The notes beneath the pieces are model-generated. The model was given only the letters and a program-made list of their open reading frames with translations, made no database searches and was not told the DNA's origin. From Clostridiales bacterium (GTDB lineage: Bacteria; Bacillota; Sulfobacillia; CADDZV01): a stretch of 63,210 bases of DNA. The stretch lies in the NCBI GenBank assembly GCA_902812875.1, contig CADDZV010000002.1, positions 43,318 through 106,527 of the forward strand. Direction: 5' to 3'. How positions within the stretch are numbered: position 1 is the stretch's first letter; each line of letters opens with the position of its first letter. The translations under genes and the position numbers were made by a program. Positions 1-63,210 of the stretch are shown here, piece after piece.

Positions 1-10
1 ATTGAAGGCA

Positions 11-397
11 TTAATGCCCACCTTCCTCCACGAGTTTGCCGTAAGCGTCCGCATCCAAAAGGTCACCCAGCTCAGCCGGGTTGGACATCTCGATGACAAC
101 CATCCAACCGTCAGAGTATGGGGCATCGTTGACCTTCTCCGGCTCGTTGACCAGCACGTCGTTGACCGCGACCACCTTGCCGCTCACCGGTGCGAACACG
201 TCAGACACGGATTTTACCGATTCCACCGTGGCCATGGGCTGCCCGGCCTTCACCTCGTCTCCCGGATGGGGAAGCTCGACGAACACGACATCACCGAGCT
301 CATGCTGCGCAAAGTCGGTGATTCCTACGGTTACCCGGTTTCCCTCTACGCGCGCCCATTCATGTTCACGTGAGTACCGCAGATCATTGGGAATCAT
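11..397 (-). CDS. gcvH: Glycine cleavage system H protein
   Basis: This 128-residue protein is the lipoyl carrier of the glycine cleavage system. It shuttles the aminomethyl group from the P protein to the T protein and then delivers reduced lipoate to the L protein. The N-terminus (IPNDLRYSREHEWARVEG) is the conserved H-protein start. The lipoyl lysine lies in the segment around residues 58-66, where VESVKSVSDVFAPVSG is clear. Its start overlaps the end of gcvT by 14 bp, so the two are translationally coupled. The P-protein and lipoate genes would lie beyond the left edge. Family assignment is secure. Confidence 0.96.
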   Translation of the reverse strand: MIPNDLRYSREHEWARVEGNRVTVGITDFAQHELGDVVFVELPHPGDEVKAGQPMATVESVKSVSDVFAPVSGKVVAVNDVLVNEPEKVNDAPYSDGWMVVIEMSNPAELGDLLDADAYGKLVEEGGH

Positions 398-1586
398 GCC
401 TGGTCGACCTCCTGTACGGGTTTGTAATGCCTGCCTGTGATCTTAATCCCGGGGGGGCCGGGCGGTAAAACGGCGTCCTGATGATTTCTGCCGCGAGCGG
501 TTTGCCCCGGACCTCAACGTACACAGTGGTGCCGAGTTCCGTCAACGCCGGTGGCAGGTACGCGAGGCCGAGGTTTTGACCCACAGAAGGTGCAAAGCTG
601 CCGCTCGTCACGATGCCTACCGGTTGCCCGTCGTGGAAGACGCGGTACCCGTGCCGGGCTATGCCTCTGTCCACCATGCGGAACCCGGCCAGTTTCTTGC
701 GGAGGCCACCAGCCTTCTCCGCTTGCAAGGCCTCCCGGCCGGAGAATGCCGGTTTGTCAAGCCGGACGAATCGCCCAAGGCCGGCTTCCAGCGGAGTTGT
801 CTCGTCATCCAGCTCCTGGCCATAAAGCGGCATTCGGGCTTCGAACCGCAAGGTGTCCCGGGCGCCCAGCCCGCAAGGCAAAAGCTCCCCCGGTTTCGCC
901 GCGGCCACAAGGGCTTCCCAGAATTGTTCCCCTTGGCCGGCCGGCAGATAGATCTCAAAGCCATCTTCGCCGGTGTACCCGGTACGGGAAACAAGACAGC
1001 TGATGCCTGCTACTTCCACCCCGTCAGCAAACTCGTACGACCCGAGACTCTCCAGCGGAAAATCCGTCAGGCGTTGCAGGATTGAGGCTGCTAGCGGCCC
1101 CTGCAGGGCTGCCTGTGCGTAAGAGGCGGTGATATTTTCTACTGCTACCGAGTCATACCGTTGTGCCTCCTGCGAGATCCAGTCCAGGTCTTTGTCCGTG
1201 TTCGCGGCGTTCACAACCAACAGGAACTGTTCGGGTCCGAGCGGGTAGACGAGCAAATCGTCCACCACCCCGCCGGAAGGCCAGCACATGGGGCTGTACA
1301 ATGCCTGCCCGGGCCCGTAACGGTCGACATCGTTGGTGATCAACCACTGCACCAGTGGCTTCGCACCAGGCCCGGAGACCATGATTTTGCCCATGTGCGA
1401 GACGTCAAACAAACCTGCCTTCGCGCGTACCTGCAAGTGTTCCGCCACTATGCCCGCGTCATATTGCACGGGGAGCTCCCACCCGCCGAACTCGACCATC
1501 CGGCCGCCGTGGCCCACATGCCAGTCGTAAAGCGGAGTACGTTTTGCGTGCACGTCTTGGTCCACCAGATCCCCCTCCCATGCCAT
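384..1586 (-). CDS. gcvT: Aminomethyltransferase (glycine cleavage T protein)
   Basis: This 400-residue protein transfers the methylene group from aminomethyl-lipoyl-GcvH to tetrahydrofolate and releases ammonia. Clear GcvT blocks are TPLYDWHVGHGGRMVEFGGWELPVQY near the N-terminus, VSHMGKI, SRTGYTGEDGFEIYLP, and the C-terminal GIVTSGSFAPSVGQNLGLAYL. I chose ATG at 1584-1586 (MAWEGDLVDQ) because the family begins just before LYDWH; the reading frame runs 15 codons further upstream without a better start. No glycine riboswitch is visible upstream. The gene follows the tad pilus operon by 84 bp on the same strand and may be read from it or from its own promoter. Confidence 0.96.
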   Translation of the reverse strand: MAWEGDLVDQDVHAKRTPLYDWHVGHGGRMVEFGGWELPVQYDAGIVAEHLQVRAKAGLFDVSHMGKIMVSGPGAKPLVQWLITNDVDRYGPGQALYSPMCWPSGGVVDDLLVYPLGPEQFLLVVNAANTDKDLDWISQEAQRYDSVAVENITASYAQAALQGPLAASILQRLTDFPLESLGSYEFADGVEVAGISCLVSRTGYTGEDGFEIYLPAGQGEQFWEALVAAAKPGELLPCGLGARDTLRFEARMPLYGQELDDETTPLEAGLGRFVRLDKPAFSGREALQAEKAGGLRKKLAGFRMVDRGIARHGYRVFHDGQPVGIVTSGSFAPSVGQNLGLAYLPPALTELGTTVYVEVRGKPLAAEIIRTPFYRPAPPGLRSQAGITNPYRRSTRHDSQ

Positions 1587-1670
1587 AGTGCCTCTCTTCA
1601 GGTTCCCTCTTCCGCACAGTTTTCCTGCCAAACAAGCGGTGTCACGCGGACACGTGGCTCCGGTTAATGC

Positions 1671-2171
1671 CTACCCGCCCTCGGGACGCGGAACCACACT
1701 TGCGTCAGCGTGTGCCGGCAGCATTACCACCCAGGTTCTTCCCAGATGGAAAGGCAGGCTCACGGGCACCTGCAGGGTCACACAGACAGTCGGATAGTCG
1801 AGGACTTTTGCAGTCCCGCTGTGAAATGCTGGATCGGACGGGCTGGCGTTATACACGCGGACCTTGATCGCTGGCTGGAATCCCGCCGGCCAAACCGTGA
1901 ACGCAGCGGCAAGATTACTGCGGACCCATTCTTCGGCGGCGGCCTCGGCGGGCTGCGTGTTCAGCACGATCGTCCCCTGGCCGAGACTTTCTAGGTCCAC
2001 CTCCTGCACCGCCGCCAGGGCCGCCATATCCGCAGCGGCATAGGCCGCGCGACGTGCCACCAACAAAACCCCGAGATCGGCTACCATGCCGAGAGCAGCA
2101 ACCAGGACAGGCAGAAACAGAACCGACATCACGAGTACTGACCCGTTTTGACGGCCTTTGCGGCGGCTCAT
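1671..2171 (-). CDS. tadG: TadG-like Flp pilus assembly protein
   Basis: This 166-residue protein has a type IV-prepilin-like N-terminus: a short basic stretch (MSRRKGRQNGS), then a hydrophobic helix (VLVMSVLFLPVLVAALGMVA), then VARRAAYAAADMAALAA. That last stretch matches the Tad-domain signature with its alanine-rich TadE/TadG helix. The remainder is predicted to be outside the membrane and is poorly conserved. Its ATG overlaps the TGA of the preceding tadE gene (ATGA). It is the last gene of the Tad operon. TadG-type proteins are minor pseudopilins or assembly factors of Flp pili; the precise role here is inferred. Confidence 0.8.
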   Translation of the reverse strand: MSRRKGRQNGSVLVMSVLFLPVLVAALGMVADLGVLLVARRAAYAAADMAALAAVQEVDLESLGQGTIVLNTQPAEAAAEEWVRSNLAAAFTVWPAGFQPAIKVRVYNASPSDPAFHSGTAKVLDYPTVCVTLQVPVSLPFHLGRTWVVMLPAHADASVVPRPEGG

Positions 2172-2581
2172 TGCCTCGCCCTCACCTTCTCCCCTCGCGA
2201 GATGAACTCGGCCGTAAGTTCAATGCCCGGGCCCCACATCGCCCGTGCGAGCGGTGTCATGAAAAGGTAACGGTACGTAATCCGCACATGAATGGGCGTA
2301 CCGTAGGACGCCTGATGCGGCGAGATTGTGATCACGGCCCGGTCGGCATCGGCAAGCCCCATCGCCAGGTTCTGGCGTACAACCTCCACAACCGCTGGAG
2401 TGTCACCTCCCTCCACGGCGGCCCGCCTGGCTCCTTCGCGGGCCGCCGAGGTGACTACCAGTCGTGCGTTCAGTAGAAACCCGAATTCCACGATGCCCAG
2501 CAAAACGATGAGCAGCACCGAAATCACCGCGGTAAACTCCACCAGCACCGCTCCCCGCTCACCTTGACTGGGCCTTTGCAT
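2168..2581 (-). CDS. tadE: TadE-like minor pseudopilin
   Basis: A 137-residue TadE-family protein. After a short leader (MQRPSQGERG) comes AVLVEFTAVISVLLIVLLGI followed by VEFGFLLNARLVVTSAAREGARRAA. The E at the start of the helix and the AAREGAR motif are typical of TadE. Such proteins are processed by a prepilin peptidase and join the Flp pilus assembly platform. The gene sits between flp and tadG and overlaps tadG by 4 bp. A paralogue lies at 11286-11702. Confidence 0.88.
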   Translation of the reverse strand: MQRPSQGERGAVLVEFTAVISVLLIVLLGIVEFGFLLNARLVVTSAAREGARRAAVEGGDTPAVVEVVRQNLAMGLADADRAVITISPHQASYGTPIHVRITYRYLFMTPLARAMWGPGIELTAEFISRGEKVRARQ

Positions 2582-2582
2582 C

Positions 2583-2828
2583 TCAACCAGCCCCCCTGAT
2601 TTGCAGGATGATGGCGTTAAGTTTGTTGTTGAGCTCAGCCCCGAGGGCAGACAAGCTGCTGATCAGAACCACTACTACCAATGCCAGCAACAAGGCGTAT
2701 TCGGTAGACGCAGCACCGTCGCGGGCGTGAAGTTTCGCCAGCAGGCGAGTGTAAAGACCCCATCCGAACCGCCTGGCCGCAGCCGGCAACGCAAGATGGC
2801 CCGACGCCTGAATCGACTGAGGTTCCAT
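2583..2828 (-). CDS. flp: Flp-type major pilin
   Basis: An 81-residue Flp pilin. It has a leader of about 35 residues ending in RDGAAS, then TEYALLLALVVVVLISSL, the Flp hydrophobic core with the conserved glutamate and tyrosine, then ALGAELNNKLNAIILQI. ATG at 2826-2828 is preceded by AAAGGAGGTGTC, one of the strongest SD sites here, as expected for a major structural subunit. Nine in-frame codons further upstream are therefore excluded. Cleavage before the TEYALL helix by a prepilin peptidase is expected, and the peptidase gene at 12157-12864 is the candidate. Confidence 0.9.
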   Translation of the reverse strand: MEPQSIQASGHLALPAAARRFGWGLYTRLLAKLHARDGAASTEYALLLALVVVVLISSLSALGAELNNKLNAIILQIRGAG

Positions 2829-2908
2829 ATATGACACCTCCTTTCTTTTTGGCATTGATGAACAACATGTGTCGTTTGCCTAGCCGCTCTCCAGTGGTGC
2901 CCGGCTTT

Positions 2909-3643
2909 CTACCAGTGGGCGTGTAAAAAGTCGAGCACGTTCGGCAGGACCACGATGACAATGATGACCGGCATGAGAAACACCATCGTAACCACTGAAA
3001 GGACGGCCGGCAAAGAGTTTATGCGCGAGGCCAAGCGCTCTCTGGCCATGGCCCTGTTTTCCCTGGCAGCCTGCCGAAGAAAGCTTTCCAGGGGGCTTCC
3101 CAGCGTTAACGCCTGTTGCAGGCTGCGGGCAAAGCTTCGCACGGCATGGAGGCTGTACCTACGTTCCAAGTTGTGGAGGGCGTCGGCGAACGTCCGCCCA
3201 ACAGTAAGCTCGGAACGGATTAACGCCAACTCTTCCCGCCATGGTCCGTGGACAAGGTGGCCTGAGACAACCTCAACCGCCTGGACGGGACCAAGCCCAG
3301 AACCCACCGCCAACGCCAGCAGGTCAAGCACAAACGGCAGGCCAGCCAAAAGAGCCTGCTCGCGGCGACGGCGGACGGCCGCCGGCCACCATCGCAGTCC
3401 CGCCCAGCCGGCTATTGCGGTCGCCGCCGCTGCTATTGCCGCCACGCCGCCGCCCGCCAACCGCAGAAAGAGGGCGACAACCAAGCCCGCCGCCAGCACC
3501 GCGGCGGCAAGGCTTTCGGGCTTTAAAATCGACATTTCCCGTCTGGGCGAAAGGCGATTCAATTTGCCAGCGTGGGCCACGGTCTGCCCAGCCACCGCCA
3601 GACCAACCGCAACGCTGGCCAAGCATGCTATCAGGACGATCAC
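2909..3643 (-). CDS. tadC: Flp pilus inner-membrane platform protein TadC
   Basis: This 244-residue protein belongs to the type II secretion GspF/TadC superfamily. It has two N-terminal membrane helices, a cytoplasmic GspF-like region (LLALAVGSGLGPVQAVE, then FADALHNLERR) and a C-terminal helix (LSVVTMVFLMPVIIVIVVLP). With TadB it forms the membrane platform on which the TadA ATPase acts. The start is GTG at 3641-3643, which overlaps the tadB stop (GTGA); the much longer upstream frame is not pilus-like. There is an 80-bp gap to flp upstream-side context but no separate promoter was seen. Confidence 0.88.
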   Translation of the reverse strand: MIVLIACLASVAVGLAVAGQTVAHAGKLNRLSPRREMSILKPESLAAAVLAAGLVVALFLRLAGGGVAAIAAAATAIAGWAGLRWWPAAVRRRREQALLAGLPFVLDLLALAVGSGLGPVQAVEVVSGHLVHGPWREELALIRSELTVGRTFADALHNLERRYSLHAVRSFARSLQQALTLGSPLESFLRQAARENRAMARERLASRINSLPAVLSVVTMVFLMPVIIVIVVLPNVLDFLHAHW

Positions 3644-4401
3644 CGGGTCCCTGCCTCCCCTTCCGGAAGCTGTAACAGCTTTCGGATGATCAGTACACCG
3701 CTCGCCCAGGAAACGATGGCATAAACGGCACCCAAGCGGCCGGTAGGGTCTTTCACCAGGGGCAAGATCATGCCTGGCTGAAAGATGACCATGAAGCCGA
3801 TCAGGGCCAGCGGCGTGAGCCCGAGAATCCACGCGCTGATTCTGGCTTCCCCGGTTCCCGCCGCCAGCTGGGCCCTGAGAAAAGCCCGGTCCCTGACCAT
3901 TTCTTGCAACGAGTAGATGTTGTCCAGCAGGTGGCCGCCTGATTTGAGGCCGAGCTCCAAAACCTCCGCCACGTAAACCGCCTCCGCCCACTGGCTGGTT
4001 TCCGCGGCATGCCGCAGTGCATCAGTCAGGGGCACACCCGAACGATGCATTATTAGGACATCTGACAGAAATTGGCCGAAAGGGCCGACGTTTTCGCCGC
4101 GCACACTTTCCAGCGCCTGGTAAACGTTCTGCCCAGCCTGCAGCACTCGGGCCATCGACCACAAGCCTTCCTCCAGGCTATCCCGCCATCGCTGGTAATC
4201 GTGCTGGCGGGCCCCAGGACGCAGGCGCCGGAAGTATCGCACCAGCAGGGCAAAGCTGGCCCCAGGGTTGGTAACGAAAGTCCCATTTTGTGGTTCCAAC
4301 CGGAAGATGCCTGGAGCCCGCAGCAGTCTCAAGAGACCAACCACCAGTAATCCTGCAGTGCTCGATGATAACGTCACTATCACAAACCGCTGCCATCCCA
4401 T
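3640..4401 (-). CDS. tadB: Flp pilus inner-membrane platform protein TadB
   Basis: This 253-residue GspF-superfamily protein has an N-terminal membrane segment (VIVTLSSSTAGLLVVGLL). A cytoplasmic helical domain follows, containing GLWSMARVLQAGQNVYQALE and the typical SGVPLTDALRHAA and LELGLKSGG stretches. Two C-terminal membrane helices close it. It pairs with TadC as the platform of the Tad/Flp machine. It directly follows tadA with no gap, and its stop overlaps the tadC start. Confidence 0.9.
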   Translation of the reverse strand: MGWQRFVIVTLSSSTAGLLVVGLLRLLRAPGIFRLEPQNGTFVTNPGASFALLVRYFRRLRPGARQHDYQRWRDSLEEGLWSMARVLQAGQNVYQALESVRGENVGPFGQFLSDVLIMHRSGVPLTDALRHAAETSQWAEAVYVAEVLELGLKSGGHLLDNIYSLQEMVRDRAFLRAQLAAGTGEARISAWILGLTPLALIGFMVIFQPGMILPLVKDPTGRLGAVYAIVSWASGVLIIRKLLQLPEGEAGTR

Positions 4402-5637
4402 CTAATGGCTCTCCTCCTTTCCCAACAGCGTCCACCATGTGGGCGGTGTGGAAAGCTCGTAGCGGCGAAAACTGCCGCCTTCGTAACCGAAGACGGTTTG
4501 CCACGATACGCTTCCGTCGGGATGCATGCCTGTAACGGCAGCCACCTCCACCACGCGGCGGGTCCCTTGCGCGTCGCGCTCGAGCTGCACAACGAGTTGG
4601 ACAGCACTGGCGATCTGACGCCGTATGGCGTCCAGTGGCAGCCCTTCACCCGCCATGAGTACCATGTTTTCCAGGCGGCTGATGGCGTCCCCGGCCGAAT
4701 TGGCATGAATAGTACTCATACTGCCTTCGTGTCCAGTATTGAGAGCCTGCAGGAGGTCAAACGCCTCCGCACCGCGCACCTCTCCCACCACGATCCGGTC
4801 CGGGCGCATGCGAAGAGCGTTGCGCAAAAGTTGCCTGATCGTGATGGCCCCAAACCCTTCCAGATTTGGCTGGCGTGTTTCAAGAGCAATGAGATGACGG
4901 GCCGGCAGTTGCAGCTCGGCTGACTCCTCTATGGTGATGGTCCGCTCCCCGTCGGTGATCGCTCCTGCCAGTGCGTTGAGAAAGGTGGTCTTTCCTGTAC
5001 TGGTGCCACCGGAGATCAATATCGTGAGGTGTGCCCGCACCGCGTGGGCCAAAAACCCCGCCATCTGGGTGCTCAAGGTACCTCCCGCCACGAGAGTGTC
5101 CAGTGTAGGCCGTTGGACGGCGAACTTCCGGATGGTCAGCACAGGGCCTTTCACGGCCAGGGGAGGTATGATGGCATGGACGCGGGAACCGTCAGGCAGC
5201 CTCGCGTCCACATAAGGCGTTGCTTGGTCGACCTTCCGACCCAGCGGGGCAACAATGCGGCTGATCAAATCGGTGACCTGCTGGGAATCACGGAACTTCA
5301 TGCCGGTCAGACGAAGTAATCCGTTCTCTTCCACCCACACTTCGTCCGGTCCGTTCACCATTACCTCGGTGACCACCGGGTCCCGTAACAGTGGGTCGAT
5401 GGGCCCATACCCGAGCATGTCGTCTATGACCATGTCCGCCAGGGTCTCTCGCGTCACGCGGTGGACGCCAATGTTGTGGGCAAGCAGTATAGACATGACC
5501 ACGCGGCGGAGTTCTTCTCGCCGGGTCTGGTCCCACCCAACGCGCTCCAGTAGCTCACGGTGTTGGGTGAGAATTTCGTCTTGCACGTAACGGACAACGT
5601 CGTTGACGGACTTCGTTTCATGGTGAGGCAAACTCAT
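4402..5637 (-). CDS. tadA: Tad pilus assembly ATPase TadA/CpaF
   Basis: This 411-residue secretion ATPase of the CpaF/VirB11 family powers Flp pilus assembly. An N-terminal domain contains [15 protein letters not shown] and VTEVMVNGP. The Walker A motif is GGTSTGKTT, the Walker B region is [11 protein letters not shown], and the His box ([16 protein letters not shown]) is present. ATG at 5635-5637 overlaps the tadZ stop (TAATG), which indicates translational coupling. It is complete and of the usual length. Confidence 0.95.
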
Positions 5638-6974
5638 TACTGCGACCCCCTTCGCACATGACCCCACATGCGCGTCCAGTAGCGGCGTGGACCGGGTGCG
5701 GAAGGCAAAAACGCCACCAGCCCAGGCGAGACCAGCCCCGCCACCTGGAGCAGCGCGGCAGTGGCAGGATCATGACTGTCGAGTCCTACCGGATGGCCTT
5801 CCAGCACCCCCGACTTGAACACGCGGGGAGCAGCAGGAATGCTGCCGGCGATCGGCATGCCAAGAAAGCGAGCAATCTCACCGGCGTCGAGGAGCGGGGG
5901 ATCCGAAACCTGGTTAAGCACAAGGTGGACATGCTGCGTGGACGTGGTCCCCAGCTGCCGCAAGGTGTCAACCGCCATGCGTGTCAGTTGGAGCGACGCA
6001 GCATCGTCAGTGGTAACAAGGATGCCCATGGTGGCCGCTTCCAGGCAGGCGTACACGAGCTCGCTGTCCGGCCCGGGCGGAGTGTCGATGACCACGTACT
6101 GGTAGAGCCGCCGCGACACATCCACGATGCGGACGGCCTGCCTCTCGTTCACAAATTCTGCCAATTGCGGGCGGTCAGGGCCAGCCAGAAGATGCAGTCC
6201 GGAGGCTTTATGGACACGCACAAATTCCGCCATGGACGGCTTACCGCCTGCCTCCAGGGCCGGCAAGAAATCAATGACTGTTGGCCCCTGCCCAAGCCCC
6301 AGGTGTACCCAGGCGTTGTTGCCACGAAAGTCAAAGTCCAGGAGCAAAGTGGGAGATTTGGTGCGTGAAGCCACCATCGCAGCCACGTTTACGGCCAGGG
6401 TGGTCTTCCCAACACCGCCTTTTGGTCCAAAAACCACACAAACCTGAGGCGGCATGAGATGAGAAGCCGGGGCATGGCCGTCCACCGGATCGGCACTGGG
6501 TGCGGGCTCTAGCCTTTTGAGTTGTGATGAGACAAGAGGAGGCGGGGGTTTGGTGATTTGGAGGACCGCCTCTCCTCCTTTTGGTTCGGGGCCAGCTGGC
6601 CTGGGCTCCGCGCCCCGAATGGCCTCGGCAACCTTGTGCCACCCTTCCACGACCACATGCCGGTTGCCAGCCCAGTCGCCCGGCATCAACATGCCGCCGG
6701 TACCACCAACCACCACGCACGCCATTTCGGGATACAAATGAAAAAGGTTTTGAAGCGAGGCGGGCCCGAGCCCGTCGAGAAGGTCGCCATCTACCACAAT
6801 GTAGTCGGCACCCGCCTGCACACCGATCTTGAACGCCAACACGAGATCTGTGGCCATGCCCTGGACACGCACGGATGGGTCATTCCCAAGAACGGCAGCC
6901 CGCTCAGCCCTCGCAGTAGCTACCACAACGCCGGCCGGGCGGTTGTGTTTTTGGTGCGAGAATGTATCGTTCAT
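5637..6974 (-). CDS. tadZ: TadZ/CpaE-like pilus localisation ATPase
   Basis: A 445-residue protein with an N-terminal receiver-like domain and a proline-rich linker near residues 145-180. A ParA/MinD-type ATPase domain follows. The deviant Walker A is GPKGGVGKTT; LLLDFDFRGN and YVVIDTPPGPDSE follow. TadZ/CpaE proteins localise Tad pilus assembly sites. The start at 6972-6974 (MNDTFSHQ) has the SD GGAGGGTGATGGG; ten in-frame codons upstream have no SD. It lies between cpaB and tadA, the usual order. Confidence 0.9.
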   Translation of the reverse strand: MNDTFSHQKHNRPAGVVVATARAERAAVLGNDPSVRVQGMATDLVLAFKIGVQAGADYIVVDGDLLDGLGPASLQNLFHLYPEMACVVVGGTGGMLMPGDWAGNRHVVVEGWHKVAEAIRGAEPRPAGPEPKGGEAVLQITKPPPPLVSSQLKRLEPAPSADPVDGHAPASHLMPPQVCVVFGPKGGVGKTTLAVNVAAMVASRTKSPTLLLDFDFRGNNAWVHLGLGQGPTVIDFLPALEAGGKPSMAEFVRVHKASGLHLLAGPDRPQLAEFVNERQAVRIVDVSRRLYQYVVIDTPPGPDSELVYACLEAATMGILVTTDDAASLQLTRMAVDTLRQLGTTSTQHVHLVLNQVSDPPLLDAGEIARFLGMPIAGSIPAAPRVFKSGVLEGHPVGLDSHDPATAALLQVAGLVSPGLVAFLPSAPGPRRYWTRMWGHVRRGSQ

Positions 6975-7000
6975 CCCATCACCCTCCAGCCCCGTGGGGA

Positions 7001-7684
7001 TCATTTTTGCCCCACTGACGACACCAAAACCGGGCTCGTCGTTATCGTCTCGGCGCCATATCCGCGTAGCAGGATATATAAGGAACCGGCTTCGATGGCC
7101 AGGGCCAAGTGTTCTGCCTGCTCCGGTTCTACGGCCACCAGGGCCCCCGCCACGGGCTCGTCGGAAGAGCCCCCATAACCGCGTCCGTCCTCGGTCCGCA
7201 CGTCCAGGACAGTGAGATCCTGAGCCAATACCTGTGACGAGACGGGACCGTCCAGACTGCGTCGTACAAAGATAACGTCCACATGATCCCCTGCGGAGAT
7301 GGCTCCCCCAAGGATGTGGCCGACCGGTGCGGGCAGAAACATCGCCCTGGCCTTACTGGGCAATTGGGCACGCAGCGCTGACGGCCCGGAGGCTTCGGAA
7401 ACCATGCCGGCGAGAATTTGCTCACCCGGCCACAGCGGTGTAAGGGAAAACTTTCCTATTATGCTATCCATGTCCCGCAGAGCCTCGGGATGCACCCCTG
7501 GTGCCGGCAGGAAAACAGTGCGCAGCATGTCCCTCTGCAACGCCGTGTAAGGTGCCACCGCGACTGCAGGCACGACCACAGGGACCCGCTGGTCAAGCTG
7601 ATGCAAGTACATCCAGCTGATCAGCCCAGTGATGCCGCCAAGTAGAACGGCGGCCGACAGATACCGGTTCCAACGCCTCACCAC
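7001..7684 (-). CDS. cpaB: CpaB/RcpC-type Flp pilus assembly protein (SAF domain)
   Basis: This 227-residue protein has a basic N-terminus and one membrane helix (LSAAVLLGGITGLISWMYL). A SAF domain follows (VAVAPYTALQRDMLRTVFLP), then a CpaB C-terminal region with GDHVDVIFV and LTVLDVRTEDGRGYG. It is the first gene of the tad operon. The start is GTG at 7682-7684, just after AGGAGGAGGGTCG. No secretin gene follows, as expected for a cell with a single membrane. Confidence 0.88.
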   Translation of the reverse strand: MVRRWNRYLSAAVLLGGITGLISWMYLHQLDQRVPVVVPAVAVAPYTALQRDMLRTVFLPAPGVHPEALRDMDSIIGKFSLTPLWPGEQILAGMVSEASGPSALRAQLPSKARAMFLPAPVGHILGGAISAGDHVDVIFVRRSLDGPVSSQVLAQDLTVLDVRTEDGRGYGGSSDEPVAGALVAVEPEQAEHLALAIEAGSLYILLRGYGAETITTSPVLVSSVGQK

Positions 7685-7719
7685 CGACCCTCCTCCTGGT
7701 TATTAATGGTTGCTCCATC

Positions 7720-7747
7720 ATTATATTCCAGGCACCGGCGCAGTCAA
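7720..7747 (-). promoter_or_regulatory. Sigma-A promoter of the tad operon
   Basis: On the minus strand TTGACT and TATAAT are separated by 16 bp, about 36 bp upstream of the cpaB GTG. This is the only promoter-quality site seen ahead of the eight-gene tad operon, so basal expression should be housekeeping. The second tad locus, by contrast, is behind a riboswitch. Confidence 0.8.
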
Positions 7748-7831
7748 CAGTGATCTCTTGGACATCCATATAACAGTTGCGTTACCAGTTTTTATCTGTT
7801 AACCTAGCGGCGGAAAGGAGGTGAAAACGCC

Positions 7832-8815
7832 GTGAGAAAAGGACAAACGTTGTGGTGGAGGCCGGTAGGCATCACGTCGGCAGCAGCCGCATTCCTGTGG
7901 ATTGTATTTGCAAGCCTGGTGCAAGTCCCGGCAGTGTGGGCCGCAGAGGTCGCGCCGCCCGCTGCCGCTGTGCACTGGGCAGCCCCAGAGTACTCTCTAA
8001 TGTTGGCAATGGGCATCGCCGATGCCAGCTGGCAGCTGGACGAACCGTGCGACCGGGGGCGTTACGCCGCCATGTTGGCCAAGCTGTCCGGCCAATCAAC
8101 CGCGGACGAGCTGGCGGCAGAGGGAATATTGAGCGGCTTTCCGGACGGGGAGCTTCACCTTGACTACCGCGTGACGCGGGCAGAAGCAGCCACAATGATT
8201 TTGCGCACCCTGCGATATCTTCAGAACCAGGGTGTGGCCGGGCAACCCCAAGACCCTTCCGAAACCAGCGAAGGAGCAATCGTACGGTTCAGTGACATCA
8301 GGCGACATTGGGCAGAAAGTGCGATTGTCGAAGGTACCAGAATGGGCATTTTCAAAGGCTATGGCGACGGCACGTGGAAACCGTCCCGGCCGCTGTCCAC
8401 TGCCGAGGCAATCGTCATGCTAACCCGTTTTGCCTATGCCGCACCGCCAGTGGCCAGCCAGGCCTCCGCCGACAGCATCAACGCCATCGTACCGGCTTAC
8501 TACGACGCCTTGGCCGCCGGCATCAGCAGTGTTCCCATGGACTTCACCGCCGCACAAACGTACACAACCGGGCAAGCATCCCATGACCTCGCGCAAAACC
8601 TGCCCACCTTACAGGCACTGGCTGCCCAGGGCACCGCCGTGCAAGTAGCCGTCCAGGACGTGCAAACACAAGTACTTACTAGAAGTGCCCTCGTCGCCAT
8701 CGTCCAAGTGGACCGAAAGACTGTTGAGCTGATAGACGGCAAAGCCACTCCGCACGACCTTCGTGAAGTACTCTACCTCAGGCTTACGCCATCGGGCTGG
8801 AAGATCTTCCATTGA
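7832..8815 (+). CDS. Secreted SLH-domain protein
   Basis: This 327-residue protein has a signal peptide: a basic start, a hydrophobic core in residues 14-37, and a VWAAEVA cleavage region. S-layer homology repeats follow. The clearest is FSDIRRHWAESAIVEG with IFKGYGDGTWKPSRPLSTAE, and a second contains GILSGFPDGELHLDYRVTRAEAATMI. SLH domains bind secondary cell-wall polymers, so the protein should sit on the cell surface. The C-terminal 110 residues are not recognised. The start is GTG after AAAGGAGGTGAAAACGCC. The next gene follows after 12 bp, and both run divergently from the tad operon. Confidence 0.85.
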   Translation: MRKGQTLWWRPVGITSAAAAFLWIVFASLVQVPAVWAAEVAPPAAAVHWAAPEYSLMLAMGIADASWQLDEPCDRGRYAAMLAKLSGQSTADELAAEGILSGFPDGELHLDYRVTRAEAATMILRTLRYLQNQGVAGQPQDPSETSEGAIVRFSDIRRHWAESAIVEGTRMGIFKGYGDGTWKPSRPLSTAEAIVMLTRFAYAAPPVASQASADSINAIVPAYYDALAAGISSVPMDFTAAQTYTTGQASHDLAQNLPTLQALAAQGTAVQVAVQDVQTQVLTRSALVAIVQVDRKTVELIDGKATPHDLREVLYLRLTPSGWKIFH

Positions 8816-8827
8816 GGAGGTGTCACG

Positions 8828-10270
8828 ATGCGTAGGCTAATTCCACTTGTAACCGCTGCGCTCGTACTTTTACACGCGGCACCTGTATTCGCGGGTCCGG
8901 GCATCAGCTATGGCCCTCCGGAAGTCATGAAACAGCGTTGGGTCACCATAGCCCCCCACGTCTACCTGGTGACCACTTACTGGCGTCCGGTTTACAAGAA
9001 CAACATTTACCAATACCATGAAAAGCTGCCAGACGAAACCTCCGCAGATGCCTGTTATGCGTTTTGGGGCGACCCCTACCCGGACCCGGCCACTCCCCCG
9101 CAATGGGGCGCCGACGGGCATCTATATCTCATCCAGACATACAGCCAAAAACTATACCACCGTAACAATGCCTATGGCACCTTCGTGGTTGAGACGAGCC
9201 AAAACCCCGCCCTGACCAAGCGCACAGATGTCACCCCGGAGTACGTGCTGGTCAACCTAGCGAAGGCGCCGGTCAAAGTGCCGGTGTCGCCAGACGGGCC
9301 GCGTGACCTTTTGCAAGCGGCACGCAACGTAACCAATGCCACAGACTTCGATGATTACCGCTCACAGATCACCACCAACACTTACCAAGACGACATCGCC
9401 GTGGCCACTCAAAAAGGCCTTATCCAGGGACGGTATGATGCCAATTCGCGCTACTACGACCCGAACTCCCTCATCACGGTCGGCGAAATGGCCAACATAC
9501 TGGCACGGAACTTCGGCGCCGCGCCGGATGCCAAAGGTAACGAAGCTTTGGCCTACCTGCGGTCATTAGGAGTCGCCCTGGCAAAAGACCCGAACGCCCC
9601 CTTGGATGTGGCCACGTTAAAGTCCATGGCCCAAGGACTGGCAGAGCGCAAAGGTCTTGTGGACCTCCAGGTGCTGAACGATGCCCTCAACGGCACCCTC
9701 GTCACGGACCTCAACGGTGGTATCACCCGCGGCCACGCCGTGCAAATTGCGGAGCCAGCGACGCCTCCTACTACCGCCACCTCCGACCAAACAGCAAACA
9801 AAGATACCACCACGAGCAGCACCACCTCCGCCGGGCCGGCAGCTTCGTCCCAAACGGGCCAAACAGCAACCGGCTCTTCTGGCAACCGATCCTCTGCGGG
9901 CGGACAGCAAGCCGCCAGCCACAACCCGCCGGTGCCACCTCCCCCCGTCATCCCGCCCGGAGCAGACTTCACGCTGGCCGCGAGCCTCAACCCGGCCGCA
10001 GTAGGTCCCGGCGAGCCAAGCCTGTTGACCGCCACCACCAGCTTGCCGGCCAACAGGGTGGTGGCCGTATTCTGGGATGGCAGGACCATCGAGCTCACTT
10101 TCGACGGCGCCCGCTGGCGCGCCAGCATTACCGCCCCGCAAGAAACGAGCGACACCACACTGTCTTTGCAGGTGGAAGCATACCGGGGCACGTTGAAAAA
10201 GACTCTTACCCTGGGTTTAAGCGTCTTGGGTCCTTGGCAGGAGATGTGGCGGTTTGTGCTTTCTGACTAA
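8828..10270 (+). CDS. Secreted surface protein, SLH-like region and Ser/Thr/Pro linker
   Basis: This 480-residue protein has a signal peptide (IPLVTAALVLLHAAPVFAGP). The N-terminal domain of about 120 residues is rich in tyrosine and tryptophan and not recognised. Around residues 190-310 are weak SLH-like repeats (AVATQKGLIQGRYD and YDPNSLITVGEMANILARNFG). A Thr/Ser/Gln/Pro-rich linker spans roughly residues 314-378, and a C-terminal beta-rich domain of about 100 residues resembles an Ig-like or bacterial surface module. It follows the first SLH gene by 12 bp with GAGGAGGTGTCACG as SD, so they form one operon. The function is unknown; surface display is inferred. Confidence 0.75.
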   Translation: MRRLIPLVTAALVLLHAAPVFAGPGISYGPPEVMKQRWVTIAPHVYLVTTYWRPVYKNNIYQYHEKLPDETSADACYAFWGDPYPDPATPPQWGADGHLYLIQTYSQKLYHRNNAYGTFVVETSQNPALTKRTDVTPEYVLVNLAKAPVKVPVSPDGPRDLLQAARNVTNATDFDDYRSQITTNTYQDDIAVATQKGLIQGRYDANSRYYDPNSLITVGEMANILARNFGAAPDAKGNEALAYLRSLGVALAKDPNAPLDVATLKSMAQGLAERKGLVDLQVLNDALNGTLVTDLNGGITRGHAVQIAEPATPPTTATSDQTANKDTTTSSTTSAGPAASSQTGQTATGSSGNRSSAGGQQAASHNPPVPPPPVIPPGADFTLAASLNPAAVGPGEPSLLTATTSLPANRVVAVFWDGRTIELTFDGARWRASITAPQETSDTTLSLQVEAYRGTLKKTLTLGLSVLGPWQEMWRFVLSD

Positions 10271-10279
10271 AATCCTCGT

Positions 10280-10312
10280 CCAGCAGGCGGGGCCTTGCGT
10301 CCCGCCTGCTGG
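10280..10312. terminator. Hairpin between converging SLH and tadG2 genes
   Basis: A 12-bp GC-rich stem (CCAGCAGGCGGG pairing with CCCGCCTGCTGG) and a 9-nt loop lie in the 45-bp gap between the converging SLH operon and the second tad locus. The tail is ATATTATT on the plus strand and TTTT further down on the minus strand. It probably serves as a terminator in both directions. Confidence 0.7.
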
Positions 10313-10315
10313 ATA

Positions 10316-11293
10316 TTATTGCCCGGCGGCACCATCCTGGCCAGGAATCAGCTTTACCACCCTGAGCCCGAAGTCCAGGTTGGACACGTCCCGGCCGTCA
10401 ATCTCGCTTTCCGCGAACGCGTGCACGAACCGCCCCACGATGGCGTCGTCACAAGAGCCGGACTGATAATCTTCCAGGAAGAAGGCCGCAAACCCGATGA
10501 TCTTGACCTGTTTGTGTCCATTGATGTCGTCATATGACGAAACGACTGGGACATAAAGAAGGCGCGGCGAGTCCGGTGAGTAATGCTCGTAGGTCGCCGA
10601 CGGATCCTCGGCGATGCGCTCCTCGACTGCCTCCTTGGTGGGCCCGCTCATGTTGCCGGTCTTGGTGTAGACTAGGTCGCCCACGTTGAGCCAGCCGCCG
10701 TAGCCATGGATGAGGTTATCCTCGTACTCCTTGGCCCCATCATCGTCCCCGTCAGAACCCAAAGCGAGGGCGTGAAAGTTCCCGTTGTTGCTTTCACCGC
10801 AGTTCGATCCGCCTGCTCCCACTTTCAGCTGGTACAGCTGTCCGACCTGGAAATTGGTGTCGGCCACCCCGATCGGAACCGCACCGCGAAGCCCATGCGG
10901 GGCAGCCACAAGTGCTCCTGAGCTGGCCCGCACCGTGGCCACCCTGATACCCACCACCGGCATAAACCGGAGGTCCGTTTCTTCCCAGACCTGTACGAAA
11001 ATCTCGTGGTTCTGGTCAGCAAACCAAACCTGTACGTGGTCGGCCGGAAGCCCGTTGCTTTCCGCATACGCCACCGCCAGGCTCTGCGCCGTGGCCGGGT
11101 CGTCCGGCAAGGCCTGGGCACCGGCCAGGGCCGCCGCGTCCGCCACGTTCTCGAGCCGGGTGCGAAGAGTGTACAGCCGGCCGCCGTCCAGGGCCAACCC
11201 GCTCACAGCCAGCAAGGCCACCATGGCCAGGGCTACTATTTCCGTCACTGCACCTTTGTTCTTCAGGCCGGCCATCTCCTTCCAGCTATTCAA
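10316..11293 (-). CDS. TadG-family protein with Tad domain
   Basis: This 325-residue protein begins with a short basic leader and the helix IVALAMVALLAVSGLALDGG. Then comes RLYTLRTRLENVADAAALAGAQALP, which is the TadG/Tad-domain signature. A long external region with a CG-ESNNG stretch and an acidic GSDGDDDG segment follows, unlike the shorter TadG at 1671-2171. It overlaps the preceding tadE gene by 8 bp. It is the last gene of the transcript led by the c-di-GMP riboswitch. Role in a pilus or secreted assembly is inferred from family and context. Confidence 0.75.
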   Translation of the reverse strand: MNSWKEMAGLKNKGAVTEIVALAMVALLAVSGLALDGGRLYTLRTRLENVADAAALAGAQALPDDPATAQSLAVAYAESNGLPADHVQVWFADQNHEIFVQVWEETDLRFMPVVGIRVATVRASSGALVAAPHGLRGAVPIGVADTNFQVGQLYQLKVGAGGSNCGESNNGNFHALALGSDGDDDGAKEYEDNLIHGYGGWLNVGDLVYTKTGNMSGPTKEAVEERIAEDPSATYEHYSPDSPRLLYVPVVSSYDDINGHKQVKIIGFAAFFLEDYQSGSCDDAIVGRFVHAFAESEIDGRDVSNLDFGLRVVKLIPGQDGAAGQ

Positions 11294-11702
11294 TCCTCAT
11301 GATCATCTTGGAGTGGAGGAGGATCGAGTTACCCACCAAACTGGAGATCACCGGAGCCACAAAATTGAATCTGTAATCTACCTCCACCGTGACACTCTGC
11401 CCAGCCAGGCGTTGTCCTTGAGACGGCGTGATGCTCACCGAGAGCTGCTTGAGGTCGAGCCAGCTCGCCGCGTTGTCAACCGCTTGGATGACATCGGAAT
11501 CGCTGCCCCCCAGAGCAGCAACCCTGGCCCCTTCCCGCGCCGCCTGTTCCACGGTCAGATAGGCCCCGTACAAGCGGCCGAACTCGGCTATGCCCAAGAG
11601 CAAGAGCACGAGCACCGGCACCACCAGGGCCAACTCCACTACCGCCTGGCCGGCCTCCACGCGTCGGCGCCGTGGTTGGAAGCCTGACCTCCGGCCGCTC
11701 AT
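11286..11702 (-). CDS. TadE-family pseudopilin
   Basis: A 138-residue TadE-like protein. The leader of about 20 residues (MSGRRSGFQPRRRRVEAGQ) precedes AVVELALVVPVLVLLLLGI, and AEFGRLYGAYLTVEQAAREGARVAALGG follows with the AAREGAR motif. I take the ATG at 11700-11702; the frame runs ten codons further upstream. The start overlaps the stop of the preceding small gene (ATGA-type), so the three genes form a translationally coupled set. It is a paralogue of the gene at 2168-2581. Confidence 0.85.
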   Translation of the reverse strand: MSGRRSGFQPRRRRVEAGQAVVELALVVPVLVLLLLGIAEFGRLYGAYLTVEQAAREGARVAALGGSDSDVIQAVDNAASWLDLKQLSVSITPSQGQRLAGQSVTVEVDYRFNFVAPVISSLVGNSILLHSKMIMRIE

Positions 11703-11899
11703 GGCGATACCGCTCCTGCCAAAAGGTGCCACACGGCGTGAAGCTCGTTATGCATGAAGTACCATAACCCGGCCGCGGCTACGAGAAAGGCTGCGATTTT
11801 GAACCAACGGTCATAGGGACAGGCACCGTCATCAGCGACCGGACTGTTTTTGTTATGCCCTGATGAGCATTGACTTCCGGACCACCCGTTTGCAGACAA
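11699..11899 (-). CDS. Small membrane protein downstream of the c-di-GMP riboswitch
   Basis: This is a small protein of unknown function with a C-terminal membrane helix (WFKIAAFLVAAAGLWYFM) preceded by a polar Ser/Gly/Asn-rich stretch with two cysteines. The open frame reaches 11953, but the best start I see is TTG at 11897-11899 (66 residues), 10 nt after AAAGGAGG. That SD lies in the loop of a hairpin whose arms are GGGCGTC and GACGCCC, so its translation could be structurally controlled. The gene overlaps tadE2. No family was recognised. Confidence 0.5.
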   Translation of the reverse strand: MSANGWSGSQCSSGHNKNSPVADDGACPYDRWFKIAAFLVAAAGLWYFMHNELHAVWHLLAGAVSP

Positions 11900-11974
11900 A
11901 CTGGGCGTCCCTCCTTTTGGTGAGACGCCCGCGTGGCTTTTTACCAGCTGCACGTCAGCCGCCCCCTCCTGATT

Positions 11975-12053
11975 TCGGCAACCCGGCCGTCATGGCCGCT
12001 CCGCGGCTTTAGACCCGTGGCTTTGCGTCCGCCGCTTTCGCGGCGTTTGCCAT
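11975..12053 (-). ncRNA. Cyclic-di-GMP-I (GEMM-I) riboswitch
   Basis: The minus strand carries the full GEMM-I consensus. It has GGCAAACGCC, a GCGAAAGC tetraloop arm, the strongly conserved GGACGCAAAGCCACGGG, then TCTAAAGCC, a second arm, and ATGACGGCCGGGTTGCC closing P1 against the 5-prime GGCAA. The GAAA tetraloop of P2 and its receptor in P3 are recognisable. It lies upstream of a small membrane protein gene and of tadE/tadG, so c-di-GMP should control this pilus-related transcript. An expression platform is not obvious; the downstream GGGCGTC/GACGCCC hairpin encloses an AGGAGG and may act on translation. Confidence 0.92.
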
Positions 12054-12156
12054 TTTCGATCCGGAACGGGAGACTTTTATATTTCCCTGGTTAGATCGTA
12101 AACTGACCCCGGAAAATTTAGTGCCATTTTTCGTGGCTCAAAAACGCCGGCGAGGC

Positions 12157-12864
12157 TCACGGCAGAAGAATGCTGCCCGACGTGCACAGCACGATGATGG
12201 CACCCAGTGCAAGGAACGGACCGTACGGTATGGCGTCACCTATGCGGCGCCAGCGGAAGCCAAGCATCAGGGCTGCCGCGATAGCCCCCGCCAATGCCCC
12301 CCAGAAAAGCGCCCACAAGCCCGCGAGGGGACCTAGTAGAAGACCGATGAACCCACCGAGCTTCACGTCTCCCATACCGAGACCACGGCCGCCACTGGTC
12401 ACATGCACCGCAAAAAGAAGAGTGCCGAGAAAAAGCATGCCCGCAACTCCCATGCCCAGTGCCCCTGCCGGTGCTGCCAACGCCGCTGCAGACCAGCTAT
12501 GACCAGCCCATACACCGGCGGCTGCCACCCCCCACACCATCACAAGCCCGATTGACCCAACCGCCAGGAAGCTATCGGGGATGATATGCCACCGCAAGTC
12601 TACCGCCGAAACCGCCAAAAGCGTGCTGGCGGCGATAATAAAAACGGCCAACCCGAGCCCCGCCAACTGCTGAAGGAGAGCAGCGATGGCCACCACCGCC
12701 GCCGCCACCACAAGCCCGGGTAGCCGCCAATCTACCGGTAGCGTCCTTTCTTCAGGCAGGACCACCCGAATGACTAGCCACAACCCGAGGCCAACGACGC
12801 TGCCTCCGAGCAGCCATGCCAAGACCAGCAACATGCCATGCGTGTTCACGGCCACCGCTGACAT
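12157..12864 (-). CDS. Type IV prepilin peptidase (A24 family)
   Basis: This 235-residue polytopic protein has about seven hydrophobic segments and the two catalytic aspartates of A24 peptidases: one in SAVDLRWHIIPDSF and one in GLGMGDVKLGGF. It lacks the N-terminal cytosolic methyltransferase/zinc domain of PilD, as is usual for TadV/CpaA-type enzymes. It should cleave the leaders of Flp, TadE and TadG made from the two tad loci. ATG at 12862-12864 follows CAGGAGCTGAG. It lies just upstream of the c-di-GMP riboswitch and 8 bp after yqeG. Confidence 0.9.
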   Translation of the reverse strand: MSAVAVNTHGMLLVLAWLLGGSVVGLGLWLVIRVVLPEERTLPVDWRLPGLVVAAAVVAIAALLQQLAGLGLAVFIIAASTLLAVSAVDLRWHIIPDSFLAVGSIGLVMVWGVAAAGVWAGHSWSAAALAAPAGALGMGVAGMLFLGTLLFAVHVTSGGRGLGMGDVKLGGFIGLLLGPLAGLWALFWGALAGAIAAALMLGFRWRRIGDAIPYGPFLALGAIIVLCTSGSILLP

Positions 12865-12872
12865 GACGCGAC

Positions 12873-13394
12873 TCAGCTCCTGTACCCTGGCGGAATCAAG
12901 CCTTCACGCCGCCAGCGGCGAAGAAAAAACCGCTCCGCCAGGCGCAAGATTTTTGTGGTCGCGAAATCACGCGGCGTAATGGGCGCTACCAGGATGGTAA
13001 ACATGCCGGCCCTTTTCGCCCCGAGGATATCGGTGAATAGCTGGTCCCCCACCATGGCAACCCGGGCAGGGTGCACCCGCATGAGCTTGGCACCTGCCAA
13101 AAAGGCCGTAACGCTGGGCTTGCCCGCCCACACCACGGCGGGGACTCCGAGCATTTCCGAAACGACACTGACCCGCTGGCCGCCGGCGTTCGTCACGATG
13201 CAAGCCGGCAAGCCAGCGGCATGGACTTGAGCAAACCAGTCCATGATCTCCCTGGATACATCGGCAGTGTTCCACGGCACCAGGGTGTTGTCCAAATCGA
13301 AACAAAGACCGGCAAGACCGCGGGCCTTGAGATCTGCCAGGTCGATACCAGTTACCGACGGAACAAAAAGGTCGGGTTTAAACCAAGCTGGCAA
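12873..13394 (-). CDS. yqeG: YqeG-family HAD-type phosphatase
   Basis: This 173-residue protein is a HAD-superfamily hydrolase of the YqeG (IIIA subfamily) type. Motif I is CFDLDNTLVPW, motif II is IVTNAGG, and motif III/IV is AMVGDQLFTDILGAKRAG. In Bacillus yqeG is part of the yqeG-yqeH-aroE block, but those neighbours are absent here. The start is TTG at 13392-13394 with AGGAGG 8 nt upstream. The substrate of this family is not established. Confidence 0.88.
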   Translation of the reverse strand: MPAWFKPDLFVPSVTGIDLADLKARGLAGLCFDLDNTLVPWNTADVSREIMDWFAQVHAAGLPACIVTNAGGQRVSVVSEMLGVPAVVWAGKPSVTAFLAGAKLMRVHPARVAMVGDQLFTDILGAKRAGMFTILVAPITPRDFATTKILRLAERFFLRRWRREGLIPPGYRS

Positions 13395-13445
13395 TTACAT
13401 TCCTCCTGGATCTTACTGGCAATGGCCGCACGGCCATTTTACATG

Positions 13446-13479
13446 GGTAGCCCGGCGGACACAATACCGCCGGGCTACC
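13446..13479 (-). terminator. Hairpin after sigK
   Basis: A 13-bp stem of GGTAGCCCGGCGG with an 8-nt loop lies immediately after the sigK stop on the minus strand. The 3-prime tail has only a short T-rich run (GTAAAATGG), so termination strength is uncertain. Confidence 0.55.
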
Positions 13480-13484
13480 GCCAG

Positions 13485-14174
13485 CTAGTCAGCCTCCATC
13501 AAGGCAAAAATGTGCATAATCGCTCTTTTTTCGATACGCGACACGTATGACCGCGAGATCCGCATCAGTTTGGCGATTTCCCGCTGCGTGCGGCGTTCCC
13601 CATTCTCGCCCAGCCGAAGCTCGAGGACCTGCCGCTCCCGCCGCGGAAGCTTGGAAAGACACGCCATGGCGCGCTCGCGGTCGAACCGCAGACCGACTTC
13701 CTCTGCCACATCCACATCAGAACGCAAGATGTCCATGAGTGTGATTTCGTTCCCCTCCCGGTCGACGCCGATGGGCTGGTGGATGGAAACCCACCGGTGC
13801 CGCCGCACGGACCTCAGGTACATGCGTATTTCATTCTCGATGCATCTGGCCGCATAAGTAGCCAGCCGCGTTCCCTTTTCCGGATCGTACGTGAGTACAC
13901 CCTTGATCAGGCCTACCGTCCCCGCCCCCATGAGATCGTCCGGGTCCTCGCGCGTGTTCTCATATTTGTTGGCAATGTGCTTGACGAGCCGGAGGTTGTG
14001 TTCCAAAAGAATGTTTCGCGCCTCAATGTCACCGGCCTTCATGCGCGCAAGGTAGTACGCCTCTTCCTCGGCAGACAAAGGCTGCGGAAAGGAGTTGCCG
14101 GATTCTATGTACCCGCCAAGCAAAAGAATGCCACGGACAAGAACAGCGCCGAGTAACGCCAGCAGGGTCTCCAC
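13485..14174 (-). CDS. sigK: RNA polymerase sigma factor, sigma-K
   Basis: A sigma-70 family factor of about 229 residues, closest by eye to mother-cell sigma-K. Region 2 contains LIEHNLRLV-type sequence (LLEHNLRLVKHIANKYENT), DDLMGAGTVGLIKGVLTYDP and RLATYAARCIENEIRMYLR. Region 4 carries REIAKLMRISRSYVSRIEKRA. The hydrophobic N-terminus (TLLALLGAVLVRGILLLGGYI) matches the pro-sequence removed by SpoIVFB in pro-sigma-K. The gene is intact, not split by a skin element. I favour GTG at 14172-14174, 7 nt after GGGAGG; ATG at 14178-14180 lies too close to it. It implies late sporulation gene expression in this organism. Confidence 0.93.
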   Translation of the reverse strand: METLLALLGAVLVRGILLLGGYIESGNSFPQPLSAEEEAYYLARMKAGDIEARNILLEHNLRLVKHIANKYENTREDPDDLMGAGTVGLIKGVLTYDPEKGTRLATYAARCIENEIRMYLRSVRRHRWVSIHQPIGVDREGNEITLMDILRSDVDVAEEVGLRFDRERAMACLSKLPRRERQVLELRLGENGERRTQREIAKLMRISRSYVSRIEKRAIMHIFALMEAD

Positions 14175-14284
14175 ATCCATACCTCCCTAAAACTGGTTGA
14201 CCGGCCGCCCAGGCGCAAAACCGGGCATCACTCATCGTATGCACCAACCCAGCGCGTGTGACCCTGTGATCTTCCGGGGTGTGT

Positions 14285-14315
14285 TGTGTATAAAAAGTCC
14301 AACCTGTACATATGC
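14285..14315 (-). promoter_or_regulatory. Possible sigma-E-type promoter of sigK
   Basis: On the minus strand GCATATG and TATACACA lie 16 bp apart, about 110 bp upstream of sigK. They resemble the sigma-E -35 (GCATATT) and -10 (CATACAMT) elements. sigK is a sigma-E target in Bacillus. The match is partial and the spacing is slightly long. Confidence 0.35.
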
Positions 14316-14392
14316 TATGGTCGCAACGGTGAGAAATCGCCTTCACTGTATCTTCTTTGGGCGGAGAAGACACCGTTGCCCGTTTTTAGTGG

Positions 14393-15466
14393 TCAGTGTC
14401 CGCGGTATTTGCGTTCGTTGGCGAGCTGTTCCGCGTAGGTAGTGGCAAAGGCATGGGTGCCGTCATTTTTGGCCACGAAATAAAGGTATTTGGTCGTGGC
14501 CGGCCAGAGGGCAGCCGTGATTGAGGCCCGCCCCGGGTTGCAAATTGGCCCCGGGGGCAAGCCGCCGTACTTGTAAGTGTTGTACGGCGAATCCACGGAC
14601 AGGTCAGTCCGGTAAAGCGGCCTGGCAGGATCCCCCAGTGCGTACTGCACAGTGGGATCCGCGTCAAGCTTCATCCCGATGCTCAAGCGGTTGTGATACA
14701 CGGACGAAATCAGGGCCCGCTCGCTTTCAACCTTGGCCTCTTTTTCAATGATGGAAGCCAGCGTGATGACCTGATCAACGGACATATGCAGCTCATCGGC
14801 CCGGGCTAGGTCCGCAGGGGTCAGTTGTGCAGAAAACTTCTTCAGCATCATCTCTACGACGGCTTGCGGCTGCATCCCCCGCACCAGGAAGTACGTATCC
14901 GGGAAGAGGTATCCCTCCAGGGGCTCTGGACGCCGGGGATCCGGCGGCGGCAGGAAAGGAAAGTTATAATCCTGGGAATGCAGAGCGGCATGCAGGGATT
15001 GGGGATCAAAAAGCCCGGTAGCAGCAAGTTCCGCCTCAATCTGGGTGACGGTGTACCCTTCCGGAATAGTAACGGCGTAGGTGACCACCCGCCCAGACAC
15101 GATCTTGTCCAGCACCGTCAAGAGCGTGTCGGCAGGAGAGAACGCATACTCGCCCGGTTTGAGCTCCCCGTCGGCCCGGCGGATGCGGGCCACTACCCGG
15201 AAAGCCAAGGCACTCCGGATGACCCCGGCGTTTTGCAACATTGCCGCAATCGCGTGCGTGGAGGCTCCCTGGGGAATGACCACCTTCACATCCTGGGTAG
15301 TTCTGTGCGGCGGGGGCAGGTTAACCACCTGCCACGTGGCATATCCGCCACCTGCTGCCAGCAGTATGGCGACGGCCAAAATCGCCCCGAGCCAGCGTTT
15401 GTGCGGGGCCTTATACACTTGCGGCTGTAACGTATCCGGACGCACCCGTTTTAGTAACATGGCCAT
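14393..15466 (-). CDS. mltG: Endolytic murein transglycosylase MltG (YceG-like)
   Basis: This 357-residue protein has a basic cytoplasmic segment, one membrane helix (LGAILAVAILLAAGGGYATWQ), a LysM-like region and the YceG catalytic domain. The catalytic glutamate lies in VITLASIIEKEAKV. Family motifs are EGYLFPDTYF, SSVYHNRLSIGMKLDADPTVQYALG and NPGRASITAALWPA. It cuts nascent peptidoglycan glycan strands. I take ATG at 15464-15466 because it precedes the membrane helix and lies after the upstream terminator. No good SD is seen, so the start is uncertain by a few codons. It follows the DUF1292 gene, the same order as yrrL after yrzB in Bacillus. Confidence 0.88.
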   Translation of the reverse strand: MAMLLKRVRPDTLQPQVYKAPHKRWLGAILAVAILLAAGGGYATWQVVNLPPPHRTTQDVKVVIPQGASTHAIAAMLQNAGVIRSALAFRVVARIRRADGELKPGEYAFSPADTLLTVLDKIVSGRVVTYAVTIPEGYTVTQIEAELAATGLFDPQSLHAALHSQDYNFPFLPPPDPRRPEPLEGYLFPDTYFLVRGMQPQAVVEMMLKKFSAQLTPADLARADELHMSVDQVITLASIIEKEAKVESERALISSVYHNRLSIGMKLDADPTVQYALGDPARPLYRTDLSVDSPYNTYKYGGLPPGPICNPGRASITAALWPATTKYLYFVAKNDGTHAFATTYAEQLANERKYRGH

Positions 15467-15481
15467 GTATTTCGTGTCCAA

Positions 15482-15515
15482 AAACGAAAATCCCTTGAGG
15501 CATAGCCCCAAGGGA
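15482..15515 (-). terminator. Intrinsic terminator after the DUF1292 gene
   Basis: On the minus strand TCCCTTGGGGC, a short loop and GCCTCAAGGGA form a stem, followed by TTTTCGTTTTTGG. This is a good rho-independent terminator for the upstream DUF1292 gene. It lies just before mltG, so mltG may be read through or have its own promoter. Confidence 0.75.
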
Positions 15516-15543
15516 TGGACGACCAAGAACTGCCCGTGCAGGG

Positions 15544-15882
15544 TTAATCCTCGTCGTCTTCGTCGGAATCTTCGTCCTCTTCTTCTTCCCAGTCGTCGTC
15601 GAGGTCTTCCTCTTCTTCTTCATCGAGCATCTTTTCCCAAGCCTCGGCGACATGCTCCCATTCTTCGTCGTCCTCGATATCGACCAGGACTTCGTTGTCG
15701 TCTTCGTCATGGTCGATGCGGAGGATCACCGCCTCGTCTGCATCCTCGTCACTTTCTTGTTCGTCCGTGGGAACCAAGATGGCGTACTCACGGCCGTCCA
15801 CCTCGATCACATCCACGATGCTGAACTCTCGCTGCTGCCCGTTCTCATCGGTGAGAACAACGACGTCATCCATTTCATCCAC
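15544..15882 (-). CDS. DUF1292 (YrzB-family) acidic protein
   Basis: A 112-residue protein. The N-terminal 60 residues match DUF1292: VVVLTDENGQQREFSIVDVI, then EYAILVPTDE and EAVILRI. The C-terminal third is almost all Asp and Glu, including a 25-residue tail without a basic residue. In Bacillus yrzB lies between ruvX and mltG; here ruvX is about 3 kb upstream with prx and clc inserted. The start is GTG at 15880-15882 with GAGGTGG. Function is unknown. Confidence 0.85.
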   Translation of the reverse strand: MDEMDDVVVLTDENGQQREFSIVDVIEVDGREYAILVPTDEQESDEDADEAVILRIDHDEDDNEVLVDIEDDEEWEHVAEAWEKMLDEEEEEDLDDDWEEEEDEDSDEDDED

Positions 15883-16016
15883 CGTGACGCCACCTCGATC
15901 CTCGCGAAAATCATTCCAATTCTACTGTACGGGCGCCCCCCTGTCAACGAAGCTTCCGCCGGCAGGGAAACGGCAGTGCGGGTCGCGATCGGTGGCGCCG
16001 ACGTGGCCTGTTGCTT

Positions 16017-16556
16017 TCAAAGCGTCTTCTGGCCGGGCTTCCAGTCGACCGGGCACAACCCGCCGGTCTGCAGGGCCGCCAGCACACGCAAGACCTCGTC
16101 CACGCTCCGCCCGACGTTGAGCTCGTGCACCACCTGGTACCGCACGACGCCTTCCGGATCGATGATGAAAAGCCCGCGCAGCGCAACGCCCTGGTCCTCG
16201 ATCAGGACATCGTAATCGCGGCTGACTCTCTTGGTAATATCACTCCCAAGCGGGTAGTTTATGTGTCCGACCCCGCCGCGGTCGCGCGGGGTGTTCATCC
16301 ACGCCCGGTGCACGTACACGCTGTCCGTGCTGACGCCCAATACCTCGGCGCCGAGATCCCGGAACTCAGAAATGCGATCGCTGAAGCCGGTAACCTCCGT
16401 GGGGCACACGAACGTGAAATCCATGGGATAGAAGAAAAGTACGAGCCACTTGCCGCTGTAGTCCTTGAGACTGACCTTCTCCTTGAGCGTTTCCAGATTC
16501 TTCGTGCTGAGCATTTCGAAATCCGGCGCCTTTTTGCCAACCAACGACACTACCAT
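16017..16556 (-). CDS. 2-Cys peroxiredoxin (AhpC/Prx1 type)
   Basis: This 179-residue thioredoxin-fold peroxidase reduces hydrogen and alkyl peroxides. The peroxidatic cysteine is in FYPMDFTFVCPTEVTGF, and the resolving cysteine is probably in GGLCPVDWKPG near the C-terminus. VLGVSTDSVYVHRAW and YPLGSD are typical. ATG at 16554-16556 follows AAGGAGG. The gene is monocistronic with a sigma-A promoter; no PerR-like palindrome is seen. Together with the superoxide dismutase at 39323 it indicates exposure to oxygen. Confidence 0.93.
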   Translation of the reverse strand: MVVSLVGKKAPDFEMLSTKNLETLKEKVSLKDYSGKWLVLFFYPMDFTFVCPTEVTGFSDRISEFRDLGAEVLGVSTDSVYVHRAWMNTPRDRGGVGHINYPLGSDITKRVSRDYDVLIEDQGVALRGLFIIDPEGVVRYQVVHELNVGRSVDEVLRVLAALQTGGLCPVDWKPGQKTL

Positions 16557-16626
16557 CGACCTCCTTCGTATTTCGAACACGCCGGCGACGTTGATTTTTT
16601 GATCGGGGGCCGGCCTGACTGCAGTT

Positions 16627-16656
16627 ATTAAACCAAGAGATTATGCCTTTTGTCAA
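16627..16656 (-). promoter_or_regulatory. Sigma-A promoter of the peroxiredoxin gene
   Basis: TTGACA and TTTAAT, spaced by 18 bp on the minus strand, lie about 70 bp upstream of the peroxiredoxin ATG in an AT-rich stretch. Confidence 0.65.
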
Positions 16657-16720
16657 TATGAAACTTAATAAATTTAGGGAGCGATGGTAGCACGGGGCCG
16701 AGAAAAGCGGCTAAAAGGGG

Positions 16721-18787
16721 CTAAGGCGACCCCGAGTCCGTGGACCGGCCAGACAGCCACGCGATCACGTCGTCAAGGCGGGAGGCGGGGGCGCAATACA
16801 GCAAGACCCGATCGTCCGCCTGGAGCACGGTGTCACCATGCGGGATACGCACTTCCCCCCCGTGCTGGACCGACACCACCACGCACTCCCTCGGAAGCCG
16901 CACCTCCGCCAGCGTCAGACCAAGCACGGGCGACTGCGACCGGATGATGGCCTCGCCAAAACCACCGCGGTTGCCATAATCTTCCCGCAGCTGCCTGGTC
17001 TTGAAGCCGGTTTCGAGGCTGACCAGCGTCTGGGTCGAATAGGCCCGCATGATGCTCTCGGGCGTTACGACCCCAAGAAAGCCCTCATCATCGGAAGTAG
17101 CGTCGATAACCGGCAGGGCAGGCAAATCGTATAGCGTAAGTAGGCGCATGGCCTCTTCCAGACTGTAATGCTGATCTACAGACACAAAATCGCGGCGGAT
17201 AAACTCGTCAACGGGACTTTGCCGTGTGTCATCCCCCGCCACGGCACGAAGGTCGTTCAGGCCGGCCAAACCAACCACCTGACGGCCGTCCTGTACCACC
17301 ACGACGCCTGCCTCCGCCGTTTCAATGGCTTCAATCGCCTGTGCGACCGTCGTTTGGCCGCCCACTACGACGCATGGCGCCAGGGCAGCCTTGACCGGGA
17401 TGCGCTCGGTCATGCGCACGTCTGTGCCACGCAAGATCACCAAACCCCGCCGTGCAAGGCGTACAGTGAACATGGAGTCCCGGAATATCGATCCGTGCAG
17501 CAGGTAGGCCACGGAACAGGCTGCCATCACACCAGTCGTAATACGGTAGTCGCCAGTCATTTCGAGCACGATCGTCACCGCCGTCAGGGGTGCCTGGGCT
17601 GAGGCTGCAAACACGGCTCCCATGCCCGTCACAGCATAGACCGCCGGCGACGTCATCCAATTAGGAAAGAGAATGTGCCCGATGCCGCCAAAGGTACCGC
17701 CCAGCATGGCGCCCAGGTACAGGGACGGGGCCAGCACCCCTCCGGTGCCTCCGGCACCGAGGGTGAGAACGGTGGCCACGAATTTTGCAACCAAAAGTAT
17801 TGCCATGAGGCCAATAGCCATTTTCCCCGCCGTGGCGTCCTCGATGGCTTTATAGCCAACCCCCAGGACATCGGGCAGAACCAACCCCAATAATCCGACC
17901 ACGGCCCCGCCGACAAGCGGAGTTAGCCACCAGGGCCAGTGGAGGTTTTCGAAGAAATCTTCGCCCATGGTTAACCCGCGGGTATACAGAAGACCAACCG
18001 CACCAGCGAGAATGCCCAAAAGCAACATGGCTCCGAGTTCGGTCGGATGGACCACCGTATAAGCAGGGGTGGGCGTCACGAGCCCCGGGCCTTCCAGGCG
18101 CTCGAAAAGCGTGGTACCGACCAGCGCGGACACAAACACCGGCACCACGGCTCCCATGGCATAACTACCCAGTATGACCTCGAGCCCAAAGAAGGCTCCC
18201 GCGATCGGAGCCTTGAACGTGGCCGCGATACCGGCGGCGGAGCCGCAGGCCAGCAAAAGCGATACATATCTGTCAGGCAAACGCAGAAGCTGGGCGAAAA
18301 GTGACCCGAACGCTCCGCCGATTTGTGCAATCGGCCCTTCCGGGCCTGCCGACCCTCCCGAGCCGATGGTCACCGCCGGCAGGACGGTGCCGAAAACCGC
18401 CACCGGCCAGCGAAGACGCCCGCCGTGCAGGGCCAAAGCTTCCAGAAGCTGTGGCACACCGTGGCCTTTCACTTCCTTGGCTAAAAACGTGGTACTGGCC
18501 ACCACGATGAAAATCCCAGCGGCCGGGCTCAAAACCCGGAACAGGGCGGTACGCCAGGGCACGCCACCGCCGGCGGCCCCAGTTGCCCGTGCGAAGACCA
18601 GGCCGGCGGCACCGATCATCCAGTGGAAAAGGTAAGCACCGAGCCCTCCGATAATTCCAGCCACGACCGCCAGCACGACAACGAAAAAGGCCTCTTCCAA
18701 GGGTCCATGCTGGACTACTCTCTCCAGGTCAAGCCCGAATCGCCTGGCGGCTTCACCGCGACCGTTTACCACCGATTTCCCTGCCAT
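16721..18787 (-). CDS. CLC-family chloride channel/antiporter with CBS and TrkA-C domains
   Basis: This 688-residue protein has a CLC transport core of about 430 residues. The anion-selectivity loops are GSGGSAGPEGP and AAGIAATFKAPIAG, with GAGGTGGVLAPSLYLGAMLGG further on. Two CBS domains follow (around RMTERIPVKAALAP and VDEFIRRDFVSVDQHYSLEEAMRLL), then a C-terminal RCK/TrkA-C domain (VLGLTLAEVRLPRECVVVSVQHGG). Such fusions are regulated by nucleotides at the CBS sites. ATG at 18785-18787 is taken because the family begins near there; the SD is weak. Whether it is a channel or an H+/Cl- exchanger cannot be read with certainty. Confidence 0.88.
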   Translation of the reverse strand: MAGKSVVNGRGEAARRFGLDLERVVQHGPLEEAFFVVVLAVVAGIIGGLGAYLFHWMIGAAGLVFARATGAAGGGVPWRTALFRVLSPAAGIFIVVASTTFLAKEVKGHGVPQLLEALALHGGRLRWPVAVFGTVLPAVTIGSGGSAGPEGPIAQIGGAFGSLFAQLLRLPDRYVSLLLACGSAAGIAATFKAPIAGAFFGLEVILGSYAMGAVVPVFVSALVGTTLFERLEGPGLVTPTPAYTVVHPTELGAMLLLGILAGAVGLLYTRGLTMGEDFFENLHWPWWLTPLVGGAVVGLLGLVLPDVLGVGYKAIEDATAGKMAIGLMAILLVAKFVATVLTLGAGGTGGVLAPSLYLGAMLGGTFGGIGHILFPNWMTSPAVYAVTGMGAVFAASAQAPLTAVTIVLEMTGDYRITTGVMAACSVAYLLHGSIFRDSMFTVRLARRGLVILRGTDVRMTERIPVKAALAPCVVVGGQTTVAQAIEAIETAEAGVVVVQDGRQVVGLAGLNDLRAVAGDDTRQSPVDEFIRRDFVSVDQHYSLEEAMRLLTLYDLPALPVIDATSDDEGFLGVVTPESIMRAYSTQTLVSLETGFKTRQLREDYGNRGGFGEAIIRSQSPVLGLTLAEVRLPRECVVVSVQHGGEVRIPHGDTVLQADDRVLLYCAPASRLDDVIAWLSGRSTDSGSP

Positions 18788-18834
18788 GCTTTTTGTGCGC
18801 ACCTCGTAAATGCAATTTTCTGCCCGGCAGTGCT

Positions 18835-19257
18835 TCAGTTCTTCGCCGCCGACCCACGCCGGTCGAGGTAGCCCTGTAAGATGAGGACAGCAGACACTTT
18901 GTCGACGACGTCGCGTCGCCGGCGCCGGCTGACGCCACTCTCGATGAGGGCTTGTTCCGCCACCCGCGTGGTCAAGCGCTCGTCGTAAAGGTGGACAGGA
19001 ACGTGGAAACGGATGGCAAGCTCGCGGGCAAAAAGTTCGGCCCGCTCCGCCTGCGGGCCGCGCGTTCCGTTCATGTTGAGGGGCAGGCCAACGACGACAT
19101 CCCCGACGCCGTATTCTTTTATGTACGCCTCCAGCCGGGACCACAGGACATCTTCCCTGGCCGGTACCACGGAAAGAGGCTGCGCCAGCACGCCGTCCGG
19201 GTCCGATATGGCCAAACCGACATGCGCTTCGCCCAGATCGACGCCAAGTACCCTCAA
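18835..19257 (-). CDS. ruvX: Holliday junction resolvase-like / pre-16S rRNA nuclease
   Basis: A 140-residue YqgF/RuvX family RNase H-fold nuclease that processes the 5-prime end of pre-16S rRNA. It has VLGVDLGEAHVGLAISDPDG (first catalytic Asp), VVGLPLNMNGTRGPQAE and VHLYDERLTT. The start is TTG at 19255-19257, preceded by CAGGAGGA 7 nt upstream and overlapping the rhomboid stop (TTGA). Nearness to alaS is the conserved Bacillota arrangement. Confidence 0.92.
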   Translation of the reverse strand: MRVLGVDLGEAHVGLAISDPDGVLAQPLSVVPAREDVLWSRLEAYIKEYGVGDVVVGLPLNMNGTRGPQAERAELFARELAIRFHVPVHLYDERLTTRVAEQALIESGVSRRRRRDVVDKVSAVLILQGYLDRRGSAAKN

Positions 19258-19952
19258 TAGTAGTCCTCCTGCCGGTGCGGGCGGAACAGGGCCAATAGGA
19301 TGATGCCCGCCGCAAAGCCGCCCACGTGTGCCCACCAGGCCACCACGTCCCCGCCCACCGGGACCGCACCCAGCGAAACCACTCCGTTCAGGAGCTGCAA
19401 CCCAAACCACAGTATCAAGAATAGCACTGCTGGTACTGGCACAAACAGCGGAAATATCCCGATCGGTATCAGCGAGATCACGCGCGCTCGGGGAAAGCTT
19501 ACGAGATAGGCTCCGAGCACCCCCGCAATGGCCCCACTGGCACCGATGGTAGGGCCGGTGGCACCAGGGTTAGCCCATACTTGCATCATGCCGCCAGCCA
19601 CCCCGGCTCCGAGGTAGAGCAAAAGATACCGGAAATGCCCGAGCCTGTCTTCCACGTTATCTCCAAACACCCACAAATAGAGCATATTGCCGATGAGGTG
19701 CAGCCACGAACCATGAAGGAAAATGTATGTGAGCAGCGGTAAAAGCCTCTCCCACTTGCCTGTGACCAGTAAGGTCCAGTACGATGCCCCGGCAAAACGG
19801 GCCGGCACCAGGCCCCACTGCATAAAAAGCTGGTTCTGGGCCCTTGGTCCCAAGCTCGCCTCATAGAGAAAGATGAGCGTGCTTGCCAGGATGATCAGGT
19901 AGTTCATCACGGCCGGGCGCCGTGACGGTATGTCATCGTGCAACGGGATCAA
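19254..19952 (-). CDS. Rhomboid-family intramembrane serine protease
   Basis: A 232-residue protein with about six membrane helices. The catalytic serine is in GPTIGASGAIAGVLGAY and the histidine in WAHVGGFAAG. The HGSWLHLIGNMLYLWVFG loop with its HxxxN motif is typical of rhomboids. The start is TTG at 19950-19952, 8 nt after GGAGG. It lies between alaS and ruvX, which is not the Bacillus arrangement. The substrate is unknown. Confidence 0.92.
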   Translation of the reverse strand: MIPLHDDIPSRRPAVMNYLIILASTLIFLYEASLGPRAQNQLFMQWGLVPARFAGASYWTLLVTGKWERLLPLLTYIFLHGSWLHLIGNMLYLWVFGDNVEDRLGHFRYLLLYLGAGVAGGMMQVWANPGATGPTIGASGAIAGVLGAYLVSFPRARVISLIPIGIFPLFVPVPAVLFLILWFGLQLLNGVVSLGAVPVGGDVVAWWAHVGGFAAGIILLALFRPHRQEDYY

Positions 19953-19985
19953 AGGCCCACCTCCCCTCCCCCGCCCGCAAGAGCG

Positions 19986-22652
19986 TTAAAGATTCCCCTG
20001 GGTCAGCATGGTGCGAACAAACTCCACGCCTGCGGCTAGGGCCGCCTGGGCACGCCCAGCATCGCGGGCACCGGCCTGGGCGAGATCGGGACGCCCGCCC
20101 CCCTGTCCGCCCGCCGCTTCTGCCACTACCCGGACGATCTGTCCGGCGTGCACGCCGCGCTTGACCAGATCGGGGGTGACCGCGCACAAGAAGTTTACCC
20201 GTTCTTGGTCGCTCCCTGCCAGAATAACCACTGCCGAGCCCGCCAGGGAACGCACAAAGTCGGCCAGGCGCCGCAAGGCCTCTGGGCTGCCCGCGGTCGT
20301 CTGTGCCCCCACCACCGCCACCCCGTCGACACGTTCGGCCCCGGCCACGATGCCGGCGGCCTCGTTCTGCCAAAGCCTTTCGCGGAGGGCGGCAATTTCG
20401 TTGTCTTTCGCCCGCAGGCTCTCCTGCAGCTCACGCAGCCTTGTTACGAGATCGCCCGGGCCCGCGCGCAGAACTGAACCGGCCGAAGAGAGCGTCCTTT
20501 CGAGTCCGCGGGCAAACTGTAGTGTCCCTTGGCCAGACACGGCTTCGATCCGCCTTAGGCCGGCGCCCACAGAGGATTCGCTCGTGATCATGACGAGTCC
20601 GATATCGCCGGTTCGCCGCACGTGCGTGCCACCACAAAGCTCGAGGCTGAAGTCCCCGACCTTTACCACGCGGACACGCTCCCCGTATTTCTCATCGAAC
20701 AAGGCCATGGCGCCCATAGCCCGTCCTTGCTCATACGACGTTTCGACGGTTTCCACCGGCAGATTCTGCAGGACAATCTCCGCCACCAGATCCTCCACCT
20801 GGGCAAGTTGTTCCGCACTGACGGGATCCGGATGGGTGAAGTCGAACCGCAGCCGATCCGGTGCCACGAGGCTGCCTGCCTGGTGGACATGCTCACCGAG
20901 TACCCGGCGCAGGGCAGCGTGCAAAAGGTGTGTCGCCGTGTGATTGCGCGCCGTCGCTGCCCGCCGGTCGCCATCGACTTCGCAAGATACCGTTTCTCCA
21001 GGGCTGATGACACCCTCCACCACCGTGAGCTCGTGCCAGATGTGGCCGCCGCGGGTTTTGTGGACGTCCTCGACCACTGCCCGCCCGCGCGGACCGGCCA
21101 CGTGCCCAGTGTCGGCCACCTGACCGCCGCTTTCAGCGTAGAACGGGGTCACGTCAAGCAGGGCGAGCACGGTGCTGCCGGCTTCCGCCTGGGGAATGTC
21201 CTCCCCGGTCTCGGGAGCCCATATACGCAACACACGTGCCTGGGTCCGGGTCGTTTCGTATCCCACAAACACCGTAGGGGGCAAGTTGGCCGGCATGGCA
21301 GGCTCGGTGAAGGCCCCGCCGCCTGCCCGCGCCGCCCGCGCCCTCTGTCGTTGCGCTTCCATGGCCCTGGCAAAGCCCTCATGGTCAAGCCGCAGGTTGT
21401 GCTCGATCGCCATGTCCTCCATGATGTCGATGGGGAAACCGTACGTGTCGTACAACATGAACACGTCCTCGCCGGGTATGGTGTCGCCGCCGGCGGCCTC
21501 CACGCGTGCCACCACCTGGTCGGCCCTTGCCATGCCCTCGGAGAGGGTGGCCGCAAACCGCTCCTCCTCGCGGCGGATCACGTCCCGCACGTAATCCTGG
21601 TTGGCTGCCAGCTCTGGATAGGCGTCCTTCATCAGGTCAGCGACCACCGGGACAAGGGTGTGCATGAACGGCTCCCGCAGCCCCAGTTTCTGTCCGAACC
21701 GCGACGCCCGCCGCAGGATCCGCCGCAGCACATAGCCGCGCCCCTCGTTCGAAGGCACCACGCCGTCGGCGATGATGAATGAAACCGAGCGGATGTGGTC
21801 GGCGATCACCCGGAAGGGAAAGCCGCTGGGATCGGGAAAGTCGCGGTATTTGACGCCGCTCAGACGTTCCACCGCACTGACGATCGGCCGAAGGAGGTCG
21901 GTCTCGTAAATGCTCTCGGTACCCTCAATGATCGACGTGATCCGCTCGAGCCCCATGCCGGTGTCGATGCTGGGCCGCGGCAGGGGTGTAAGGTTGCCCG
22001 CAGCGTCGCGATCGTATTGCATGAAAACGAGGTTCCACAGCTCCCGCCAGCGGTCGCAGTCGCAGGCGCCGATAGCACAGACGGGCGCATCGCAGCGGTG
22101 CTCGACGCCGCGGTCGTAAATGATCTCGCTGCAGGGACCGCACGGGCCGGTGTCGCCCATGGACCAGAAGTTGTCCTTTTCCCCCAGGCGAACGATGCGC
22201 TCAGCTGGTACGCCCACTTCTTCGTGCCAGATGCGAGCGGCCTCATCGTCGTCCCGGTAGACCGTCACCCACAGGCGATCCGGATCCAGGCCAACCTCGC
22301 CGGTGAGAAACTCCCAGGCGTAGCGGATGGCGTCTCGCTTGAAATAGTCACCGAAACTGAAATTGCCCAGCATTTCGAAGAAGGTATTGTGCCGGGCCGT
22401 GCGACCTACGCTGTCGAGGTCGTTATGCTTGCCGCCGGCCCGCACGCACTTCTGGGCGGTGGTGGCACGCGTGTACGGCCGTTTCTCCCGCCCCAAAAAC
22501 ACGTCCTTGAACTGCACCATGCCGGCGTTGGTGAACAAAAGTGTGGGGTCGCCGGCCGGCACCAGGCTGGACGAGGCCACCACCTGGTGGCCATGGCGGG
22601 CGAAAAAATCGAGAAAACGCTGGCGTAGCTCCGGGCCTGTGGCCTTGATCAT
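19986..22652 (-). CDS. alaS: Alanyl-tRNA synthetase
   Basis: This 888-residue enzyme charges tRNA-Ala. The class II catalytic core starts at GPELRQRFLDFFARHGHQVV, with LLFTNAGMVQFKDVFLG. The editing domain has HTATHLLHAALRRVLGEHVHQAGSLV (HxxxH zinc ligands) and CGGTHVRRTGDIG. A C-Ala/DHHA1 region ends in GGGRPDLAQAGARD. ATG at 22650-22652 follows GGGGAGG; the reading frame that extends 50 codons upstream is T-box leader. Regulation is by the T-box riboswitch immediately upstream. Confidence 0.97.
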   Translation of the reverse strand: MIKATGPELRQRFLDFFARHGHQVVASSSLVPAGDPTLLFTNAGMVQFKDVFLGREKRPYTRATTAQKCVRAGGKHNDLDSVGRTARHNTFFEMLGNFSFGDYFKRDAIRYAWEFLTGEVGLDPDRLWVTVYRDDDEAARIWHEEVGVPAERIVRLGEKDNFWSMGDTGPCGPCSEIIYDRGVEHRCDAPVCAIGACDCDRWRELWNLVFMQYDRDAAGNLTPLPRPSIDTGMGLERITSIIEGTESIYETDLLRPIVSAVERLSGVKYRDFPDPSGFPFRVIADHIRSVSFIIADGVVPSNEGRGYVLRRILRRASRFGQKLGLREPFMHTLVPVVADLMKDAYPELAANQDYVRDVIRREEERFAATLSEGMARADQVVARVEAAGGDTIPGEDVFMLYDTYGFPIDIMEDMAIEHNLRLDHEGFARAMEAQRQRARAARAGGGAFTEPAMPANLPPTVFVGYETTRTQARVLRIWAPETGEDIPQAEAGSTVLALLDVTPFYAESGGQVADTGHVAGPRGRAVVEDVHKTRGGHIWHELTVVEGVISPGETVSCEVDGDRRAATARNHTATHLLHAALRRVLGEHVHQAGSLVAPDRLRFDFTHPDPVSAEQLAQVEDLVAEIVLQNLPVETVETSYEQGRAMGAMALFDEKYGERVRVVKVGDFSLELCGGTHVRRTGDIGLVMITSESSVGAGLRRIEAVSGQGTLQFARGLERTLSSAGSVLRAGPGDLVTRLRELQESLRAKDNEIAALRERLWQNEAAGIVAGAERVDGVAVVGAQTTAGSPEALRRLADFVRSLAGSAVVILAGSDQERVNFLCAVTPDLVKRGVHAGQIVRVVAEAAGGQGGGRPDLAQAGARDAGRAQAALAAGVEFVRTMLTQGNL

Positions 22653-22689
22653 GGTAAAACCTCCCCGTATAAAATCGGAGTCAGAAATA

Positions 22690-22990
22690 AAAAAACCTCG
22701 TCCGTTCAGGGACGAGGTTTTTTGCCCCGTGGTACCACCCTGCTTACCACGAGAAGCCCGGTCGGCTGCCCCGTGGTCGCTCTGAGCTCCGGCCGCCACC
22801 ACCGGGTAGTGGGCGGCAAGAGCACGGGCTGTATCGGGCCCACCCGGGCTTTGAGCCGGCTGTCACCGGCTCGCTGCCGGCTCGGGAGCTGGCCTGCCAC
22901 TGGGACCACCGAGGACCTTGCAGCCGGGGGGTCCTCTCTCTGAAGGCAATCCTCTTGTGCTTGGGCTCCTTCATGGCCTTGCCGTATACG
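22690..22990 (-). ncRNA. T-box riboswitch controlling alaS
   Basis: The minus-strand leader contains the T-box antiterminator sequence AGGGTGGTACCACGG. An intrinsic terminator follows it: AACCTCGTCC, a loop, GGACGAGGTTTTTTT. The UGGU bulge would pair with the NCCA end of tRNA-Ala (discriminator A). Upstream, ATGAAGGAG and CAGAGAGAGG with GGCTGCAAGG match the conserved stem I elements. A GCC triplet at 22891-22893, in AGGCCAGCTCC, is my candidate alanine specifier codon. Uncharged tRNA-Ala should prevent termination and induce alaS. Confidence 0.93.
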
Positions 22991-22996
22991 CGCCGG

Positions 22997-23026
22997 ATTA
23001 TAGCCGGGCCTGCCAAGCCGTGTCAA
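22997..23026 (-). promoter_or_regulatory. Sigma-A promoter of the alaS T-box transcript
   Basis: Perfect TTGACA and TATAAT elements with 18 bp spacing on the minus strand lie just upstream of the T-box leader. The 217 bp between this promoter and the PerM-family gene at 23244 hold no gene that I can support. They contain an imperfect GGACCCACC...GGAGGGTCC inverted repeat and AT-richer sequence. Confidence 0.85.
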
Positions 23027-23243
23027 CGTCGCGCGTTGCCTCACAAAAAAGGTACTCGAAATCACATCGTTGTCTCAAAAGAAAAAGATATCTAACTACT
23101 AGTGATTTATGGGCCAAGACCCACGACCATAGGGCTATCGTGGATTATCTTGAACGCGGACCCTCCTTCACCAGGAGGTCAATAGGTGGGTCCGGCGAGG
23201 TTCCATGGGGTTGTGCGCCCTAGCAAAGGGTTCTCACCTCTAC

Positions 23244-24401
23244 CTACAACCTCACATCATCACAGCCGGCATCAGCAGTCTCGTCGTCCGGCGGCGTAGT
23301 TTCGGCTTTCGGCCGCAGGTCCCGGATGTCCACCTGAACAAACTTTGTGTAAAGGTATTGCACGGTCACTTTGACCACTCCGGCCAGCGGCACTGCCAGC
23401 AGCATGCCCAACACGCCACCCACACGGGCACCGGCCAGCAGTGCGAACACGACGGTGAGTGGGTGCAGGCCCATGGACGAACCGATCACGTGCGGTGCGA
23501 TGACGGCTCCTTCCGCCTGCTGGATGACCACATACGCCACCGCTGTCCACACGGCGAGCTGGCGGGATTGCAAAAAGGCGATGCCAATGCCAGGCACGGC
23601 GGCCAAAATGGGGCCAAAATATGGCACAAATTCGGCACTGCCAGCCACGATGCCCAGAAGGGCAGCGTACCGCACGCCTATCGCCGAAAGCGCAAGCCCT
23701 GTTAGGCTTCCGATGATGAGGGCCAGTACAGCCTGCCCGCGGATCCATCCCCCCACCGCGCGGTCGATCTCCGCGGCGAGCCCGAGCACCTCCGGGCGTA
23801 TGCGGCGCGGTATGAGGCTCACCAGGGTGGACCGTATCGACTCCCAGTCGCGAAGGATATAAAAGGCCAGCACTGGCGCCACGACTGCCTCCCACATACC
23901 AAAAAGCAGTCCCGGAATACCAGCCATCACTTTGCCGAGCGCCTTTTCCACGTCTGCAGATATCCCAGACACCACACTGTCGGCCGCCGCCGCCAGCTCG
24001 GCAGGCAAGAAGGAGTGATAGCGCGACTGCACGGTCAAAAGGTACTGCCGGGCGGCAAATGTGTATTCAGGCAGCGCCGCTGCGAGACGGGAGATTTCAG
24101 AGAAAAGTATGGGCGAAATGATCAGCACAAACGTTGCGACAATACCGCCAGCCAACAGGTATAACGCAATGATGCCAAGCGGCCGCGGGATATAGTGCTT
24201 TTCAAGCCAGGCTACCGGCCGGCCGAATAGATAGGCAATGGCAGCCGCCACCGCAAAAGGAACGACGACGGACCGGACGGCCCATATGACAACCAGGACG
24301 GCGACTGCTGCCAGTATCGCAATCGCCGCCCTCCATAGCCGGCGGTTACCCAGGCATTGCCACCAGCCACGTCTCGTATTTTCACCGGGCCAGTTCGTCA
24401 A
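23244..24401 (-). CDS. AI-2E transporter family (PerM/YrrI-like) membrane protein
   Basis: A 385-residue polytopic protein of the UPF0118/AI-2E transporter family. It has N-terminal helices (AIAILAAVAVLVVIWAVRSVVVPF and IAYLFGRPVAWLEKHYIPR), a long extracytoplasmic loop, and conserved GLLFGMWEAVVAPVLAFYILRDW. FVPYFGPILAAVPG and the C-terminal VIGSSMGLHPLTVVFALLAGARVGGVLGMLLAVP are the strongest family blocks. The Bacillus relative yrrI also lies next to alaS. The substrate is unknown; some relatives are Na+/H+ antiporters. Confidence 0.88.
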   Translation of the reverse strand: MTNWPGENTRRGWWQCLGNRRLWRAAIAILAAVAVLVVIWAVRSVVVPFAVAAAIAYLFGRPVAWLEKHYIPRPLGIIALYLLAGGIVATFVLIISPILFSEISRLAAALPEYTFAARQYLLTVQSRYHSFLPAELAAAADSVVSGISADVEKALGKVMAGIPGLLFGMWEAVVAPVLAFYILRDWESIRSTLVSLIPRRIRPEVLGLAAEIDRAVGGWIRGQAVLALIIGSLTGLALSAIGVRYAALLGIVAGSAEFVPYFGPILAAVPGIGIAFLQSRQLAVWTAVAYVVIQQAEGAVIAPHVIGSSMGLHPLTVVFALLAGARVGGVLGMLLAVPLAGVVKVTVQYLYTKFVQVDIRDLRPKAETTPPDDETADAGCDDVRL

Positions 24402-24579
24402 CCGCTTCGGCCATCAGACGCGATCCCCGCCACAAGCGCCGGACGCGCCCGGCAATGCCGCGGCTCGTGTTTCGCGCGCGCCGGATGGCCTCATTTTCCG
24501 GCTCTGGACCCCACATCATGAAGGCGACAGCGCCCAGAAACACCCCAAGAGCCATGCCTGTCCAAAAGCTGCTACGCAT
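24382..24579 (-). CDS. Small YtxH-like membrane-anchored protein
   Basis: A 65-residue protein with one N-terminal helix (FWTGMALGVFLGAVAFMMW), followed by a basic, helical tail rich in arginine (IAGRVRRLWRGSRLMAEAVDEL). This layout resembles YtxH-type stress proteins. ATG at 24577-24579 lies 8 nt after AAGGGG. The alternative GTG at 24586-24588 overlaps the preceding stop. It overlaps the start of the PerM-family gene by 20 bp. Function is not known. Confidence 0.65.
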   Translation of the reverse strand: MRSSFWTGMALGVFLGAVAFMMWGPEPENEAIRRARNTSRGIAGRVRRLWRGSRLMAEAVDELAR

Positions 24580-24584
24580 CACAC

Positions 24585-24800
24585 TCACCCCTTGGTATCA
24601 GTCTTCTCCGTATCCCAGGAGCCCTCCACGGCCTTCAGGCCGCCTTCCTGGTCGATGGCGAACACCCGAAAGCTGTCGCGGAAGCGGTGAAATTCCACAA
24701 AGCAGGTCCAGCAAAAAAACTGGTTGGTTCCCAGTTTGCCGACGAGCTTTTGCCCGCAGACCGGGCACCGCGTAGCGGTCAATGGTTCCGTTGCCGACAA
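24585..24800 (-). CDS. Small zinc-ribbon protein
   Basis: A 71-residue protein with two CxxC pairs (RCPVCGQKLVG and FFCWTCFVEFHRF) forming a likely zinc ribbon. About 30 residues of ordinary sequence (FRVFAIDQEGGLKAVEGSW) follow. The start is TTG at 24798-24800, 6 nt after AAGGTGG. It lies between the PRC-barrel gene and the YtxH-like gene in the mnmA operon. No function is recognised. Confidence 0.7.
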   Translation of the reverse strand: MSATEPLTATRCPVCGQKLVGKLGTNQFFCWTCFVEFHRFRDSFRVFAIDQEGGLKAVEGSWDTEKTDTKG

Positions 24801-24817
24801 TTGATACCACCTTGCTT

Positions 24818-25351
24818 TTAGCTTGCCGGTTCACCCGGATACACGATGACAACGCCGCCCGGCTGAATGGTCATGCGCCCCTGGGGCCGGAGAAACGAAC
24901 GGCCGTTGATCAGGTCCTCGATCACGCTGTGCGATATCTCGTAGCCCACTACGCGGCCCGTCTCGCGCTCGAAAACGATGTCCGAGACAAGCCCGATCTC
25001 GATGCCCTCTTCCGTGATCGCCCGCTGCCCGAGAATCCGCCACTCCCGCCCGTCTGCCCCTGAAGACGGGTCACTGTCCTGGCGGTCACTGTGCCGGCGG
25101 CCAGGCAACCGCGTGGCGGCCGACGCGCCGCCCACGAGCACACCTTCCGGCCTGATGTCTTGCACATCCTCCCAGGCCACGAGGTGGCGCGGACTCCCGC
25201 CAGGAACATCAGAGAACAGAAAAGCCACCACTTGGCCTTTCTCCGGGTCGATCGCCAGCTCTGTTACATACAGCCGCTGGGCACCGATTCCGCTGAAGAC
25301 AAGCGGCAAACCGAGGATGTCGCGGCGCCGCAAAAGATCGCACCGGGTCAT
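24818..25351 (-). CDS. PRC-barrel domain protein (YrrD-like)
   Basis: A 177-residue protein with two PRC-barrel modules. The first (MTRCDLLRRRDILGLPLV) continues into the TELAIDPEKGQVVAFLFSD strand. The second (EEGIEIGLVSDIVFERETGRVVGYEIS) follows a variable Arg/Ser/Asp-rich linker. It occupies the position of yrrD downstream of mnmA in Bacillus. PRC-barrels occur in RimM and in photosynthetic reaction centre H subunits; no function is established for this branch. Confidence 0.85.
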   Translation of the reverse strand: MTRCDLLRRRDILGLPLVFSGIGAQRLYVTELAIDPEKGQVVAFLFSDVPGGSPRHLVAWEDVQDIRPEGVLVGGASAATRLPGRRHSDRQDSDPSSGADGREWRILGQRAITEEGIEIGLVSDIVFERETGRVVGYEISHSVIEDLINGRSFLRPQGRMTIQPGGVVIVYPGEPAS

Positions 25352-25399
25352 AGCGAAGATAGTGTGCGCGGATTACGCTGGATTCATGAAGGCGTGCAA

Positions 25400-26503
25400 T
25401 TATCCAGCGACGGCCTCTGTGAGCGACCGCGAGATCACGCCACCGCCCACCACCACGTCGCCCTGGTAAAAGACCACCGCCTGGCCAGGTGTGACGGCCC
25501 GCACAGGTGAATCGAACACGACCGTCACCTCATCTGACGCCGGTCCAGGGTAGATGGTCGCGGGTATCTCCGGGGCGCGGTAGCGGATCTTGACCGTCAC
25601 CGCCAGCGGCCGGTCCAGCTTCGGAATGGAAATAAAGTTGAGTTCGGTGGCCACCAGGACGGGACGGAGAAGGTCGTCCAGCGTACCAACGGTGATAGTG
25701 TTCGCCTGGGGGTCAATATCGGTGACGTATAGCGGCTCGGGTCCTGTCACGCCAATGCCGCGCCGCTGCCCGATCGTGTAAAAAGCGATGCCCTGGTGCG
25801 TGCCCACTACCCGGCCCTTCTGGTCCAGAATGGCGCCCGGTCGCCGCACGTCTGGACGGACCGCGGTCAGGTAGCGATGGTAATCGTTATCCACCACAAA
25901 GCAGATCTCCTGGCTTTCGCGCTTGTGGGCCACTGGCAGCCCCAGGCCTTCTGCCAGCCGACGGGTATCCGTCTTGTGCAAAGCTCCCAGCGGGAAAAGT
26001 GTGTGGGCCAGCTGCTTCTGCGTAATCCCGAACAGGGCGTACGCCTGGTCCTTGCCAGGGTCGTGCCCTTTCAGGAGTAGGTAGCGCCCGTCCCGAAACC
26101 CCACACGGGCGTAGTGTCCGGTAGCGAGGTAGTCACAGCCCAGGCCCAGGGCCTTTGCCATCAATTCATCGAACTTGATGTAGCGGTTGCAGTTGATGCA
26201 AGGGTTGGGCGTACGGCCGTGGACATAATCGTCGATCCACGGGTCGATGACCTGCCGCTGGAACTTCTCGCGCAGGTTGAACACGTAATGCGGAATGCCG
26301 ATGGCCGCCGCCACCCGGCGGGCGTCTTCGATCGCCCCCACCGAGCAACAGCCGCCGTAGTCGTAGGCAACCTCCCAATCCGCCTCGGGCCAGATCTGCA
26401 TGGTCACCCCGATCACGTCGTAGCCAGCCACGCGGAGGAGGGCAGCGGTAACCGAGCTGTCCACACCGCCGCTCATGGCCACCATCACCCGCGGTCTACT
26501 CAC
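25400..26503 (-). CDS. mnmA: tRNA-specific 2-thiouridylase MnmA
   Basis: This 367-residue enzyme thiolates U34 in the wobble position of tRNA-Lys, tRNA-Glu and tRNA-Gln. The PP-loop (MVAMSGGVDSSVTAALL) binds ATP. The family motifs NPCINCNRYIKF (catalytic Cys) and ESQEICFV (second catalytic Cys) are present, and GIGVTGPEPLYV is conserved. Sulfur would come from the cysteine desulfurase encoded immediately upstream (9-bp gap). The start is a GTG at 26501-26503. Confidence 0.96.
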   Translation of the reverse strand: MSRPRVMVAMSGGVDSSVTAALLRVAGYDVIGVTMQIWPEADWEVAYDYGGCCSVGAIEDARRVAAAIGIPHYVFNLREKFQRQVIDPWIDDYVHGRTPNPCINCNRYIKFDELMAKALGLGCDYLATGHYARVGFRDGRYLLLKGHDPGKDQAYALFGITQKQLAHTLFPLGALHKTDTRRLAEGLGLPVAHKRESQEICFVVDNDYHRYLTAVRPDVRRPGAILDQKGRVVGTHQGIAFYTIGQRRGIGVTGPEPLYVTDIDPQANTITVGTLDDLLRPVLVATELNFISIPKLDRPLAVTVKIRYRAPEIPATIYPGPASDEVTVVFDSPVRAVTPGQAVVFYQGDVVVGGGVISRSLTEAVAG

Positions 26504-26512
26504 GCTCTCGCC

Positions 26513-27664
26513 TCACGGCCGTGATTGCCGGCGAAGTCTATCCACCAGCCCCGGCAACACATCCAGCACGTAATCGATATCCTCCACCGTCGTCGAACGC
26601 CCCAGGGTAAGACGGAGGGCGGCGAAATCCCCCTCCCGCAAAAGCCCCATCGCGGCGAGCACGTGCGACGGCTCCACTGCCCCCGCCGTGCAGGCAGACC
26701 CGGCCGAGGCAGCAATCCCGGCCATGTCCAGCCCCGCCAGCAGGGCGGAGCCGTCCACGCCCGCAATCAACACGGAGGCGTGATTTGGCAGCCGGTCGTA
26801 CCGCCGCCCGGTCACCGCGGTGTCTGGAATGGCCGACACAATTCCATCAAGGAGCCGGTCACGCAAACTGGCCTGGACGCGTGCGTCTTCCGCGAGCCGC
26901 CTTGCGGCCATGGAGCTGGCCGCAGCAAAGGCCGCCGCCCCGGGCACGTTCTGCGTGCCCGGCCGTAGCCGCCGTTCGTGTTCCCCGCCGAACAAGATAG
27001 GGGCAATGTGCACGCCCTGCCGTATGTACAGGGCCCCCACGCCCTTCGGTCCATGCAGCTTGTGTGCCGAAATGCTGAGAAGGTCGACACCGAGCCGCTC
27101 CACGTCCACCGGTATCTTGCCCACCGCCTGTACCGCGTCGGTATGAAAGATAATGCCCGCGGCGCGAGCCAGGGCCGCGATCTCGCCGGCCGGTTCGATG
27201 GTACCGACCTCATTGTTGGCCATCATAATCGTGATTAGTATGGTATCTGGCCGTATGGCCTTTTTCACGTCGCCGGGATCGACAAACCCTTCCCTGTCCA
27301 CCGGCAGGTAGGTCACTGCGAATCCTTCCCGTTCCAGGTCCTGGCAGGTGTGTAGGACAGCGTGGTGCTCGATCGCGCTGGTGATGATATGGCGCCCGCG
27401 CTCCCTCAACTGGTAGGCCGTACCGCGGATAGCCATGTTGTCGGATTCCGTACCGCCGGAAGTGAAGATGATCTCCCGGGGGTGGGCGCCGATCAGCGCG
27501 GCCACCTGCTCCCGGGCTTCTTCGAGAGCGTTGCGAGCGGCCGCTCCCCACTGGTGCAGACTAGACGCATTGCCGAACACGCCCGTCGCGTGGCGGATGT
27601 AGACTTCCGCGACGGCCGGGTCCATGGGGGTGGTGGCGGCGTGATCGAGGTAGACGCGGCGCAT
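26513..27664 (-). CDS. iscS: Cysteine desulfurase (IscS/NifS family)
   Basis: This 383-residue PLP enzyme releases sulfur from cysteine. The PLP lysine is in SISAHKLHGPKGVGALYI. The catalytic cysteine is in SAGSACTAGAVEPSHVL. YLDHAATTPMDP at the N-terminus is the family start. ATG at 27662-27664 was chosen, as the 15 codons upstream are not conserved in the family. It lies between the Rrf2 regulator and mnmA, as yrvO does in Bacillus, and so is probably the sulfur donor for MnmA and perhaps for Fe-S clusters. Confidence 0.95.
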   Translation of the reverse strand: MRRVYLDHAATTPMDPAVAEVYIRHATGVFGNASSLHQWGAAARNALEEAREQVAALIGAHPREIIFTSGGTESDNMAIRGTAYQLRERGRHIITSAIEHHAVLHTCQDLEREGFAVTYLPVDREGFVDPGDVKKAIRPDTILITIMMANNEVGTIEPAGEIAALARAAGIIFHTDAVQAVGKIPVDVERLGVDLLSISAHKLHGPKGVGALYIRQGVHIAPILFGGEHERRLRPGTQNVPGAAAFAAASSMAARRLAEDARVQASLRDRLLDGIVSAIPDTAVTGRRYDRLPNHASVLIAGVDGSALLAGLDMAGIAASAGSACTAGAVEPSHVLAAMGLLREGDFAALRLTLGRSTTVEDIDYVLDVLPGLVDRLRRQSRP

Positions 27665-27705
27665 GTCTATGCCTCCTTGAACGGCAGACGTACATCGAAC
27701 TGGCA

Positions 27706-28149
27706 TCACAGCGAATCGAGAAGCTTGTGGCTCCCGTGCTCGGCATCAGCCACGAGGTCAGCCAGGTTAATGGAATCGAGCACCTGGGTGATGCTATCCC
27801 GCAGCCGCAACCATACGGACCGGGTCGGACACTCTGGGTACCGGGGGCAGTCTACTTCTACCTGGTCGTTGACGCACTCCACCGGTGCAATCGGGCCCTC
27901 CACTGCCCGCACGATGTCGCCCACCGTGATCTCTGATGGCGAGCGTGCCAGCATATACCCGCCCTGCTTGCCGCGCACCGACCGCAGAAGGCCGGCGTCC
28001 CGCAGCGGTGACACCAGCTGCTCCAGGTACGATTCCGACAGCTGCTGCCGGTCCGCTACCGCCCGCAACGACACCGGTCCCTCGGTCCCGTGCTGAGCGA
28101 GGTCGAGCATCATCATCAACCCATAGCGACCGCGGGTTGACAGTTTCAT
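27706..28149 (-). CDS. Rrf2-family transcriptional regulator
   Basis: A 147-residue winged-helix regulator. The N-terminus KLSTRGRYGLMMMLDLAQH and the recognition region (LSESYLEQLVSPLRDAGLLRSVRGKQGGYMLAR) are classic Rrf2. Three cysteines occur as C-x8-C-x5-C in ECVNDQVEVDCPRYPECP, so it could bind an Fe-S cluster like IscR; CymR of Bacillus lacks them. It sits immediately upstream of iscS, so control of sulfur or cluster supply is likely. ATG at 28147-28149. Confidence 0.92.
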   Translation of the reverse strand: MKLSTRGRYGLMMMLDLAQHGTEGPVSLRAVADRQQLSESYLEQLVSPLRDAGLLRSVRGKQGGYMLARSPSEITVGDIVRAVEGPIAPVECVNDQVEVDCPRYPECPTRSVWLRLRDSITQVLDSINLADLVADAEHGSHKLLDSL

Positions 28150-28270
28150 CTGTGCAGTCCTCCACCGGAACGCGGATTCAAATTCCGAGTGATTTACTCT
28201 ACTTTTGAAGCCTAGCACCGGCGAAGGAAACAGTCAATTCCGTGCTGGCGGGGGCAAAGAACGGCCAGCG

Positions 28271-29587
28271 TCAGTCGCGCTCGGTGATCTGCAGGTGAAA
28301 CTGTGCGAGGTGGGCCTCACGCCCAAGATTGCCCGGCGTGTAGTACCGCGTCCCCTGCATTTCGTCCGGAAGATACTGCTGGGCTACATAGTGGCCGGGG
28401 AAGTCGTGCGGGTACAAATACCCGCTTCCGCTCCCCAGCCGTTCTGCTCCCCGGTAACCGGTCCCGCGCAGGTGCACCGGCACCGCACCAGTGTTTTTGG
28501 CAGCAACATCTTCCAACGCACGGTCGATGGCCAGGTATGCGCTGTTGCTTTTAGGAGCCAGCGCCAGATATATGGTCGCTTCCGCCAGCGGTATGCGGGC
28601 CTCCGGCAGGCCGACCATCTCCACCGCCTGTGCCGCCGCCACCGCTACCGGCAGGGCCATCGGATCAGCCAGGCCGATGTCTTCCGCCGCGGAGATGATC
28701 AGGCGGCGAGCAATGAACCGCGGATCCTCGCCGCCGTAGATCATCCGGGCCAGCCAAAACACCGCCGCGTCCGGATCGGAGCCGCGGATGCTCTTGATAA
28801 AAGCCGAGGCCGTGTCGTAGTGTGCGTCGCCGGCCTGGTCGTAAACCGCCGCCTTTCGTTGCAGAGCATCTTCGGCCAACTTTAAAGTGATCCGCCGCCG
28901 GCCGTCCGGCCCGGGTACCGCCGACATGGCTGCCGCTTCCAGAGCGTTCAGAGCCACACGGGCATCGCCCCCGGCCACCCGCACGATATGCCCCAGGGCG
29001 TCCTCGTCACAGTCTACCTGGCCGCCGAGCCCGCGTTCCGGATCGGCCAAGGCCCGCTCCACGATCAGGCGCACCTCGTCGTCCGTGAGGGCCCGCAGCG
29101 CGTAGACGCGGCACCGCGACACCAAAGCCCCGGTCACGCTGATGAACGGGTTTTCGGTAGTGGCGCCAATGAGAATCACCGTACCGTCCTCGACCGCTGG
29201 AAGCAGGGCATCCTGCTGGGTACGGCTGAAACGGTGGATCTCGTCAATAAAAAGAATTGTCCGCACGCCGGACTGGCGGCGTTTGCGGGCCTCGTCCATG
29301 ATGCGGCGGATGTCTGCCACTCCGGCGGTGACAGCGTTCAATGGCTCGAAGTGGCTATGCGTGTAAGCGGCAATGATCATCGCCAGTGCCGTCTTGCCCG
29401 ATCCCGGCGGCCCATACAGGATGAGCGACGACACCCGGTCCTGCTCTATGGACCGGCGAAGAGAGCTGTCGGGCCCGATAATCTCTTGTTGCCCGACGAA
29501 TTCTGCCAGCGTCCGCGGGCGCATGCGCAGCGCAAGCGGCGTTCCGGCCTGTTTATCTGCGCCCGCGTCTTCTCCGAAAAGATCCAT
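28271..29587 (-). CDS. rarA: Replication-associated recombination protein RarA (MgsA)
   Basis: A 438-residue AAA+ ATPase of the RarA/MgsA/WRNIP1 family, related to clamp loaders. It has LRPRTLAEF-type start (RMRPRTLAEFVGQQEIIGPD), Walker A YGPPGSGKTALA, Walker B ILFIDEIHRFSRTQQDALLPAVE, and the C-terminal MgsA domain (SFIKSIRGSDPDAAVFWLARM). It acts at stalled replication forks. Its ATG follows the ltaE stop directly. Position next to the Rrf2-iscS pair matches yrvN in Bacillus. Confidence 0.95.
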   Translation of the reverse strand: MDLFGEDAGADKQAGTPLALRMRPRTLAEFVGQQEIIGPDSSLRRSIEQDRVSSLILYGPPGSGKTALAMIIAAYTHSHFEPLNAVTAGVADIRRIMDEARKRRQSGVRTILFIDEIHRFSRTQQDALLPAVEDGTVILIGATTENPFISVTGALVSRCRVYALRALTDDEVRLIVERALADPERGLGGQVDCDEDALGHIVRVAGGDARVALNALEAAAMSAVPGPDGRRRITLKLAEDALQRKAAVYDQAGDAHYDTASAFIKSIRGSDPDAAVFWLARMIYGGEDPRFIARRLIISAAEDIGLADPMALPVAVAAAQAVEMVGLPEARIPLAEATIYLALAPKSNSAYLAIDRALEDVAAKNTGAVPVHLRGTGYRGAERLGSGSGYLYPHDFPGHYVAQQYLPDEMQGTRYYTPGNLGREAHLAQFHLQITERD

Positions 29588-30622
29588 CTAGACCATCACG
29601 TCTTTTATGATCTCCAGCGCGCGGGCGATGTCCGCCCTGCTGACGTCTTTATGGGTGACAAACCGCAGCCGCGACGGGCCGTTGGCGTTCACCAGCACCT
29701 GCCGCTCGCGAAGCCGCCGCGACAGCTCCTCGGCTGAAAGGCCAGGTTTTACAACGTCGCACATTACCATGTTGGTCTGCACAGTGGCGGGGTCCACGAC
29801 CAAGCCCGGGATCTCTGCCAGGTTTTCGGCCAAATAACGGGCGTTCTCGTGGTCTTCTTGCAGCCGGTCCACCATCGTCTCCAAGGCGACGATACCCGCC
29901 GCCGCGATCACGCCAGCTTGCCGCATACCGCCGCCGAGCATCTTGCGGTTTTTGCGGGCCCGCTCGATGAACGCCCGGGTTCCAGTCAGCACCGATCCAA
30001 CCGGCGCCCCGAGCCCCTTGGACAGGCAAAACATCACGGAGTCCGCGGTGGCGGCAATCGCCGCTGCCGGCACACCGAGGGCGATGGCCGCATTGAAAAT
30101 GCGGGCGCCGTCCAAGTGCACAGCCAGTCCCCGCCGGTGAGCCAGGTCGGATGTTGCCCGCATCGTTTCCAGAGGGATTACGGCGCCGCCGGCCCGGTTG
30201 TGCGTGTTTTCCATGCACAAGAGGGTGGTGGGCGGATAGTGTATATTCGGTCCGCGTAGAGCCGACTCCAAAAGCTCCGGTGTGATGGCCCCGCGTACCC
30301 CCGGGACGGTCCTCGGCAAAGCCCCGGAAAGCACCGCAATGCCGGCCACCTCGTAATAGTAGATGTGCGATTCCGCTTCCAGGATCACCTCATCACCGCG
30401 GCGGGTGTGAGTCATGACGGCCACCGCATTGCCCATGGTGCCGCTGGGCACGAACAGGCCGGCTTCCTTCCCCATCTTTTCTGCCGCCATCGCTTCCAGG
30501 CGGCGGACGGTGGGGTCCTCCTGGTAAACGTCATCGCCGACCTCGGCTGCCGCCATAGCCCGGCGCATAGCCTCCGTCGGAGTGGTTACGGTGTCGCTTC
30601 GCAAATCGATGGGTCTTTCCAT
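29588..30622 (-). CDS. ltaE: Low-specificity L-threonine aldolase
   Basis: This 344-residue fold-type I PLP enzyme cleaves threonine or allo-threonine into glycine and acetaldehyde. It begins with [19 protein letters not shown], the family signature. PLP lysine is in [29 protein letters not shown] is recognisable as [19 protein letters not shown] at 30620-30622; the longer reading frame is leader. It is immediately followed by rarA. Glycine production links it loosely to the gcv genes, but they lie 28 kb away. Confidence 0.93.
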
Positions 30623-30736
30623 GAATGCAAGGCCTCCAAGCGCGGGCGCGGGGATTGTGCACGTGCCAAAAAGCATGCCTCGGTGAAAAACGCGCCCGCG
30701 GCAGTTGGATTCGACAGCAGGCAACAGCTGTCCTCT

Positions 30737-32188
30737 CTAGGGGGCCGAAGCTTGCGACCTTAGCTGCAATAACTCTGTGTCAACCTGCCGGAAGACAACG
30801 CGAGCAGGAACAGGAAAAGCATTACAGTATTGGGGCCACACTACGTACCGCACATGTCGTTCCACTAGCCACGAAGCCAGACCAAGCGTTCCGTGCCAGT
30901 TCCCAGCGCAGACCTCCCGGAACCTTAGCACGCTCGGCCGGAAACCGGGGCTCTCGTCTGGTTGACCATTGACAACGTGCCAGCCGCTGAAGGCAGGTAT
31001 CATGTTGCTATCCAGTGTGGGCCCCCACACGCTCCCGGAACCCGGCTGGGCAGCCAGGAACGCGTACATTTGAACGTGCGATATCGCCAGGTACTCCGCC
31101 GGGGCGCTGGCAGGAACTGCTACCAACGCGATCCCGATGATCGCAGCCGGGCCAAACACGATGCTGGACGGGTGCCACCGCCAGCGCCGGGCCCAGTTCT
31201 CTGCCATCCACCGGAAGGCCAAAATCGAGAGCGGGATTCCCACCCCGTCGAGGAAGCGGCGGCCAACCCGCGGGTAAAGCACCGCCGCTCCAGAGGCCAA
31301 AAGAAGCCAGACGAGCCATGGCCGGTCGGCGGCTTGCCTGGCACGCAGCTGCAGCACTGCCGGCACAAGCCATGGCAACCACCACACAAAAGTACGGTCA
31401 ACCGGCGTATAGGACTGGCCTCCCAGCTGCCAAGCCGCTGCGCCGGGCTGCAGCCAGGACCAGATCATGATAATCGCCACCGGAACCGGGATCAGAAAAA
31501 ACCACAGGATATACCTCTGCCAGCCTCGCACCCACACCGTGTAAATCCCAAGGGCCACGGCGGTAAGCAATGCCGTATAAGGATGAATAAAACCCATCGC
31601 AGCGACGGCGAGGCCGGCTGTCCATGCCTGGGCATTTCCCAGTCGGACACTTTGAAGCACATACCGCCACGCCATGACCTGGAGAGCTAGCAGCAAAACA
31701 AAGTGCGTCGTGGAAAACATTGATCCGAATGGCAGTTCCTCGGACAGTGACAAGACAACGATAAAAGGACTAAACAGGACTACAAACCACCACGCCCAGC
31801 CACGTAGCCTTTCGGGTATACCGGTCAAGGGCAGCAGCTTTTCGATCTCCCACAGCAATAGCACGCTCAGTACAAGTCGAAACAGCGTAGAAGTCCACCA
31901 GAACGACATGTGAAGCCACAAGGCTATATGGCCCGTAAAATTGTAGAGAAGAAAGAAATACCCACCAGCATCCGCAAACGGCGTGTACAGGTTGTGATAG
32001 GTCCAACCCCACAGGGCTGAGCGCATTTTCGCAATATACGTGGCGCTGTCGTAAGTGTTGATGATGAACCCGGAAAACACGTACCCGGGCGGCGTCCGCC
32101 ACCACGCGACCAAATACGGTATGGTGACAAGCAGAATGACAGCGGTGTAGCGAACCGGCCGGCTGGCGGGCACCTTGCGCAGATCCAT
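30737..32188 (-). CDS. Polytopic membrane protein, probable GT-C-type glycosyltransferase
   Basis: This 483-residue protein has about ten hydrophobic helices. An early extracytoplasmic segment (FIINTYDSATYIAKMRSALWG) carries an aspartate where GT-C enzymes have their catalytic acid. Other features are a long periplasm-like C-terminal region and many tryptophans. ATG at 32186-32188 was chosen after the 6S RNA region. I did not recognise an exact family; it resembles the dolichyl/polyprenyl-phosphate mannosyltransferase-like membrane proteins. It interrupts the normally tight aspS-6S-rarA neighbourhood, together with ltaE. Confidence 0.55.
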   Translation of the reverse strand: MDLRKVPASRPVRYTAVILLVTIPYLVAWWRTPPGYVFSGFIINTYDSATYIAKMRSALWGWTYHNLYTPFADAGGYFFLLYNFTGHIALWLHMSFWWTSTLFRLVLSVLLLWEIEKLLPLTGIPERLRGWAWWFVVLFSPFIVVLSLSEELPFGSMFSTTHFVLLLALQVMAWRYVLQSVRLGNAQAWTAGLAVAAMGFIHPYTALLTAVALGIYTVWVRGWQRYILWFFLIPVPVAIIMIWSWLQPGAAAWQLGGQSYTPVDRTFVWWLPWLVPAVLQLRARQAADRPWLVWLLLASGAAVLYPRVGRRFLDGVGIPLSILAFRWMAENWARRWRWHPSSIVFGPAAIIGIALVAVPASAPAEYLAISHVQMYAFLAAQPGSGSVWGPTLDSNMIPAFSGWHVVNGQPDESPGFRPSVLRFREVCAGNWHGTLGLASWLVERHVRYVVWPQYCNAFPVPARVVFRQVDTELLQLRSQASAP

Positions 32189-32294
32189 TCCTACAACCCC
32201 GCGACTGTTCTGGCTCCAAATGCCTTCTCTTTTCCAGCCATGTTTCGACAGCCTGCCCCGCGTTCCTTCCGCTGCCGACCAACGCAAAAGGACC

Positions 32295-32480
32295 GGCCGC
32301 AGCCGGTCCTTCTATCGCATCCCGCCGTGCCGTGGGCGACCCGGTTTTGAACCTGCTCCCGAGCAGGTGGGTGCTGCCTGATCGGATTTCCGCTTCCTCG
32401 ACCCGTTGCCGGGTCCCCCGGGGTGAGGCTTGCAAGCCACCGTCAGAGTCAAACGCTCCCAAGGTGATGGTGTTGGCTCT
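32295..32480 (-). ncRNA. ssrS: Probable 6S RNA (ssrS/bsrA)
   Basis: This intergenic stretch after aspS is structured on the minus strand. It contains ACCTGCTCGGGAGCAGG, then TTCAAAACCGGGTCGCCCAC, which matches the 3-prime side of the 6S central bubble (compare CCTTAAAACTGCGACGACAC in E. coli). A GC-rich closing arm and an intrinsic terminator (AGGACCGGC, loop, GCCGGTCCTTTT) end it at about 32290. In Bacillus the 6S-1 gene lies directly downstream of aspS, the same position. The 5-prime end is uncertain and no clean promoter was found. The rest of the gap (32481-32644) shows nothing that I recognise. Confidence 0.65.
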
Positions 32481-32644
32481 AAACGTCAAAGCCGCCCACG
32501 CACACCGCAGGTTGAAACCTGCCGAACGTGCAATTGAAATATTCAGGATTTTTCTAACTACTACCCAGGGACATTTTAGCATGCCCCCGGCAGCAAACAA
32601 AGCAGGCGCTCGCCGGATTGCGTCGCGGACCCCGCCATCGTAAA

Positions 32645-34435
32645 TTATGGTTTTATACGGATATGAAGTTCGTCGAGCTGCTCTTTGTCCACGGCGGCCG
32701 GCGCCCGTACCATCAGATCAGCCCCAGACGAGGTTTTGGGGAACGCAATCACATCCCGGATGGAGCCAGTGCCCGCCATCAGCGCCACCAAGCGGTCAAG
32801 CCCAAGGGCAATGCCGCCGTGCGGCGGTGCCCCATATTCGAACGCCTCGAGCAAAAACCCGAATCTCTCCTGTGCCTCCGCCTGCGTAAACCCGAGCGCC
32901 CGGAACACTTTATCCTGGATATCGCGGCGGTGGATGCGGATCGATCCGGAAGCGAGTTCCTCGCCATTCAGCACGAGGTCGTAAGCCCACGAACGCACCC
33001 GTAGCGGCTCTCTGTCGATGAGATCCATATCCTCCGCGTGCGGGGCCGTGAACGGGTGGTGCTCGGCCACCAGACGCCCCTCCTCCTCCGAATAGGAGAA
33101 AAGAGGGAAGTCGATCACCCAAGTGAAAGCCAGCTGGTCGGTGGGAATAAGGCCGGCCTGCGTGCCCGCCGCCAGCCTGACGGCCCCAAGACCGCGGGCC
33201 ACGACGGGCGCCGGACCCGCCGCCACCAGCAAAAGATCCCCCACCGCAGCGCCGGCCGCGCGGAGCATCGCCTCGATGCCCTCGGGAAAGTATTTGGCAA
33301 CGGGAGAACGTACGCCGTCCGGTCCCCAGGCGGCCCACGCCAGGCCCCCCGCCCCGTTGTCCTTGGCCACATTTTCCATCTGGTCGATCGTCTTGCGGCT
33401 CCAGGCGGCGCCACCTGGTACCACGATCCCTTTGACCTGCCCACCGGTGGCCAGGGCCCGGCGGAAGACCTCGAACGTGCTTTTCCCGGCCGCCGCCGCG
33501 AGGTCCACAAACGCCATGCCGAACCGCAGGTCAGGCTTGTCCGATCCATAGCGATCCATGGCCTCTTGCCAGCTCATGCGCGGAAATGGCGTTTTGATCT
33601 CGATCCCGAGGGCACCTTTGTACACCGCCGCCATCATCGCCTCGACGTGGCGGAAGATCTCGTCCCTGTCCGGGAACGACATCTCCACGTCCACCTGCGT
33701 GAACTCCGGCTGCCGGTTACCGCGGAGGTCTTCGTCCCGGAAAACCTTCACCACTTGGAAGTACCGGTCAAAACCGGCCACCATGAGAAGTTGCTTGAAG
33801 AGTTGCGGCGATTGCGGCAAGGCATAGAACGTGCCTGGGTTCAAACGGCTCGGGACAAGAAAGTCACGTGCCCCTTCCGGGGTGCTCCTCGTGAGCACTG
33901 GCGTTTCAATCTCCAAAAAGCCCTGGGAATCGAAATAGTCCCTGATGATCTTGACTATGCGATGCCGCAGCATGATGTTCCGCTGCAAAGCCGGCCGGCG
34001 TAGGTCAAGGTAGCGGTAGCGCAGGCGCACGGACTCGTCGACGTCATCACCATCGGTGATGTAGAACGGCGGGGTGCGAGCAGTGTTGAGGATGCGCACC
34101 TCGTTAGGATAGATTTCTACGGCACCGGTAGAGAGGTTGGGGTTTTCCATGCCGGCGGGGCGGAGCTGCACCTTGCCGCGGGCCGCGATCACCCATTCGC
34201 TGTGCACCAGATCCGCCCGGGAAAAAGCAGAAGGATTGATATCGGGATTGAACACCAGCTGCACGATACCGGTACGGTCGCGCAAATCCACGAAAAGTAC
34301 GCCGCCATGGTCACGGCGCCGGTGGACCCAACCGGCCACAACCACTTCCGCACCCACTTGGCCCGTCCCGATTTCTCCACAATAATGGGTACGGTGCCAT
34401 TCCCCCATGCTGTCAAGTGCAATCTCTTCAGCCAT
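32645..34435 (-). CDS. aspS: Aspartyl-tRNA synthetase (probably non-discriminating type not excluded)
   Basis: This 596-residue class II synthetase charges tRNA-Asp. The N-terminal OB-fold anticodon domain is VVAGWVHRRRDHGGVLFVDLRDR. Motif 2 is FRDEDLRGNRQPEFTQVDVEMSF. A large bacterial GAD insertion is present, and motif 3 is GIALGLDRLVALMAG. ATG at 34433-34435 leaves 1 bp to the hisS stop, so hisS-aspS form one operon. Whether it also aspartylates tRNA-Asn cannot be told by eye. Confidence 0.96.
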   Translation of the reverse strand: MAEEIALDSMGEWHRTHYCGEIGTGQVGAEVVVAGWVHRRRDHGGVLFVDLRDRTGIVQLVFNPDINPSAFSRADLVHSEWVIAARGKVQLRPAGMENPNLSTGAVEIYPNEVRILNTARTPPFYITDGDDVDESVRLRYRYLDLRRPALQRNIMLRHRIVKIIRDYFDSQGFLEIETPVLTRSTPEGARDFLVPSRLNPGTFYALPQSPQLFKQLLMVAGFDRYFQVVKVFRDEDLRGNRQPEFTQVDVEMSFPDRDEIFRHVEAMMAAVYKGALGIEIKTPFPRMSWQEAMDRYGSDKPDLRFGMAFVDLAAAAGKSTFEVFRRALATGGQVKGIVVPGGAAWSRKTIDQMENVAKDNGAGGLAWAAWGPDGVRSPVAKYFPEGIEAMLRAAGAAVGDLLLVAAGPAPVVARGLGAVRLAAGTQAGLIPTDQLAFTWVIDFPLFSYSEEEGRLVAEHHPFTAPHAEDMDLIDREPLRVRSWAYDLVLNGEELASGSIRIHRRDIQDKVFRALGFTQAEAQERFGFLLEAFEYGAPPHGGIALGLDRLVALMAGTGSIRDVIAFPKTSSGADLMVRAPAAVDKEQLDELHIRIKP

Positions 34436-34436
34436 G

Positions 34437-35759
34437 CTATCCTCCCCGCTTACCGGCCAGTGGCCCGCGTCTCCCTTTGAACATGTCAACTAGAGCCGCT
34501 ACGGAAAGCCGTCTTTGCGTGCCCGCGGTCATGTCGCGCAGGGAGACTTCGCCAGAAGCCGCCTCTTCCTCACCCAACACCGCTACGTAACGGATGCCCT
34601 GTTTGTTAGCGTAACGAAGCTGTGCCTTGAGGCTGCGGCCCATGACGTCCACGTCCGCTGCCACCCCCGCCCGCCGCAGATCCCGGGCCAGAACCATTGC
34701 CTTTTGCTGCAGTTCGGGCGCCCCGGGCCCTTCGGCCGCCACAGCCACCATCACGTCTGGTGCCGGTGGTTCCGGCAAGGGAATCCGTTCATTGCGGAGC
34801 GTAAGAAGGAGCCGCTCAAGGCCAAGACCAAAACCGATGCCAGGTGTCGGCGGTCCGCCGAGCTCGGCGGCCAGTCCGTCGTAACGCCCTCCCGAACAGA
34901 CCGCGTTTTGTGCCCCCAGCCCGCCGTGCACCATTTCGAATACTGTCCGGGTATAGTAGTCAAGGCCGCGCACCAGGCGGGGATTGAGGGTAAACGGTAT
35001 CCCCAAAGACGCGAGCAACTGCTGCACTTCATCAAAATGGCTGCGGCAGTCATCGCACAGGTAGTCGGTCGCGCGGGGAGCTTTGGCGGTGACCGCCCGG
35101 CAGCCCTCGCGCTTGCAGTCGAGCACCCTTAGCGGATTACGGTCCAGGCGGGCCTGGCAGTCCTCGCAAAGCTCGTCCACGTGCCCGCGAAGGTAGTCCA
35201 CCAGGGCAGCCCGGTAGCCCGGCCGGCAAACGGGACAGCCGATGCTGTTGAGCTGGACCTCGATATTGCGCAAGCCAAGACCCGTCAAAAACTCATAACC
35301 AAGCTCGATGACCTCGGCGTCCGCCAGAGGGCCGGCCGCTCCGATGCACTCCACCCCAAATTGGGTGTGTTCACGCAAACGCCCCCCTTGGGGGCGCTCG
35401 TACCGGAACATGGGCTCGACATAAAACACCCGCACGGGCAAGCCGGCCTGGCCCAAGCTGTGCTCCAAAAACGCACGCACCACACTGGCCGTGCCCTCCG
35501 GGCGCAAGGTAATGTCGCGGCCGCCGCGGTCTTTGAAGGTGTACATTTCCTTTTCCACGATGTCCGTGGTTTCTCCCACACCGCGGTGATAAAGTTCGGT
35601 ATGCTCAAACGTAGGAGTGCGAATTTCGTAATAACCAAAGCGGCTGCAATGGCGGCGGGCGGCATCAACTAGAAACTGCCACGCCGCTGTATCCTGGGGA
35701 AGAACGTCCTCGGTACCGCGGGGACGGGTGGTTATAAGCCCCATGGTGGTTGCCCCCAT
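34437..35759 (-). CDS. hisS: Histidyl-tRNA synthetase
   Basis: A class II synthetase of about 440 residues. It has TTRPRGTEDVLPQD at the N-terminus, the motif 1 region, LRPEGTASVVRAFLEH, MFRYERPQGGRLREHTQFGVE (motif 2), the HisA box LVRGLDYYTRTVFE, and motif 3 GIGFGLGLERLL. The C-terminal anticodon domain follows. Two ATGs compete, at 35757-35759 and 35742-35744; neither has a good SD. The predicted transcription start near 35789 rules out the longest frame. Confidence 0.95.
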   Translation of the reverse strand: MGATTMGLITTRPRGTEDVLPQDTAAWQFLVDAARRHCSRFGYYEIRTPTFEHTELYHRGVGETTDIVEKEMYTFKDRGGRDITLRPEGTASVVRAFLEHSLGQAGLPVRVFYVEPMFRYERPQGGRLREHTQFGVECIGAAGPLADAEVIELGYEFLTGLGLRNIEVQLNSIGCPVCRPGYRAALVDYLRGHVDELCEDCQARLDRNPLRVLDCKREGCRAVTAKAPRATDYLCDDCRSHFDEVQQLLASLGIPFTLNPRLVRGLDYYTRTVFEMVHGGLGAQNAVCSGGRYDGLAAELGGPPTPGIGFGLGLERLLLTLRNERIPLPEPPAPDVMVAVAAEGPGAPELQQKAMVLARDLRRAGVAADVDVMGRSLKAQLRYANKQGIRYVAVLGEEEAASGEVSLRDMTAGTQRRLSVAALVDMFKGRRGPLAGKRGG

Positions 35760-35795
35760 CAAAAAGAGAAAGCCAGAAAGCCCGGCATTAGGCAC

Positions 35796-35825
35796 ATTCT
35801 ACCGGAGCGCCGGAAGCCCAGTCAA
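35796..35825 (-). promoter_or_regulatory. Sigma-A promoter of hisS-aspS
   Basis: TTGACT and TAGAAT with 18 bp spacing on the minus strand lie about 40 bp upstream of hisS. No T-box is visible, so the leader would be very short. Confidence 0.7.
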
Positions 35826-35908
35826 CGCACCCGTCCGCCACCGCTCTTGAGAAAAACAACGGGCCGGGGCAGGTAGCACCTGCCGCCGGCCCGCGCAGTT
35901 TCCCGCAT

Positions 35909-38440
35909 TCAGTGCATGCTAGCAAACCACCCACCGTGGTGAAGCTTTGCCCAGGCGCGCGTCACCTTGCCGGTAAACATGGCCTGAATGGTGCCCGGGT
36001 TGGCAAACGTCCCCAGGTACGCATGCCCAATCACGGCCGCCACCCCGATTACCGCCAGAATGATGTGTATGCCGCCGGCCACGAATACTACCGACAGCGG
36101 CAAACGGTCCCGGAGGATCAAAAGCACGCCAGTGATTCCAAGGCCGAGGCCGCCCAGGATGACGCCCCAGAAGTAGAGCTTTTGTCCGGCGTTGAACCGA
36201 CCCTGCGGCGGCAGCTCACCGTGGTAGCCAAGATAACCACCGAAATGCCGTAGCCAACCCCAGTCCGTCTTGGCCAAAAGCCCGTCACGCCACCACCGGA
36301 TGGCCATGAACAGCACCCCGGCAAAGAACACGATGCCCACGGCGCTGTGCCACAAGGTGGCTTCGCCAGTCGATCCGAACAGCGAATCCAACAGGCGTCC
36401 CCAGCCGAACAGTATGCTGAGCCCGGTGATGGCCAGCAGCACGAAGCTCACGAGTATGGCCAAGTGCACCAGGCGCTCTGACCAGGCAAACCGCTCGATC
36501 GTACCGGTCTCGGCGGGATCCGCTGCCTCTGACCAGTGCGGGCCTACCACCACGAAATGTAGCACTACAGCCAACAATACCAGCAAAAGCAGGATGCCCC
36601 ACCACGGTCGCATGGTCGCCACCGCGAAGCCGAGGAAGGTGGCGGCACCGTTACTGATACCGAGCTCACTCGCCCGCGTCTGCATGGTGGGCTGTCCGCT
36701 GCTGTTCCACGGGTCTAGCATCACCGGCCCGAAGAAGAACTGGCTTCCCGGGGCGTGGCAATCCTTGCACCCACCGGCGCCGAGCGCCTGTCCGGGTGCG
36801 GCCACATCGTGGCTGATGGCGAAGTTGGCATGGGCCTCGACCCCGGCCGCTTCAACGTCTTCCTTGGTAAGTTGGCCGTTTCCGTCCAGGCTATAAAGGT
36901 ACGGGTCTTTAACGTACACCGGGTCGATCTTGTCCACGCGCGGATTGCCGACCAAGGTCTTGGTCAGGGCCTTAAGCATGGCGGTGATTTCGGCATCCGT
37001 GTTGACGTCCGGGAGGCCATCCCCGTTGTCGTCCCTTACCTGCCCCTTCACGAGGTCACACGCCGGCTGGATCTCTTTGAGGAAGAGCGGCACCACGTGT
37101 CCGTCGGCATTGCGGTTGCCGAACCACACCAAAATCATCCGGTTGACCGGATGGATTTTGCCGTCCGACTCTTTCACGTAATCTGGCATCCACTGTCCCG
37201 GCGCCCCCACTGGCGTCCCCGGCACGGTGGACAGCTGCAGTTCGGCACCGGTTGAGATGTCCAAGATCTTGCGGCCCGCGACGGCCAGCGACGGTATGTG
37301 GCAGGTCTCACACGCGATCGTCTGCAAGTGCGACGCCGGGATGTTGTAGTGCATGGCGATGGTGGCCCCCAGGTAGCCGGTGCTATGGCAGTCCTGGCAC
37401 GACTTCATCGTGTTGTCGAGGTCGTTCCTGACCGTCTCGGTGGGCGTGTTGCCCTTGGCAAAGTTGTGGTCAATGCCGCTCGGGTGGCACGATACGCAGC
37501 TTATGCCCTGAGCATTGTGCACATCGGGATGCTGCGGGTCGTTCCACGTGAGGCCACGTTTCAAGGTATCTGCAAAACCGTGGCATTGGAGACAGTTCGC
37601 GTCCGGCGGCGATTTTACAATGTTGAGGCTCACGGTGCCGTCCTGGTTGAACAGGCGCAGGTTATAGGTAACGACGGGCACTTGCCCAGCCCTTACCGAC
37701 CCCTGCACCTCGCCGAGCCCCGCACCGACCGTCGCAGCCCACTTCAAGTTGTAGTTGGCAAGCTGGTTCATACGGGCCGACCACGAATAGTTGGGGAGGT
37801 GGCAGAGCAGGCAGTCCGCCTCCAGCACACCGCTTTTGTCCCACTCGCTCTGGTAGTAGTCCCCGTCCGGAGTTTTAGCCAGCTCAGGGTGGGCCGCCAG
37901 ATACTGGTCGTACCGGTTGCCCTGGCGGTCGTACTCCATGCCGCCGCCGCCCGGATGGCACGAGGCGCAACTCGGCATGGCCGGGTCGAACTGGGTAGCG
38001 AAGTCCCACTCGGTCAGGTCCATCTCGGCCGGCGACTGGTTGACCTTTCTCGCCAACTGGCGAGAGTTGGCCGGTCAGTACTTCCCCTGCATGCCCGGAG
38101 AGAGGCTTTCCGGGTTGGTCGTGCTGTAGTGGTCAGAAATGACGTCGTGGCCTTGCTGGAAATGGTAACCTTGCGTGATCTGGTTGTAGTCATGGCAGCC
38201 AGACAACCCGCAGGTTTTTTCAGGAGAATAGGGCTGATCAGCGTTTTGCCCCGCAAGCGGGTTGATGATATCGCCCGATTCCGTACGCAGGTAGATGGGC
38301 GGATGAGCGGTATCGGCATATGCCCTCACTGTGAGTGGCGCCGCCGCCAGCGATGCTCCAACCAAGATCAACATGAATACGAAAAGTGTCACATGCCCCA
38401 GAAATCTGCGCGGGCCTGGGGGACCCAACTGGAGAAACAA
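35909..38440 (-). CDS. Multiheme cytochrome c fused to cytochrome b, probable selenoprotein
   Basis: I read this as one 843-residue gene through an in-frame TGA at 38075-38077. Upstream of it are a signal peptide (LGHVTLFVFMLILVGASLAAAP), a CX4CH heme site (CGLSGCH) and GYHFQQGHD. After it come PANSRQLARKVNQSPAEMDL and seven CxxCH sites: CASCH, CLLCH, CLQCH, CVSCH, CQDCH, CETCH and CKDCH. About five C-terminal helices resemble the cytochrome b subunit of formate dehydrogenase (RFNAGQKLYFWGVILGG; histidines in RLVHLAI, LWHSAVG, GIHIILA, GHAYLG). It should move electrons between menaquinone and extracytoplasmic acceptors. TTG at 38438-38440 has AAGGAGG 8 nt upstream. The part after TGA alone would lack a signal peptide. 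A nonsense mutation is the alternative. Confidence 0.78.
38042..38077 (-). promoter_or_regulatory. Putative bacterial SECIS element with Sec codon
   Basis: After the in-frame TGA (38075-38077) the mRNA can form a hairpin. The upper stem is CUCGCC pairing with GGCGAG, closed by the loop AGUU. The lower stem is GACC, which includes the last two bases of UGA, pairing with GGUC. The loop begins 17 nt after UGA and has G as its second base. This fits the bacterial SECIS rule of a loop 16-37 nt downstream with a G in the first two positions. SelB would bind here. Confidence 0.68.
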
Positions 38441-38642
38441 CCGCACACCCTCCTTCGGTGAGACATGACATCTGTGCCTCGGAGGGCATCTACCATGGCC
38501 AGTGTAGAAAAAACGCGGGGACCTGTCTTGAAGCGGGGGATTTAAGCAGGCAGCGGCTGCGTCGATGACATCTGTCACACGGGCACCCTATGCCTGACGG
38601 GTACCTGATAGACGCGGTGAAAGTGCTGGCGTGTATACCTGA

Positions 38643-39248
38643 CTAGGCCGCTGAGAGGGAATGGTAAAGGGCGCCAACGGCACCGTCACCCCAGCTGACG
38701 GGCACGCGGGTACGCTGTCCGTTGCGGTCGAAAAACCACACTTCACGGTGCAAAAGACCATAAACAAAGAGGTCACGCGTGATTTCCACGTCTACCTGGC
38801 AGTAACCAAGGACCTGGTCGAGCTTTCCCTCGCGGTACCACCGCACGGATTGCAGACCGTCCCCGGCCTTTTTCCGGCCAAGCGTGGCCTGTGCCAGCCG
38901 GTCCAGACTGACGCGAAATCCAAGGTTTCGCTCGATGTCCCTGAGCATGTCGACGGTGGGCAGCTGTGCGAGATCGAAAGGCGTGTACGCCTGAAGCACG
39001 CGGTAGTCGAAGTGAAGACAGTTGAAACCCACAACCACGGCGGCGGACATGAGCGTATCGATAAGTTCGTCCGCCTGTGGCTCGAGGAAATGACGAAAGC
39101 GGCCGTCGCGAATGCTGTATGTCACGGCGGCCGCCAGTCCCAGGCGGTCCATGTACTGCGGACCGCCCACCTCGTCGAAAAGCCTTTGCGTCTCGACATC
39201 AAACACGATGATGTCGGGTGGGCTGATGCTACTCGTATCCTCTGACAT
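38643..39248 (-). CDS. RNase H-like/DEDD exonuclease domain protein
   Basis: A 201-residue protein with the layout of a 3-prime-to-5-prime exonuclease domain. DIIVFDVETQRLFDEVGG carries the first D and E. VVGFNCLHFDYRVLQAY holds the second acidic position, and LGYCQVDVEITRDLFVYG the last D. It resembles YprB-type ribonuclease H-like proteins, often linked to DEAD/DEAH helicases, but no helicase is adjacent. The start could be GTG at 39255-39257 or ATG at 39246-39248, preceded by CAGGTGAT. Confidence 0.7.
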   Translation of the reverse strand: MSEDTSSISPPDIIVFDVETQRLFDEVGGPQYMDRLGLAAAVTYSIRDGRFRHFLEPQADELIDTLMSAAVVVGFNCLHFDYRVLQAYTPFDLAQLPTVDMLRDIERNLGFRVSLDRLAQATLGRKKAGDGLQSVRWYREGKLDQVLGYCQVDVEITRDLFVYGLLHREVWFFDRNGQRTRVPVSWGDGAVGALYHSLSAA

Positions 39249-39322
39249 CGGAATCACCTGGAGGAGGCATTCGGCGCGGTCCGGCGGTTTCCTCCCCGCC
39301 GCCCACCACCGTGCCTCGCCGG

Positions 39323-39922
39323 CTACCGCTGAGCAGCAATCTGTACCCGCGAAACCCGCTCGTTCACCACGTCCCAGTTGATGTTGCGGAAGAAGGCATC
39401 AATGTACGCTTTGCGGGCGGTTCCGTAATCTATGAAATAGGAATGCTCGTAAACATCCATCACCAAAAGCACGGAGGCGTCCCAAACCCCGTCGGAATGG
39501 ATGTCGGACAGGTAGTTGTGGAGTTTGCGGTCCGCCCAGTCGAACGCCAGGACCACCCAACCCCTGGCCGCAACGCCCAAAGCCCGGAATTCCGCTTCCC
39601 ACTTTTCATACGAACCAAAGTCCCTGGCGATCAAGTCGGCGATCGCACCGGTCGGTTTTCCCCCCGTCCCGCCGATGTTTTCGAAGAAAGCCTCATGGAG
39701 CCGGACGGCCTGGGTGGTAAACACCTCCTCGCGCTTGAGTTCGCGGAACTGGCTGTAGGTGGCGTTGGCCTGGGAAAGGTCTGCCTCCCCAAGCTTGGCT
39801 TCGATTTCATTGAGCTTGTTGACATAGCCCTTGTAAAGAACGTCAAAGTGCTCATCGATCTGCTTGGGGCTAAACCCGCTCAGTTCACCCTTCGGCTTTA
39901 CATTCTTGACTGTGTGTGCCAT
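39323..39922 (-). CDS. sod: Superoxide dismutase (Fe/Mn family)
   Basis: This 199-residue protein has the Fe/Mn SOD fold. Metal ligands are likely the histidine in QIDEHFDVLYKGYVNKLNE, the histidine in AVRLHEAFFENIGG, and the Asp and His of LVMDVYEHSYFIDYG. RGWVVLAFDWADRKLHNY is the usual central strand. The first two sites deviate from the common HHxxYV and NHxxFW patterns (H in LHEAFF replaces NHxxFW), so metal specificity is uncertain. ATG at 39920-39922 follows AAGGAGG. Confidence 0.9.
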   Translation of the reverse strand: MAHTVKNVKPKGELSGFSPKQIDEHFDVLYKGYVNKLNEIEAKLGEADLSQANATYSQFRELKREEVFTTQAVRLHEAFFENIGGTGGKPTGAIADLIARDFGSYEKWEAEFRALGVAARGWVVLAFDWADRKLHNYLSDIHSDGVWDASVLLVMDVYEHSYFIDYGTARKAYIDAFFRNINWDVVNERVSRVQIAAQR

Positions 39923-40017
39923 CGTCCATCCTCCTTGGTCGTAGATTTGGCAATTGTGCGGCCGGACATACCGTACACGCGCCCCAGCCGAAATCCCCCG
40001 CCGGGTTACCTGCTGCC

Positions 40018-40046
40018 ATTGTATCTGGCTGGTGCTATTTAGTCAA
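40018..40046 (-). promoter_or_regulatory. Sigma-A promoter of sod
   Basis: TTGACT and TACAAT with 17 bp spacing on the minus strand lie about 95 bp upstream of the sod ATG. Confidence 0.75.
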
Positions 40047-40071
40047 TATCAAATTTATAAAAGTGGGCAAC

Positions 40072-40099
40072 AAAAAACCGGGGCATGGGCATCCCCGGT
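40072..40099 (-). terminator. Intrinsic terminator after the LysM gene
   Basis: On the minus strand ACCGGGG, a 9-nt loop and CCCCGGT are followed by TTTTTTG, 35 bp past the LysM stop. It ends the YbaB-like/LysM transcript. Confidence 0.85.
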
Positions 40100-40133
40100 C
40101 GTGTTTCCGGCGGGCCGTGAAGAGCACCCGCAA

Positions 40134-40622
40134 TCAGGATATTGGAATGCAGATGACCTGCCCCGGATAGATCACATCCGGGTCGTCGATCTGTGGGTTC
40201 GCGTTGATGAGGTCCTGCAGGTCAATCCCAAACCGGCGCGCGATCATAAACAGGGTGTCGCCAGGGCGGACCATGTAGAAGATGCAGCCAGGCACCTCCG
40301 GCGGCAAAGGCGGGATGTGCCGTCGCGGAATGCAAATCTTCTGCCCGGGATAGATGACGTCCGGGTCGGTTATCTGCGGGTTGGCCGCCACCAGCCGATC
40401 AAGGCGCATTTCAAACCGCCTGGCGATGAGAAACAGGGTGTCACCTGGCCGTACGGTGTAGATCACACCATGCGGGCACGCCGGAGGCGGTGGCAAGGTG
40501 ATTTCACTCTGCTGTGAACTCGCCGGCGCCGGGCGGTCCGGTGCTTTTTTGGCCGGTCTGGCAGCGGGTGGCGATTTGGCCAGGCCGCGCGGCCGTATGG
40601 GCATGGGCGGTGGACGGTGCAA
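40134..40622 (-). CDS. Protein with two LysM domains, putative spore surface protein
   Basis: A 162-residue protein. A proline/alanine/lysine-rich N-terminus of about 45 residues precedes two LysM domains. The first is YTVRPGDTLFLIARRFEMRL with NPQITDPDVIYPGQKICIP. The second is YMVRPGDTLFMIARRFGIDL with NPQIDDPDVIYPGQVICIP. There is no signal peptide. LysM proteins without a signal (SafA-like) attach to spore cortex or coat. The start is TTG at 40620-40622, 7-8 nt after GGAGGG, which overlaps the end of the YbaB-like gene. A putative sigma-K promoter precedes that gene. Confidence 0.8.
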   Translation of the reverse strand: MHRPPPMPIRPRGLAKSPPAARPAKKAPDRPAPASSQQSEITLPPPPACPHGVIYTVRPGDTLFLIARRFEMRLDRLVAANPQITDPDVIYPGQKICIPRRHIPPLPPEVPGCIFYMVRPGDTLFMIARRFGIDLQDLINANPQIDDPDVIYPGQVICIPIS

Positions 40623-40625
40623 TTT

Positions 40626-40991
40626 TCATCCCTCCATCTTCCAGGTACCGGGCGCCCCCGATCCGGAATTAAAGAACTGGCTCATGAGATCACCCAGATT
40701 CAGTTGGGACAGTGTGCGGGTCACCGCTTCCTGCACGCTGGCGGTAAACTTGGCCATGGCATCGTTGAAGGCGTCTTTCACGCACTCTTCCAACAGAGTC
40801 TTGCTCTCCGGGCTGAGCAACGAGCTTTGCACCTCCACCCTTGTCACCCGCTGGGTCCCATCCAGCGTCACCCGGACCAGGCCCTTCGCCTCACCCACCA
40901 CCCGTATCGCGATCATGTCTTTCTGGCTGGCCTCGAACCCTTTTTTCACTTGCTCCACATAGCCGAAAACGTCGTCTTTTGCATCTGCCAT
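40626..40991 (-). CDS. YbaB/EbfC-like nucleoid-associated family protein
   Basis: This 121-residue protein resembles YbaB/EbfC: VVGEAKGLVRVTLDGTQRVTRVEVQSSLL, then SPESKTLLEECVKDAFNDAMAKFT. True ybaB usually follows dnaX and precedes recR; this copy stands alone with a LysM gene, so it is a divergent paralogue. The end (MSQFFNSGSGAPGTWKMEG) is not typical. The start was taken at ATG 40989-40991; GTG at 40998-41000 is possible. A putative sigma-K promoter suggests mother-cell expression. Confidence 0.7.
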   Translation of the reverse strand: MADAKDDVFGYVEQVKKGFEASQKDMIAIRVVGEAKGLVRVTLDGTQRVTRVEVQSSLLSPESKTLLEECVKDAFNDAMAKFTASVQEAVTRTLSQLNLGDLMSQFFNSGSGAPGTWKMEG

Positions 40992-41069
40992 CGCCTTCAC
41001 CCCGGTCGTCGAAATGGTCCATGGCAGCCAACAAGCCCGCAGGCGGCGGCTTCCATCCGGACACCGTTA

Positions 41070-41098
41070 CAGACTATGGGGGAATGGCACCGTATGTT
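41070..41098 (-). promoter_or_regulatory. Putative sigma-K promoter, YbaB-like/LysM operon
   Basis: On the minus strand AACA and CATAGTCTG lie 16 bp apart, about 80 bp upstream of the YbaB-like ATG. This fits the sigma-K pattern (-35 mACm, 16 bp, -10 CATAnnnTA) except for the last base. It faces the opposite promoter at 41087-41115 and overlaps it. Confidence 0.5.
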
Positions 41099-41115
41099 AC
41101 TTCCCGCATAAGAAT
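41087..41115 (+). promoter_or_regulatory. Putative sigma-K promoter, 155-residue protein gene
   Basis: GCAC and CATAAGAAT lie 16 bp apart, about 30 bp upstream of the gene at 41148. The -10 is the weakest match of the six sites in this region (CATAAGAAT against CATAnnnTA). It is divergent from and interleaved with the site at 41070-41098. Confidence 0.4.
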
Positions 41116-41147
41116 GAATAAGCCAGCAACTGGAGAGGTGAGGTGTA

Positions 41148-41615
41148 ATGCCAGCCACGGACGACACTACAACGGGCGAAGCCGCGGCGACCGCCAGCGG
41201 CAACGAGCCCGCGCCTAAAGCCCCGGTGAGCCCCCTAGCGAACATGAGCCCCCTGGAGGCAATCAGCACCGTGGGTTCATATCTGGTTAAGATTGGCACC
41301 GCTCTAGATGATCTGTCCCGTACAGTCAACAGCTTGATCGTCGTGATGCAGAACCGGGAGGCCATCGAGACGATCCTTACGCATGTGCGGGCCCTGGCCG
41401 AAGCCGCCTCTCCCGGTGCGGGAGCAGGAAGCCACTCGCCGCCGGCAAAGCCATCACCCGCACCGCCGCCAGCCGCCGACGTTTCAGGCGAGCCACCGCC
41501 GCCCGCTCCCAAAGCCCCCGATGTGAAAGACATCGTATCGATCCTCGGGTCTCCGGCCGTGCAGAACCTCTTGTCGAGCCTCGCGTCCCAGGTGCGCCGC
41601 CCGCCGGGCCAGTAA
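41148..41615 (+). CDS. Hypothetical protein with Pro/Ala-rich linker
   Basis: A 155-residue protein not recognised. A Thr/Ala-rich start leads to a helical segment (MSPLEAISTVGSYLVKIGTAL, then DDLSRTVNSLIVVMQNREAI). A linker of about 45 residues rich in Pro, Ala and Ser follows, then a short helix (VKDIVSILGSPAVQNLLSSL). It has no signal peptide or membrane helix. ATG at 41148 follows TGGAGAGGTGAGGTGTA. It ends in a strong terminator and runs divergently from the YbaB-like gene, in what looks like a sporulation cluster. Confidence 0.7.
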   Translation: MPATDDTTTGEAAATASGNEPAPKAPVSPLANMSPLEAISTVGSYLVKIGTALDDLSRTVNSLIVVMQNREAIETILTHVRALAEAASPGAGAGSHSPPAKPSPAPPPAADVSGEPPPPAPKAPDVKDIVSILGSPAVQNLLSSLASQVRRPPGQ

Positions 41616-41636
41616 AAATCGCCCCAGCACCAACAC

Positions 41637-41667
41637 AAAAAGGGCTCCGGGAATCCGGAGCCCTTTT
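41637..41667. terminator. Bidirectional intrinsic terminator
   Basis: AAAAGGGCTCCGG, a GAAT loop and CCGGAGCCCTTTT form a 13-bp perfect stem with A and T tracts on its two sides. It separates the 155-residue protein gene (plus) from the small membrane peptide gene ending at 41690 (minus). Confidence 0.9.
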
Positions 41668-41689
41668 CGGTGTCGGAAGGCAGACCTTG

Positions 41690-41800
41690 TTATGCCTTCG
41701 CGCTCCCGAGTGGGAACCACCAGAACGGCAGGAAGAAGAAGAGAATGATGATAATCACGACGAGGATAATCCACCACCAGCCGTCCCACTGTGCGGTCAT
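41690..41800 (-). CDS. Tiny membrane peptide A (QWDGWWW family)
   Basis: A 36-residue peptide. It starts MTAQWDGWWW, then has one membrane helix made almost entirely of Ile, Leu, Val and Phe (IILVVIIIILFFFLPF), and ends WWFPLGSAKA. It is one of three such genes in 500 bp that share the start MxxQW(D/G)G(F/W)WW and size. The pattern of tiny single-helix proteins recalls the YjcZ/YczN type of Bacillus, but the sequence signature differs. Upstream is GAAAAGGGGTGTCG before the ATG. I believe the gene is real because of the conservation between the copies. Confidence 0.8.
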   Translation of the reverse strand: MTAQWDGWWWIILVVIIIILFFFLPFWWFPLGSAKA

Positions 41801-41856
41801 CGATCGACACCCCTTTTCGATTTCTCGTGGGCCGGACAGCCTGGGCCTGCGTGAGC

Positions 41857-41880
41857 GAAAAGGCTCTGGAAGATCCAGAG
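41857..41880 (-). terminator. Hairpin between tiny peptide genes B and A
   Basis: On the minus strand CTCTGGA, TCT and TCCAGAG form a stem, followed by CCTTTTCGC. It probably ends the transcript of tiny peptide B. This suggests that A has its own promoter, which I could not identify. Confidence 0.55.
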
Positions 41881-41911
41881 TCCGAAGATCGCCGCCAGAG
41901 CCGGCTATGGG

Positions 41912-42022
41912 TTACGCGGTCTTATTCCCCCCCAACGGGAAGAAGGGGAAGAAGAAGAACAGGAAGATGATAATGAGGATTATGATGATAATCCACCAAA
42001 ATCCGCCCCACTGGGTTTGCAT
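41912..42022 (-). CDS. Tiny membrane peptide B (QWGGFWW family)
   Basis: A 36-residue peptide: MQTQWGGFWW, then a helix of pure Ile, Leu and Phe (IIIIILIIIFLFFFFPFFP), then LGGNKTA. The ATG follows AAAGGAGGTGCCGGCGG, a strong SD. Its sequence and layout match peptides A and C on either side, and its codons differ from theirs, so conservation is at the protein level. Confidence 0.82.
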   Translation of the reverse strand: MQTQWGGFWWIIIIILIIIFLFFFFPFFPLGGNKTA

Positions 42023-42087
42023 CCGCCGGCACCTCCTTTCGCGTTAAAAGGTCCCGTCTTCCCACGATCCCCGCTTTGCGAATTGGT

Positions 42088-42189
42088 CTAGTTGGGTACG
42101 CAAACGCACATGAGTATCACGGCAAGAAGCACTGCGTAGAACAGGAGCACGAGCCACAGCCACCAGAACCCGTCCCACTGCACCGACAT
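42088..42189 (-). CDS. Tiny membrane peptide C (QWDGFWW family)
   Basis: A 33-residue peptide: MSVQWDGFWWLWLVLLFYAV, then LLAVILMCVC and VPN. One membrane helix with two cysteines near the C-terminus. GGGAGGTGTTGACAA precedes the ATG. It is the third member of the local family and the most divergent in the helix. A promoter was not identified with confidence; GGAATATATAGG lies about 75 bp upstream. Confidence 0.8.
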   Translation of the reverse strand: MSVQWDGFWWLWLVLLFYAVLLAVILMCVCVPN

Positions 42190-42322
42190 TTGTCAACACC
42201 TCCCTTGCGGCCGCGGCAGTCTTCCAGGGAAGTCAGGCTTCCGCTCCTATATATTCCGGGGGTCCACAAGTTGGTGAATGTGCACGGGACAGATTATGCC
42301 TGTGGAGTCCCCCCAACCGGGT

Positions 42323-42351
42323 GACCGGTGACGTACATGGGCCATAGAGTA
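42323..42351 (+). promoter_or_regulatory. Putative sigma-K promoter, small orphan genes
   Basis: GACC and CATAGAGTA lie 16 bp apart, about 25 bp upstream of the ATG at 42375. The -10 is a perfect match to CATAnnnTA. This is the best sigma-K-like site in the window. Confidence 0.62.
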
Positions 42352-42374
42352 GGTGTGGAAGGAAGGGACCGGGC

Positions 42375-42590
42375 ATGCCGGATAGCGGGAATGGCGAAAC
42401 CAGTCACTTTGTGAACACGGTACAGGTGGCAATCAACGTAGCCACGGCCTTGCTCCTATTGGCGGGCCAGCTGAGCGTTGGCGGTATCCAGGTGGGCCCA
42501 AACCGGACGATATCCCTGACCGTCTTTGGGCCGATGCTGCAGCCCTTCGCCGCGAGTGCACCCCCGAACGCCTCCAAAGGAAAATCCTGA
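42375..42590 (+). CDS. Small hypothetical protein, putative sporulation gene
   Basis: A 71-residue protein not recognised. It has a polar start (MPDSGNGETSHF), a central hydrophobic segment (VAINVATALLLLAGQL), a GIQVGPNRTISLTVFGPML stretch, and an Ala/Pro/Ser-rich tail. ATG at 42375 has GGAAGGAAGGGA upstream. It stands directly behind a perfect sigma-K-like -10 element. The next small gene follows after 59 bp. Confidence 0.65.
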   Translation: MPDSGNGETSHFVNTVQVAINVATALLLLAGQLSVGGIQVGPNRTISLTVFGPMLQPFAASAPPNASKGKS

Positions 42591-42649
42591 CCGGCAAGAG
42601 AGCGTAAGAGAAACAGCGGTACGATACCGTGCCACGGAGGGAAAAAGCG

Positions 42650-42760
42650 ATGACCTCGATCCGGGATATGGTCCTTCTTCTTGTGACATTGTTTTTCACG
42701 GTGTTCTACTTCTTCACGCCTGGCACCTTGCCAAGCTGGCAGGCACCTACCAGACAGTAA
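42650..42760 (+). CDS. Small membrane peptide
   Basis: A 36-residue peptide: MTSIRDMVLLLVTLFFTVFY, then FFTPGTLPSWQAPTRQ. It has one membrane helix and a Pro-rich tail. ATG at 42650 has CGGAGGG 8 nt upstream. It follows the 71-residue protein gene and is closed by a strong terminator. It does not share the QWxGxWW start of the three peptides on the other strand. Confidence 0.65.
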   Translation: MTSIRDMVLLLVTLFFTVFYFFTPGTLPSWQAPTRQ

Positions 42761-42762
42761 CG

Positions 42763-42788
42763 AACAAGGGCCCTTGCGGGCCCTTGTT
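42763..42788. terminator. Bidirectional terminator between converging genes
   Basis: AACAAGGGCCC, a TTGC loop and GGGCCCTTGTT form an 11-bp perfect stem between the small plus-strand genes and the end of the subtilase gene. Confidence 0.85.
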
Positions 42789-42814
42789 GTTAATTAAGGC
42801 AGTGGGGCTTTCGT

Positions 42815-43984
42815 CTACCAGTTCCGTACAGTGCCGGGGGCGTTTACAAGGCCGGCTCCCTGCTCGGTGGGACCAAGGCCTGGAAGCTTTTCGGCCGCTC
42901 CCTTGACGGCTTTGATCACGTCCGCCGGCGCGCCGGTGTGTTTCTCCAGCATAAGGGCGATGGTACCGGTCACATGCGGGGTCGCCATAGAGGTGCCGCT
43001 GGCAGTCTTGTAGCCGCCGTTTTTATACGTAGAATAGATCTCCTCGCCCGGTGCGGCGATGCCGATCTGCGGCCCGCGGCTTGAGAAACTGGCCATTTGG
43101 TCGTTTTTGTTGGTGGCGGAAACCGCGATCACCTGCGGGTAACGGGCCGGATACATCACGGAATCGTTCTTGCCTTCGTTGCCCGCCGCCACGACCATTA
43201 CCACACCCTGTTGCACAGCGTTGGTGATGGCAGTCCGGAGAGCGGTCGAGTCCTGCGGGGAACCGAAACTCATGTTGACAACCTGCATGCCGTTTTTGAC
43301 CGCCCACTCCAGGCCCGTGATAACATCGGACACCTTGCCAGATCCGTTGGCATCGAACGCCTTGATGGCATAAAGGGAAGCACGCGGTGCTACCCCAACC
43401 ACACCGATACCGTTGTCCACCGCCGCAATGATCCCTGCCACGTGTGAGCCGTGACCGTTGTCGTCATCCGGACTGGCAGCAGACTCGAGTATGTTGACAC
43501 CGCCCTTGATGTTTTCTTTCAAATCCGGATGGTCAAGATCGATGCCAGTGTCCAATACCCCTACCTTTACCCCACGGCCGGTGGCGTCCTTCCACGCCTC
43601 GGGGGCATGGATGCGTGCTACCCCCCATCCCGTCGTCTGAGCCGGCTGTGCTGGCTGGGCCGGCTGAGCCGGTCCCGGGGCCAGCGGCCGTCGGAAAAAA
43701 CACATGATCTGCAGGAGAGCATCATCCTCCATTGCCAGCACAGCCGGATGTTCTGCCAGGGTCTGCAGCCGAGCCAACTCCTGCACCGGAAACTCGCAGA
43801 GAAAACCGTTGACTAAAGGCATCTCCTTGATGATGCGGCCGTGTTGGGCAAAAATCTGTTCCTTGACCTCGCTGCAGTCTTGGTCGGGGTTGACGATCAC
43901 GATTTTCTGCACCGTCTGTGGCTTGGCCTGCCGGGCCACCATCCCCAGCCGCCGGCGCCTGGCAGGCTGCGGAGAATACGACAT
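42815..43984 (-). CDS. Subtilisin-family serine protease (S8) without signal peptide
   Basis: A 389-residue subtilase. The N-terminal 85 residues resemble an inhibitor I9-type pro-region (VQKIVIVNPDQDCSEVKEQI). A repeat of PAQ (four copies) leads into the catalytic domain. The catalytic triad is D in GVLDTGIDLDHP, H in DDNGHGSHVAGIIAA and S in ASGTSMATPHVTG; the oxyanion Asn is in AAGNEGKND. There is no signal peptide or membrane helix, so it should act inside the cell, perhaps the mother cell. ATG at 43982-43984 follows GGGAGAGG. A putative sigma-K promoter precedes it. Confidence 0.9.
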   Translation of the reverse strand: MSYSPQPARRRRLGMVARQAKPQTVQKIVIVNPDQDCSEVKEQIFAQHGRIIKEMPLVNGFLCEFPVQELARLQTLAEHPAVLAMEDDALLQIMCFFRRPLAPGPAQPAQPAQPAQTTGWGVARIHAPEAWKDATGRGVKVGVLDTGIDLDHPDLKENIKGGVNILESAASPDDDNGHGSHVAGIIAAVDNGIGVVGVAPRASLYAIKAFDANGSGKVSDVITGLEWAVKNGMQVVNMSFGSPQDSTALRTAITNAVQQGVVMVVAAGNEGKNDSVMYPARYPQVIAVSATNKNDQMASFSSRGPQIGIAAPGEEIYSTYKNGGYKTASGTSMATPHVTGTIALMLEKHTGAPADVIKAVKGAAEKLPGLGPTEQGAGLVNAPGTVRNW

Positions 43985-44018
43985 TTTCACCTCTCCCTTC
44001 TGGCTTTAGGCCAGTGAA

Positions 44019-44047
44019 CATGCTATGAGCCAGAGGGATAGGCGGTG
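44019..44047 (-). promoter_or_regulatory. Putative sigma-K promoter of the subtilase gene
   Basis: On the minus strand CACC and CATAGCATG lie 16 bp apart, about 35 bp upstream of the subtilase start. The -10 is identical to that upstream of the TasA-like gene. Confidence 0.5.
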
Positions 44048-44057
44048 CATGCTGCCG

Positions 44058-45140
44058 TCAAACAGATCCGTAGACTGTCAGGATGACCTCGCTCCACCGT
44101 CTTTTCCAGGCCTGTACGTCGAACGCCCGCGCGGTGGCTTGCGCCCGCTCGCCCAGCAATGCCCGATCGTGTGGGTGGCAAACCAGATACTCTACCGCTC
44201 GCGTCAATTCGTGCAGACGCGGAGGAACGAGGATACCGTTGTAACCGTTGATGATAATGTTGGTCAGTCCGCCCACGTCCGTGGCTACGACCGCGCAGCC
44301 ACACGCCATTGCTTCCAGGCACGCGAGGGAGGTCCCCTCACTGCACAGGCTTGGAAACACAACGATCTGGGCCGACCGGTATACGTCACCCATGGCTTCA
44401 AACGGGTAGGTTCTCACTGCCAGTACAGCTTCCAGGTCACGCGTCACCTCTACCAAGGCCTCATTCCGGTCGGGGTGATTTCGGTCTACCGCCATCTCGA
44501 AATTCAGATGGTCGTAGCCTCTCTGCACCAGCGTGCGGGCCATCTGCACAAACATGTCGGCACCGCGGCAGCGTTCCAACCGGCGGGGATACAGGACGCG
44601 GAGCGGGTTTCCCTGGGCGTGCGAAGGATAAAACTGTGCAAGGTCGACAAAGTTCGGAATCACGGTAACGCGGTCCGCCAACGCCGGATAAAACGACCGT
44701 ACCACATTGAGAAAGCTGTAATCACACGACACGACATGCCCTGCCTCCGTCAGAGCTTGTCGGCACACTTCCAACGAACGCTGGACATAGTCTCCCGACG
44801 ATGCCGGATCGTCCCACCACACACCATGCGAGACAATCACGGATCGCGGCTTATACCGCAGGGGCGCCTGCATTATGGACAGGTACAGTACGGCCCCAGT
44901 GTTCTGGTGCATTGCTTCCAATGCAGCGGTCTCAGACCAGCTCGCCATCCCGTACCCGTAAACATCTATTCCGGAAATTTGCCGGTGCCAGTCGGTCCCG
45001 GCAAACTGGTGCACATCAACCTCGTATCCGAGTTCTCTCATCAAACTGATAAGCTGCCAAGCATATCGCTCGAGGCCGCCGATGACAGGGCTTTCGCCAT
45101 TGGGCAGCAGCAGGTTGGGCATCAGGATAGATATGCGCAT
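44058..45140 (-). CDS. Glycosyltransferase, family 4
   Basis: A 360-residue GT-B fold glycosyltransferase. The N-terminal acceptor half starts MRISILMPNLLLPNGE with GGLERYAWQLI. The donor half has VLYPRRLERCRGADMFVQMARTL and the GT4 E-x7-E block SEGTSLACLEAMACGCAVVATDVGG. It is the third gene of an operon with another GT4 and a GT2. ATG at 45138-45140 follows GTGAGGG. The substrate is unknown; spore or cell surface glycan is plausible from context. Confidence 0.9.
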   Translation of the reverse strand: MRISILMPNLLLPNGESPVIGGLERYAWQLISLMRELGYEVDVHQFAGTDWHRQISGIDVYGYGMASWSETAALEAMHQNTGAVLYLSIMQAPLRYKPRSVIVSHGVWWDDPASSGDYVQRSLEVCRQALTEAGHVVSCDYSFLNVVRSFYPALADRVTVIPNFVDLAQFYPSHAQGNPLRVLYPRRLERCRGADMFVQMARTLVQRGYDHLNFEMAVDRNHPDRNEALVEVTRDLEAVLAVRTYPFEAMGDVYRSAQIVVFPSLCSEGTSLACLEAMACGCAVVATDVGGLTNIIINGYNGILVPPRLHELTRAVEYLVCHPHDRALLGERAQATARAFDVQAWKRRWSEVILTVYGSV

Positions 45141-45150
45141 GTTCGATCCC

Positions 45151-46272
45151 TCACACAAATACGCTTTGGATCACTTTCCGCCACCGCTGTTCCCACACTG
45201 GCAGATCGAAGGCTTTGGCCGTCTCGCGTGCGTTCCGGCCAAGAAAGACACGCAGCTCCTCGTCCCGGATTAGCCGTTCCAGGCTGGCTAACAAGTCGTG
45301 CACGGTTGGTTTGATGATCAGTCCGTTGTACCCATCGATGATAAGGTTTCCGAGCCCTCCCACCCAGCTGGCGATCACCGCACAGCCGGCGGCCATCGCC
45401 TCCAGGCAAGCAAGCGATGTCCCTTCGGCCGCTTTGGATGGGATAACGGCGATGTCAGCACTTTTCAATACGCGCAGCACATCTTCCGGGGGTAGCCAGT
45501 AATAATACGTGCCCGGGTGACGAGAAACCCAGGCCATCATGTCTTTTTCCACTTCGTCTTGGTGCCCACGACCGATGAAGTGAAACTCGACCTCCGGGTA
45601 ACGCCCCGAAAGTACCTCCGCCGCGCGGACCATCTCGTTGATGCCCCGTACGGTGGTCAACCTTCTCGGATACACAACCCGGATGCGGCCGGGCGCCTTG
45701 CCAGCCGGCTCAGTGGCGTCGACCGCTGCCACGTCGACAAAATTCGGGATGTATTCGAACCTGCTGACAAGTCCCGGGAAGGTAGCGGCCACCCAGTTGA
45801 TGGTCGCAGTGTCAACAGAGACCACCCGGATGGGGCCGCTCAGGGCAATCCCTAGCCGGCGGCGCCATTCCGCGCGATCTGCCTCGGTGTTCAGGGTAGC
45901 GTCGAAGCCAGGGTAATCCCAATACACGCCGTGCGATATCGAAATGCTCGCCTCCATCGCCTGCGGGTAGGCCAGAAAAGTGACGAAGTATATGAAGTAG
46001 TCATGGTCCACCGCCCGCTCGTGAAATGCCTGGTTGAGCTGCGGAATGGTATGGAATGGGGCTTCCGCTGCCGGCAAAGTGCGGACGATAACGCCGGGGA
46101 GAATTTCTTTTTGCCAGCCGTCCCCGATTTGCCACCAACTCACCTCGAACCCAAGCGACAGAAGTAACCGGCTCAGCTCCACCCCGTATTTCTCGGCCCC
46201 TCCGTATATGACCCGGTCACCGGCCGGGTGAAAATGGTTGGTGGTAAGAATGGCTACCCGGCCGCCGGTCAT
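45151..46272 (-). CDS. Glycosyltransferase, family 4
   Basis: A 373-residue GT4 protein and a relative of its neighbour. It begins VAILTTNHFHPAGDRVIYGG with AEKYGVELSRLLLSLGFEV. The donor half has VVYPRRLTTVRGINEMVRAAEVLSG and AEGTSLACLEAMAAGCAVIASWVGG. The two enzymes share the whole ISHGV-x-WD(Y/D)P region, so they arose by duplication. ATG at 46270-46272 overlaps the GT2 stop (ATGA) and has CAAGGAGG upstream. Confidence 0.9.
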   Translation of the reverse strand: MTGGRVAILTTNHFHPAGDRVIYGGAEKYGVELSRLLLSLGFEVSWWQIGDGWQKEILPGVIVRTLPAAEAPFHTIPQLNQAFHERAVDHDYFIYFVTFLAYPQAMEASISISHGVYWDYPGFDATLNTEADRAEWRRRLGIALSGPIRVVSVDTATINWVAATFPGLVSRFEYIPNFVDVAAVDATEPAGKAPGRIRVVYPRRLTTVRGINEMVRAAEVLSGRYPEVEFHFIGRGHQDEVEKDMMAWVSRHPGTYYYWLPPEDVLRVLKSADIAVIPSKAAEGTSLACLEAMAAGCAVIASWVGGLGNLIIDGYNGLIIKPTVHDLLASLERLIRDEELRVFLGRNARETAKAFDLPVWEQRWRKVIQSVFV

Positions 46273-47024
46273 AATAAGGTCTCCTCCTTGCCAGAACACT
46301 GGAAAGGAAGGCGCCGGTCCGGCACCCACGGCTCCAGGCGCACCGAGACCGCAGGGGCCATGATGCTTTCGGTGTGCGGCGTGGGCGCGCCGTAAATCTT
46401 TATGTCCTTTTCCCGGTAGAAGGAATATTTCCACAGATGGTCGGCGGGGTTGGCCCACCCGAAGTGTTTTAGGCGTATGTCTGCGTAATACACGAATGGG
46501 CTCCGCCTATACTCCAACGGCACCCGGCCGCAGTGGATTTCCAGGGCGGGAAAATGGTAATCGCGTCCCTCGTGATACCGCACCGCCACGGGAGAAAACC
46601 GGGGCCACGGGTTCCAGGCCCCGTCTACCCGGTAGTGGGTGCGGTTTTGCCAAAAATCGAAGATACGAAAACTTATGACTTCGAAATCGCCATGGCTGAT
46701 CAGCCATGGTAGCTCGGTCGCGACCGCATCCTCGAACATTTCGTCCGCATCCACGGCTACAAGCCATGCCGGCTTTACCGTGGCGGCCAATGTCCAAAGC
46801 TGGGTCCTGACTAACCCTTCATTTAACGGCATTACGGGTTCAGGGTTGCGGACGACGTCCAACATGCGGGGGCAGTGGGCGAGGACATGTGCAGTTCCGT
46901 CCGTGGAACCATCGTCGATTGCCACTATGCCATCCACAAAACCACGGAGATGCTCCAGCACTTCGCCCAAATAGCGATTGCGTTCGTTACCCACCGTCAT
47001 CATTGCAATGAGCCTGGGGTGCAT
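46269..47024 (-). CDS. Glycosyltransferase, family 2
   Basis: A 251-residue GT-A fold enzyme. The N-terminus LIAMMTVGNERNRYLGEVLEHL and DGIVAIDDGSTDGTAHVL hold the nucleotide-binding Asp. VKPAWLVAVDADEMFED supplies the DxD metal motif. The rest (RYHEGRDYHFPALEIHCGR) resembles spore-associated GT2 proteins, but that is only an impression. It heads the glycosyltransferase trio, after the TasA-like gene. ATG at 47022-47024 follows GGGGGG; no separate promoter was seen. Confidence 0.85.
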   Translation of the reverse strand: MHPRLIAMMTVGNERNRYLGEVLEHLRGFVDGIVAIDDGSTDGTAHVLAHCPRMLDVVRNPEPVMPLNEGLVRTQLWTLAATVKPAWLVAVDADEMFEDAVATELPWLISHGDFEVISFRIFDFWQNRTHYRVDGAWNPWPRFSPVAVRYHEGRDYHFPALEIHCGRVPLEYRRSPFVYYADIRLKHFGWANPADHLWKYSFYREKDIKIYGAPTPHTESIMAPAVSVRLEPWVPDRRLPFQCSGKEETLL

Positions 47025-47081
47025 TTTTATCCCCCCACAAGACATGAAGGCGGTGGGCATGTTGCCCACCGCCCGGCCCGA

Positions 47082-47543
47082 TCAGGACTGCGCCACGAAG
47101 ACAAAATCCGTCGTGACCTCGATGTTCTGGTACAGCGAGCCCGCGTTCGACGGCAGTGTGACGGTAATGGCCACGTTTTCGTTGCCAGTGGACAAGGTCA
47201 GCTGACGACCGGGGCTGGTCGGTTGGTTGACCAGACCCGCCAGCGTGCCTGTGTACAGGCTCGTGGCAGGGCTGCCAGCCTCCACGCTCACTGCCAGCTT
47301 GTGGGCTAACAAAGCCGCCATGCTCGGGGGTGTCGTGCCCCCAGCTGCCCAGTCTGCCGATATGAAGTAGTACACATCGACGGTACCGGTATTTGATACG
47401 TTGATCACGCCAGTGACGCTGTTTCCTGGCTTCATGTTTGTAGCGTTAATAACTGCTGTGGTGGGGGACAACGTAATGTCAACGGAAGCAGTCTGGGTTA
47501 TGTTGCCGGTATTGGACGGGTCAGCTTGTGTGACAAACGGCAT
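47082..47543 (-). CDS. TasA/camelysin-like structural protein without signal peptide
   Basis: A 153-residue protein resembling the TasA/CalY (M73 camelysin) fold. It has INATNMKPGNSVTGVINVSN, then TGTVDVYYFISADWA, and a C-terminal NVAITVTLPSNAGSLYQNIE. Relatives form extracellular or spore-associated fibres. Unlike them, it has no signal peptide: the start MPFVTQADPSNTGNITQTAS is polar and follows AGGAGGCGAAGGAAA. It may be assembled on the spore after mother-cell synthesis. It is the first gene of an operon with three glycosyltransferases and has a sigma-K-like promoter. Confidence 0.68.
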   Translation of the reverse strand: MPFVTQADPSNTGNITQTASVDITLSPTTAVINATNMKPGNSVTGVINVSNTGTVDVYYFISADWAAGGTTPPSMAALLAHKLAVSVEAGSPATSLYTGTLAGLVNQPTSPGRQLTLSTGNENVAITVTLPSNAGSLYQNIEVTTDFVFVAQS

Positions 47544-47621
47544 TTTCCTTCGCCTCCTACCGCCGTGGGTGGATTGACGCACCGCCGGCTGCAGCCGGCA
47601 CGTCCGCGGCGGCTGCAAAGT

Positions 47622-47650
47622 CATGCTATGACTCGTCCAAGGAGTGTGTG
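47622..47650 (-). promoter_or_regulatory. Putative sigma-K promoter of the TasA-like gene
   Basis: On the minus strand CACA and CATAGCATG lie 16 bp apart, about 80 bp upstream of the TasA-like ATG. The -10 lies in a perfect inverted repeat, AGTCAT-GCT-ATGACT on the plus strand, which could also be an operator. Confidence 0.5.
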
Positions 47651-47658
47651 CACAGCGG

Positions 47659-47687
47659 ACACCCACTTTCCGTGAAAACATAGGATG
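47659..47687 (+). promoter_or_regulatory. Putative sigma-K promoter of the divergent 167-residue protein gene
   Basis: ACAC and CATAGGATG lie 16 bp apart on the plus strand, 55 bp upstream of the gene at 47742 and back to back with the TasA-like promoter. Confidence 0.5.
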
Positions 47688-47741
47688 TACAGGCATCCGC
47701 TCCGACCTTTGGTTACATGACAGGAAAGCTGGGCTCGTTCA

Positions 47742-48245
47742 ATGTGGTCAACGGTGGAAGTTAACCGCGGGAATATGCTGGCCACCGGATATTTCGGCTC
47801 CCGGGTGGCAGTATTCCTCAATGACCGCGTGCTTGCCGCTCTTACCCAGCCTAGGAACCTTGTTGTCCCGGTAGGGGAGGGGTCCCCGGTCATCCTAAGG
47901 ACCGAAATAGTGCTGTCATACCAGCAACGGAGCACCCAGCGGCTGATAGTGGCCCAGCTGCCAGTAACACTGCCGCCGGACTGGCAACCTGTAGGCTGCC
48001 AGGTGGTTGGGCCCACCCGTGTCTTGACAGCGGTGGTTGCTTACCCGGGCCCGCCCCCATACCTGGTGCAAACGGTGGAGTATGGATATGACCTTTCGCT
48101 GACGGTCGCCACCGCGACTGGGGCCTTTTCGTTCGTGGTGCCCGCCCCCCCTGCTGGGATGGCGTTCGTCTCGGCCGGCGTCCCTCCCGTCGAGGGCGAG
48201 GCGCAGGTATACACCACCTGTGCCGGGTGGGGTAAAATTCCTTGA
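47742..48245 (+). CDS. Hypothetical protein, putative spore-associated
   Basis: A protein of up to 167 residues that is not recognised. It looks beta-rich (VAVFLNDRVLAALTQPRNLVV, then TEIVLSYQQRSTQRLIVAQLPVTLP) with a Pro-rich middle and a C-terminal stretch rich in Ala, Val and Pro. There is no signal peptide or membrane helix. The start is uncertain: ATG at 47742 or 47775, neither with a good SD. It is divergent from the TasA-like operon and shares its sigma-K-like control region. Confidence 0.6.
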   Translation: MWSTVEVNRGNMLATGYFGSRVAVFLNDRVLAALTQPRNLVVPVGEGSPVILRTEIVLSYQQRSTQRLIVAQLPVTLPPDWQPVGCQVVGPTRVLTAVVAYPGPPPYLVQTVEYGYDLSLTVATATGAFSFVVPAPPAGMAFVSAGVPPVEGEAQVYTTCAGWGKIP

Positions 48246-48254
48246 CCGGAGGTA

Positions 48255-48284
48255 TAAAAAAACAGCAGGTATGCGAACCTGCTG
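48255..48284 (-). terminator. Intrinsic terminator after tRNA-Arg
   Basis: On the minus strand AGCAGGT, a 6-nt loop and ACCTGCT are followed by GTTTTTTTATACC, just past the tRNA. Confidence 0.85.
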
Positions 48285-48293
48285 CCACTACCG

Positions 48294-48365
48294 TGCGCCT
48301 AGAGGGATTCGAACCCCCGCTCCCGGCTCCGGAGGCCGGTGCTCTATCCCCTGAGCTATAGGCGC
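48294..48365 (-). tRNA. tRNA-Arg (anticodon CCG)
   Basis: A cloverleaf is visible on the minus strand. The acceptor stem is GCGCCTA pairing with TAGGCGC. The anticodon arm is CCGGC, loop CTCCGGA, GCCGG, giving anticodon CCG. The T-arm contains GGTTCGAATCC. The CCA end is not encoded. It has its own promoter and terminator. Confidence 0.95.
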
Positions 48366-48403
48366 GTTAATTGTGAGATGTCGCGATCAAGAAAGACGGT
48401 GTT

Positions 48404-48431
48404 ATTATAGCACTGCCCGTGCGACCTTCAA
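48404..48431 (-). promoter_or_regulatory. Sigma-A promoter of tRNA-Arg
   Basis: TTGAAG and TATAAT lie 16 bp apart on the minus strand, about 35 bp upstream of the tRNA 5-prime end. Confidence 0.7.
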
Positions 48432-48444
48432 AAGAGGCCTATTT

Positions 48445-48885
48445 TCATGGCGCCGTGGCATCGCTCCACAAATAAAGGCCGGTAGCTTCGTCCAGGCGCC
48501 TTGTGAGCGGCTCGCCCTCGAAGACATTCACGACAAATTCGGCCGTGAAGACCTTCGTGCCCGGCATCAAATGCCCTCCGAACACGCGTCCGCTCTCGTC
48601 TCCCACCGCCAGATGGACGTGGACCATCGGTTTGCCGTCTTGTACGGAGACCGTGCCTAGAAGCGAAACGATTTCCATTTCTTTCTCAAAAGCGATGGAG
48701 CGGTACTCCCGCTGGGTTTGATCGTAATACCCGAGTCGCGTAGCGGTGGTGGCCCCGATCCCGGATATTGTGGCCGCAGTGATCTGGCGATCGCGGACAA
48801 AATTCTCCAGGTACTCCTTGAGATCAACGCCGAAAGGCACCCGCCCTACATACGTGCGTCCAGGCACGAATTCCCTGTAGACCAT
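48445..48885 (-). CDS. PPC-domain (DUF296) protein
   Basis: A 146-residue PPC/DUF296 protein. It contains ITAATISGIGATTATRLGYYD, LLGTVSVQDGKPMVHVHLAVG and GRVFGGHLMPGTKVFTAEFV. The three histidines in MVHVHLAVGD and GGHL form the probable metal site of prokaryotic PPC proteins. Plant relatives bind AT-rich DNA, but the bacterial function is not established. ATG at 48883-48885 follows GGGAGGG. It is 43 bp downstream of ireB and may be cotranscribed. Confidence 0.85.
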   Translation of the reverse strand: MVYREFVPGRTYVGRVPFGVDLKEYLENFVRDRQITAATISGIGATTATRLGYYDQTQREYRSIAFEKEMEIVSLLGTVSVQDGKPMVHVHLAVGDESGRVFGGHLMPGTKVFTAEFVVNVFEGEPLTRRLDEATGLYLWSDATAP

Positions 48886-48928
48886 CTCCGAACCCTCCCA
48901 GGTTTCTTCACGTCGTAGTGGTCACGCC

Positions 48929-49291
48929 TCAGTCGTCCGGGCTGTGGCGGAACCCGCGACGGCGGTGTGCCTTCTCACCCTGATCCGGGTCGTCCGGCGA
49001 TGCGGGCACGGCGTCGTCGTACAGCGGTGAGTTGTGTTCCAGGTAGAAGCGCACCAGTTCCTCCAACACGTCGAAGGTGTCGAGACGACGCACCAGCTGG
49101 CGGGCATTTTTGTGTGCCGTGATGTACACAGGATCACCGCTGGCCAAAAATCCTGCGATCTGGGTGACCGGATTGTAGCCCTTTTCCTGCAAGATGCCGT
49201 ACACGCGGAGAAGGATTTCCCGGACACTCATCGGTTCTTTGCCGTCTTGACCCAACCGGACAATGCGTGTGTGCTCGAGGTCCTCGGGCAT
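48929..49291 (-). CDS. ireB: IreB-family (UPF0297, YrzL) regulatory phosphoprotein
   Basis: A 120-residue protein of which the core matches IreB/UPF0297: VYGILQEKGYNPVTQIAGFL, then ASGDPVYITAHKNARQLVRRL and ELVRFYLEHN. In Enterococcus IreB is a substrate of the Ser/Thr kinase IreK and controls cephalosporin tolerance through MurAA. The N-terminal threonine (HTRIVRLG) fits the phosphorylated region. Usually the gene lies between alaS and ruvX; here it is 26 kb away. A 30-residue acidic/basic tail is unusual. ATG at 49289-49291. Confidence 0.87.
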   Translation of the reverse strand: MPEDLEHTRIVRLGQDGKEPMSVREILLRVYGILQEKGYNPVTQIAGFLASGDPVYITAHKNARQLVRRLDTFDVLEELVRFYLEHNSPLYDDAVPASPDDPDQGEKAHRRRGFRHSPDD

Positions 49292-49443
49292 GACACAAGC
49301 CTCCCGTCGCGGCAGTCTTGCCTGTGTATTTCGCCTCTCAGGGCCGATTTCCTCGCCCCGGGTTCTGGAGCCTAGGCTGCTGGCCCATGTCTTATAATGC
49401 CAAGCCCGCCGCATATCTTCTTGCGGAGGCGAAGAAGCATCTC

Positions 49444-52149
49444 ATGTCCAATCCCGAGGCATGGCACGCACTGCCAGCGGCCGAGGTACTCGTGCTCCTT
49501 GGTACGCACCCCACCGGCGGGATCGCCGAAAAAGAAGCCACACGGCGGCTTGGCGTACACGGGCCCAATGCCATCCCCAAAGCCCCGCGGGCGTCCTTCC
49601 TGAGCCGGCTTTGGGCCCAGTTGAACGATTTTCTCATCCTCGTGCTCGCGGTGGCCGCCAGCGTGTCGGCCCTGGCCGGGCAGCCTGTCGATGCCGCGGT
49701 CATCCTGGGCATTGTGGTGGCAAACGCCGCCCTCGGCCTGTACCAGGAATCGAAGGCGGAACACGCCCTGGCACACCTGCAGGACCTCACACCACCGGTG
49801 GTGCGGGTGGTCCGGGACGGCCGCCTGCAGGAGATCCCTGCCGGTGAGCTCGTGCCCGGAGACCTCGTTCTGATTGCAAGCGGCGACCAGGTACCGGCGG
49901 ATTTGCGCCTGGTAGAGGCGCATAGCCTGCGGGTGAACGAAGCCCCCTTGACCGGCGAGGCCATGGCGGTGGAGAAAAACGCCGCTGTGGTGCTTCCGCC
50001 CACCGCCACATTGGCCGACCGCTTAAATATGGCCTACATGGGAACGACCGTGGTTTACGGGCGGGGCCGTGGCGTCGTGGTTAGTACCGGTCCTGGCACG
50101 GTAATCGGTTCCATTGCCGCGCGGCTGGCGGAAAGCCCCGTTGAGCACACGCACATGCAGCAGAAACTCGCTGAGCTCGGCCGGTGGCTTGGTCTGGTGA
50201 CGCTTTTTGTCTGTGCGGTGGTCTTCCTCGCAGGGGTATGGCAGCACAGGCCGCTTCTTCAGATGTTTCTCACGTCCGTCAGCCTGGCAGTCGCCGCCAT
50301 CCCAGAAGGGCTGCCGGCGGTCATCACGGTGGTGCTGGCCATCGGAACCCAACGGATGGCCGCCCGGCACGCCGTGATCCGGCGGCTCGGAGCGGTGGAG
50401 GCCCTGGGGGCAGTAAGCGTCATTGCCTCTGACAAAACGGGGACTCTGACGGAAAACACCATGGCTGCTTCGCGCCTGTGGCTGGCCGGCTACATGGTGG
50501 ATTTGCCAGCGGCGGAGCACCCAGCCGATGTCCCGGCGAGAAAACTTGCTTCCCACGTCCGCTGGCTGGTGGAGGCGGCGGTTTTGTGCAACGACGCCGA
50601 GATAAGCGTTGCCGCACGTGCCGGTGCCACGGACACGGCCAACGCCGCCATTTTGGGCGATCCCACCGAGGCGGGGCTGTTGCGACTGGGCATGGCACAA
50701 GGCGTGGATATCGAAAGTATCCGCCGCGCCCACCCGCGATGCGGTGAAATTCCTTTTTCCGCTGAAAGACGACGCATGGTCACGGTACACGAGTGGGGAC
50801 CGGCACAGCGGGTCGTGGTGAAGGGAGCACCGGAAATTGTGCTCACATTGTGCGACCGTATCATCACGGCCGAAGGCCCGGCACCGCTCACACACGAGTG
50901 GCAAAGCCGCGTGCAAGAAGCCAACGATGCTCTGGCCCTGGACGCCTTCCGTGTGCTGGCCGTGGCATACCGTGACCTGCCTGGCGGTGCGACCGTGCCG
51001 CCCGAACAGTGGGAGAAAGGACACGTATTTGTGGGGATGATTGCCCTGTGGGACCCCGTACGACCGGAAGTACCGGCCTGCGTGGCACGGGCAAATAGTG
51101 CCGGGGTAAAGACGGTGATGGTCACCGGCGACAACCCACGCACAGCCGCGGCCGTTGGCCGGGTGCTTGGGCTAGTGCCGACGGAACCGGCCCCGGGCAT
51201 GATCATAAGCGGCCAGGAGCTCGAGCATCTGTCCGACGAACAGCTGCGGGAAGCGGCCCGCAAAGCCGCGATCTACGCACGCGTTACCCCCGAACACAAG
51301 CGGAGGATTGTGCAGGCACTGCAAGCCAACGGGCATTTGGTAGCCGTCACCGGCGATGGAGTGAATGACGTTTTGGCCTTGCAAAGGGCAGACGTCAGCG
51401 TGGCGATGGGGATAACCGGTACCGACGTAGCCCGGGGCGTCTCGGACATGGTACTGACAGACGACAATTACGCCAGCATCGTGGCCGCCATCGAAGAAGG
51501 CCGCCTGATCTACGCCAACATACGGAAATTCGTGTATTTCCTCCTTTCCTGCAACGTCGGCGAAGTCCTCATGGTATTTCTTGCCATGCTATTGGGCCTG
51601 CCGGTCCCGCTCGAGCCGGTGCATCTTCTTTGGATCAACCTCCTGACCGACAGCTTTCCGGCCCTCGCTTTGGGACTCGAGAAAGGCGAAGAGAGCCTGA
51701 TGAAGGTGCGGCCGCGGAAACCGCACGAAAGCATCATCACGCCCAGTATGCAACGCGGCATCGCCGTGCAATCAGTGGCGTTGGCGGTGGCCGCACTGCT
51801 CGCATTGCTCTGGGGGCTTGGCAGCGGGCGCGGAATGTCGTACGCGCGCACCGTCACCCTGACAACGGTGATTGCTGCCGAACTGATGCGGGCATTCACG
51901 GCCCGCACGGAACTGGCCCCGGCTTGGGCGCCCGGCTTTCTGTCTAACGCAGCCTTGGTCGTGTCCGTAGCCTGGGCCGCCGGCCTTTTGGCGGCAGTGG
52001 TGTACGTACCGGTGCTGCAAGCGGTATTTCACACCACGGCTTTAGCCACGTCGGCGTGGAAGATCGCCCTTGGCCTAGGCCTTTTACCGGCCCTCGTGGC
52101 TGAGGCCGAAAAAGCCACCCAGCGCCGGCGTCTTGCCCGGCGGGGCTAA
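49444..52149 (+). CDS. P-type ATPase, SERCA-like cation transporter
   Basis: A protein of about 901 residues of the P2A type (Ca2+-ATPase). The ion site motif is [20 protein letters not shown] in helix 4, and [22 protein letters not shown] lies in helix 6. The phosphorylated Asp is in [11 protein letters not shown]. The nucleotide and hinge motifs are [16 protein letters not shown] and [21 protein letters not shown]. The actuator loop reads [10 protein letters not shown] instead of the usual LTGES. An ATG at 49387 is an alternative start; 49444 lies after TATAAT at 49392 and GGAGG at 49425. Confidence 0.9.
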
Positions 52150-52167
52150 AAGCGGGGACAAAAAACA

Positions 52168-52202
52168 AAACGCCAGCGGCCATTGGAAGGCTACTGGCGT
52201 TT
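52168..52202. terminator. Terminator between converging ATPase and ferredoxin genes
   Basis: AAACGCCAG and CTGGCGTTT form a 9-bp stem around a 17-nt loop, with A- and T-rich flanks, after the P-type ATPase gene and before the end of the ferredoxin gene. Confidence 0.7.
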
Positions 52203-52256
52203 GCAGCTTTGATGTCCGATTTGGCCCCGGGCTCCTCGCCCGGTATCCGCCACCCA

Positions 52257-52544
52257 CTAGGCGGGCGGCTGCCACTTATCCGTATTCTCGAGCTCGTGTT
52301 CCGGATGCTGCCGCTTGTGCTTGGCCGCCAGCTCGTCCACGCTCTCGCGATGGTCAGGATCGGCGTGGATGCAGTCCACCGGGCAAACGGAAATGCACTG
52401 TTGGAATTCGTACCAGCCATAGCACTCCGTGCACTTGTTGGGATCTACCACGTAGATCTCGTCGCCGGGGCTGATGGCCTCGTTGGGGCAAACGGGCTCG
52501 CAGGCCCCGCAGGAAATGCAGTCTTCGAAAATCTTTACCGCCAC
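52257..52544 (-). CDS. Ferredoxin, 2[4Fe-4S]
   Basis: A 95-residue ferredoxin. The first cluster motif is CISCGACEPVCP. The second is CTECYGWYEFQQCISVCPVDC, which has the extended insertion of the YfhL/Allochromatium type. A His/Glu-rich tail of 30 residues (HKRQHPEHELENTDKWQ) follows. The start is GTG after GGAGGCGGAACAC. It may serve the nearby redox enzymes; the partner is unknown. Confidence 0.93.
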   Translation of the reverse strand: MAVKIFEDCISCGACEPVCPNEAISPGDEIYVVDPNKCTECYGWYEFQQCISVCPVDCIHADPDHRESVDELAAKHKRQHPEHELENTDKWQPPA

Positions 52545-52649
52545 GTGTTCCGCCTCCTCATGGTTATTGGGTACACAAATTAAGCCCCTGGGTCAGGGGT
52601 AAAACACACGTTACTATTCACCTGCTCCGTTGATATTCCTGCATCGGGG

Positions 52650-54314
52650 TCAGATTTTTATGCCCACCTCGCTGGCCATCGCGTCCAGGAACGTCTGGTC
52701 GTCAGTGAACCGCCGGGCCTGGGCAAGATAGTTCTCGATCACAAGCCTCCGCTCCGCCGGATTGATCCGGAAAGTGGAGGCGGCCTGCAGAAGATCGGAT
52801 TTGCCCACGGCCGCAGCCCCGCGGTCGAAAGCCAGCCGCTTGGCCCTGGTGACCAGTTCCTCCAGCTCGGCCCCGGAAAAGTGCACGGTGCGGGGAGCCA
52901 TCTCGCTCCGCAGAAATTCCAGCACCTCCGGTACCGGCATGTCAAGTGGGGTGGGAGACTTACGGCCGGAGCCGGTGATACCAAGGTGCACCGCCATGAT
53001 GTCTGCCCTGGCCTCGTCGCCGGGATACAGAAACGGTATCTTGTAGTCGAATCGCCCAGTACGCGTAAACGCCTCGTCCAAGTGCTCCGGCACGTTGGTG
53101 GTACCCACAATGATGGCCTCCCGGTCAGGCGTTCCAAGCCACTCGAGAAACTGGGAGAACACCCGCCGGGTTTCCTCTCCGGCCGAATCCGCCACTGCCT
53201 GGCCGCGCTTGCCGAACCGGTCGATTTCGTCTACGAACACGATGGCCGGGGACATCTTCTCCGCCAGCCGGATGGCGTTTTTCATGTTCTGCCCCGACTC
53301 GCCGAGCCACTTCGAGTAGATGTTCTCGGTCACCAGATTGATAAATGGCAGCCCCACTTCGCTGGCCAGGGCATTGGCGAACAGGCTTTTGCCCGTACCC
53401 GGCGGGCCAAAAAACAGCATGCCCTTGGGAAGGGGCAAGGCGAACCGCCTTGCACGCTCGGCGTCCTGCAGAACATTGATCACATATTTGCGTATAAAAT
53501 CCTTGACCGCCTGATAGCCACCGATGTCGGCGAAGCCCGATTGGGGCTCCTTGATCTCCAGCACCCCGGAGCGTTTTACCAGTTCCGACTTCAGCCGTTT
53601 GATCGCCTCCAGCTGGAAGTTGTGCTGCGTAAAGTAGGACTCAAGAAGGATGCTTTCCAGCTGGTGAAGGTTCAGGCCGGCCGTGGCCATGACAAGCTGC
53701 TGCAGCCGGTTGGCGTCAAGCGGCAGCTGCAGCTCATCGGCTACGGCCCCGATCGTGCTTTCACGTTCCCGCGCGGAAGAAGGGTCCACTGAGATCGTGA
53801 GCACCAGCTCGCGCGTGTACTCGTCGAGTATGCGCGTGACATCGGCCGTCACGAGAAACACGGTGGAGCCCTTCGTTACCACGGCCGGGTCGATCGCCCA
53901 GGCCCGGAGGGCCGCTTGCAGGCCGGTTTCGGATTCGCGGTGCTCGGCCAGGTTCTGGATGACAAAAATAGTGCGTGCACGCTTGATAAACTGGTCGATT
54001 TCCTTGAGCACTGCCCGCAGGCTGGTGAAGGACACCCCATCTTCCAGACGAGCGCGTTGCTGAAGGGGCGATGTCTGGCCCAGTGTTTTGCGATATGGCT
54101 CGACAGCAAACCCCTGGGTTCCAATGGCAACACGGCCAAGCCCGTCCCAGGGATCGTAAACAAAGATGTTGTCCGCGCCGCGAAGATCCGGATCGTGAAC
54201 GATGAAATCCTTTAGCTGGTACAACCGCTTGGGATCAGTGGTCTCAAACACAATCACCGGCGAGTAATTGCTACGGCGCTTCAAAAGCCCTTCCTGGATC
54301 CAGCTGTCATCCAA
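52650..54314 (-). CDS. Ycf46-like AAA ATPase
   Basis: A protein of about 554 residues. The N-terminal 230 residues are a degenerate ATPase-like region (SNYSPVIVFETTDPKRLYQL and ARTIFVIQNLAEHR). A classic AAA module follows: Walker A FFGPPGTGKSLFANAL, Walker B IVFVDEIDRFG, sensor VGTTNVP and arginine finger FTRTGRFDYKI. This layout is that of Ycf46 and relatives. It ends an operon with DUF1257 (Ycf35) and DUF2997 genes, the association seen in cyanobacteria. The start is uncertain: TTG at 54312-54314 has a distant SD. Confidence 0.82.
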   Translation of the reverse strand: MDDSWIQEGLLKRRSNYSPVIVFETTDPKRLYQLKDFIVHDPDLRGADNIFVYDPWDGLGRVAIGTQGFAVEPYRKTLGQTSPLQQRARLEDGVSFTSLRAVLKEIDQFIKRARTIFVIQNLAEHRESETGLQAALRAWAIDPAVVTKGSTVFLVTADVTRILDEYTRELVLTISVDPSSARERESTIGAVADELQLPLDANRLQQLVMATAGLNLHQLESILLESYFTQHNFQLEAIKRLKSELVKRSGVLEIKEPQSGFADIGGYQAVKDFIRKYVINVLQDAERARRFALPLPKGMLFFGPPGTGKSLFANALASEVGLPFINLVTENIYSKWLGESGQNMKNAIRLAEKMSPAIVFVDEIDRFGKRGQAVADSAGEETRRVFSQFLEWLGTPDREAIIVGTTNVPEHLDEAFTRTGRFDYKIPFLYPGDEARADIMAVHLGITGSGRKSPTPLDMPVPEVLEFLRSEMAPRTVHFSGAELEELVTRAKRLAFDRGAAAVGKSDLLQAASTFRINPAERRLVIENYLAQARRFTDDQTFLDAMASEVGIKI

Positions 54315-54368
54315 ACGCGCGGGTATACTAACCCCTCCTCCGGCGGCCGGTACGCCTGTGCCCAGGCT

Positions 54369-54596
54369 TCACCCACACCACGAATGAAACACTTGGTGCG
54401 TACTAATCCCTAGTGCTGCAAGCCGCCTGACCAATGCGCTCGCCACAGTCTGGGAATACAACTCGTTGATGTCCAGGCGGCCAGCCGTCACCCGTATCTC
54501 CAGCACACTCGCCGGACGGCCGGGCTCGGCCCCAACAGGGGAAGCAGGTGCATTAGCGACGGGCAGTGCCAATCCCACGTTCTTCGCCAGTTTCAT
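54369..54596 (-). CDS. Small hypothetical protein of the Ycf35/Ycf46 cluster
   Basis: A 75-residue protein that is not recognised. The sequence MKLAKNVGLALPVANAPASP leads to a Gly/Pro/Ala stretch and then to VLEIRVTAGRLDINELYSQT and VASALVRRLAALGISTHQVF. It overlaps the DUF2997 gene by 44 bp, so the two are coupled. SD-like GGGAGGCGGGC precedes the ATG at 54594-54596. Confidence 0.6.
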   Translation of the reverse strand: MKLAKNVGLALPVANAPASPVGAEPGRPASVLEIRVTAGRLDINELYSQTVASALVRRLAALGISTHQVFHSWCG

Positions 54597-54789
54597 CGGT
54601 GCCCGCCTCCCTTTCGGTCTCAGCCGCACTCTTGCGACGTATCTCCTGCACACCCAAACGCAGGCCGAGGCTTTTCAGGATCGCAGACAGCCGCTCGGCC
54701 TCGTCGAGGCATTCGTCGCCCTGGAAGCCCACGAAATCCGTCCTGATCTCGCCCCGCTCGTTTACCGTTACCACTACCCTTTTGGGCAA
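54553..54789 (-). CDS. DUF2997-like small protein
   Basis: A 78-residue protein whose first 55 residues resemble DUF2997: KRVVVTVNERGEIRTDFVGF, then QGDECLDEAERLSAILKSLG. The tail is charged (Glu/Arg/Thr). The start is TTG at 54787-54789 with GGAGGGG 5 nt upstream. DUF2997 genes are regular partners of DUF1257 genes. Function is unknown. Confidence 0.72.
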   Translation of the reverse strand: MPKRVVVTVNERGEIRTDFVGFQGDECLDEAERLSAILKSLGLRLGVQEIRRKSAAETEREAGTDETGEERGIGTARR

Positions 54790-54818
54790 GATATCCCCTC
54801 CACCCCGGATATGTGTGC

Positions 54819-55250
54819 TCAGAGCTCGGCCCGGATCCACACCTCGCGCCGGTCGTCCACTTTGACCTCGTCGAGGTCTACCTCGTAGTTCATTTCCTGC
54901 AAAGCCCGGGTGACGGCCAGGGCAGTAAAGTTCTGGACGATCTCGGCAGACAGGTCCCTGGCGGTGTGGGCAAAGCCTCCCCAGGTGTCGTAGAGAAACT
55001 TCACCTGACCCGTGTTTGGATCGACCTTGACGCCCAGGCCGCGCCGGAACTCGGGCACCACAATGGCAGCGTCGCACCGGACCCGCCGTCCTTCCGAGTC
55101 GGTGATGACGTCCACCACTTGGCCGCCGTGTGCGGCAGCTACCGCCTCCAACGCCGAACGCAAAAGCCGCCAGGCTTCGTTGTCTTCCAGGTTCATGCCC
55201 GCCACTTGGGGTATCTTGATTTCAGTGCGGTAGGAAGCTACGTGGCTCAC
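54819..55250 (-). CDS. DUF1257 (Ycf35-like) protein
   Basis: A 143-residue protein that looks like DUF1257/Ycf35: MSHVASYRTEIKIPQVAGMN at the start, then GQVVDVITDSEGRRVRCDAA, FRRGLGVKVDPNTGQVKFLYD, and FTALAVTRALQEMNYEVD. The start is GTG after GAGGAGTGATGGCAT. It is followed by DUF2997 and Ycf46-like genes. In plastids and cyanobacteria Ycf35 is of unknown function. Confidence 0.8.
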   Translation of the reverse strand: MSHVASYRTEIKIPQVAGMNLEDNEAWRLLRSALEAVAAAHGGQVVDVITDSEGRRVRCDAAIVVPEFRRGLGVKVDPNTGQVKFLYDTWGGFAHTARDLSAEIVQNFTALAVTRALQEMNYEVDLDEVKVDDRREVWIRAEL

Positions 55251-55298
55251 ATGCCATCACTCCTCTAGATCTCGCTTCACAAGGCCCCGGCCGCTGCC

Positions 55299-56102
55299 TC
55301 ATAATGTAATCCGTTTGGACAAATATTCGGCACGCCTTTTTTCGGCACGGAAAATGGCACTGCGTAGCTCCAAAAGCTCGTTTTCCAGGCGGTTTCTCTC
55401 CAGGGACAGGTCGGCTACCTCGCCGCTCTGAACCTCGCCCTGGTCTTGCGGCCGGGTGGTCAACCGGGAGAGACGCTCCAGCTCTGCCACGTTGTATTCC
55501 GCCTGGAGCTGGAGGTAGTGGTCGTCCTGCGGCGCCGCCGCTGCCAGCTCGCTCCGGAGCCTGGCCAAAACAGCATCGAGAGCGGCATCATCCATGGATG
55601 CGAACTGTCTTTGCCAATCCTGCACCTTGACGGCACGCACACGAGCGACGCCGCCGCCTTGCTGCCATTGCTCGATGGCAGCACGCAGCCTGTCCGCGGA
55701 CTCAGAAGCCTGCCTCGCACGAGCAGCCATGCTTTGTTCTTCGTCTCTGAGCGTGGCCAGGCGTTCGCCGATCGCGGCCAGCCGGTCGCGCACAGCCGCC
55801 TCCCGGGCGTGCAACGCTCCTATTTCACGGTCATAATCACGTTGCTTGATCTTGCGCCAAACCTCGGAAATCACCAAGGCGAATATGACGAAAAACGGCA
55901 AAGCAGTGAGAAACGAGGCCACCGCCAAGTATCCGCCCGTTACGGTGGGCAAAAGGGCGCGGTCGGCCAAGTAAGACAAGAACCACGCCAGGGCGAACGC
56001 TACCGCCAGCACTGCCTGGCTTTTCCTGGTGTATTGGTAGCGGACAAACAGGTAGATACCCCCGACCACCATTACCGCAAATAAAATGCCCAGTAATGGC
56101 AC
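55299..56102 (-). CDS. Membrane protein with long coiled coil
   Basis: A 267-residue protein. Three hydrophobic helices occupy residues 1-90 (GILFAVMVVGGIYLFVRYQY, then VLAVAFALAWFLSYLADRAL, then FLTALPFFVIFALVISEVW). After them lie about 170 residues with strong coiled-coil character (EIGALHAREAAVRDRLAAIG, and LERNRLENELLELRSAIFRA). The start is GTG 49 bp before the DUF1257 gene on the promoter side. It heads the Ycf35-Ycf46 cluster and might anchor that system at the membrane. No family was recognised. Confidence 0.7.
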   Translation of the reverse strand: MPLLGILFAVMVVGGIYLFVRYQYTRKSQAVLAVAFALAWFLSYLADRALLPTVTGGYLAVASFLTALPFFVIFALVISEVWRKIKQRDYDREIGALHAREAAVRDRLAAIGERLATLRDEEQSMAARARQASESADRLRAAIEQWQQGGGVARVRAVKVQDWQRQFASMDDAALDAVLARLRSELAAAAPQDDHYLQLQAEYNVAELERLSRLTTRPQDQGEVQSGEVADLSLERNRLENELLELRSAIFRAEKRRAEYLSKRITL

Positions 56103-56219
56103 GTTGTCCGCCCCCTCTCTTTGCTACTACTTGAGTTTAACCTGCCGGGGGTGTTTCTATCGCGCCGCCACGGTTTCTTTTGCCGTTATTATACTCTCAT
56201 CCCCTGGCACGGGATGGCA

Positions 56220-59200
56220 TCAAACGTCCAGGGGAGCGATGGCGTCGGCCAGCAACATTGCCAGGTTACTCCGGTGCTCAATGCTCCCACTGATCAAAAG
56301 CGGCGGCAGCGGATAGCCAAAAAGTATATGCCCGTAACGCTGGTAGACATGCTCGAAGACGGTCACATCAAGCATGCCGGTTTCGTCTTCCAAGCTGAGG
56401 TAGACGATAGTGCGGCCGCTGCGGGTAGGGGGACGGTGCGGCCGCACTGGCAAGCCCGCCACCTGTACATACGTGCCCTGCGGACGGTAACCGGCCTCTT
56501 TGGTGGTGAGAATCCCCCGTCCGGCCAAGGCACGGCGGAAAAACGCCATGAAATGCGGTCCCGGGCTCAGGCCCAGTACCTCCCATTCCTTCATGAACCG
56601 CTCGTAGGAGGAAAAATCGGCGATCTGCGGCGGGGGTGCGGCTGCGGGCGGAAAAAGACGCTGGCTATCCGGCCGCCCCGGCCCCGGCTGTCCCGCCCTG
56701 GCCAGGATCTCAGGCAGGCTCCACAACATGGCACGCCGGTTGGGATGCAGGCTATCGAAAGCCCCGCAGGCTACCAGGTTCTCGAGCACATCGCGGGGAG
56801 CATTTATCCGCCGGGCGAAATCGGCCAGGGACAAAAACGGGCCCCGGGCCTTACGCTCGGCCGGAATCGCCAATAAGAGGTGGGCGGTGATGCCCTTCAC
56901 CTGCTTCAAACCTATGCGGATGCCGTACCGCACCCGGCCGCCGCGGGCCGGCAGCTCCTCCGTCGTGAACGCCGCCTCACTGCGGTTTATGTCCACCGGC
57001 AGGATGGTAACCCCGCGGCGGCGGGCCTCGTCGCAGATGATATCGGGAGAGTAGTAACCCATGGGTTCGTTACTCAAGACGGCCGCGTAAAACTGGGCCG
57101 GGTAGTGTCGCACCAGGTAGGCGGTTTTGTAGGCCGTCACCCCGAAGGCGGCGGCGTGGGCCTCGCAGAAGCCGTAACTGGCGTACCCGGCGATGTAGGA
57201 AAAGATGGTGCCAGCCTCCTTCTCGCTCACCCCCTGCTCCACTGCCCGCTGCACGAAGTAGCGGCCGATCTCCGCCATGTCCGCAGGAGAGCGGGCGTGG
57301 GTCATCACCCGCCGCAGGCGGTCGGCATCGCCCGGGCTGAACCCGGCGATGGCGGTGGCAATCTCGATCACCTGTTCCTGGAACAGGACTACGCCGTAGG
57401 TCTTCTCCAGGATGGGCTTGAGTTTGGGATGCAGGTAACTGACCGGTTCCTCCCCGCGGCGGCGGGCCAGGAAGGGTTCTACCATGTTGCCCTTGATGGG
57501 ACCGGGCCGGATGATGGCCACGCTGTCGATGATATCCTCCAGGTTCTCGGCACCCAGCCGCCCCTGCAGGGCCCGCTGGGCAGGGCTTTCCAACTGAAAG
57601 ACGCCGATGGTCTGGCCCTGGTTCAGCATGCGGTAGGTGGCTTTATCGTCCAGGGGGATGGCGTCGTAATCGAACCCCGGCCGGCGCCGCTGGATGGTTG
57701 CGACCGCATCTTCTACCGCCGACAGAGCCCGCAAGGACAAAAGGTCCAGCTTGACCAGCCCCAGGTCTTCCACGTCGTCCTTATCGAACTGGCAGATCAC
57801 CTGTCCCTTGGCGGACATCTGCAGGGGCGAGAAATTGACAATGGGATCGCGGCTGATCACAAGCCCGCCCAGGTGGGTGGCCAGATGGCGGGGAAAATTC
57901 GCCACCGCCCGGGCCGTGTCGAACAGACGCTGGAATTTCCACTGGGGGATCCGGCTGTGTCGCAATTCCGGGAACCGGTCCATGGCTCCGGCGATGTCGT
58001 CCGCCCCCACGTACGGCAGCCGGCGAGCCAGGAAATCCAGCTCCTCCGCCGGGATGTCCAGGGCCTTACCCAGGTCCCGTACGGCCGACCTGGCCTGGAA
58101 GGTATTGTAGGTGGCCACCGCGGCCACGTGGTCGCGCCCGTATTTCTGGTATACGTAGGCGGAGACATCGTCGCGGTAACGGGCATCGAAGTCCACGTCT
58201 ATGTCTGGCTTTTCCGCCCGTTCCAGGCTGAGAAAGCGCTCAAACAGAAGCCCGCGCCGGATGGCGTCCACCTCCGTGATGCCCAGGCAGTAGGCCACGG
58301 CGGAATCGGCCGCCGACCCCCGCCCGCTGTAGCGGATGCCCCGCGCGCGGGCAAAACGGACCACGTCCCAGACAAGAAGGAAGTAATCCTCGTACCCGAG
58401 GGTGGTGATGATATCGAGTTCTTTCTGCAGGCGCTGGGCTACCTCCGGCCGCAGCGTCCCGTATCGCTTCCTGGCCCCCTGCCAGACCAGCTGGCGCAGG
58501 AACGAGGCGGCAGTCTCGTCGCCGGGCACCGGGAAAGCCGGAAAGGTGGGCCGGCCCAGGGTGAGGACAGGTTCGCACTGCTCCGCGATGCGGACCGTGT
58601 TGGCCACGGCCTCGGGATGACGGGCGAATACCCGGGCCATCTCCTCTTCCGGGGCCAGGTAGTTCTGGGCATTGAGCCGTCGCTCGGGATGCACGTCCTC
58701 CAGTTTTGTAAGGGTACGAGCGCAGGTGAGGATATCGTGCACGGGAAAGTCGCTTTTTTCGGCATAATGGACGTTGGCCGTGCCCACCACCCCCACGCCC
58801 AGCGCAGCCGCCAGATCCACCAGAGCCTGGTTCAGGCTCTGGCTGCCGGGGAGCAAGTTGCCCTCCAGTTCCAGGAAGAAATGAGCGGAACCGAAGATAT
58901 CACGCAAGCGACGAGCCGCCTCCTGTGCCTCTGCCAGTTCGCCGCGCAGGATGTGGGAGGAAATATAACCCCGCCGGCAGCCGCTGAGGGCGAAAAGCCC
59001 CTCGTGATACTGGGCCAGGGTCTCGAGATCGGCCTCGGGCTGCCCGCGCGGGTGGCCCATGTGTGCCTGCGTGAGTATGCGGCAGAGGTTGGCGTACCCC
59101 CGCTGGTCCCGGGCCAGCAGGGTCAGGTGGCCCAGGCTGGTGGTCACCTCCGCACCCTGGATAGGTCTGATACCCGTCTCCTGGCAGGCCTTTTGGAAGC

Positions 59201-59342
59201 GCACAGCACCGGAGACGTTATCGTGATCGGTGATGGCCAGGGCCGTCATGCCCAATGCGGCGGCCCGCGACACCAGGGCCTTGATGGACGACGCCCCGTC
59301 CAGGAACGAAAAAGGCGTGTGCACGTGCAGGTGGACAAACAC
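56220..59342 (-). CDS. dnaE2: Error-prone DNA polymerase DnaE2 (ImuC)
   Basis: A C-family polymerase of about 1040 residues, shorter than replicative DnaE/PolC. The PHP domain begins VHLHVHTPFSFLDGASSIKA and continues with TALAITDHDNVSGAV. The catalytic aspartates are in KPDIDVDFDARYRDDV, and SGRGSAADSAVAYCLGITEVD is conserved. A C-terminal OB fold (IVYLSLEDETGMLDVTVF) closes it. DnaE2 carries out damage-induced translesion synthesis with ImuB. The start is GTG at 59340-59342, 8 nt after GGGAGG. It is the last gene of the LexA-controlled imuB-DUF6504-dnaE2 operon. Confidence 0.9.
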   Translation of the reverse strand: MFVHLHVHTPFSFLDGASSIKALVSRAAALGMTALAITDHDNVSGAVRFQKACQETGIRPIQGAEVTTSLGHLTLLARDQRGYANLCRILTQAHMGHPRGQPEADLETLAQYHEGLFALSGCRRGYISSHILRGELAEAQEAARRLRDIFGSAHFFLELEGNLLPGSQSLNQALVDLAAALGVGVVGTANVHYAEKSDFPVHDILTCARTLTKLEDVHPERRLNAQNYLAPEEEMARVFARHPEAVANTVRIAEQCEPVLTLGRPTFPAFPVPGDETAASFLRQLVWQGARKRYGTLRPEVAQRLQKELDIITTLGYEDYFLLVWDVVRFARARGIRYSGRGSAADSAVAYCLGITEVDAIRRGLLFERFLSLERAEKPDIDVDFDARYRDDVSAYVYQKYGRDHVAAVATYNTFQARSAVRDLGKALDIPAEELDFLARRLPYVGADDIAGAMDRFPELRHSRIPQWKFQRLFDTARAVANFPRHLATHLGGLVISRDPIVNFSPLQMSAKGQVICQFDKDDVEDLGLVKLDLLSLRALSAVEDAVATIQRRRPGFDYDAIPLDDKATYRMLNQGQTIGVFQLESPAQRALQGRLGAENLEDIIDSVAIIRPGPIKGNMVEPFLARRRGEEPVSYLHPKLKPILEKTYGVVLFQEQVIEIATAIAGFSPGDADRLRRVMTHARSPADMAEIGRYFVQRAVEQGVSEKEAGTIFSYIAGYASYGFCEAHAAAFGVTAYKTAYLVRHYPAQFYAAVLSNEPMGYYSPDIICDEARRRGVTILPVDINRSEAAFTTEELPARGGRVRYGIRIGLKQVKGITAHLLLAIPAERKARGPFLSLADFARRINAPRDVLENLVACGAFDSLHPNRRAMLWSLPEILARAGQPGPGRPDSQRLFPPAAAPPPQIADFSSYERFMKEWEVLGLSPGPHFMAFFRRALAGRGILTTKEAGYRPQGTYVQVAGLPVRPHRPPTRSGRTIVYLSLEDETGMLDVTVFEHVYQRYGHILFGYPLPPLLISGSIEHRSNLAMLLADAIAPLDV

Positions 59343-59359
59343 CGGTCCCGCCTCCCGGC

Positions 59360-59656
59360 TCAGTCGTATATCCTGTACAGGTGCCAACCTGCCTCGCCGG
59401 CCCCCACGCCTCCAGAGCCCGACCGGTAGATCTCCCATACGGCGCCCGACGCCAGCACCACCCGGTAGAAAACTTTTTCCTCCTCCCCGTCCCACCATTG
59501 CCCGGTATCGTGCCAGGTCTCGAGCACGCGGACCACGCGCTGCCACCGGCCTTGCCAGAAAAGGCCCGCGGGTTGGCCGTCGGCGTCCAGCCGCACCTGC
59601 AGGGGCCCACGCCCCGCGGACGCACCACCAGGGGCTGACGCATCATGGCGTTTCAT
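59360..59656 (-). CDS. DUF6504-like small protein of the mutasome operon
   Basis: A 98-residue protein. The core is PLQVRLDADGQPAGLFWQGR, then WQRVVRVLETWHDTGQWWDG and VFYRVVLASGAVWEIYR. Small tryptophan-rich proteins of this type (DUF6504) accompany imuB/dnaE2 in actinobacteria and some Bacillota. ATG at 59654-59656 lies 3 bp after the imuB stop, and the gene ends 17 bp before dnaE2. A role in the mutasome is inferred from position only. Confidence 0.72.
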   Translation of the reverse strand: MKRHDASAPGGASAGRGPLQVRLDADGQPAGLFWQGRWQRVVRVLETWHDTGQWWDGEEEKVFYRVVLASGAVWEIYRSGSGGVGAGEAGWHLYRIYD

Positions 59657-59659
59657 CCT

Positions 59660-60934
59660 TCATCGCCGCCCACCGGTATTAACCCCGAAACGATAGGGAT
59701 CGTAAAATCCCAACATGTACTCCCGCCGCGACAGGCTTCGCCCCCGTACCAGCATTTTGCGGCGGTACTTGTGTTCTATGGCCTGTATCACTTGCTCCAC
59801 CGGCTGGACGCTGGCTTCGTCCCTGCCGCCGTTCCCCCAGAGCGAAGTCGGTTCAATGGTCATCCTGGCCAGATCCTCCGCCCGGGCAGTGATGGCTACC
59901 ACGCCGCCACCAGGATTTCCCGCCAGGGTCTGGCCAAGCAGGTCCTGTAAAGCCATGTTGATGCCGGCTTCACCATACTGGAGCCGCCCGTAAGCCCGTG
60001 TCACCCGGGTAGGTGGCCCGGACTCCCACGTTACCTCCAGGCTGATGGCATGGCACCCAAGCCCGTCCCGCTCAAGGCTCCGGCTCAACAGGCGGGCCAG
60101 GTCGTGCCCGGCTGTGGACAGCACCAGGGGATCCTCCACCGCTTCCGGCCACGCCCGCCTGACCTCCACCACCGGAAACGGGTACAGGGCCCGCACCGGC
60201 TCCGGATCCTGGCCTCGGGCGTATAACTGCAGCCTCCTGGCCCGCCCTGCTCCCAGTCGCCCGGCCAGCAGATCCGCCGGTGTGCTGGCCAGCTGGCCCA
60301 GGGTGGCTACACCAAGCATCTGCAAGGTAGCGATTTCTTTTTTGTCGAGGCCGGGTAAATAACCAACCGGCAGCCTGGCCAGAAACTGGGTTTCCCGCCC
60401 GGGGGAGACAACGGAAATCGCGTCGGGCTCTGCCCCCTGCCCCCGCCACCATGACCGCCACCGTTCCACCTGGATCCTGGCCGCCGCAGCGGCGGTAAAC
60501 CGGTGGGGTGCCACGCCCATCACCGGCACGGCCCCATCCGGCAGGAACGTACGTAGCTTGGCCAGGATTTGCCCGGCAGTCTGGGCGGCAGCAGCCTGAT
60601 CGGCGGTGGCGTTCCCGCCGCCGGCACGGCCCAGATCGCAAATCACCTCGTGCCCGGCCAGTGGCTCCACCACAGGGGAAAAACTGTAACAGATCTCCCA
60701 AGTGCCCATGGCCTGGGCGTAATACTGACCGCTTTCGAATGGTGCCACCACCGCGTCCGGGCAGGCATGCCGGGCGTGCGTGACGCTCATGCCCGGCCGG
60801 ACGCCGTACGCCCAGGCAGCCGGCAGGGCGTCCAAAACCACGCCATCGTGTACGACTATTACCGGAATGGGCCCCAGGCCGCTGGCCCGTGCAAAAGCGG
60901 CGGCATAAAAGCCGGGGACGAGCAGATGAGCCAC
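59660..60934 (-). CDS. imuB: ImuB-like Y-family polymerase homologue
   Basis: A protein of about 424 residues with a Y-family layout, probably catalytically inactive. The first active-site motif of DinB (VDMDAFYASVE) is replaced by LLVPGFYAAAFARA, and the SIDE motif by EVICDLGRAG. Recognisable parts are AYGVRPGMSVTHARHACPDA, LPVGYLPGLDKKEIATLQML and a C-terminal little-finger region. ImuB recruits DnaE2 to the clamp; a QLPLF-type clamp motif is not evident. The start is probably GTG at 60932-60934, 9 nt after GAGAAGG. ATG at 60953-60955 is inside the LexA box leader with no SD. Confidence 0.85.
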   Translation of the reverse strand: MAHLLVPGFYAAAFARASGLGPIPVIVVHDGVVLDALPAAWAYGVRPGMSVTHARHACPDAVVAPFESGQYYAQAMGTWEICYSFSPVVEPLAGHEVICDLGRAGGGNATADQAAAAQTAGQILAKLRTFLPDGAVPVMGVAPHRFTAAAAARIQVERWRSWWRGQGAEPDAISVVSPGRETQFLARLPVGYLPGLDKKEIATLQMLGVATLGQLASTPADLLAGRLGAGRARRLQLYARGQDPEPVRALYPFPVVEVRRAWPEAVEDPLVLSTAGHDLARLLSRSLERDGLGCHAISLEVTWESGPPTRVTRAYGRLQYGEAGINMALQDLLGQTLAGNPGGGVVAITARAEDLARMTIEPTSLWGNGGRDEASVQPVEQVIQAIEHKYRRKMLVRGRSLSRREYMLGFYDPYRFGVNTGGRR

Positions 60935-60955
60935 CCAGTGCATCCTTCTCACCAT

Positions 60956-61006
60956 CGAACATACGTTCGGTAGCGCCCATTATAGCATGGCGATACGGAG
61001 TGTCAA
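60956..61006 (-). promoter_or_regulatory. Sigma-A promoter with LexA (DinR) box for the imuB operon
   Basis: On the minus strand a perfect TTGACA (61001-61006) and TATAAT (60979-60984) are spaced by 16 bp. Just downstream lies CGAACATACGTTCG (60956-60969), an exact GAAC-N4-GTTC SOS box of Gram-positive bacteria. A LexA dimer bound at the transcription start would block this strong promoter until DNA damage. Confidence 0.93.
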
Positions 61007-61126
61007 CCGGCCCACTCTGCCTTTTTCGCTCAGAACATGAGGAGTCGATACCGCTACGCCAGAGGAGCAAACCTATCGCACAGCGAATTGTTAGCCCACA
61101 CTAATATGTTTTGGGGAGGCCATATT

Positions 61127-62308
61127 TTGATCAGTCCGTCATACGAAACCAAATGGCAAAGCTATCGCAGCGATTTTCCCGTACTGTCCACCTGCGTTTA
61201 CACCAACACCGGTACCCTGGGCCCGTCGCCCACCCCGGTTACCAAAGCCTTCATCAATTCCTACCTCGACTGGCAGGCCAAAGGACCAGGCCGGCCAGCC
61301 GTTTACCGGGGAATGCATGCGGATACAGATATCGTGCGGGCACACCTGGCCAGGTTTCTGAATGTCACCCCCGGCGAGATCGCTCTCACGGCCAATAGCA
61401 CCGACGCCATCAACATCGTGGCCAACGGTCTTTCCTGGCAACCGGACGACGAGGTCATCATCAGCGACCAGGAACACGAAGCCGGTTTGTTCATCTGGCT
61501 GTGGCTGCAGCAGCACGGCCGACTGAAGGTGCGCATCGCCAAACTCGGCCACGACGCCCGCTCCACCCTTAACAACATCGCCGCCAAGATCACGCCGCAC
61601 ACGCGCCTCGTGGCCATGAGCCACGTCTCATGTCAAAACGGCATGCGCGTACCTGCCAAAGAAATCTGCGAGCTTGCCCATGCGGCCGGTGCCCAGGTTT
61701 TGTTCGACGGGGCCCAGGCCACCGGTCAGTTCCCCATCGACCTGCGTGACATGGGCGTCGACTACTACGCCATGAACGGGCACAAGTGGCTTTTGGGTCC
61801 GGCGGGCACCGGCGCCCTGTACATCCGTAGCGACCGCCTCCCCGAAGTCGAGCCATCATGGATAGGCGGCTGGTCGGAAGCAGAGGTCCGCTACGCCGAG
61901 GACGGATACGTGCGCCCGCTGCCAGATGCCCACAAATTCGAGTACGCCACCCGCAACTTTTCGCTTTTCTGGGGCTGGGACCGTGCCCTTACGTACCTTG
62001 AGGACATCGGCCTCGACGCTATCCGGGACAGGGAGCTGTATCTTGCCGACATTTTCATAAACGAAGCACGCCGCGGCGGTCTCGAGGTCATTTCACCCTT
62101 GGAAGAGCAAAGCCGCACCGGCCTTGTGAGCATAAAAATCCCTGGCGTCGATCCCGAGCAAGGCGTCAAGACCCTGTGGGACCGTTACCAAGTGGTGGCC
62201 CGGCCCGTGAAGGAGCTGGCGGCCATCCGTTTTTCAGCCGCGTTCTTCAACACACCGGAAGAAATGGTGCAAGCCGCCCGTGCCGCTGTGGCCTTGGCGG
62301 GAGGGTAG
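61127..62308 (+). CDS. Class V aminotransferase / cysteine desulfurase-like PLP enzyme
   Basis: A 393-residue fold-type I PLP protein. It has YTNTGTLGPSPTPV at the start, LTANSTDAINIVANGLSW, ISDQEHEAGLF (His stacking on PLP), VLFDGAQATGQFPIDLRDMG and the PLP lysine in YYAMNGHKWLLGPAGTGALYI. There is no obvious catalytic cysteine loop of desulfurases. It may be an isopenicillin-epimerase-like or aminotransferase V member. The start is TTG at 61127, 7 nt after GGGGAGG; a longer frame from 61037 has no SD. It runs divergently from the imuB operon. Confidence 0.88.
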   Translation: MISPSYETKWQSYRSDFPVLSTCVYTNTGTLGPSPTPVTKAFINSYLDWQAKGPGRPAVYRGMHADTDIVRAHLARFLNVTPGEIALTANSTDAINIVANGLSWQPDDEVIISDQEHEAGLFIWLWLQQHGRLKVRIAKLGHDARSTLNNIAAKITPHTRLVAMSHVSCQNGMRVPAKEICELAHAAGAQVLFDGAQATGQFPIDLRDMGVDYYAMNGHKWLLGPAGTGALYIRSDRLPEVEPSWIGGWSEAEVRYAEDGYVRPLPDAHKFEYATRNFSLFWGWDRALTYLEDIGLDAIRDRELYLADIFINEARRGGLEVISPLEEQSRTGLVSIKIPGVDPEQGVKTLWDRYQVVARPVKELAAIRFSAAFFNTPEEMVQAARAAVALAGG

Positions 62309-62328
62309 AAAGGGTCTCCCCGGCGGCA

Positions 62329-63000
62329 CTAGCGGCTTGACCTGGCACGGCGGGCCAGGATGTTTTCGATCTTGGCCGCGATCACGTCGATGGCCACCCG
62401 GTTCTCGCCGCCCTCCGGAATGATGATGTCCGCGTAGCGCTTGGACGGCTCGACAAACTGCAGGTGCATCGGGCGTACCGAGGTGAGGTACTGGTCCACT
62501 ACCGACTCCACGGTACGCCCACGCTCGCGGATGTCACGCAAGAGGCGGCGCAGGATCCGGACGTCCGCATCGGTGTCGACGTAGATTTTGATGTCGAGCA
62601 GCTCGCGCAAGCGGGCATCGTCCAGGATGAGTATGCCCTCCACGATCACGACGTCCGCCGGTTCCACGTGCCGCGTGTACGGTTCGCGGTTGTGCACGCG
62701 GAAGTTGTAGACCGGCATCTCGATGGGTTCCCACCGCCGCAAAGCTTCCAGATTGGCGATCAGAAGTTCCGTGTCGAAGGCCAGCGGGTGGTCGTAATTG
62801 ATGTGGGCCCGCTCGTCCAGCGGGAGATCGCTGCGGTCTTTGTAGTAGGCGTCCTGCGGTATGACAAGAATGCTTACGCCGGGCAGCTGCCGCAAAATCG
62901 CCTCTGCCACGGTGGTTTTCCCGGAGCCGGTGCCCCCCGCGATGCCTATGAAAACCGGCCGTGCTGGTTCCCCTCGCTCAGGCTCGCCGATCACGCTCAC
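62329..63000 (-). CDS. udk: Uridine kinase
   Basis: A 223-residue kinase that phosphorylates uridine and cytidine. The P-loop is [18 protein letters not shown]. It then has [33 protein letters not shown], and the lid and Walker B-like [20 protein letters not shown] with [20 protein letters not shown]. The start is GTG at 62998-63000 with GGGAGG 7 nt upstream; it overlaps the stop of the upstream EamA gene (GTGA). Confidence 0.95.
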
Positions 63001-63210
63001 GTGCCCGCCTCCCTCCAAGCCGCCGACCCGTCGCCCGCCGAGGCCGGCGGCGCCCGGTGTGGCGCCCGTCCCTGTGTCTGCACAATCCACGTTCCGGCAG
63101 CGATCAATACAAGCCCTGCCACCATGACGAGGTTGAGCGGATTGTGCAGGAAGGCCCACGCCAGTATGGCCACAAGGCCGATGTACGTGGAGTTGACCGT
63201 AGAAACCTTG
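62997..63210 (-). CDS. EamA/DMT-family transporter, C-terminal part
   Basis: Only the last 70 codons are in the window; the gene continues beyond the right edge. The visible part has [20 protein letters not shown] and [20 protein letters not shown], two membrane helices typical of the end of an EamA domain, then a Pro/Ala/Arg-rich tail. Its stop overlaps the udk start. The substrate is unknown. Confidence 0.75.

Follow-up and report, generated by a model that had tools for sequence, protein, structure and literature searches.

Two multiheme cytochromes containing selenocysteine (Sec) are given in a recent review (PMC13188914, 2026), namely ExtKL and one octaheme tetrathionate reductase (OTR) annotated in GenBank (WP_331457571.1). 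ExtKL was proposed in 2007 by stop-codon mining (PMC1914089), and selenite-reduction work followed later (PMC5877670). The second heme of OTR takes part in catalysis and has a highly conserved Lys as its ligand; MmcA, an electron conduit, lacks both this heme and this Lys (PMC11024163). Fusions of c-type and b-type cytochromes are known separately, as in CbcL of Geobacter sulfurreducens, where a periplasmic multiheme c-domain and a six-helix diheme cytochrome b form one inner-membrane protein (PMC9129911). Here, we analyze a gene that joins the two kinds of protein, found in a window of 63,210 nucleotides (the whole stretch of DNA that was analyzed) from a Clostridiales bacterium. None of the open-access papers searched was found to describe an octaheme c/b fusion that contains Sec, and we regard the combination as new, as a variant and not as a category.

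Encoded on the minus strand, which the initial annotation had left unstated, the gene comprises 843 codons (Table 1). The initial annotation had described two open frames in one phase split by a single TGA, and this is confirmed. Indeed, both half-frames share one phase once the TGA is read through, and translation of 38446-35909 with TGA readthrough meets this sole internal TGA and the terminal one. The Sec is residue 122 when counted from the TTG start, and residue 124 in P0001 numbering. The first half carries, as had been proposed, a putative signal peptide together with one heme site; the second half carries seven CxxCH sites and a cytochrome b, borne out by the motif count and by PF01292 and TIGR01583, and has no export signal of its own. 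Taken alone, this downstream half-frame would start at TTG 38056, without a signal peptide. The two half-frames are almost certainly one gene for one exported, membrane-anchored protein. The next gene downstream is hisS, and the Sec cytochrome gene appears to be monocistronic; it stands alone in the window, with no neighbor there that would tell its substrate. Elsewhere in the window we noticed a c-di-GMP-I riboswitch (11974-12061, minus strand, 89 bits) and a 6S RNA gene (32315-32516, minus strand, 75 bits), the latter slightly downstream of aspS.

Table 1. Features of the Sec cytochrome gene, in positions of the window
Feature	Position	Strand	Basis or remark
Complete CDS with in-frame TGA as Sec	35909..38440	-	start TTG 38438-38440, stop TGA 35909-35911
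Shine-Dalgarno AAGGAGGG, 7 nt ahead of the TTG start	38448..38455	-	sequence
Putative signal peptide (n-region with RR, then a hydrophobic core; ...RAYA-D)	38315..38440	-	predicted from sequence
Heme 1, CGLSGCH (CX4CH)	38192..38212	-	motif scan
In-frame TGA, Sec codon, context GKY-U-PANSRQLA	38075..38077	-	
bSECIS-type hairpin UCUCGCC-AGUU-GGCGAGA	38048..38065	-	loop G at 38057
Heme 2, CASCH, presumed catalytic heme	37955..37969	-	FGAFH in two Sec-less homologues
Heme 3, CLLCH	37799..37813	-	motif scan
Heme 4, CLQCH	37580..37594	-	motif scan
Lys296 (P0001 numbering), ...ADTLKRG	37559..37561	-	aligns with conserved OTR Lys; Gln in heme-2-less homologues
Heme 5, CVSCH	37484..37498	-	motif scan
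Heme 6, CQDCH	37385..37399	-	motif scan
Heme 7, CETCH	37298..37312	-	motif scan
Heme 8, CKDCH	36755..36769	-	HDVAAPGQAL just before, as in OTR
Integral-membrane cytochrome b, FdnI / formate dehydrogenase gamma type	35915..36499	-	
Probable intrinsic terminator, with a T-rich stretch after the GC-rich inverted repeat 35861-35892	35850..35892	-	sequence; unlisted by consensus scan

With the CX4CH site upstream of the TGA and the seven CxxCH sites and cytochrome b downstream, the protein is an octaheme c-type cytochrome plus a cytochrome b. The heme 1 site, CX4CH in the window protein, is an ordinary CGxCH in every homologue found. The cytochrome b, of the b561/FdnI type and fused C-terminally to the c-domain, matches PF01292 (E 4e-20) and scores over the cut-off of TIGR01583. 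It is homologous to the membrane domain of FdnI (cytochrome b556 of formate dehydrogenase-N; E 9e-25), with His at all four heme-b His positions, which we take to be the FdnI heme-b ligands, and with the GxxNAGQK motif kept. Unlike FdnI, it is fused to a c-type octaheme domain and does not serve an Fe-S/Mo dehydrogenase. The likeness to CbcL is one of architecture, whereas CbcL has nine bis-His hemes against the eight motifs of the window protein, a small and largely disordered c-domain, and no Sec described (PMC9129911).

Judged from its sequence, the c-domain is related to OTR, though divergent. The window protein scores 49 bits against TIGR04315 (OTR), for which the cut-off is 375, and 52 bits, far below the cut-off, against TIGR04314 (MmcA); TIGR04315 is matched by six of the seven family members, all below its cut-off. 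Global profile-profile alignment to OTR, with the OTR sequences taken from the same phylum, gave a probability of 99.8, and the eight c-hemes paired one to one, the His-rich segment before heme 8 included. In PDB sequence searches, the b-domain matched FdnI alone and the c-domain gave weak matches of the NrfA type and no OTR, and an AlphaFold2 model made from a 7-row alignment (pLDDT 49, pTM 0.32) was too poor to place the Sec relative to heme 2. The Lys conserved in the complete OTRs aligned (CxxCH...GGGDxxK), presumably Lys153, the ligand published for the Shewanella enzyme, aligns with Lys296 (TLKRG) and with a Lys of the homologues from two other genomes, G611 and G683 (KKRG). From conservation and spacing, this aligned Lys is probably the OTR heme-2 ligand. 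Between hemes 1 and 2, OTR has a conserved Cys (INNFC) about 40-46 residues past heme 1, where the window protein has Sec, 39 residues past it. Exact column equivalence of the two was not upheld by six alignments, in which they stand 6-15 columns apart; that they are equivalent is possible.

The window protein differs from OTR by long insertions and by its fused cytochrome b. The Sec-containing OTR WP_331457571.1 was compared by its listing, in which the Sec position is not given, and a TIGR04315 search across 398 genomes of the phylum gave matches in 11 of them, none with an in-frame stop, and did not recover this published protein. ExtKL (NF040886, Geobacter) is likewise a predicted selenoprotein and a multiheme c-type cytochrome, but with five N-terminal hemes, a C-terminal part of unknown similarity and a chain that includes no membrane domain; NF040886 was not matched by the window protein at E 0.1 or better. 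The OTR relative MmcA (Methanosarcina, TIGR04314), unlike the window protein, has seven hemes, no cytochrome b and no Sec.

Relatives of the fusion were found in none of the 154 genomes of the window's own class. A sample of 398 genomes of the phylum contained it in G611, G384 and G346, and it was then found in G683, which is of the same genus as G611. In G611 and G683, which belong to another class of the phylum, the gene codes for the fusion at full length (848-854 aa) and has a TGA in the identical column (SPGMQGKY-U-PANSRQLARK in the window, SNGMMGKW-U-PPSYRQLAAK in the two others). Since the window and G611 proteins are 47% identical, with synonymous sites saturated or nearly so, the shared TGA is not an error that was copied recently. 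For the pair G611 and G683, dN/dS amounts to 0.20 upstream of the TGA and 0.08 downstream of it; dS, 0.47 overall, drops to 0.16 in the 30 codons that follow the TGA, a value based on few sites. The dN/dS values show strong purifying selection on both sides of the TGA in the homologues and, together with the shared column, they uphold the reading of the flanks as continuous coding sequence.

The initial annotation had advised looking for Cys or TGA at this position in homologues. TGA was found, in two other genomes, but no Cys was found at the Sec column within the family among the homologues found, which leaves the family without the classical Cys/Sec pair. The aligned residue is Ser in G384 and G346, and Tyr or Asp in the relatives from two WOR-3 genomes, which are octaheme proteins with neither TGA nor Cys and with the cytochrome b as a separate gene. 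In one WOR-3 locus (L019, 466-3312), the octaheme protein ends in a C-terminal hydrophobic helix and the separate cytochrome b gene follows, an unfused arrangement. A degenerate-pattern search of 84,980 genomes returned one WOR-3 relative only, a search of the class of the Sec-less relatives returned G384 and G346 again and nothing further, viral contigs gave nothing useful, and plasmids gave only cytochrome b of the FDH-gamma type. This patchy distribution, with one of 154 genomes in the window's own class and one genus of another class, suggests horizontal transfer.

A hairpin with an AGUU loop, at the distance and with the G expected of a bacterial SECIS element, had also been proposed, and folding and homologues bear it out, with moderate strength. 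The UGA is followed by 9 nt, a 7-bp stem, the AGUU loop and the complementary arm; the loop G, 17 nt from the UGA, is within the first two loop positions, and a weak outer helix pairs 38069-38072 with 38042-38045 (minus strand). The 42-nt fold (-17.4 kcal/mol, z -3.7 versus shuffles) beats nearly all shuffles, and the hairpin is stronger than 98.8% of the synonymous-codon shuffles of the same peptide (p 0.012); an equally strong hairpin lies downstream of 15 of the 826 codons of the gene. By itself, the window hairpin is moderate evidence. The folds that follow the TGA in fdhA and selD of the same genome and in E. coli fdhF are comparable to it. Moreover, the 12 nt CGCCAGTTGGCG (CGCC-AGUU-GGCG) are identical, and at an equal distance from the TGA, in the window, G611 and G683. 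Stem pair 5 shows a double change from U-A to C-G among the TGA genes, and pairs 6 and 7 are found in the window only; the G611 hairpin is by itself not significant (synonymous shuffle, p 0.11-0.20). No such hairpin was found in the Ser-codon relatives G384 and G346, where the RQLA/RQFA peptide is kept with other codons. That independent homologues share both the codon and the hairpin puts the window hairpin far beyond chance.

The source genome (G000; 96% complete, 0.2% contamination) was checked for selA, selB, selC and selD, as the initial annotation had advised, and all four were found. SelB scores 365 bits, over the cut-off, a tRNA-Sec with a UCA anticodon is present, and selA and selD (47% and 41% to E. 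coli, respectively) are adjacent on one contig. SelD itself has an in-frame TGA at the canonical place (KSG-U-ACKIG), and so does FdhA (NRT-U-HAPSV); together with selA, selB and tRNA-Sec, these TGAs indicate that the genome makes other selenoproteins. The loci concerned are on contigs C29 and C24. None of the refuting conditions that the initial annotation had listed was fully borne out. As far as sequence can establish, we are highly confident that the TGA of the cytochrome gene is inserted as Sec.

What the Sec might do is suggested by the homologues that have lost it. In G384 and G346, the loop is missing as far as the Sec site through a deletion of 22 residues, and Ser aligns with the Sec (DRWSVLEYRQFA); in addition, the CxxCH of heme 2 is replaced by FGAFH and the Lys by Gln (RQAG); every other heme and the cytochrome b are retained. 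As both genomes are of one genus, the triple loss is to be counted as one evolutionary event. It has a parallel in MmcA, which lacks heme 2 and its Lys, and it suggests a single functional site made up of the Sec loop, heme 2 and the Lys. The WOR-3 proteins have heme 2 without Sec, so heme 2 itself does not need Sec. The initial annotation had proposed an unusual redox center or heme ligand, leaving the choice open; the pattern of losses favors a role of the Sec at the heme-2 site. The two Sec-less, heme-2-less fusions (L024 and L025) adjoin genes for a ferredoxin and, by eye, a probable aldehyde:ferredoxin oxidoreductase, and may possibly have a derived role as electron conduits.

The reading that we prefer, and consider rather probable, is that of a Sec enzyme, a quinol-fed octaheme reductase with its Sec working at the heme-2 site, perhaps on oxidized sulfur compounds. 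The hairpin after the UGA would direct SelB and tRNA-Sec to insert Sec at codon 122, a strongly supported step. By domain homology, the FdnI-type cytochrome b would oxidize menaquinol in the membrane, and electrons would pass from its b hemes to the c hemes of the fused periplasmic octaheme domain. The Sec, in the loop between hemes 1 and 2, would be at the site of heme 2, which in OTR is catalytic and bound by Lys instead of His. In view of the co-loss, it would most likely be a redox-active or nucleophilic residue attacking the substrate, and a small oxidant would be reduced at heme 2 with Sec as partner. The likeliest substrates might be oxidized sulfur species that contain S-S bonds, for example tetrathionate, thiosulfate or polysulfide, or their selenium analogues. 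OTR reduces tetrathionate, and also nitrite and hydroxylamine; a sulfur substrate is our best guess because of this tetrathionate activity and of the thiol/disulfide-type neighbors in G611. There (L038, contig C39, 1592-9050), the genes that come after the Sec cytochrome gene encode a membrane ferredoxin resembling NapH and a flavoprotein resembling HdrA2, and a CoA-disulfide-reductase-like gene faces the Sec cytochrome gene; this neighborhood is possibly a thiol/disulfide-linked respiratory cluster. Tentatively, and with somewhat less assurance than for the enzyme as a whole, we propose that a Lys-ligated heme c and the Sec share the active site, the Sec acting either as direct selenolate ligand or as a nucleophile that forms a Se-S adduct with the substrate at the heme. 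We know of no natural enzyme with heme c and Sec in one active site.

A true selenoprotein could also have its Sec non-catalytic at heme 2. The protein would then be a CbcL-like, quinol-oxidizing conduit to extracellular or periplasmic acceptors, and the Sec would be structural, metal-binding or antioxidant. The architecture, with a b-type membrane domain and a periplasmic multiheme domain, is that of CbcL (PMC9129911), OTR relatives such as MmcA and the SmhA/OcwA type serve extracellular electron transfer (PMC11024163, PMC7829351), and no substrate gene is found beside the Sec cytochrome gene in the window. However, the joint loss of heme 2, Lys and the Sec loop is unexpected if the Sec is unrelated to heme 2, and the all bis-His hemes and largely disordered domain of CbcL contrast with the long, enzyme-like heme-free stretches found here. 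We consider such a conduit unlikely, though it is the most serious competitor of the Sec enzyme. It is less probable still, and in our opinion doubtful, that the Sec itself coordinates one of the c hemes axially, most probably heme 2, which would make the protein a natural selenolate-ligated cytochrome: the Sec loop adjoins the sole heme whose retention goes with Sec, but Lys296 is retained, so that heme 2 is probably ligated on that side already.

Very little speaks for the TGA as a real stop, whether in two genes, in a pseudogene or through a sequencing error. Automatic gene callers would split the gene at this codon, but its identical column in two other genomes, the purifying selection on both sides, the lack of a signal peptide in the downstream half and the presence of the Sec machinery led us to reject all three forms; a sequencing error is excluded by the recurrence of the TGA at the same column. 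That the genome reads TGA as an ordinary amino acid is hardly credible: nothing was found in its favor, the gene itself ends in TGA, selD and fdhA have TGA only at the canonical Sec place and a tRNA-Sec with the UCA anticodon is present.

In conclusion, this gene provides a high-confidence case of a Sec-containing multiheme cytochrome of the membrane, in which the position of the Sec is defined. Natural variants in its family in which the Sec, the catalytic-type heme and the aligned Lys are all gone make the role of a Sec beside a heme c testable. Furthermore, annotation splits such genes at the TGA, and Sec-containing respiratory cytochromes are probably under-counted.
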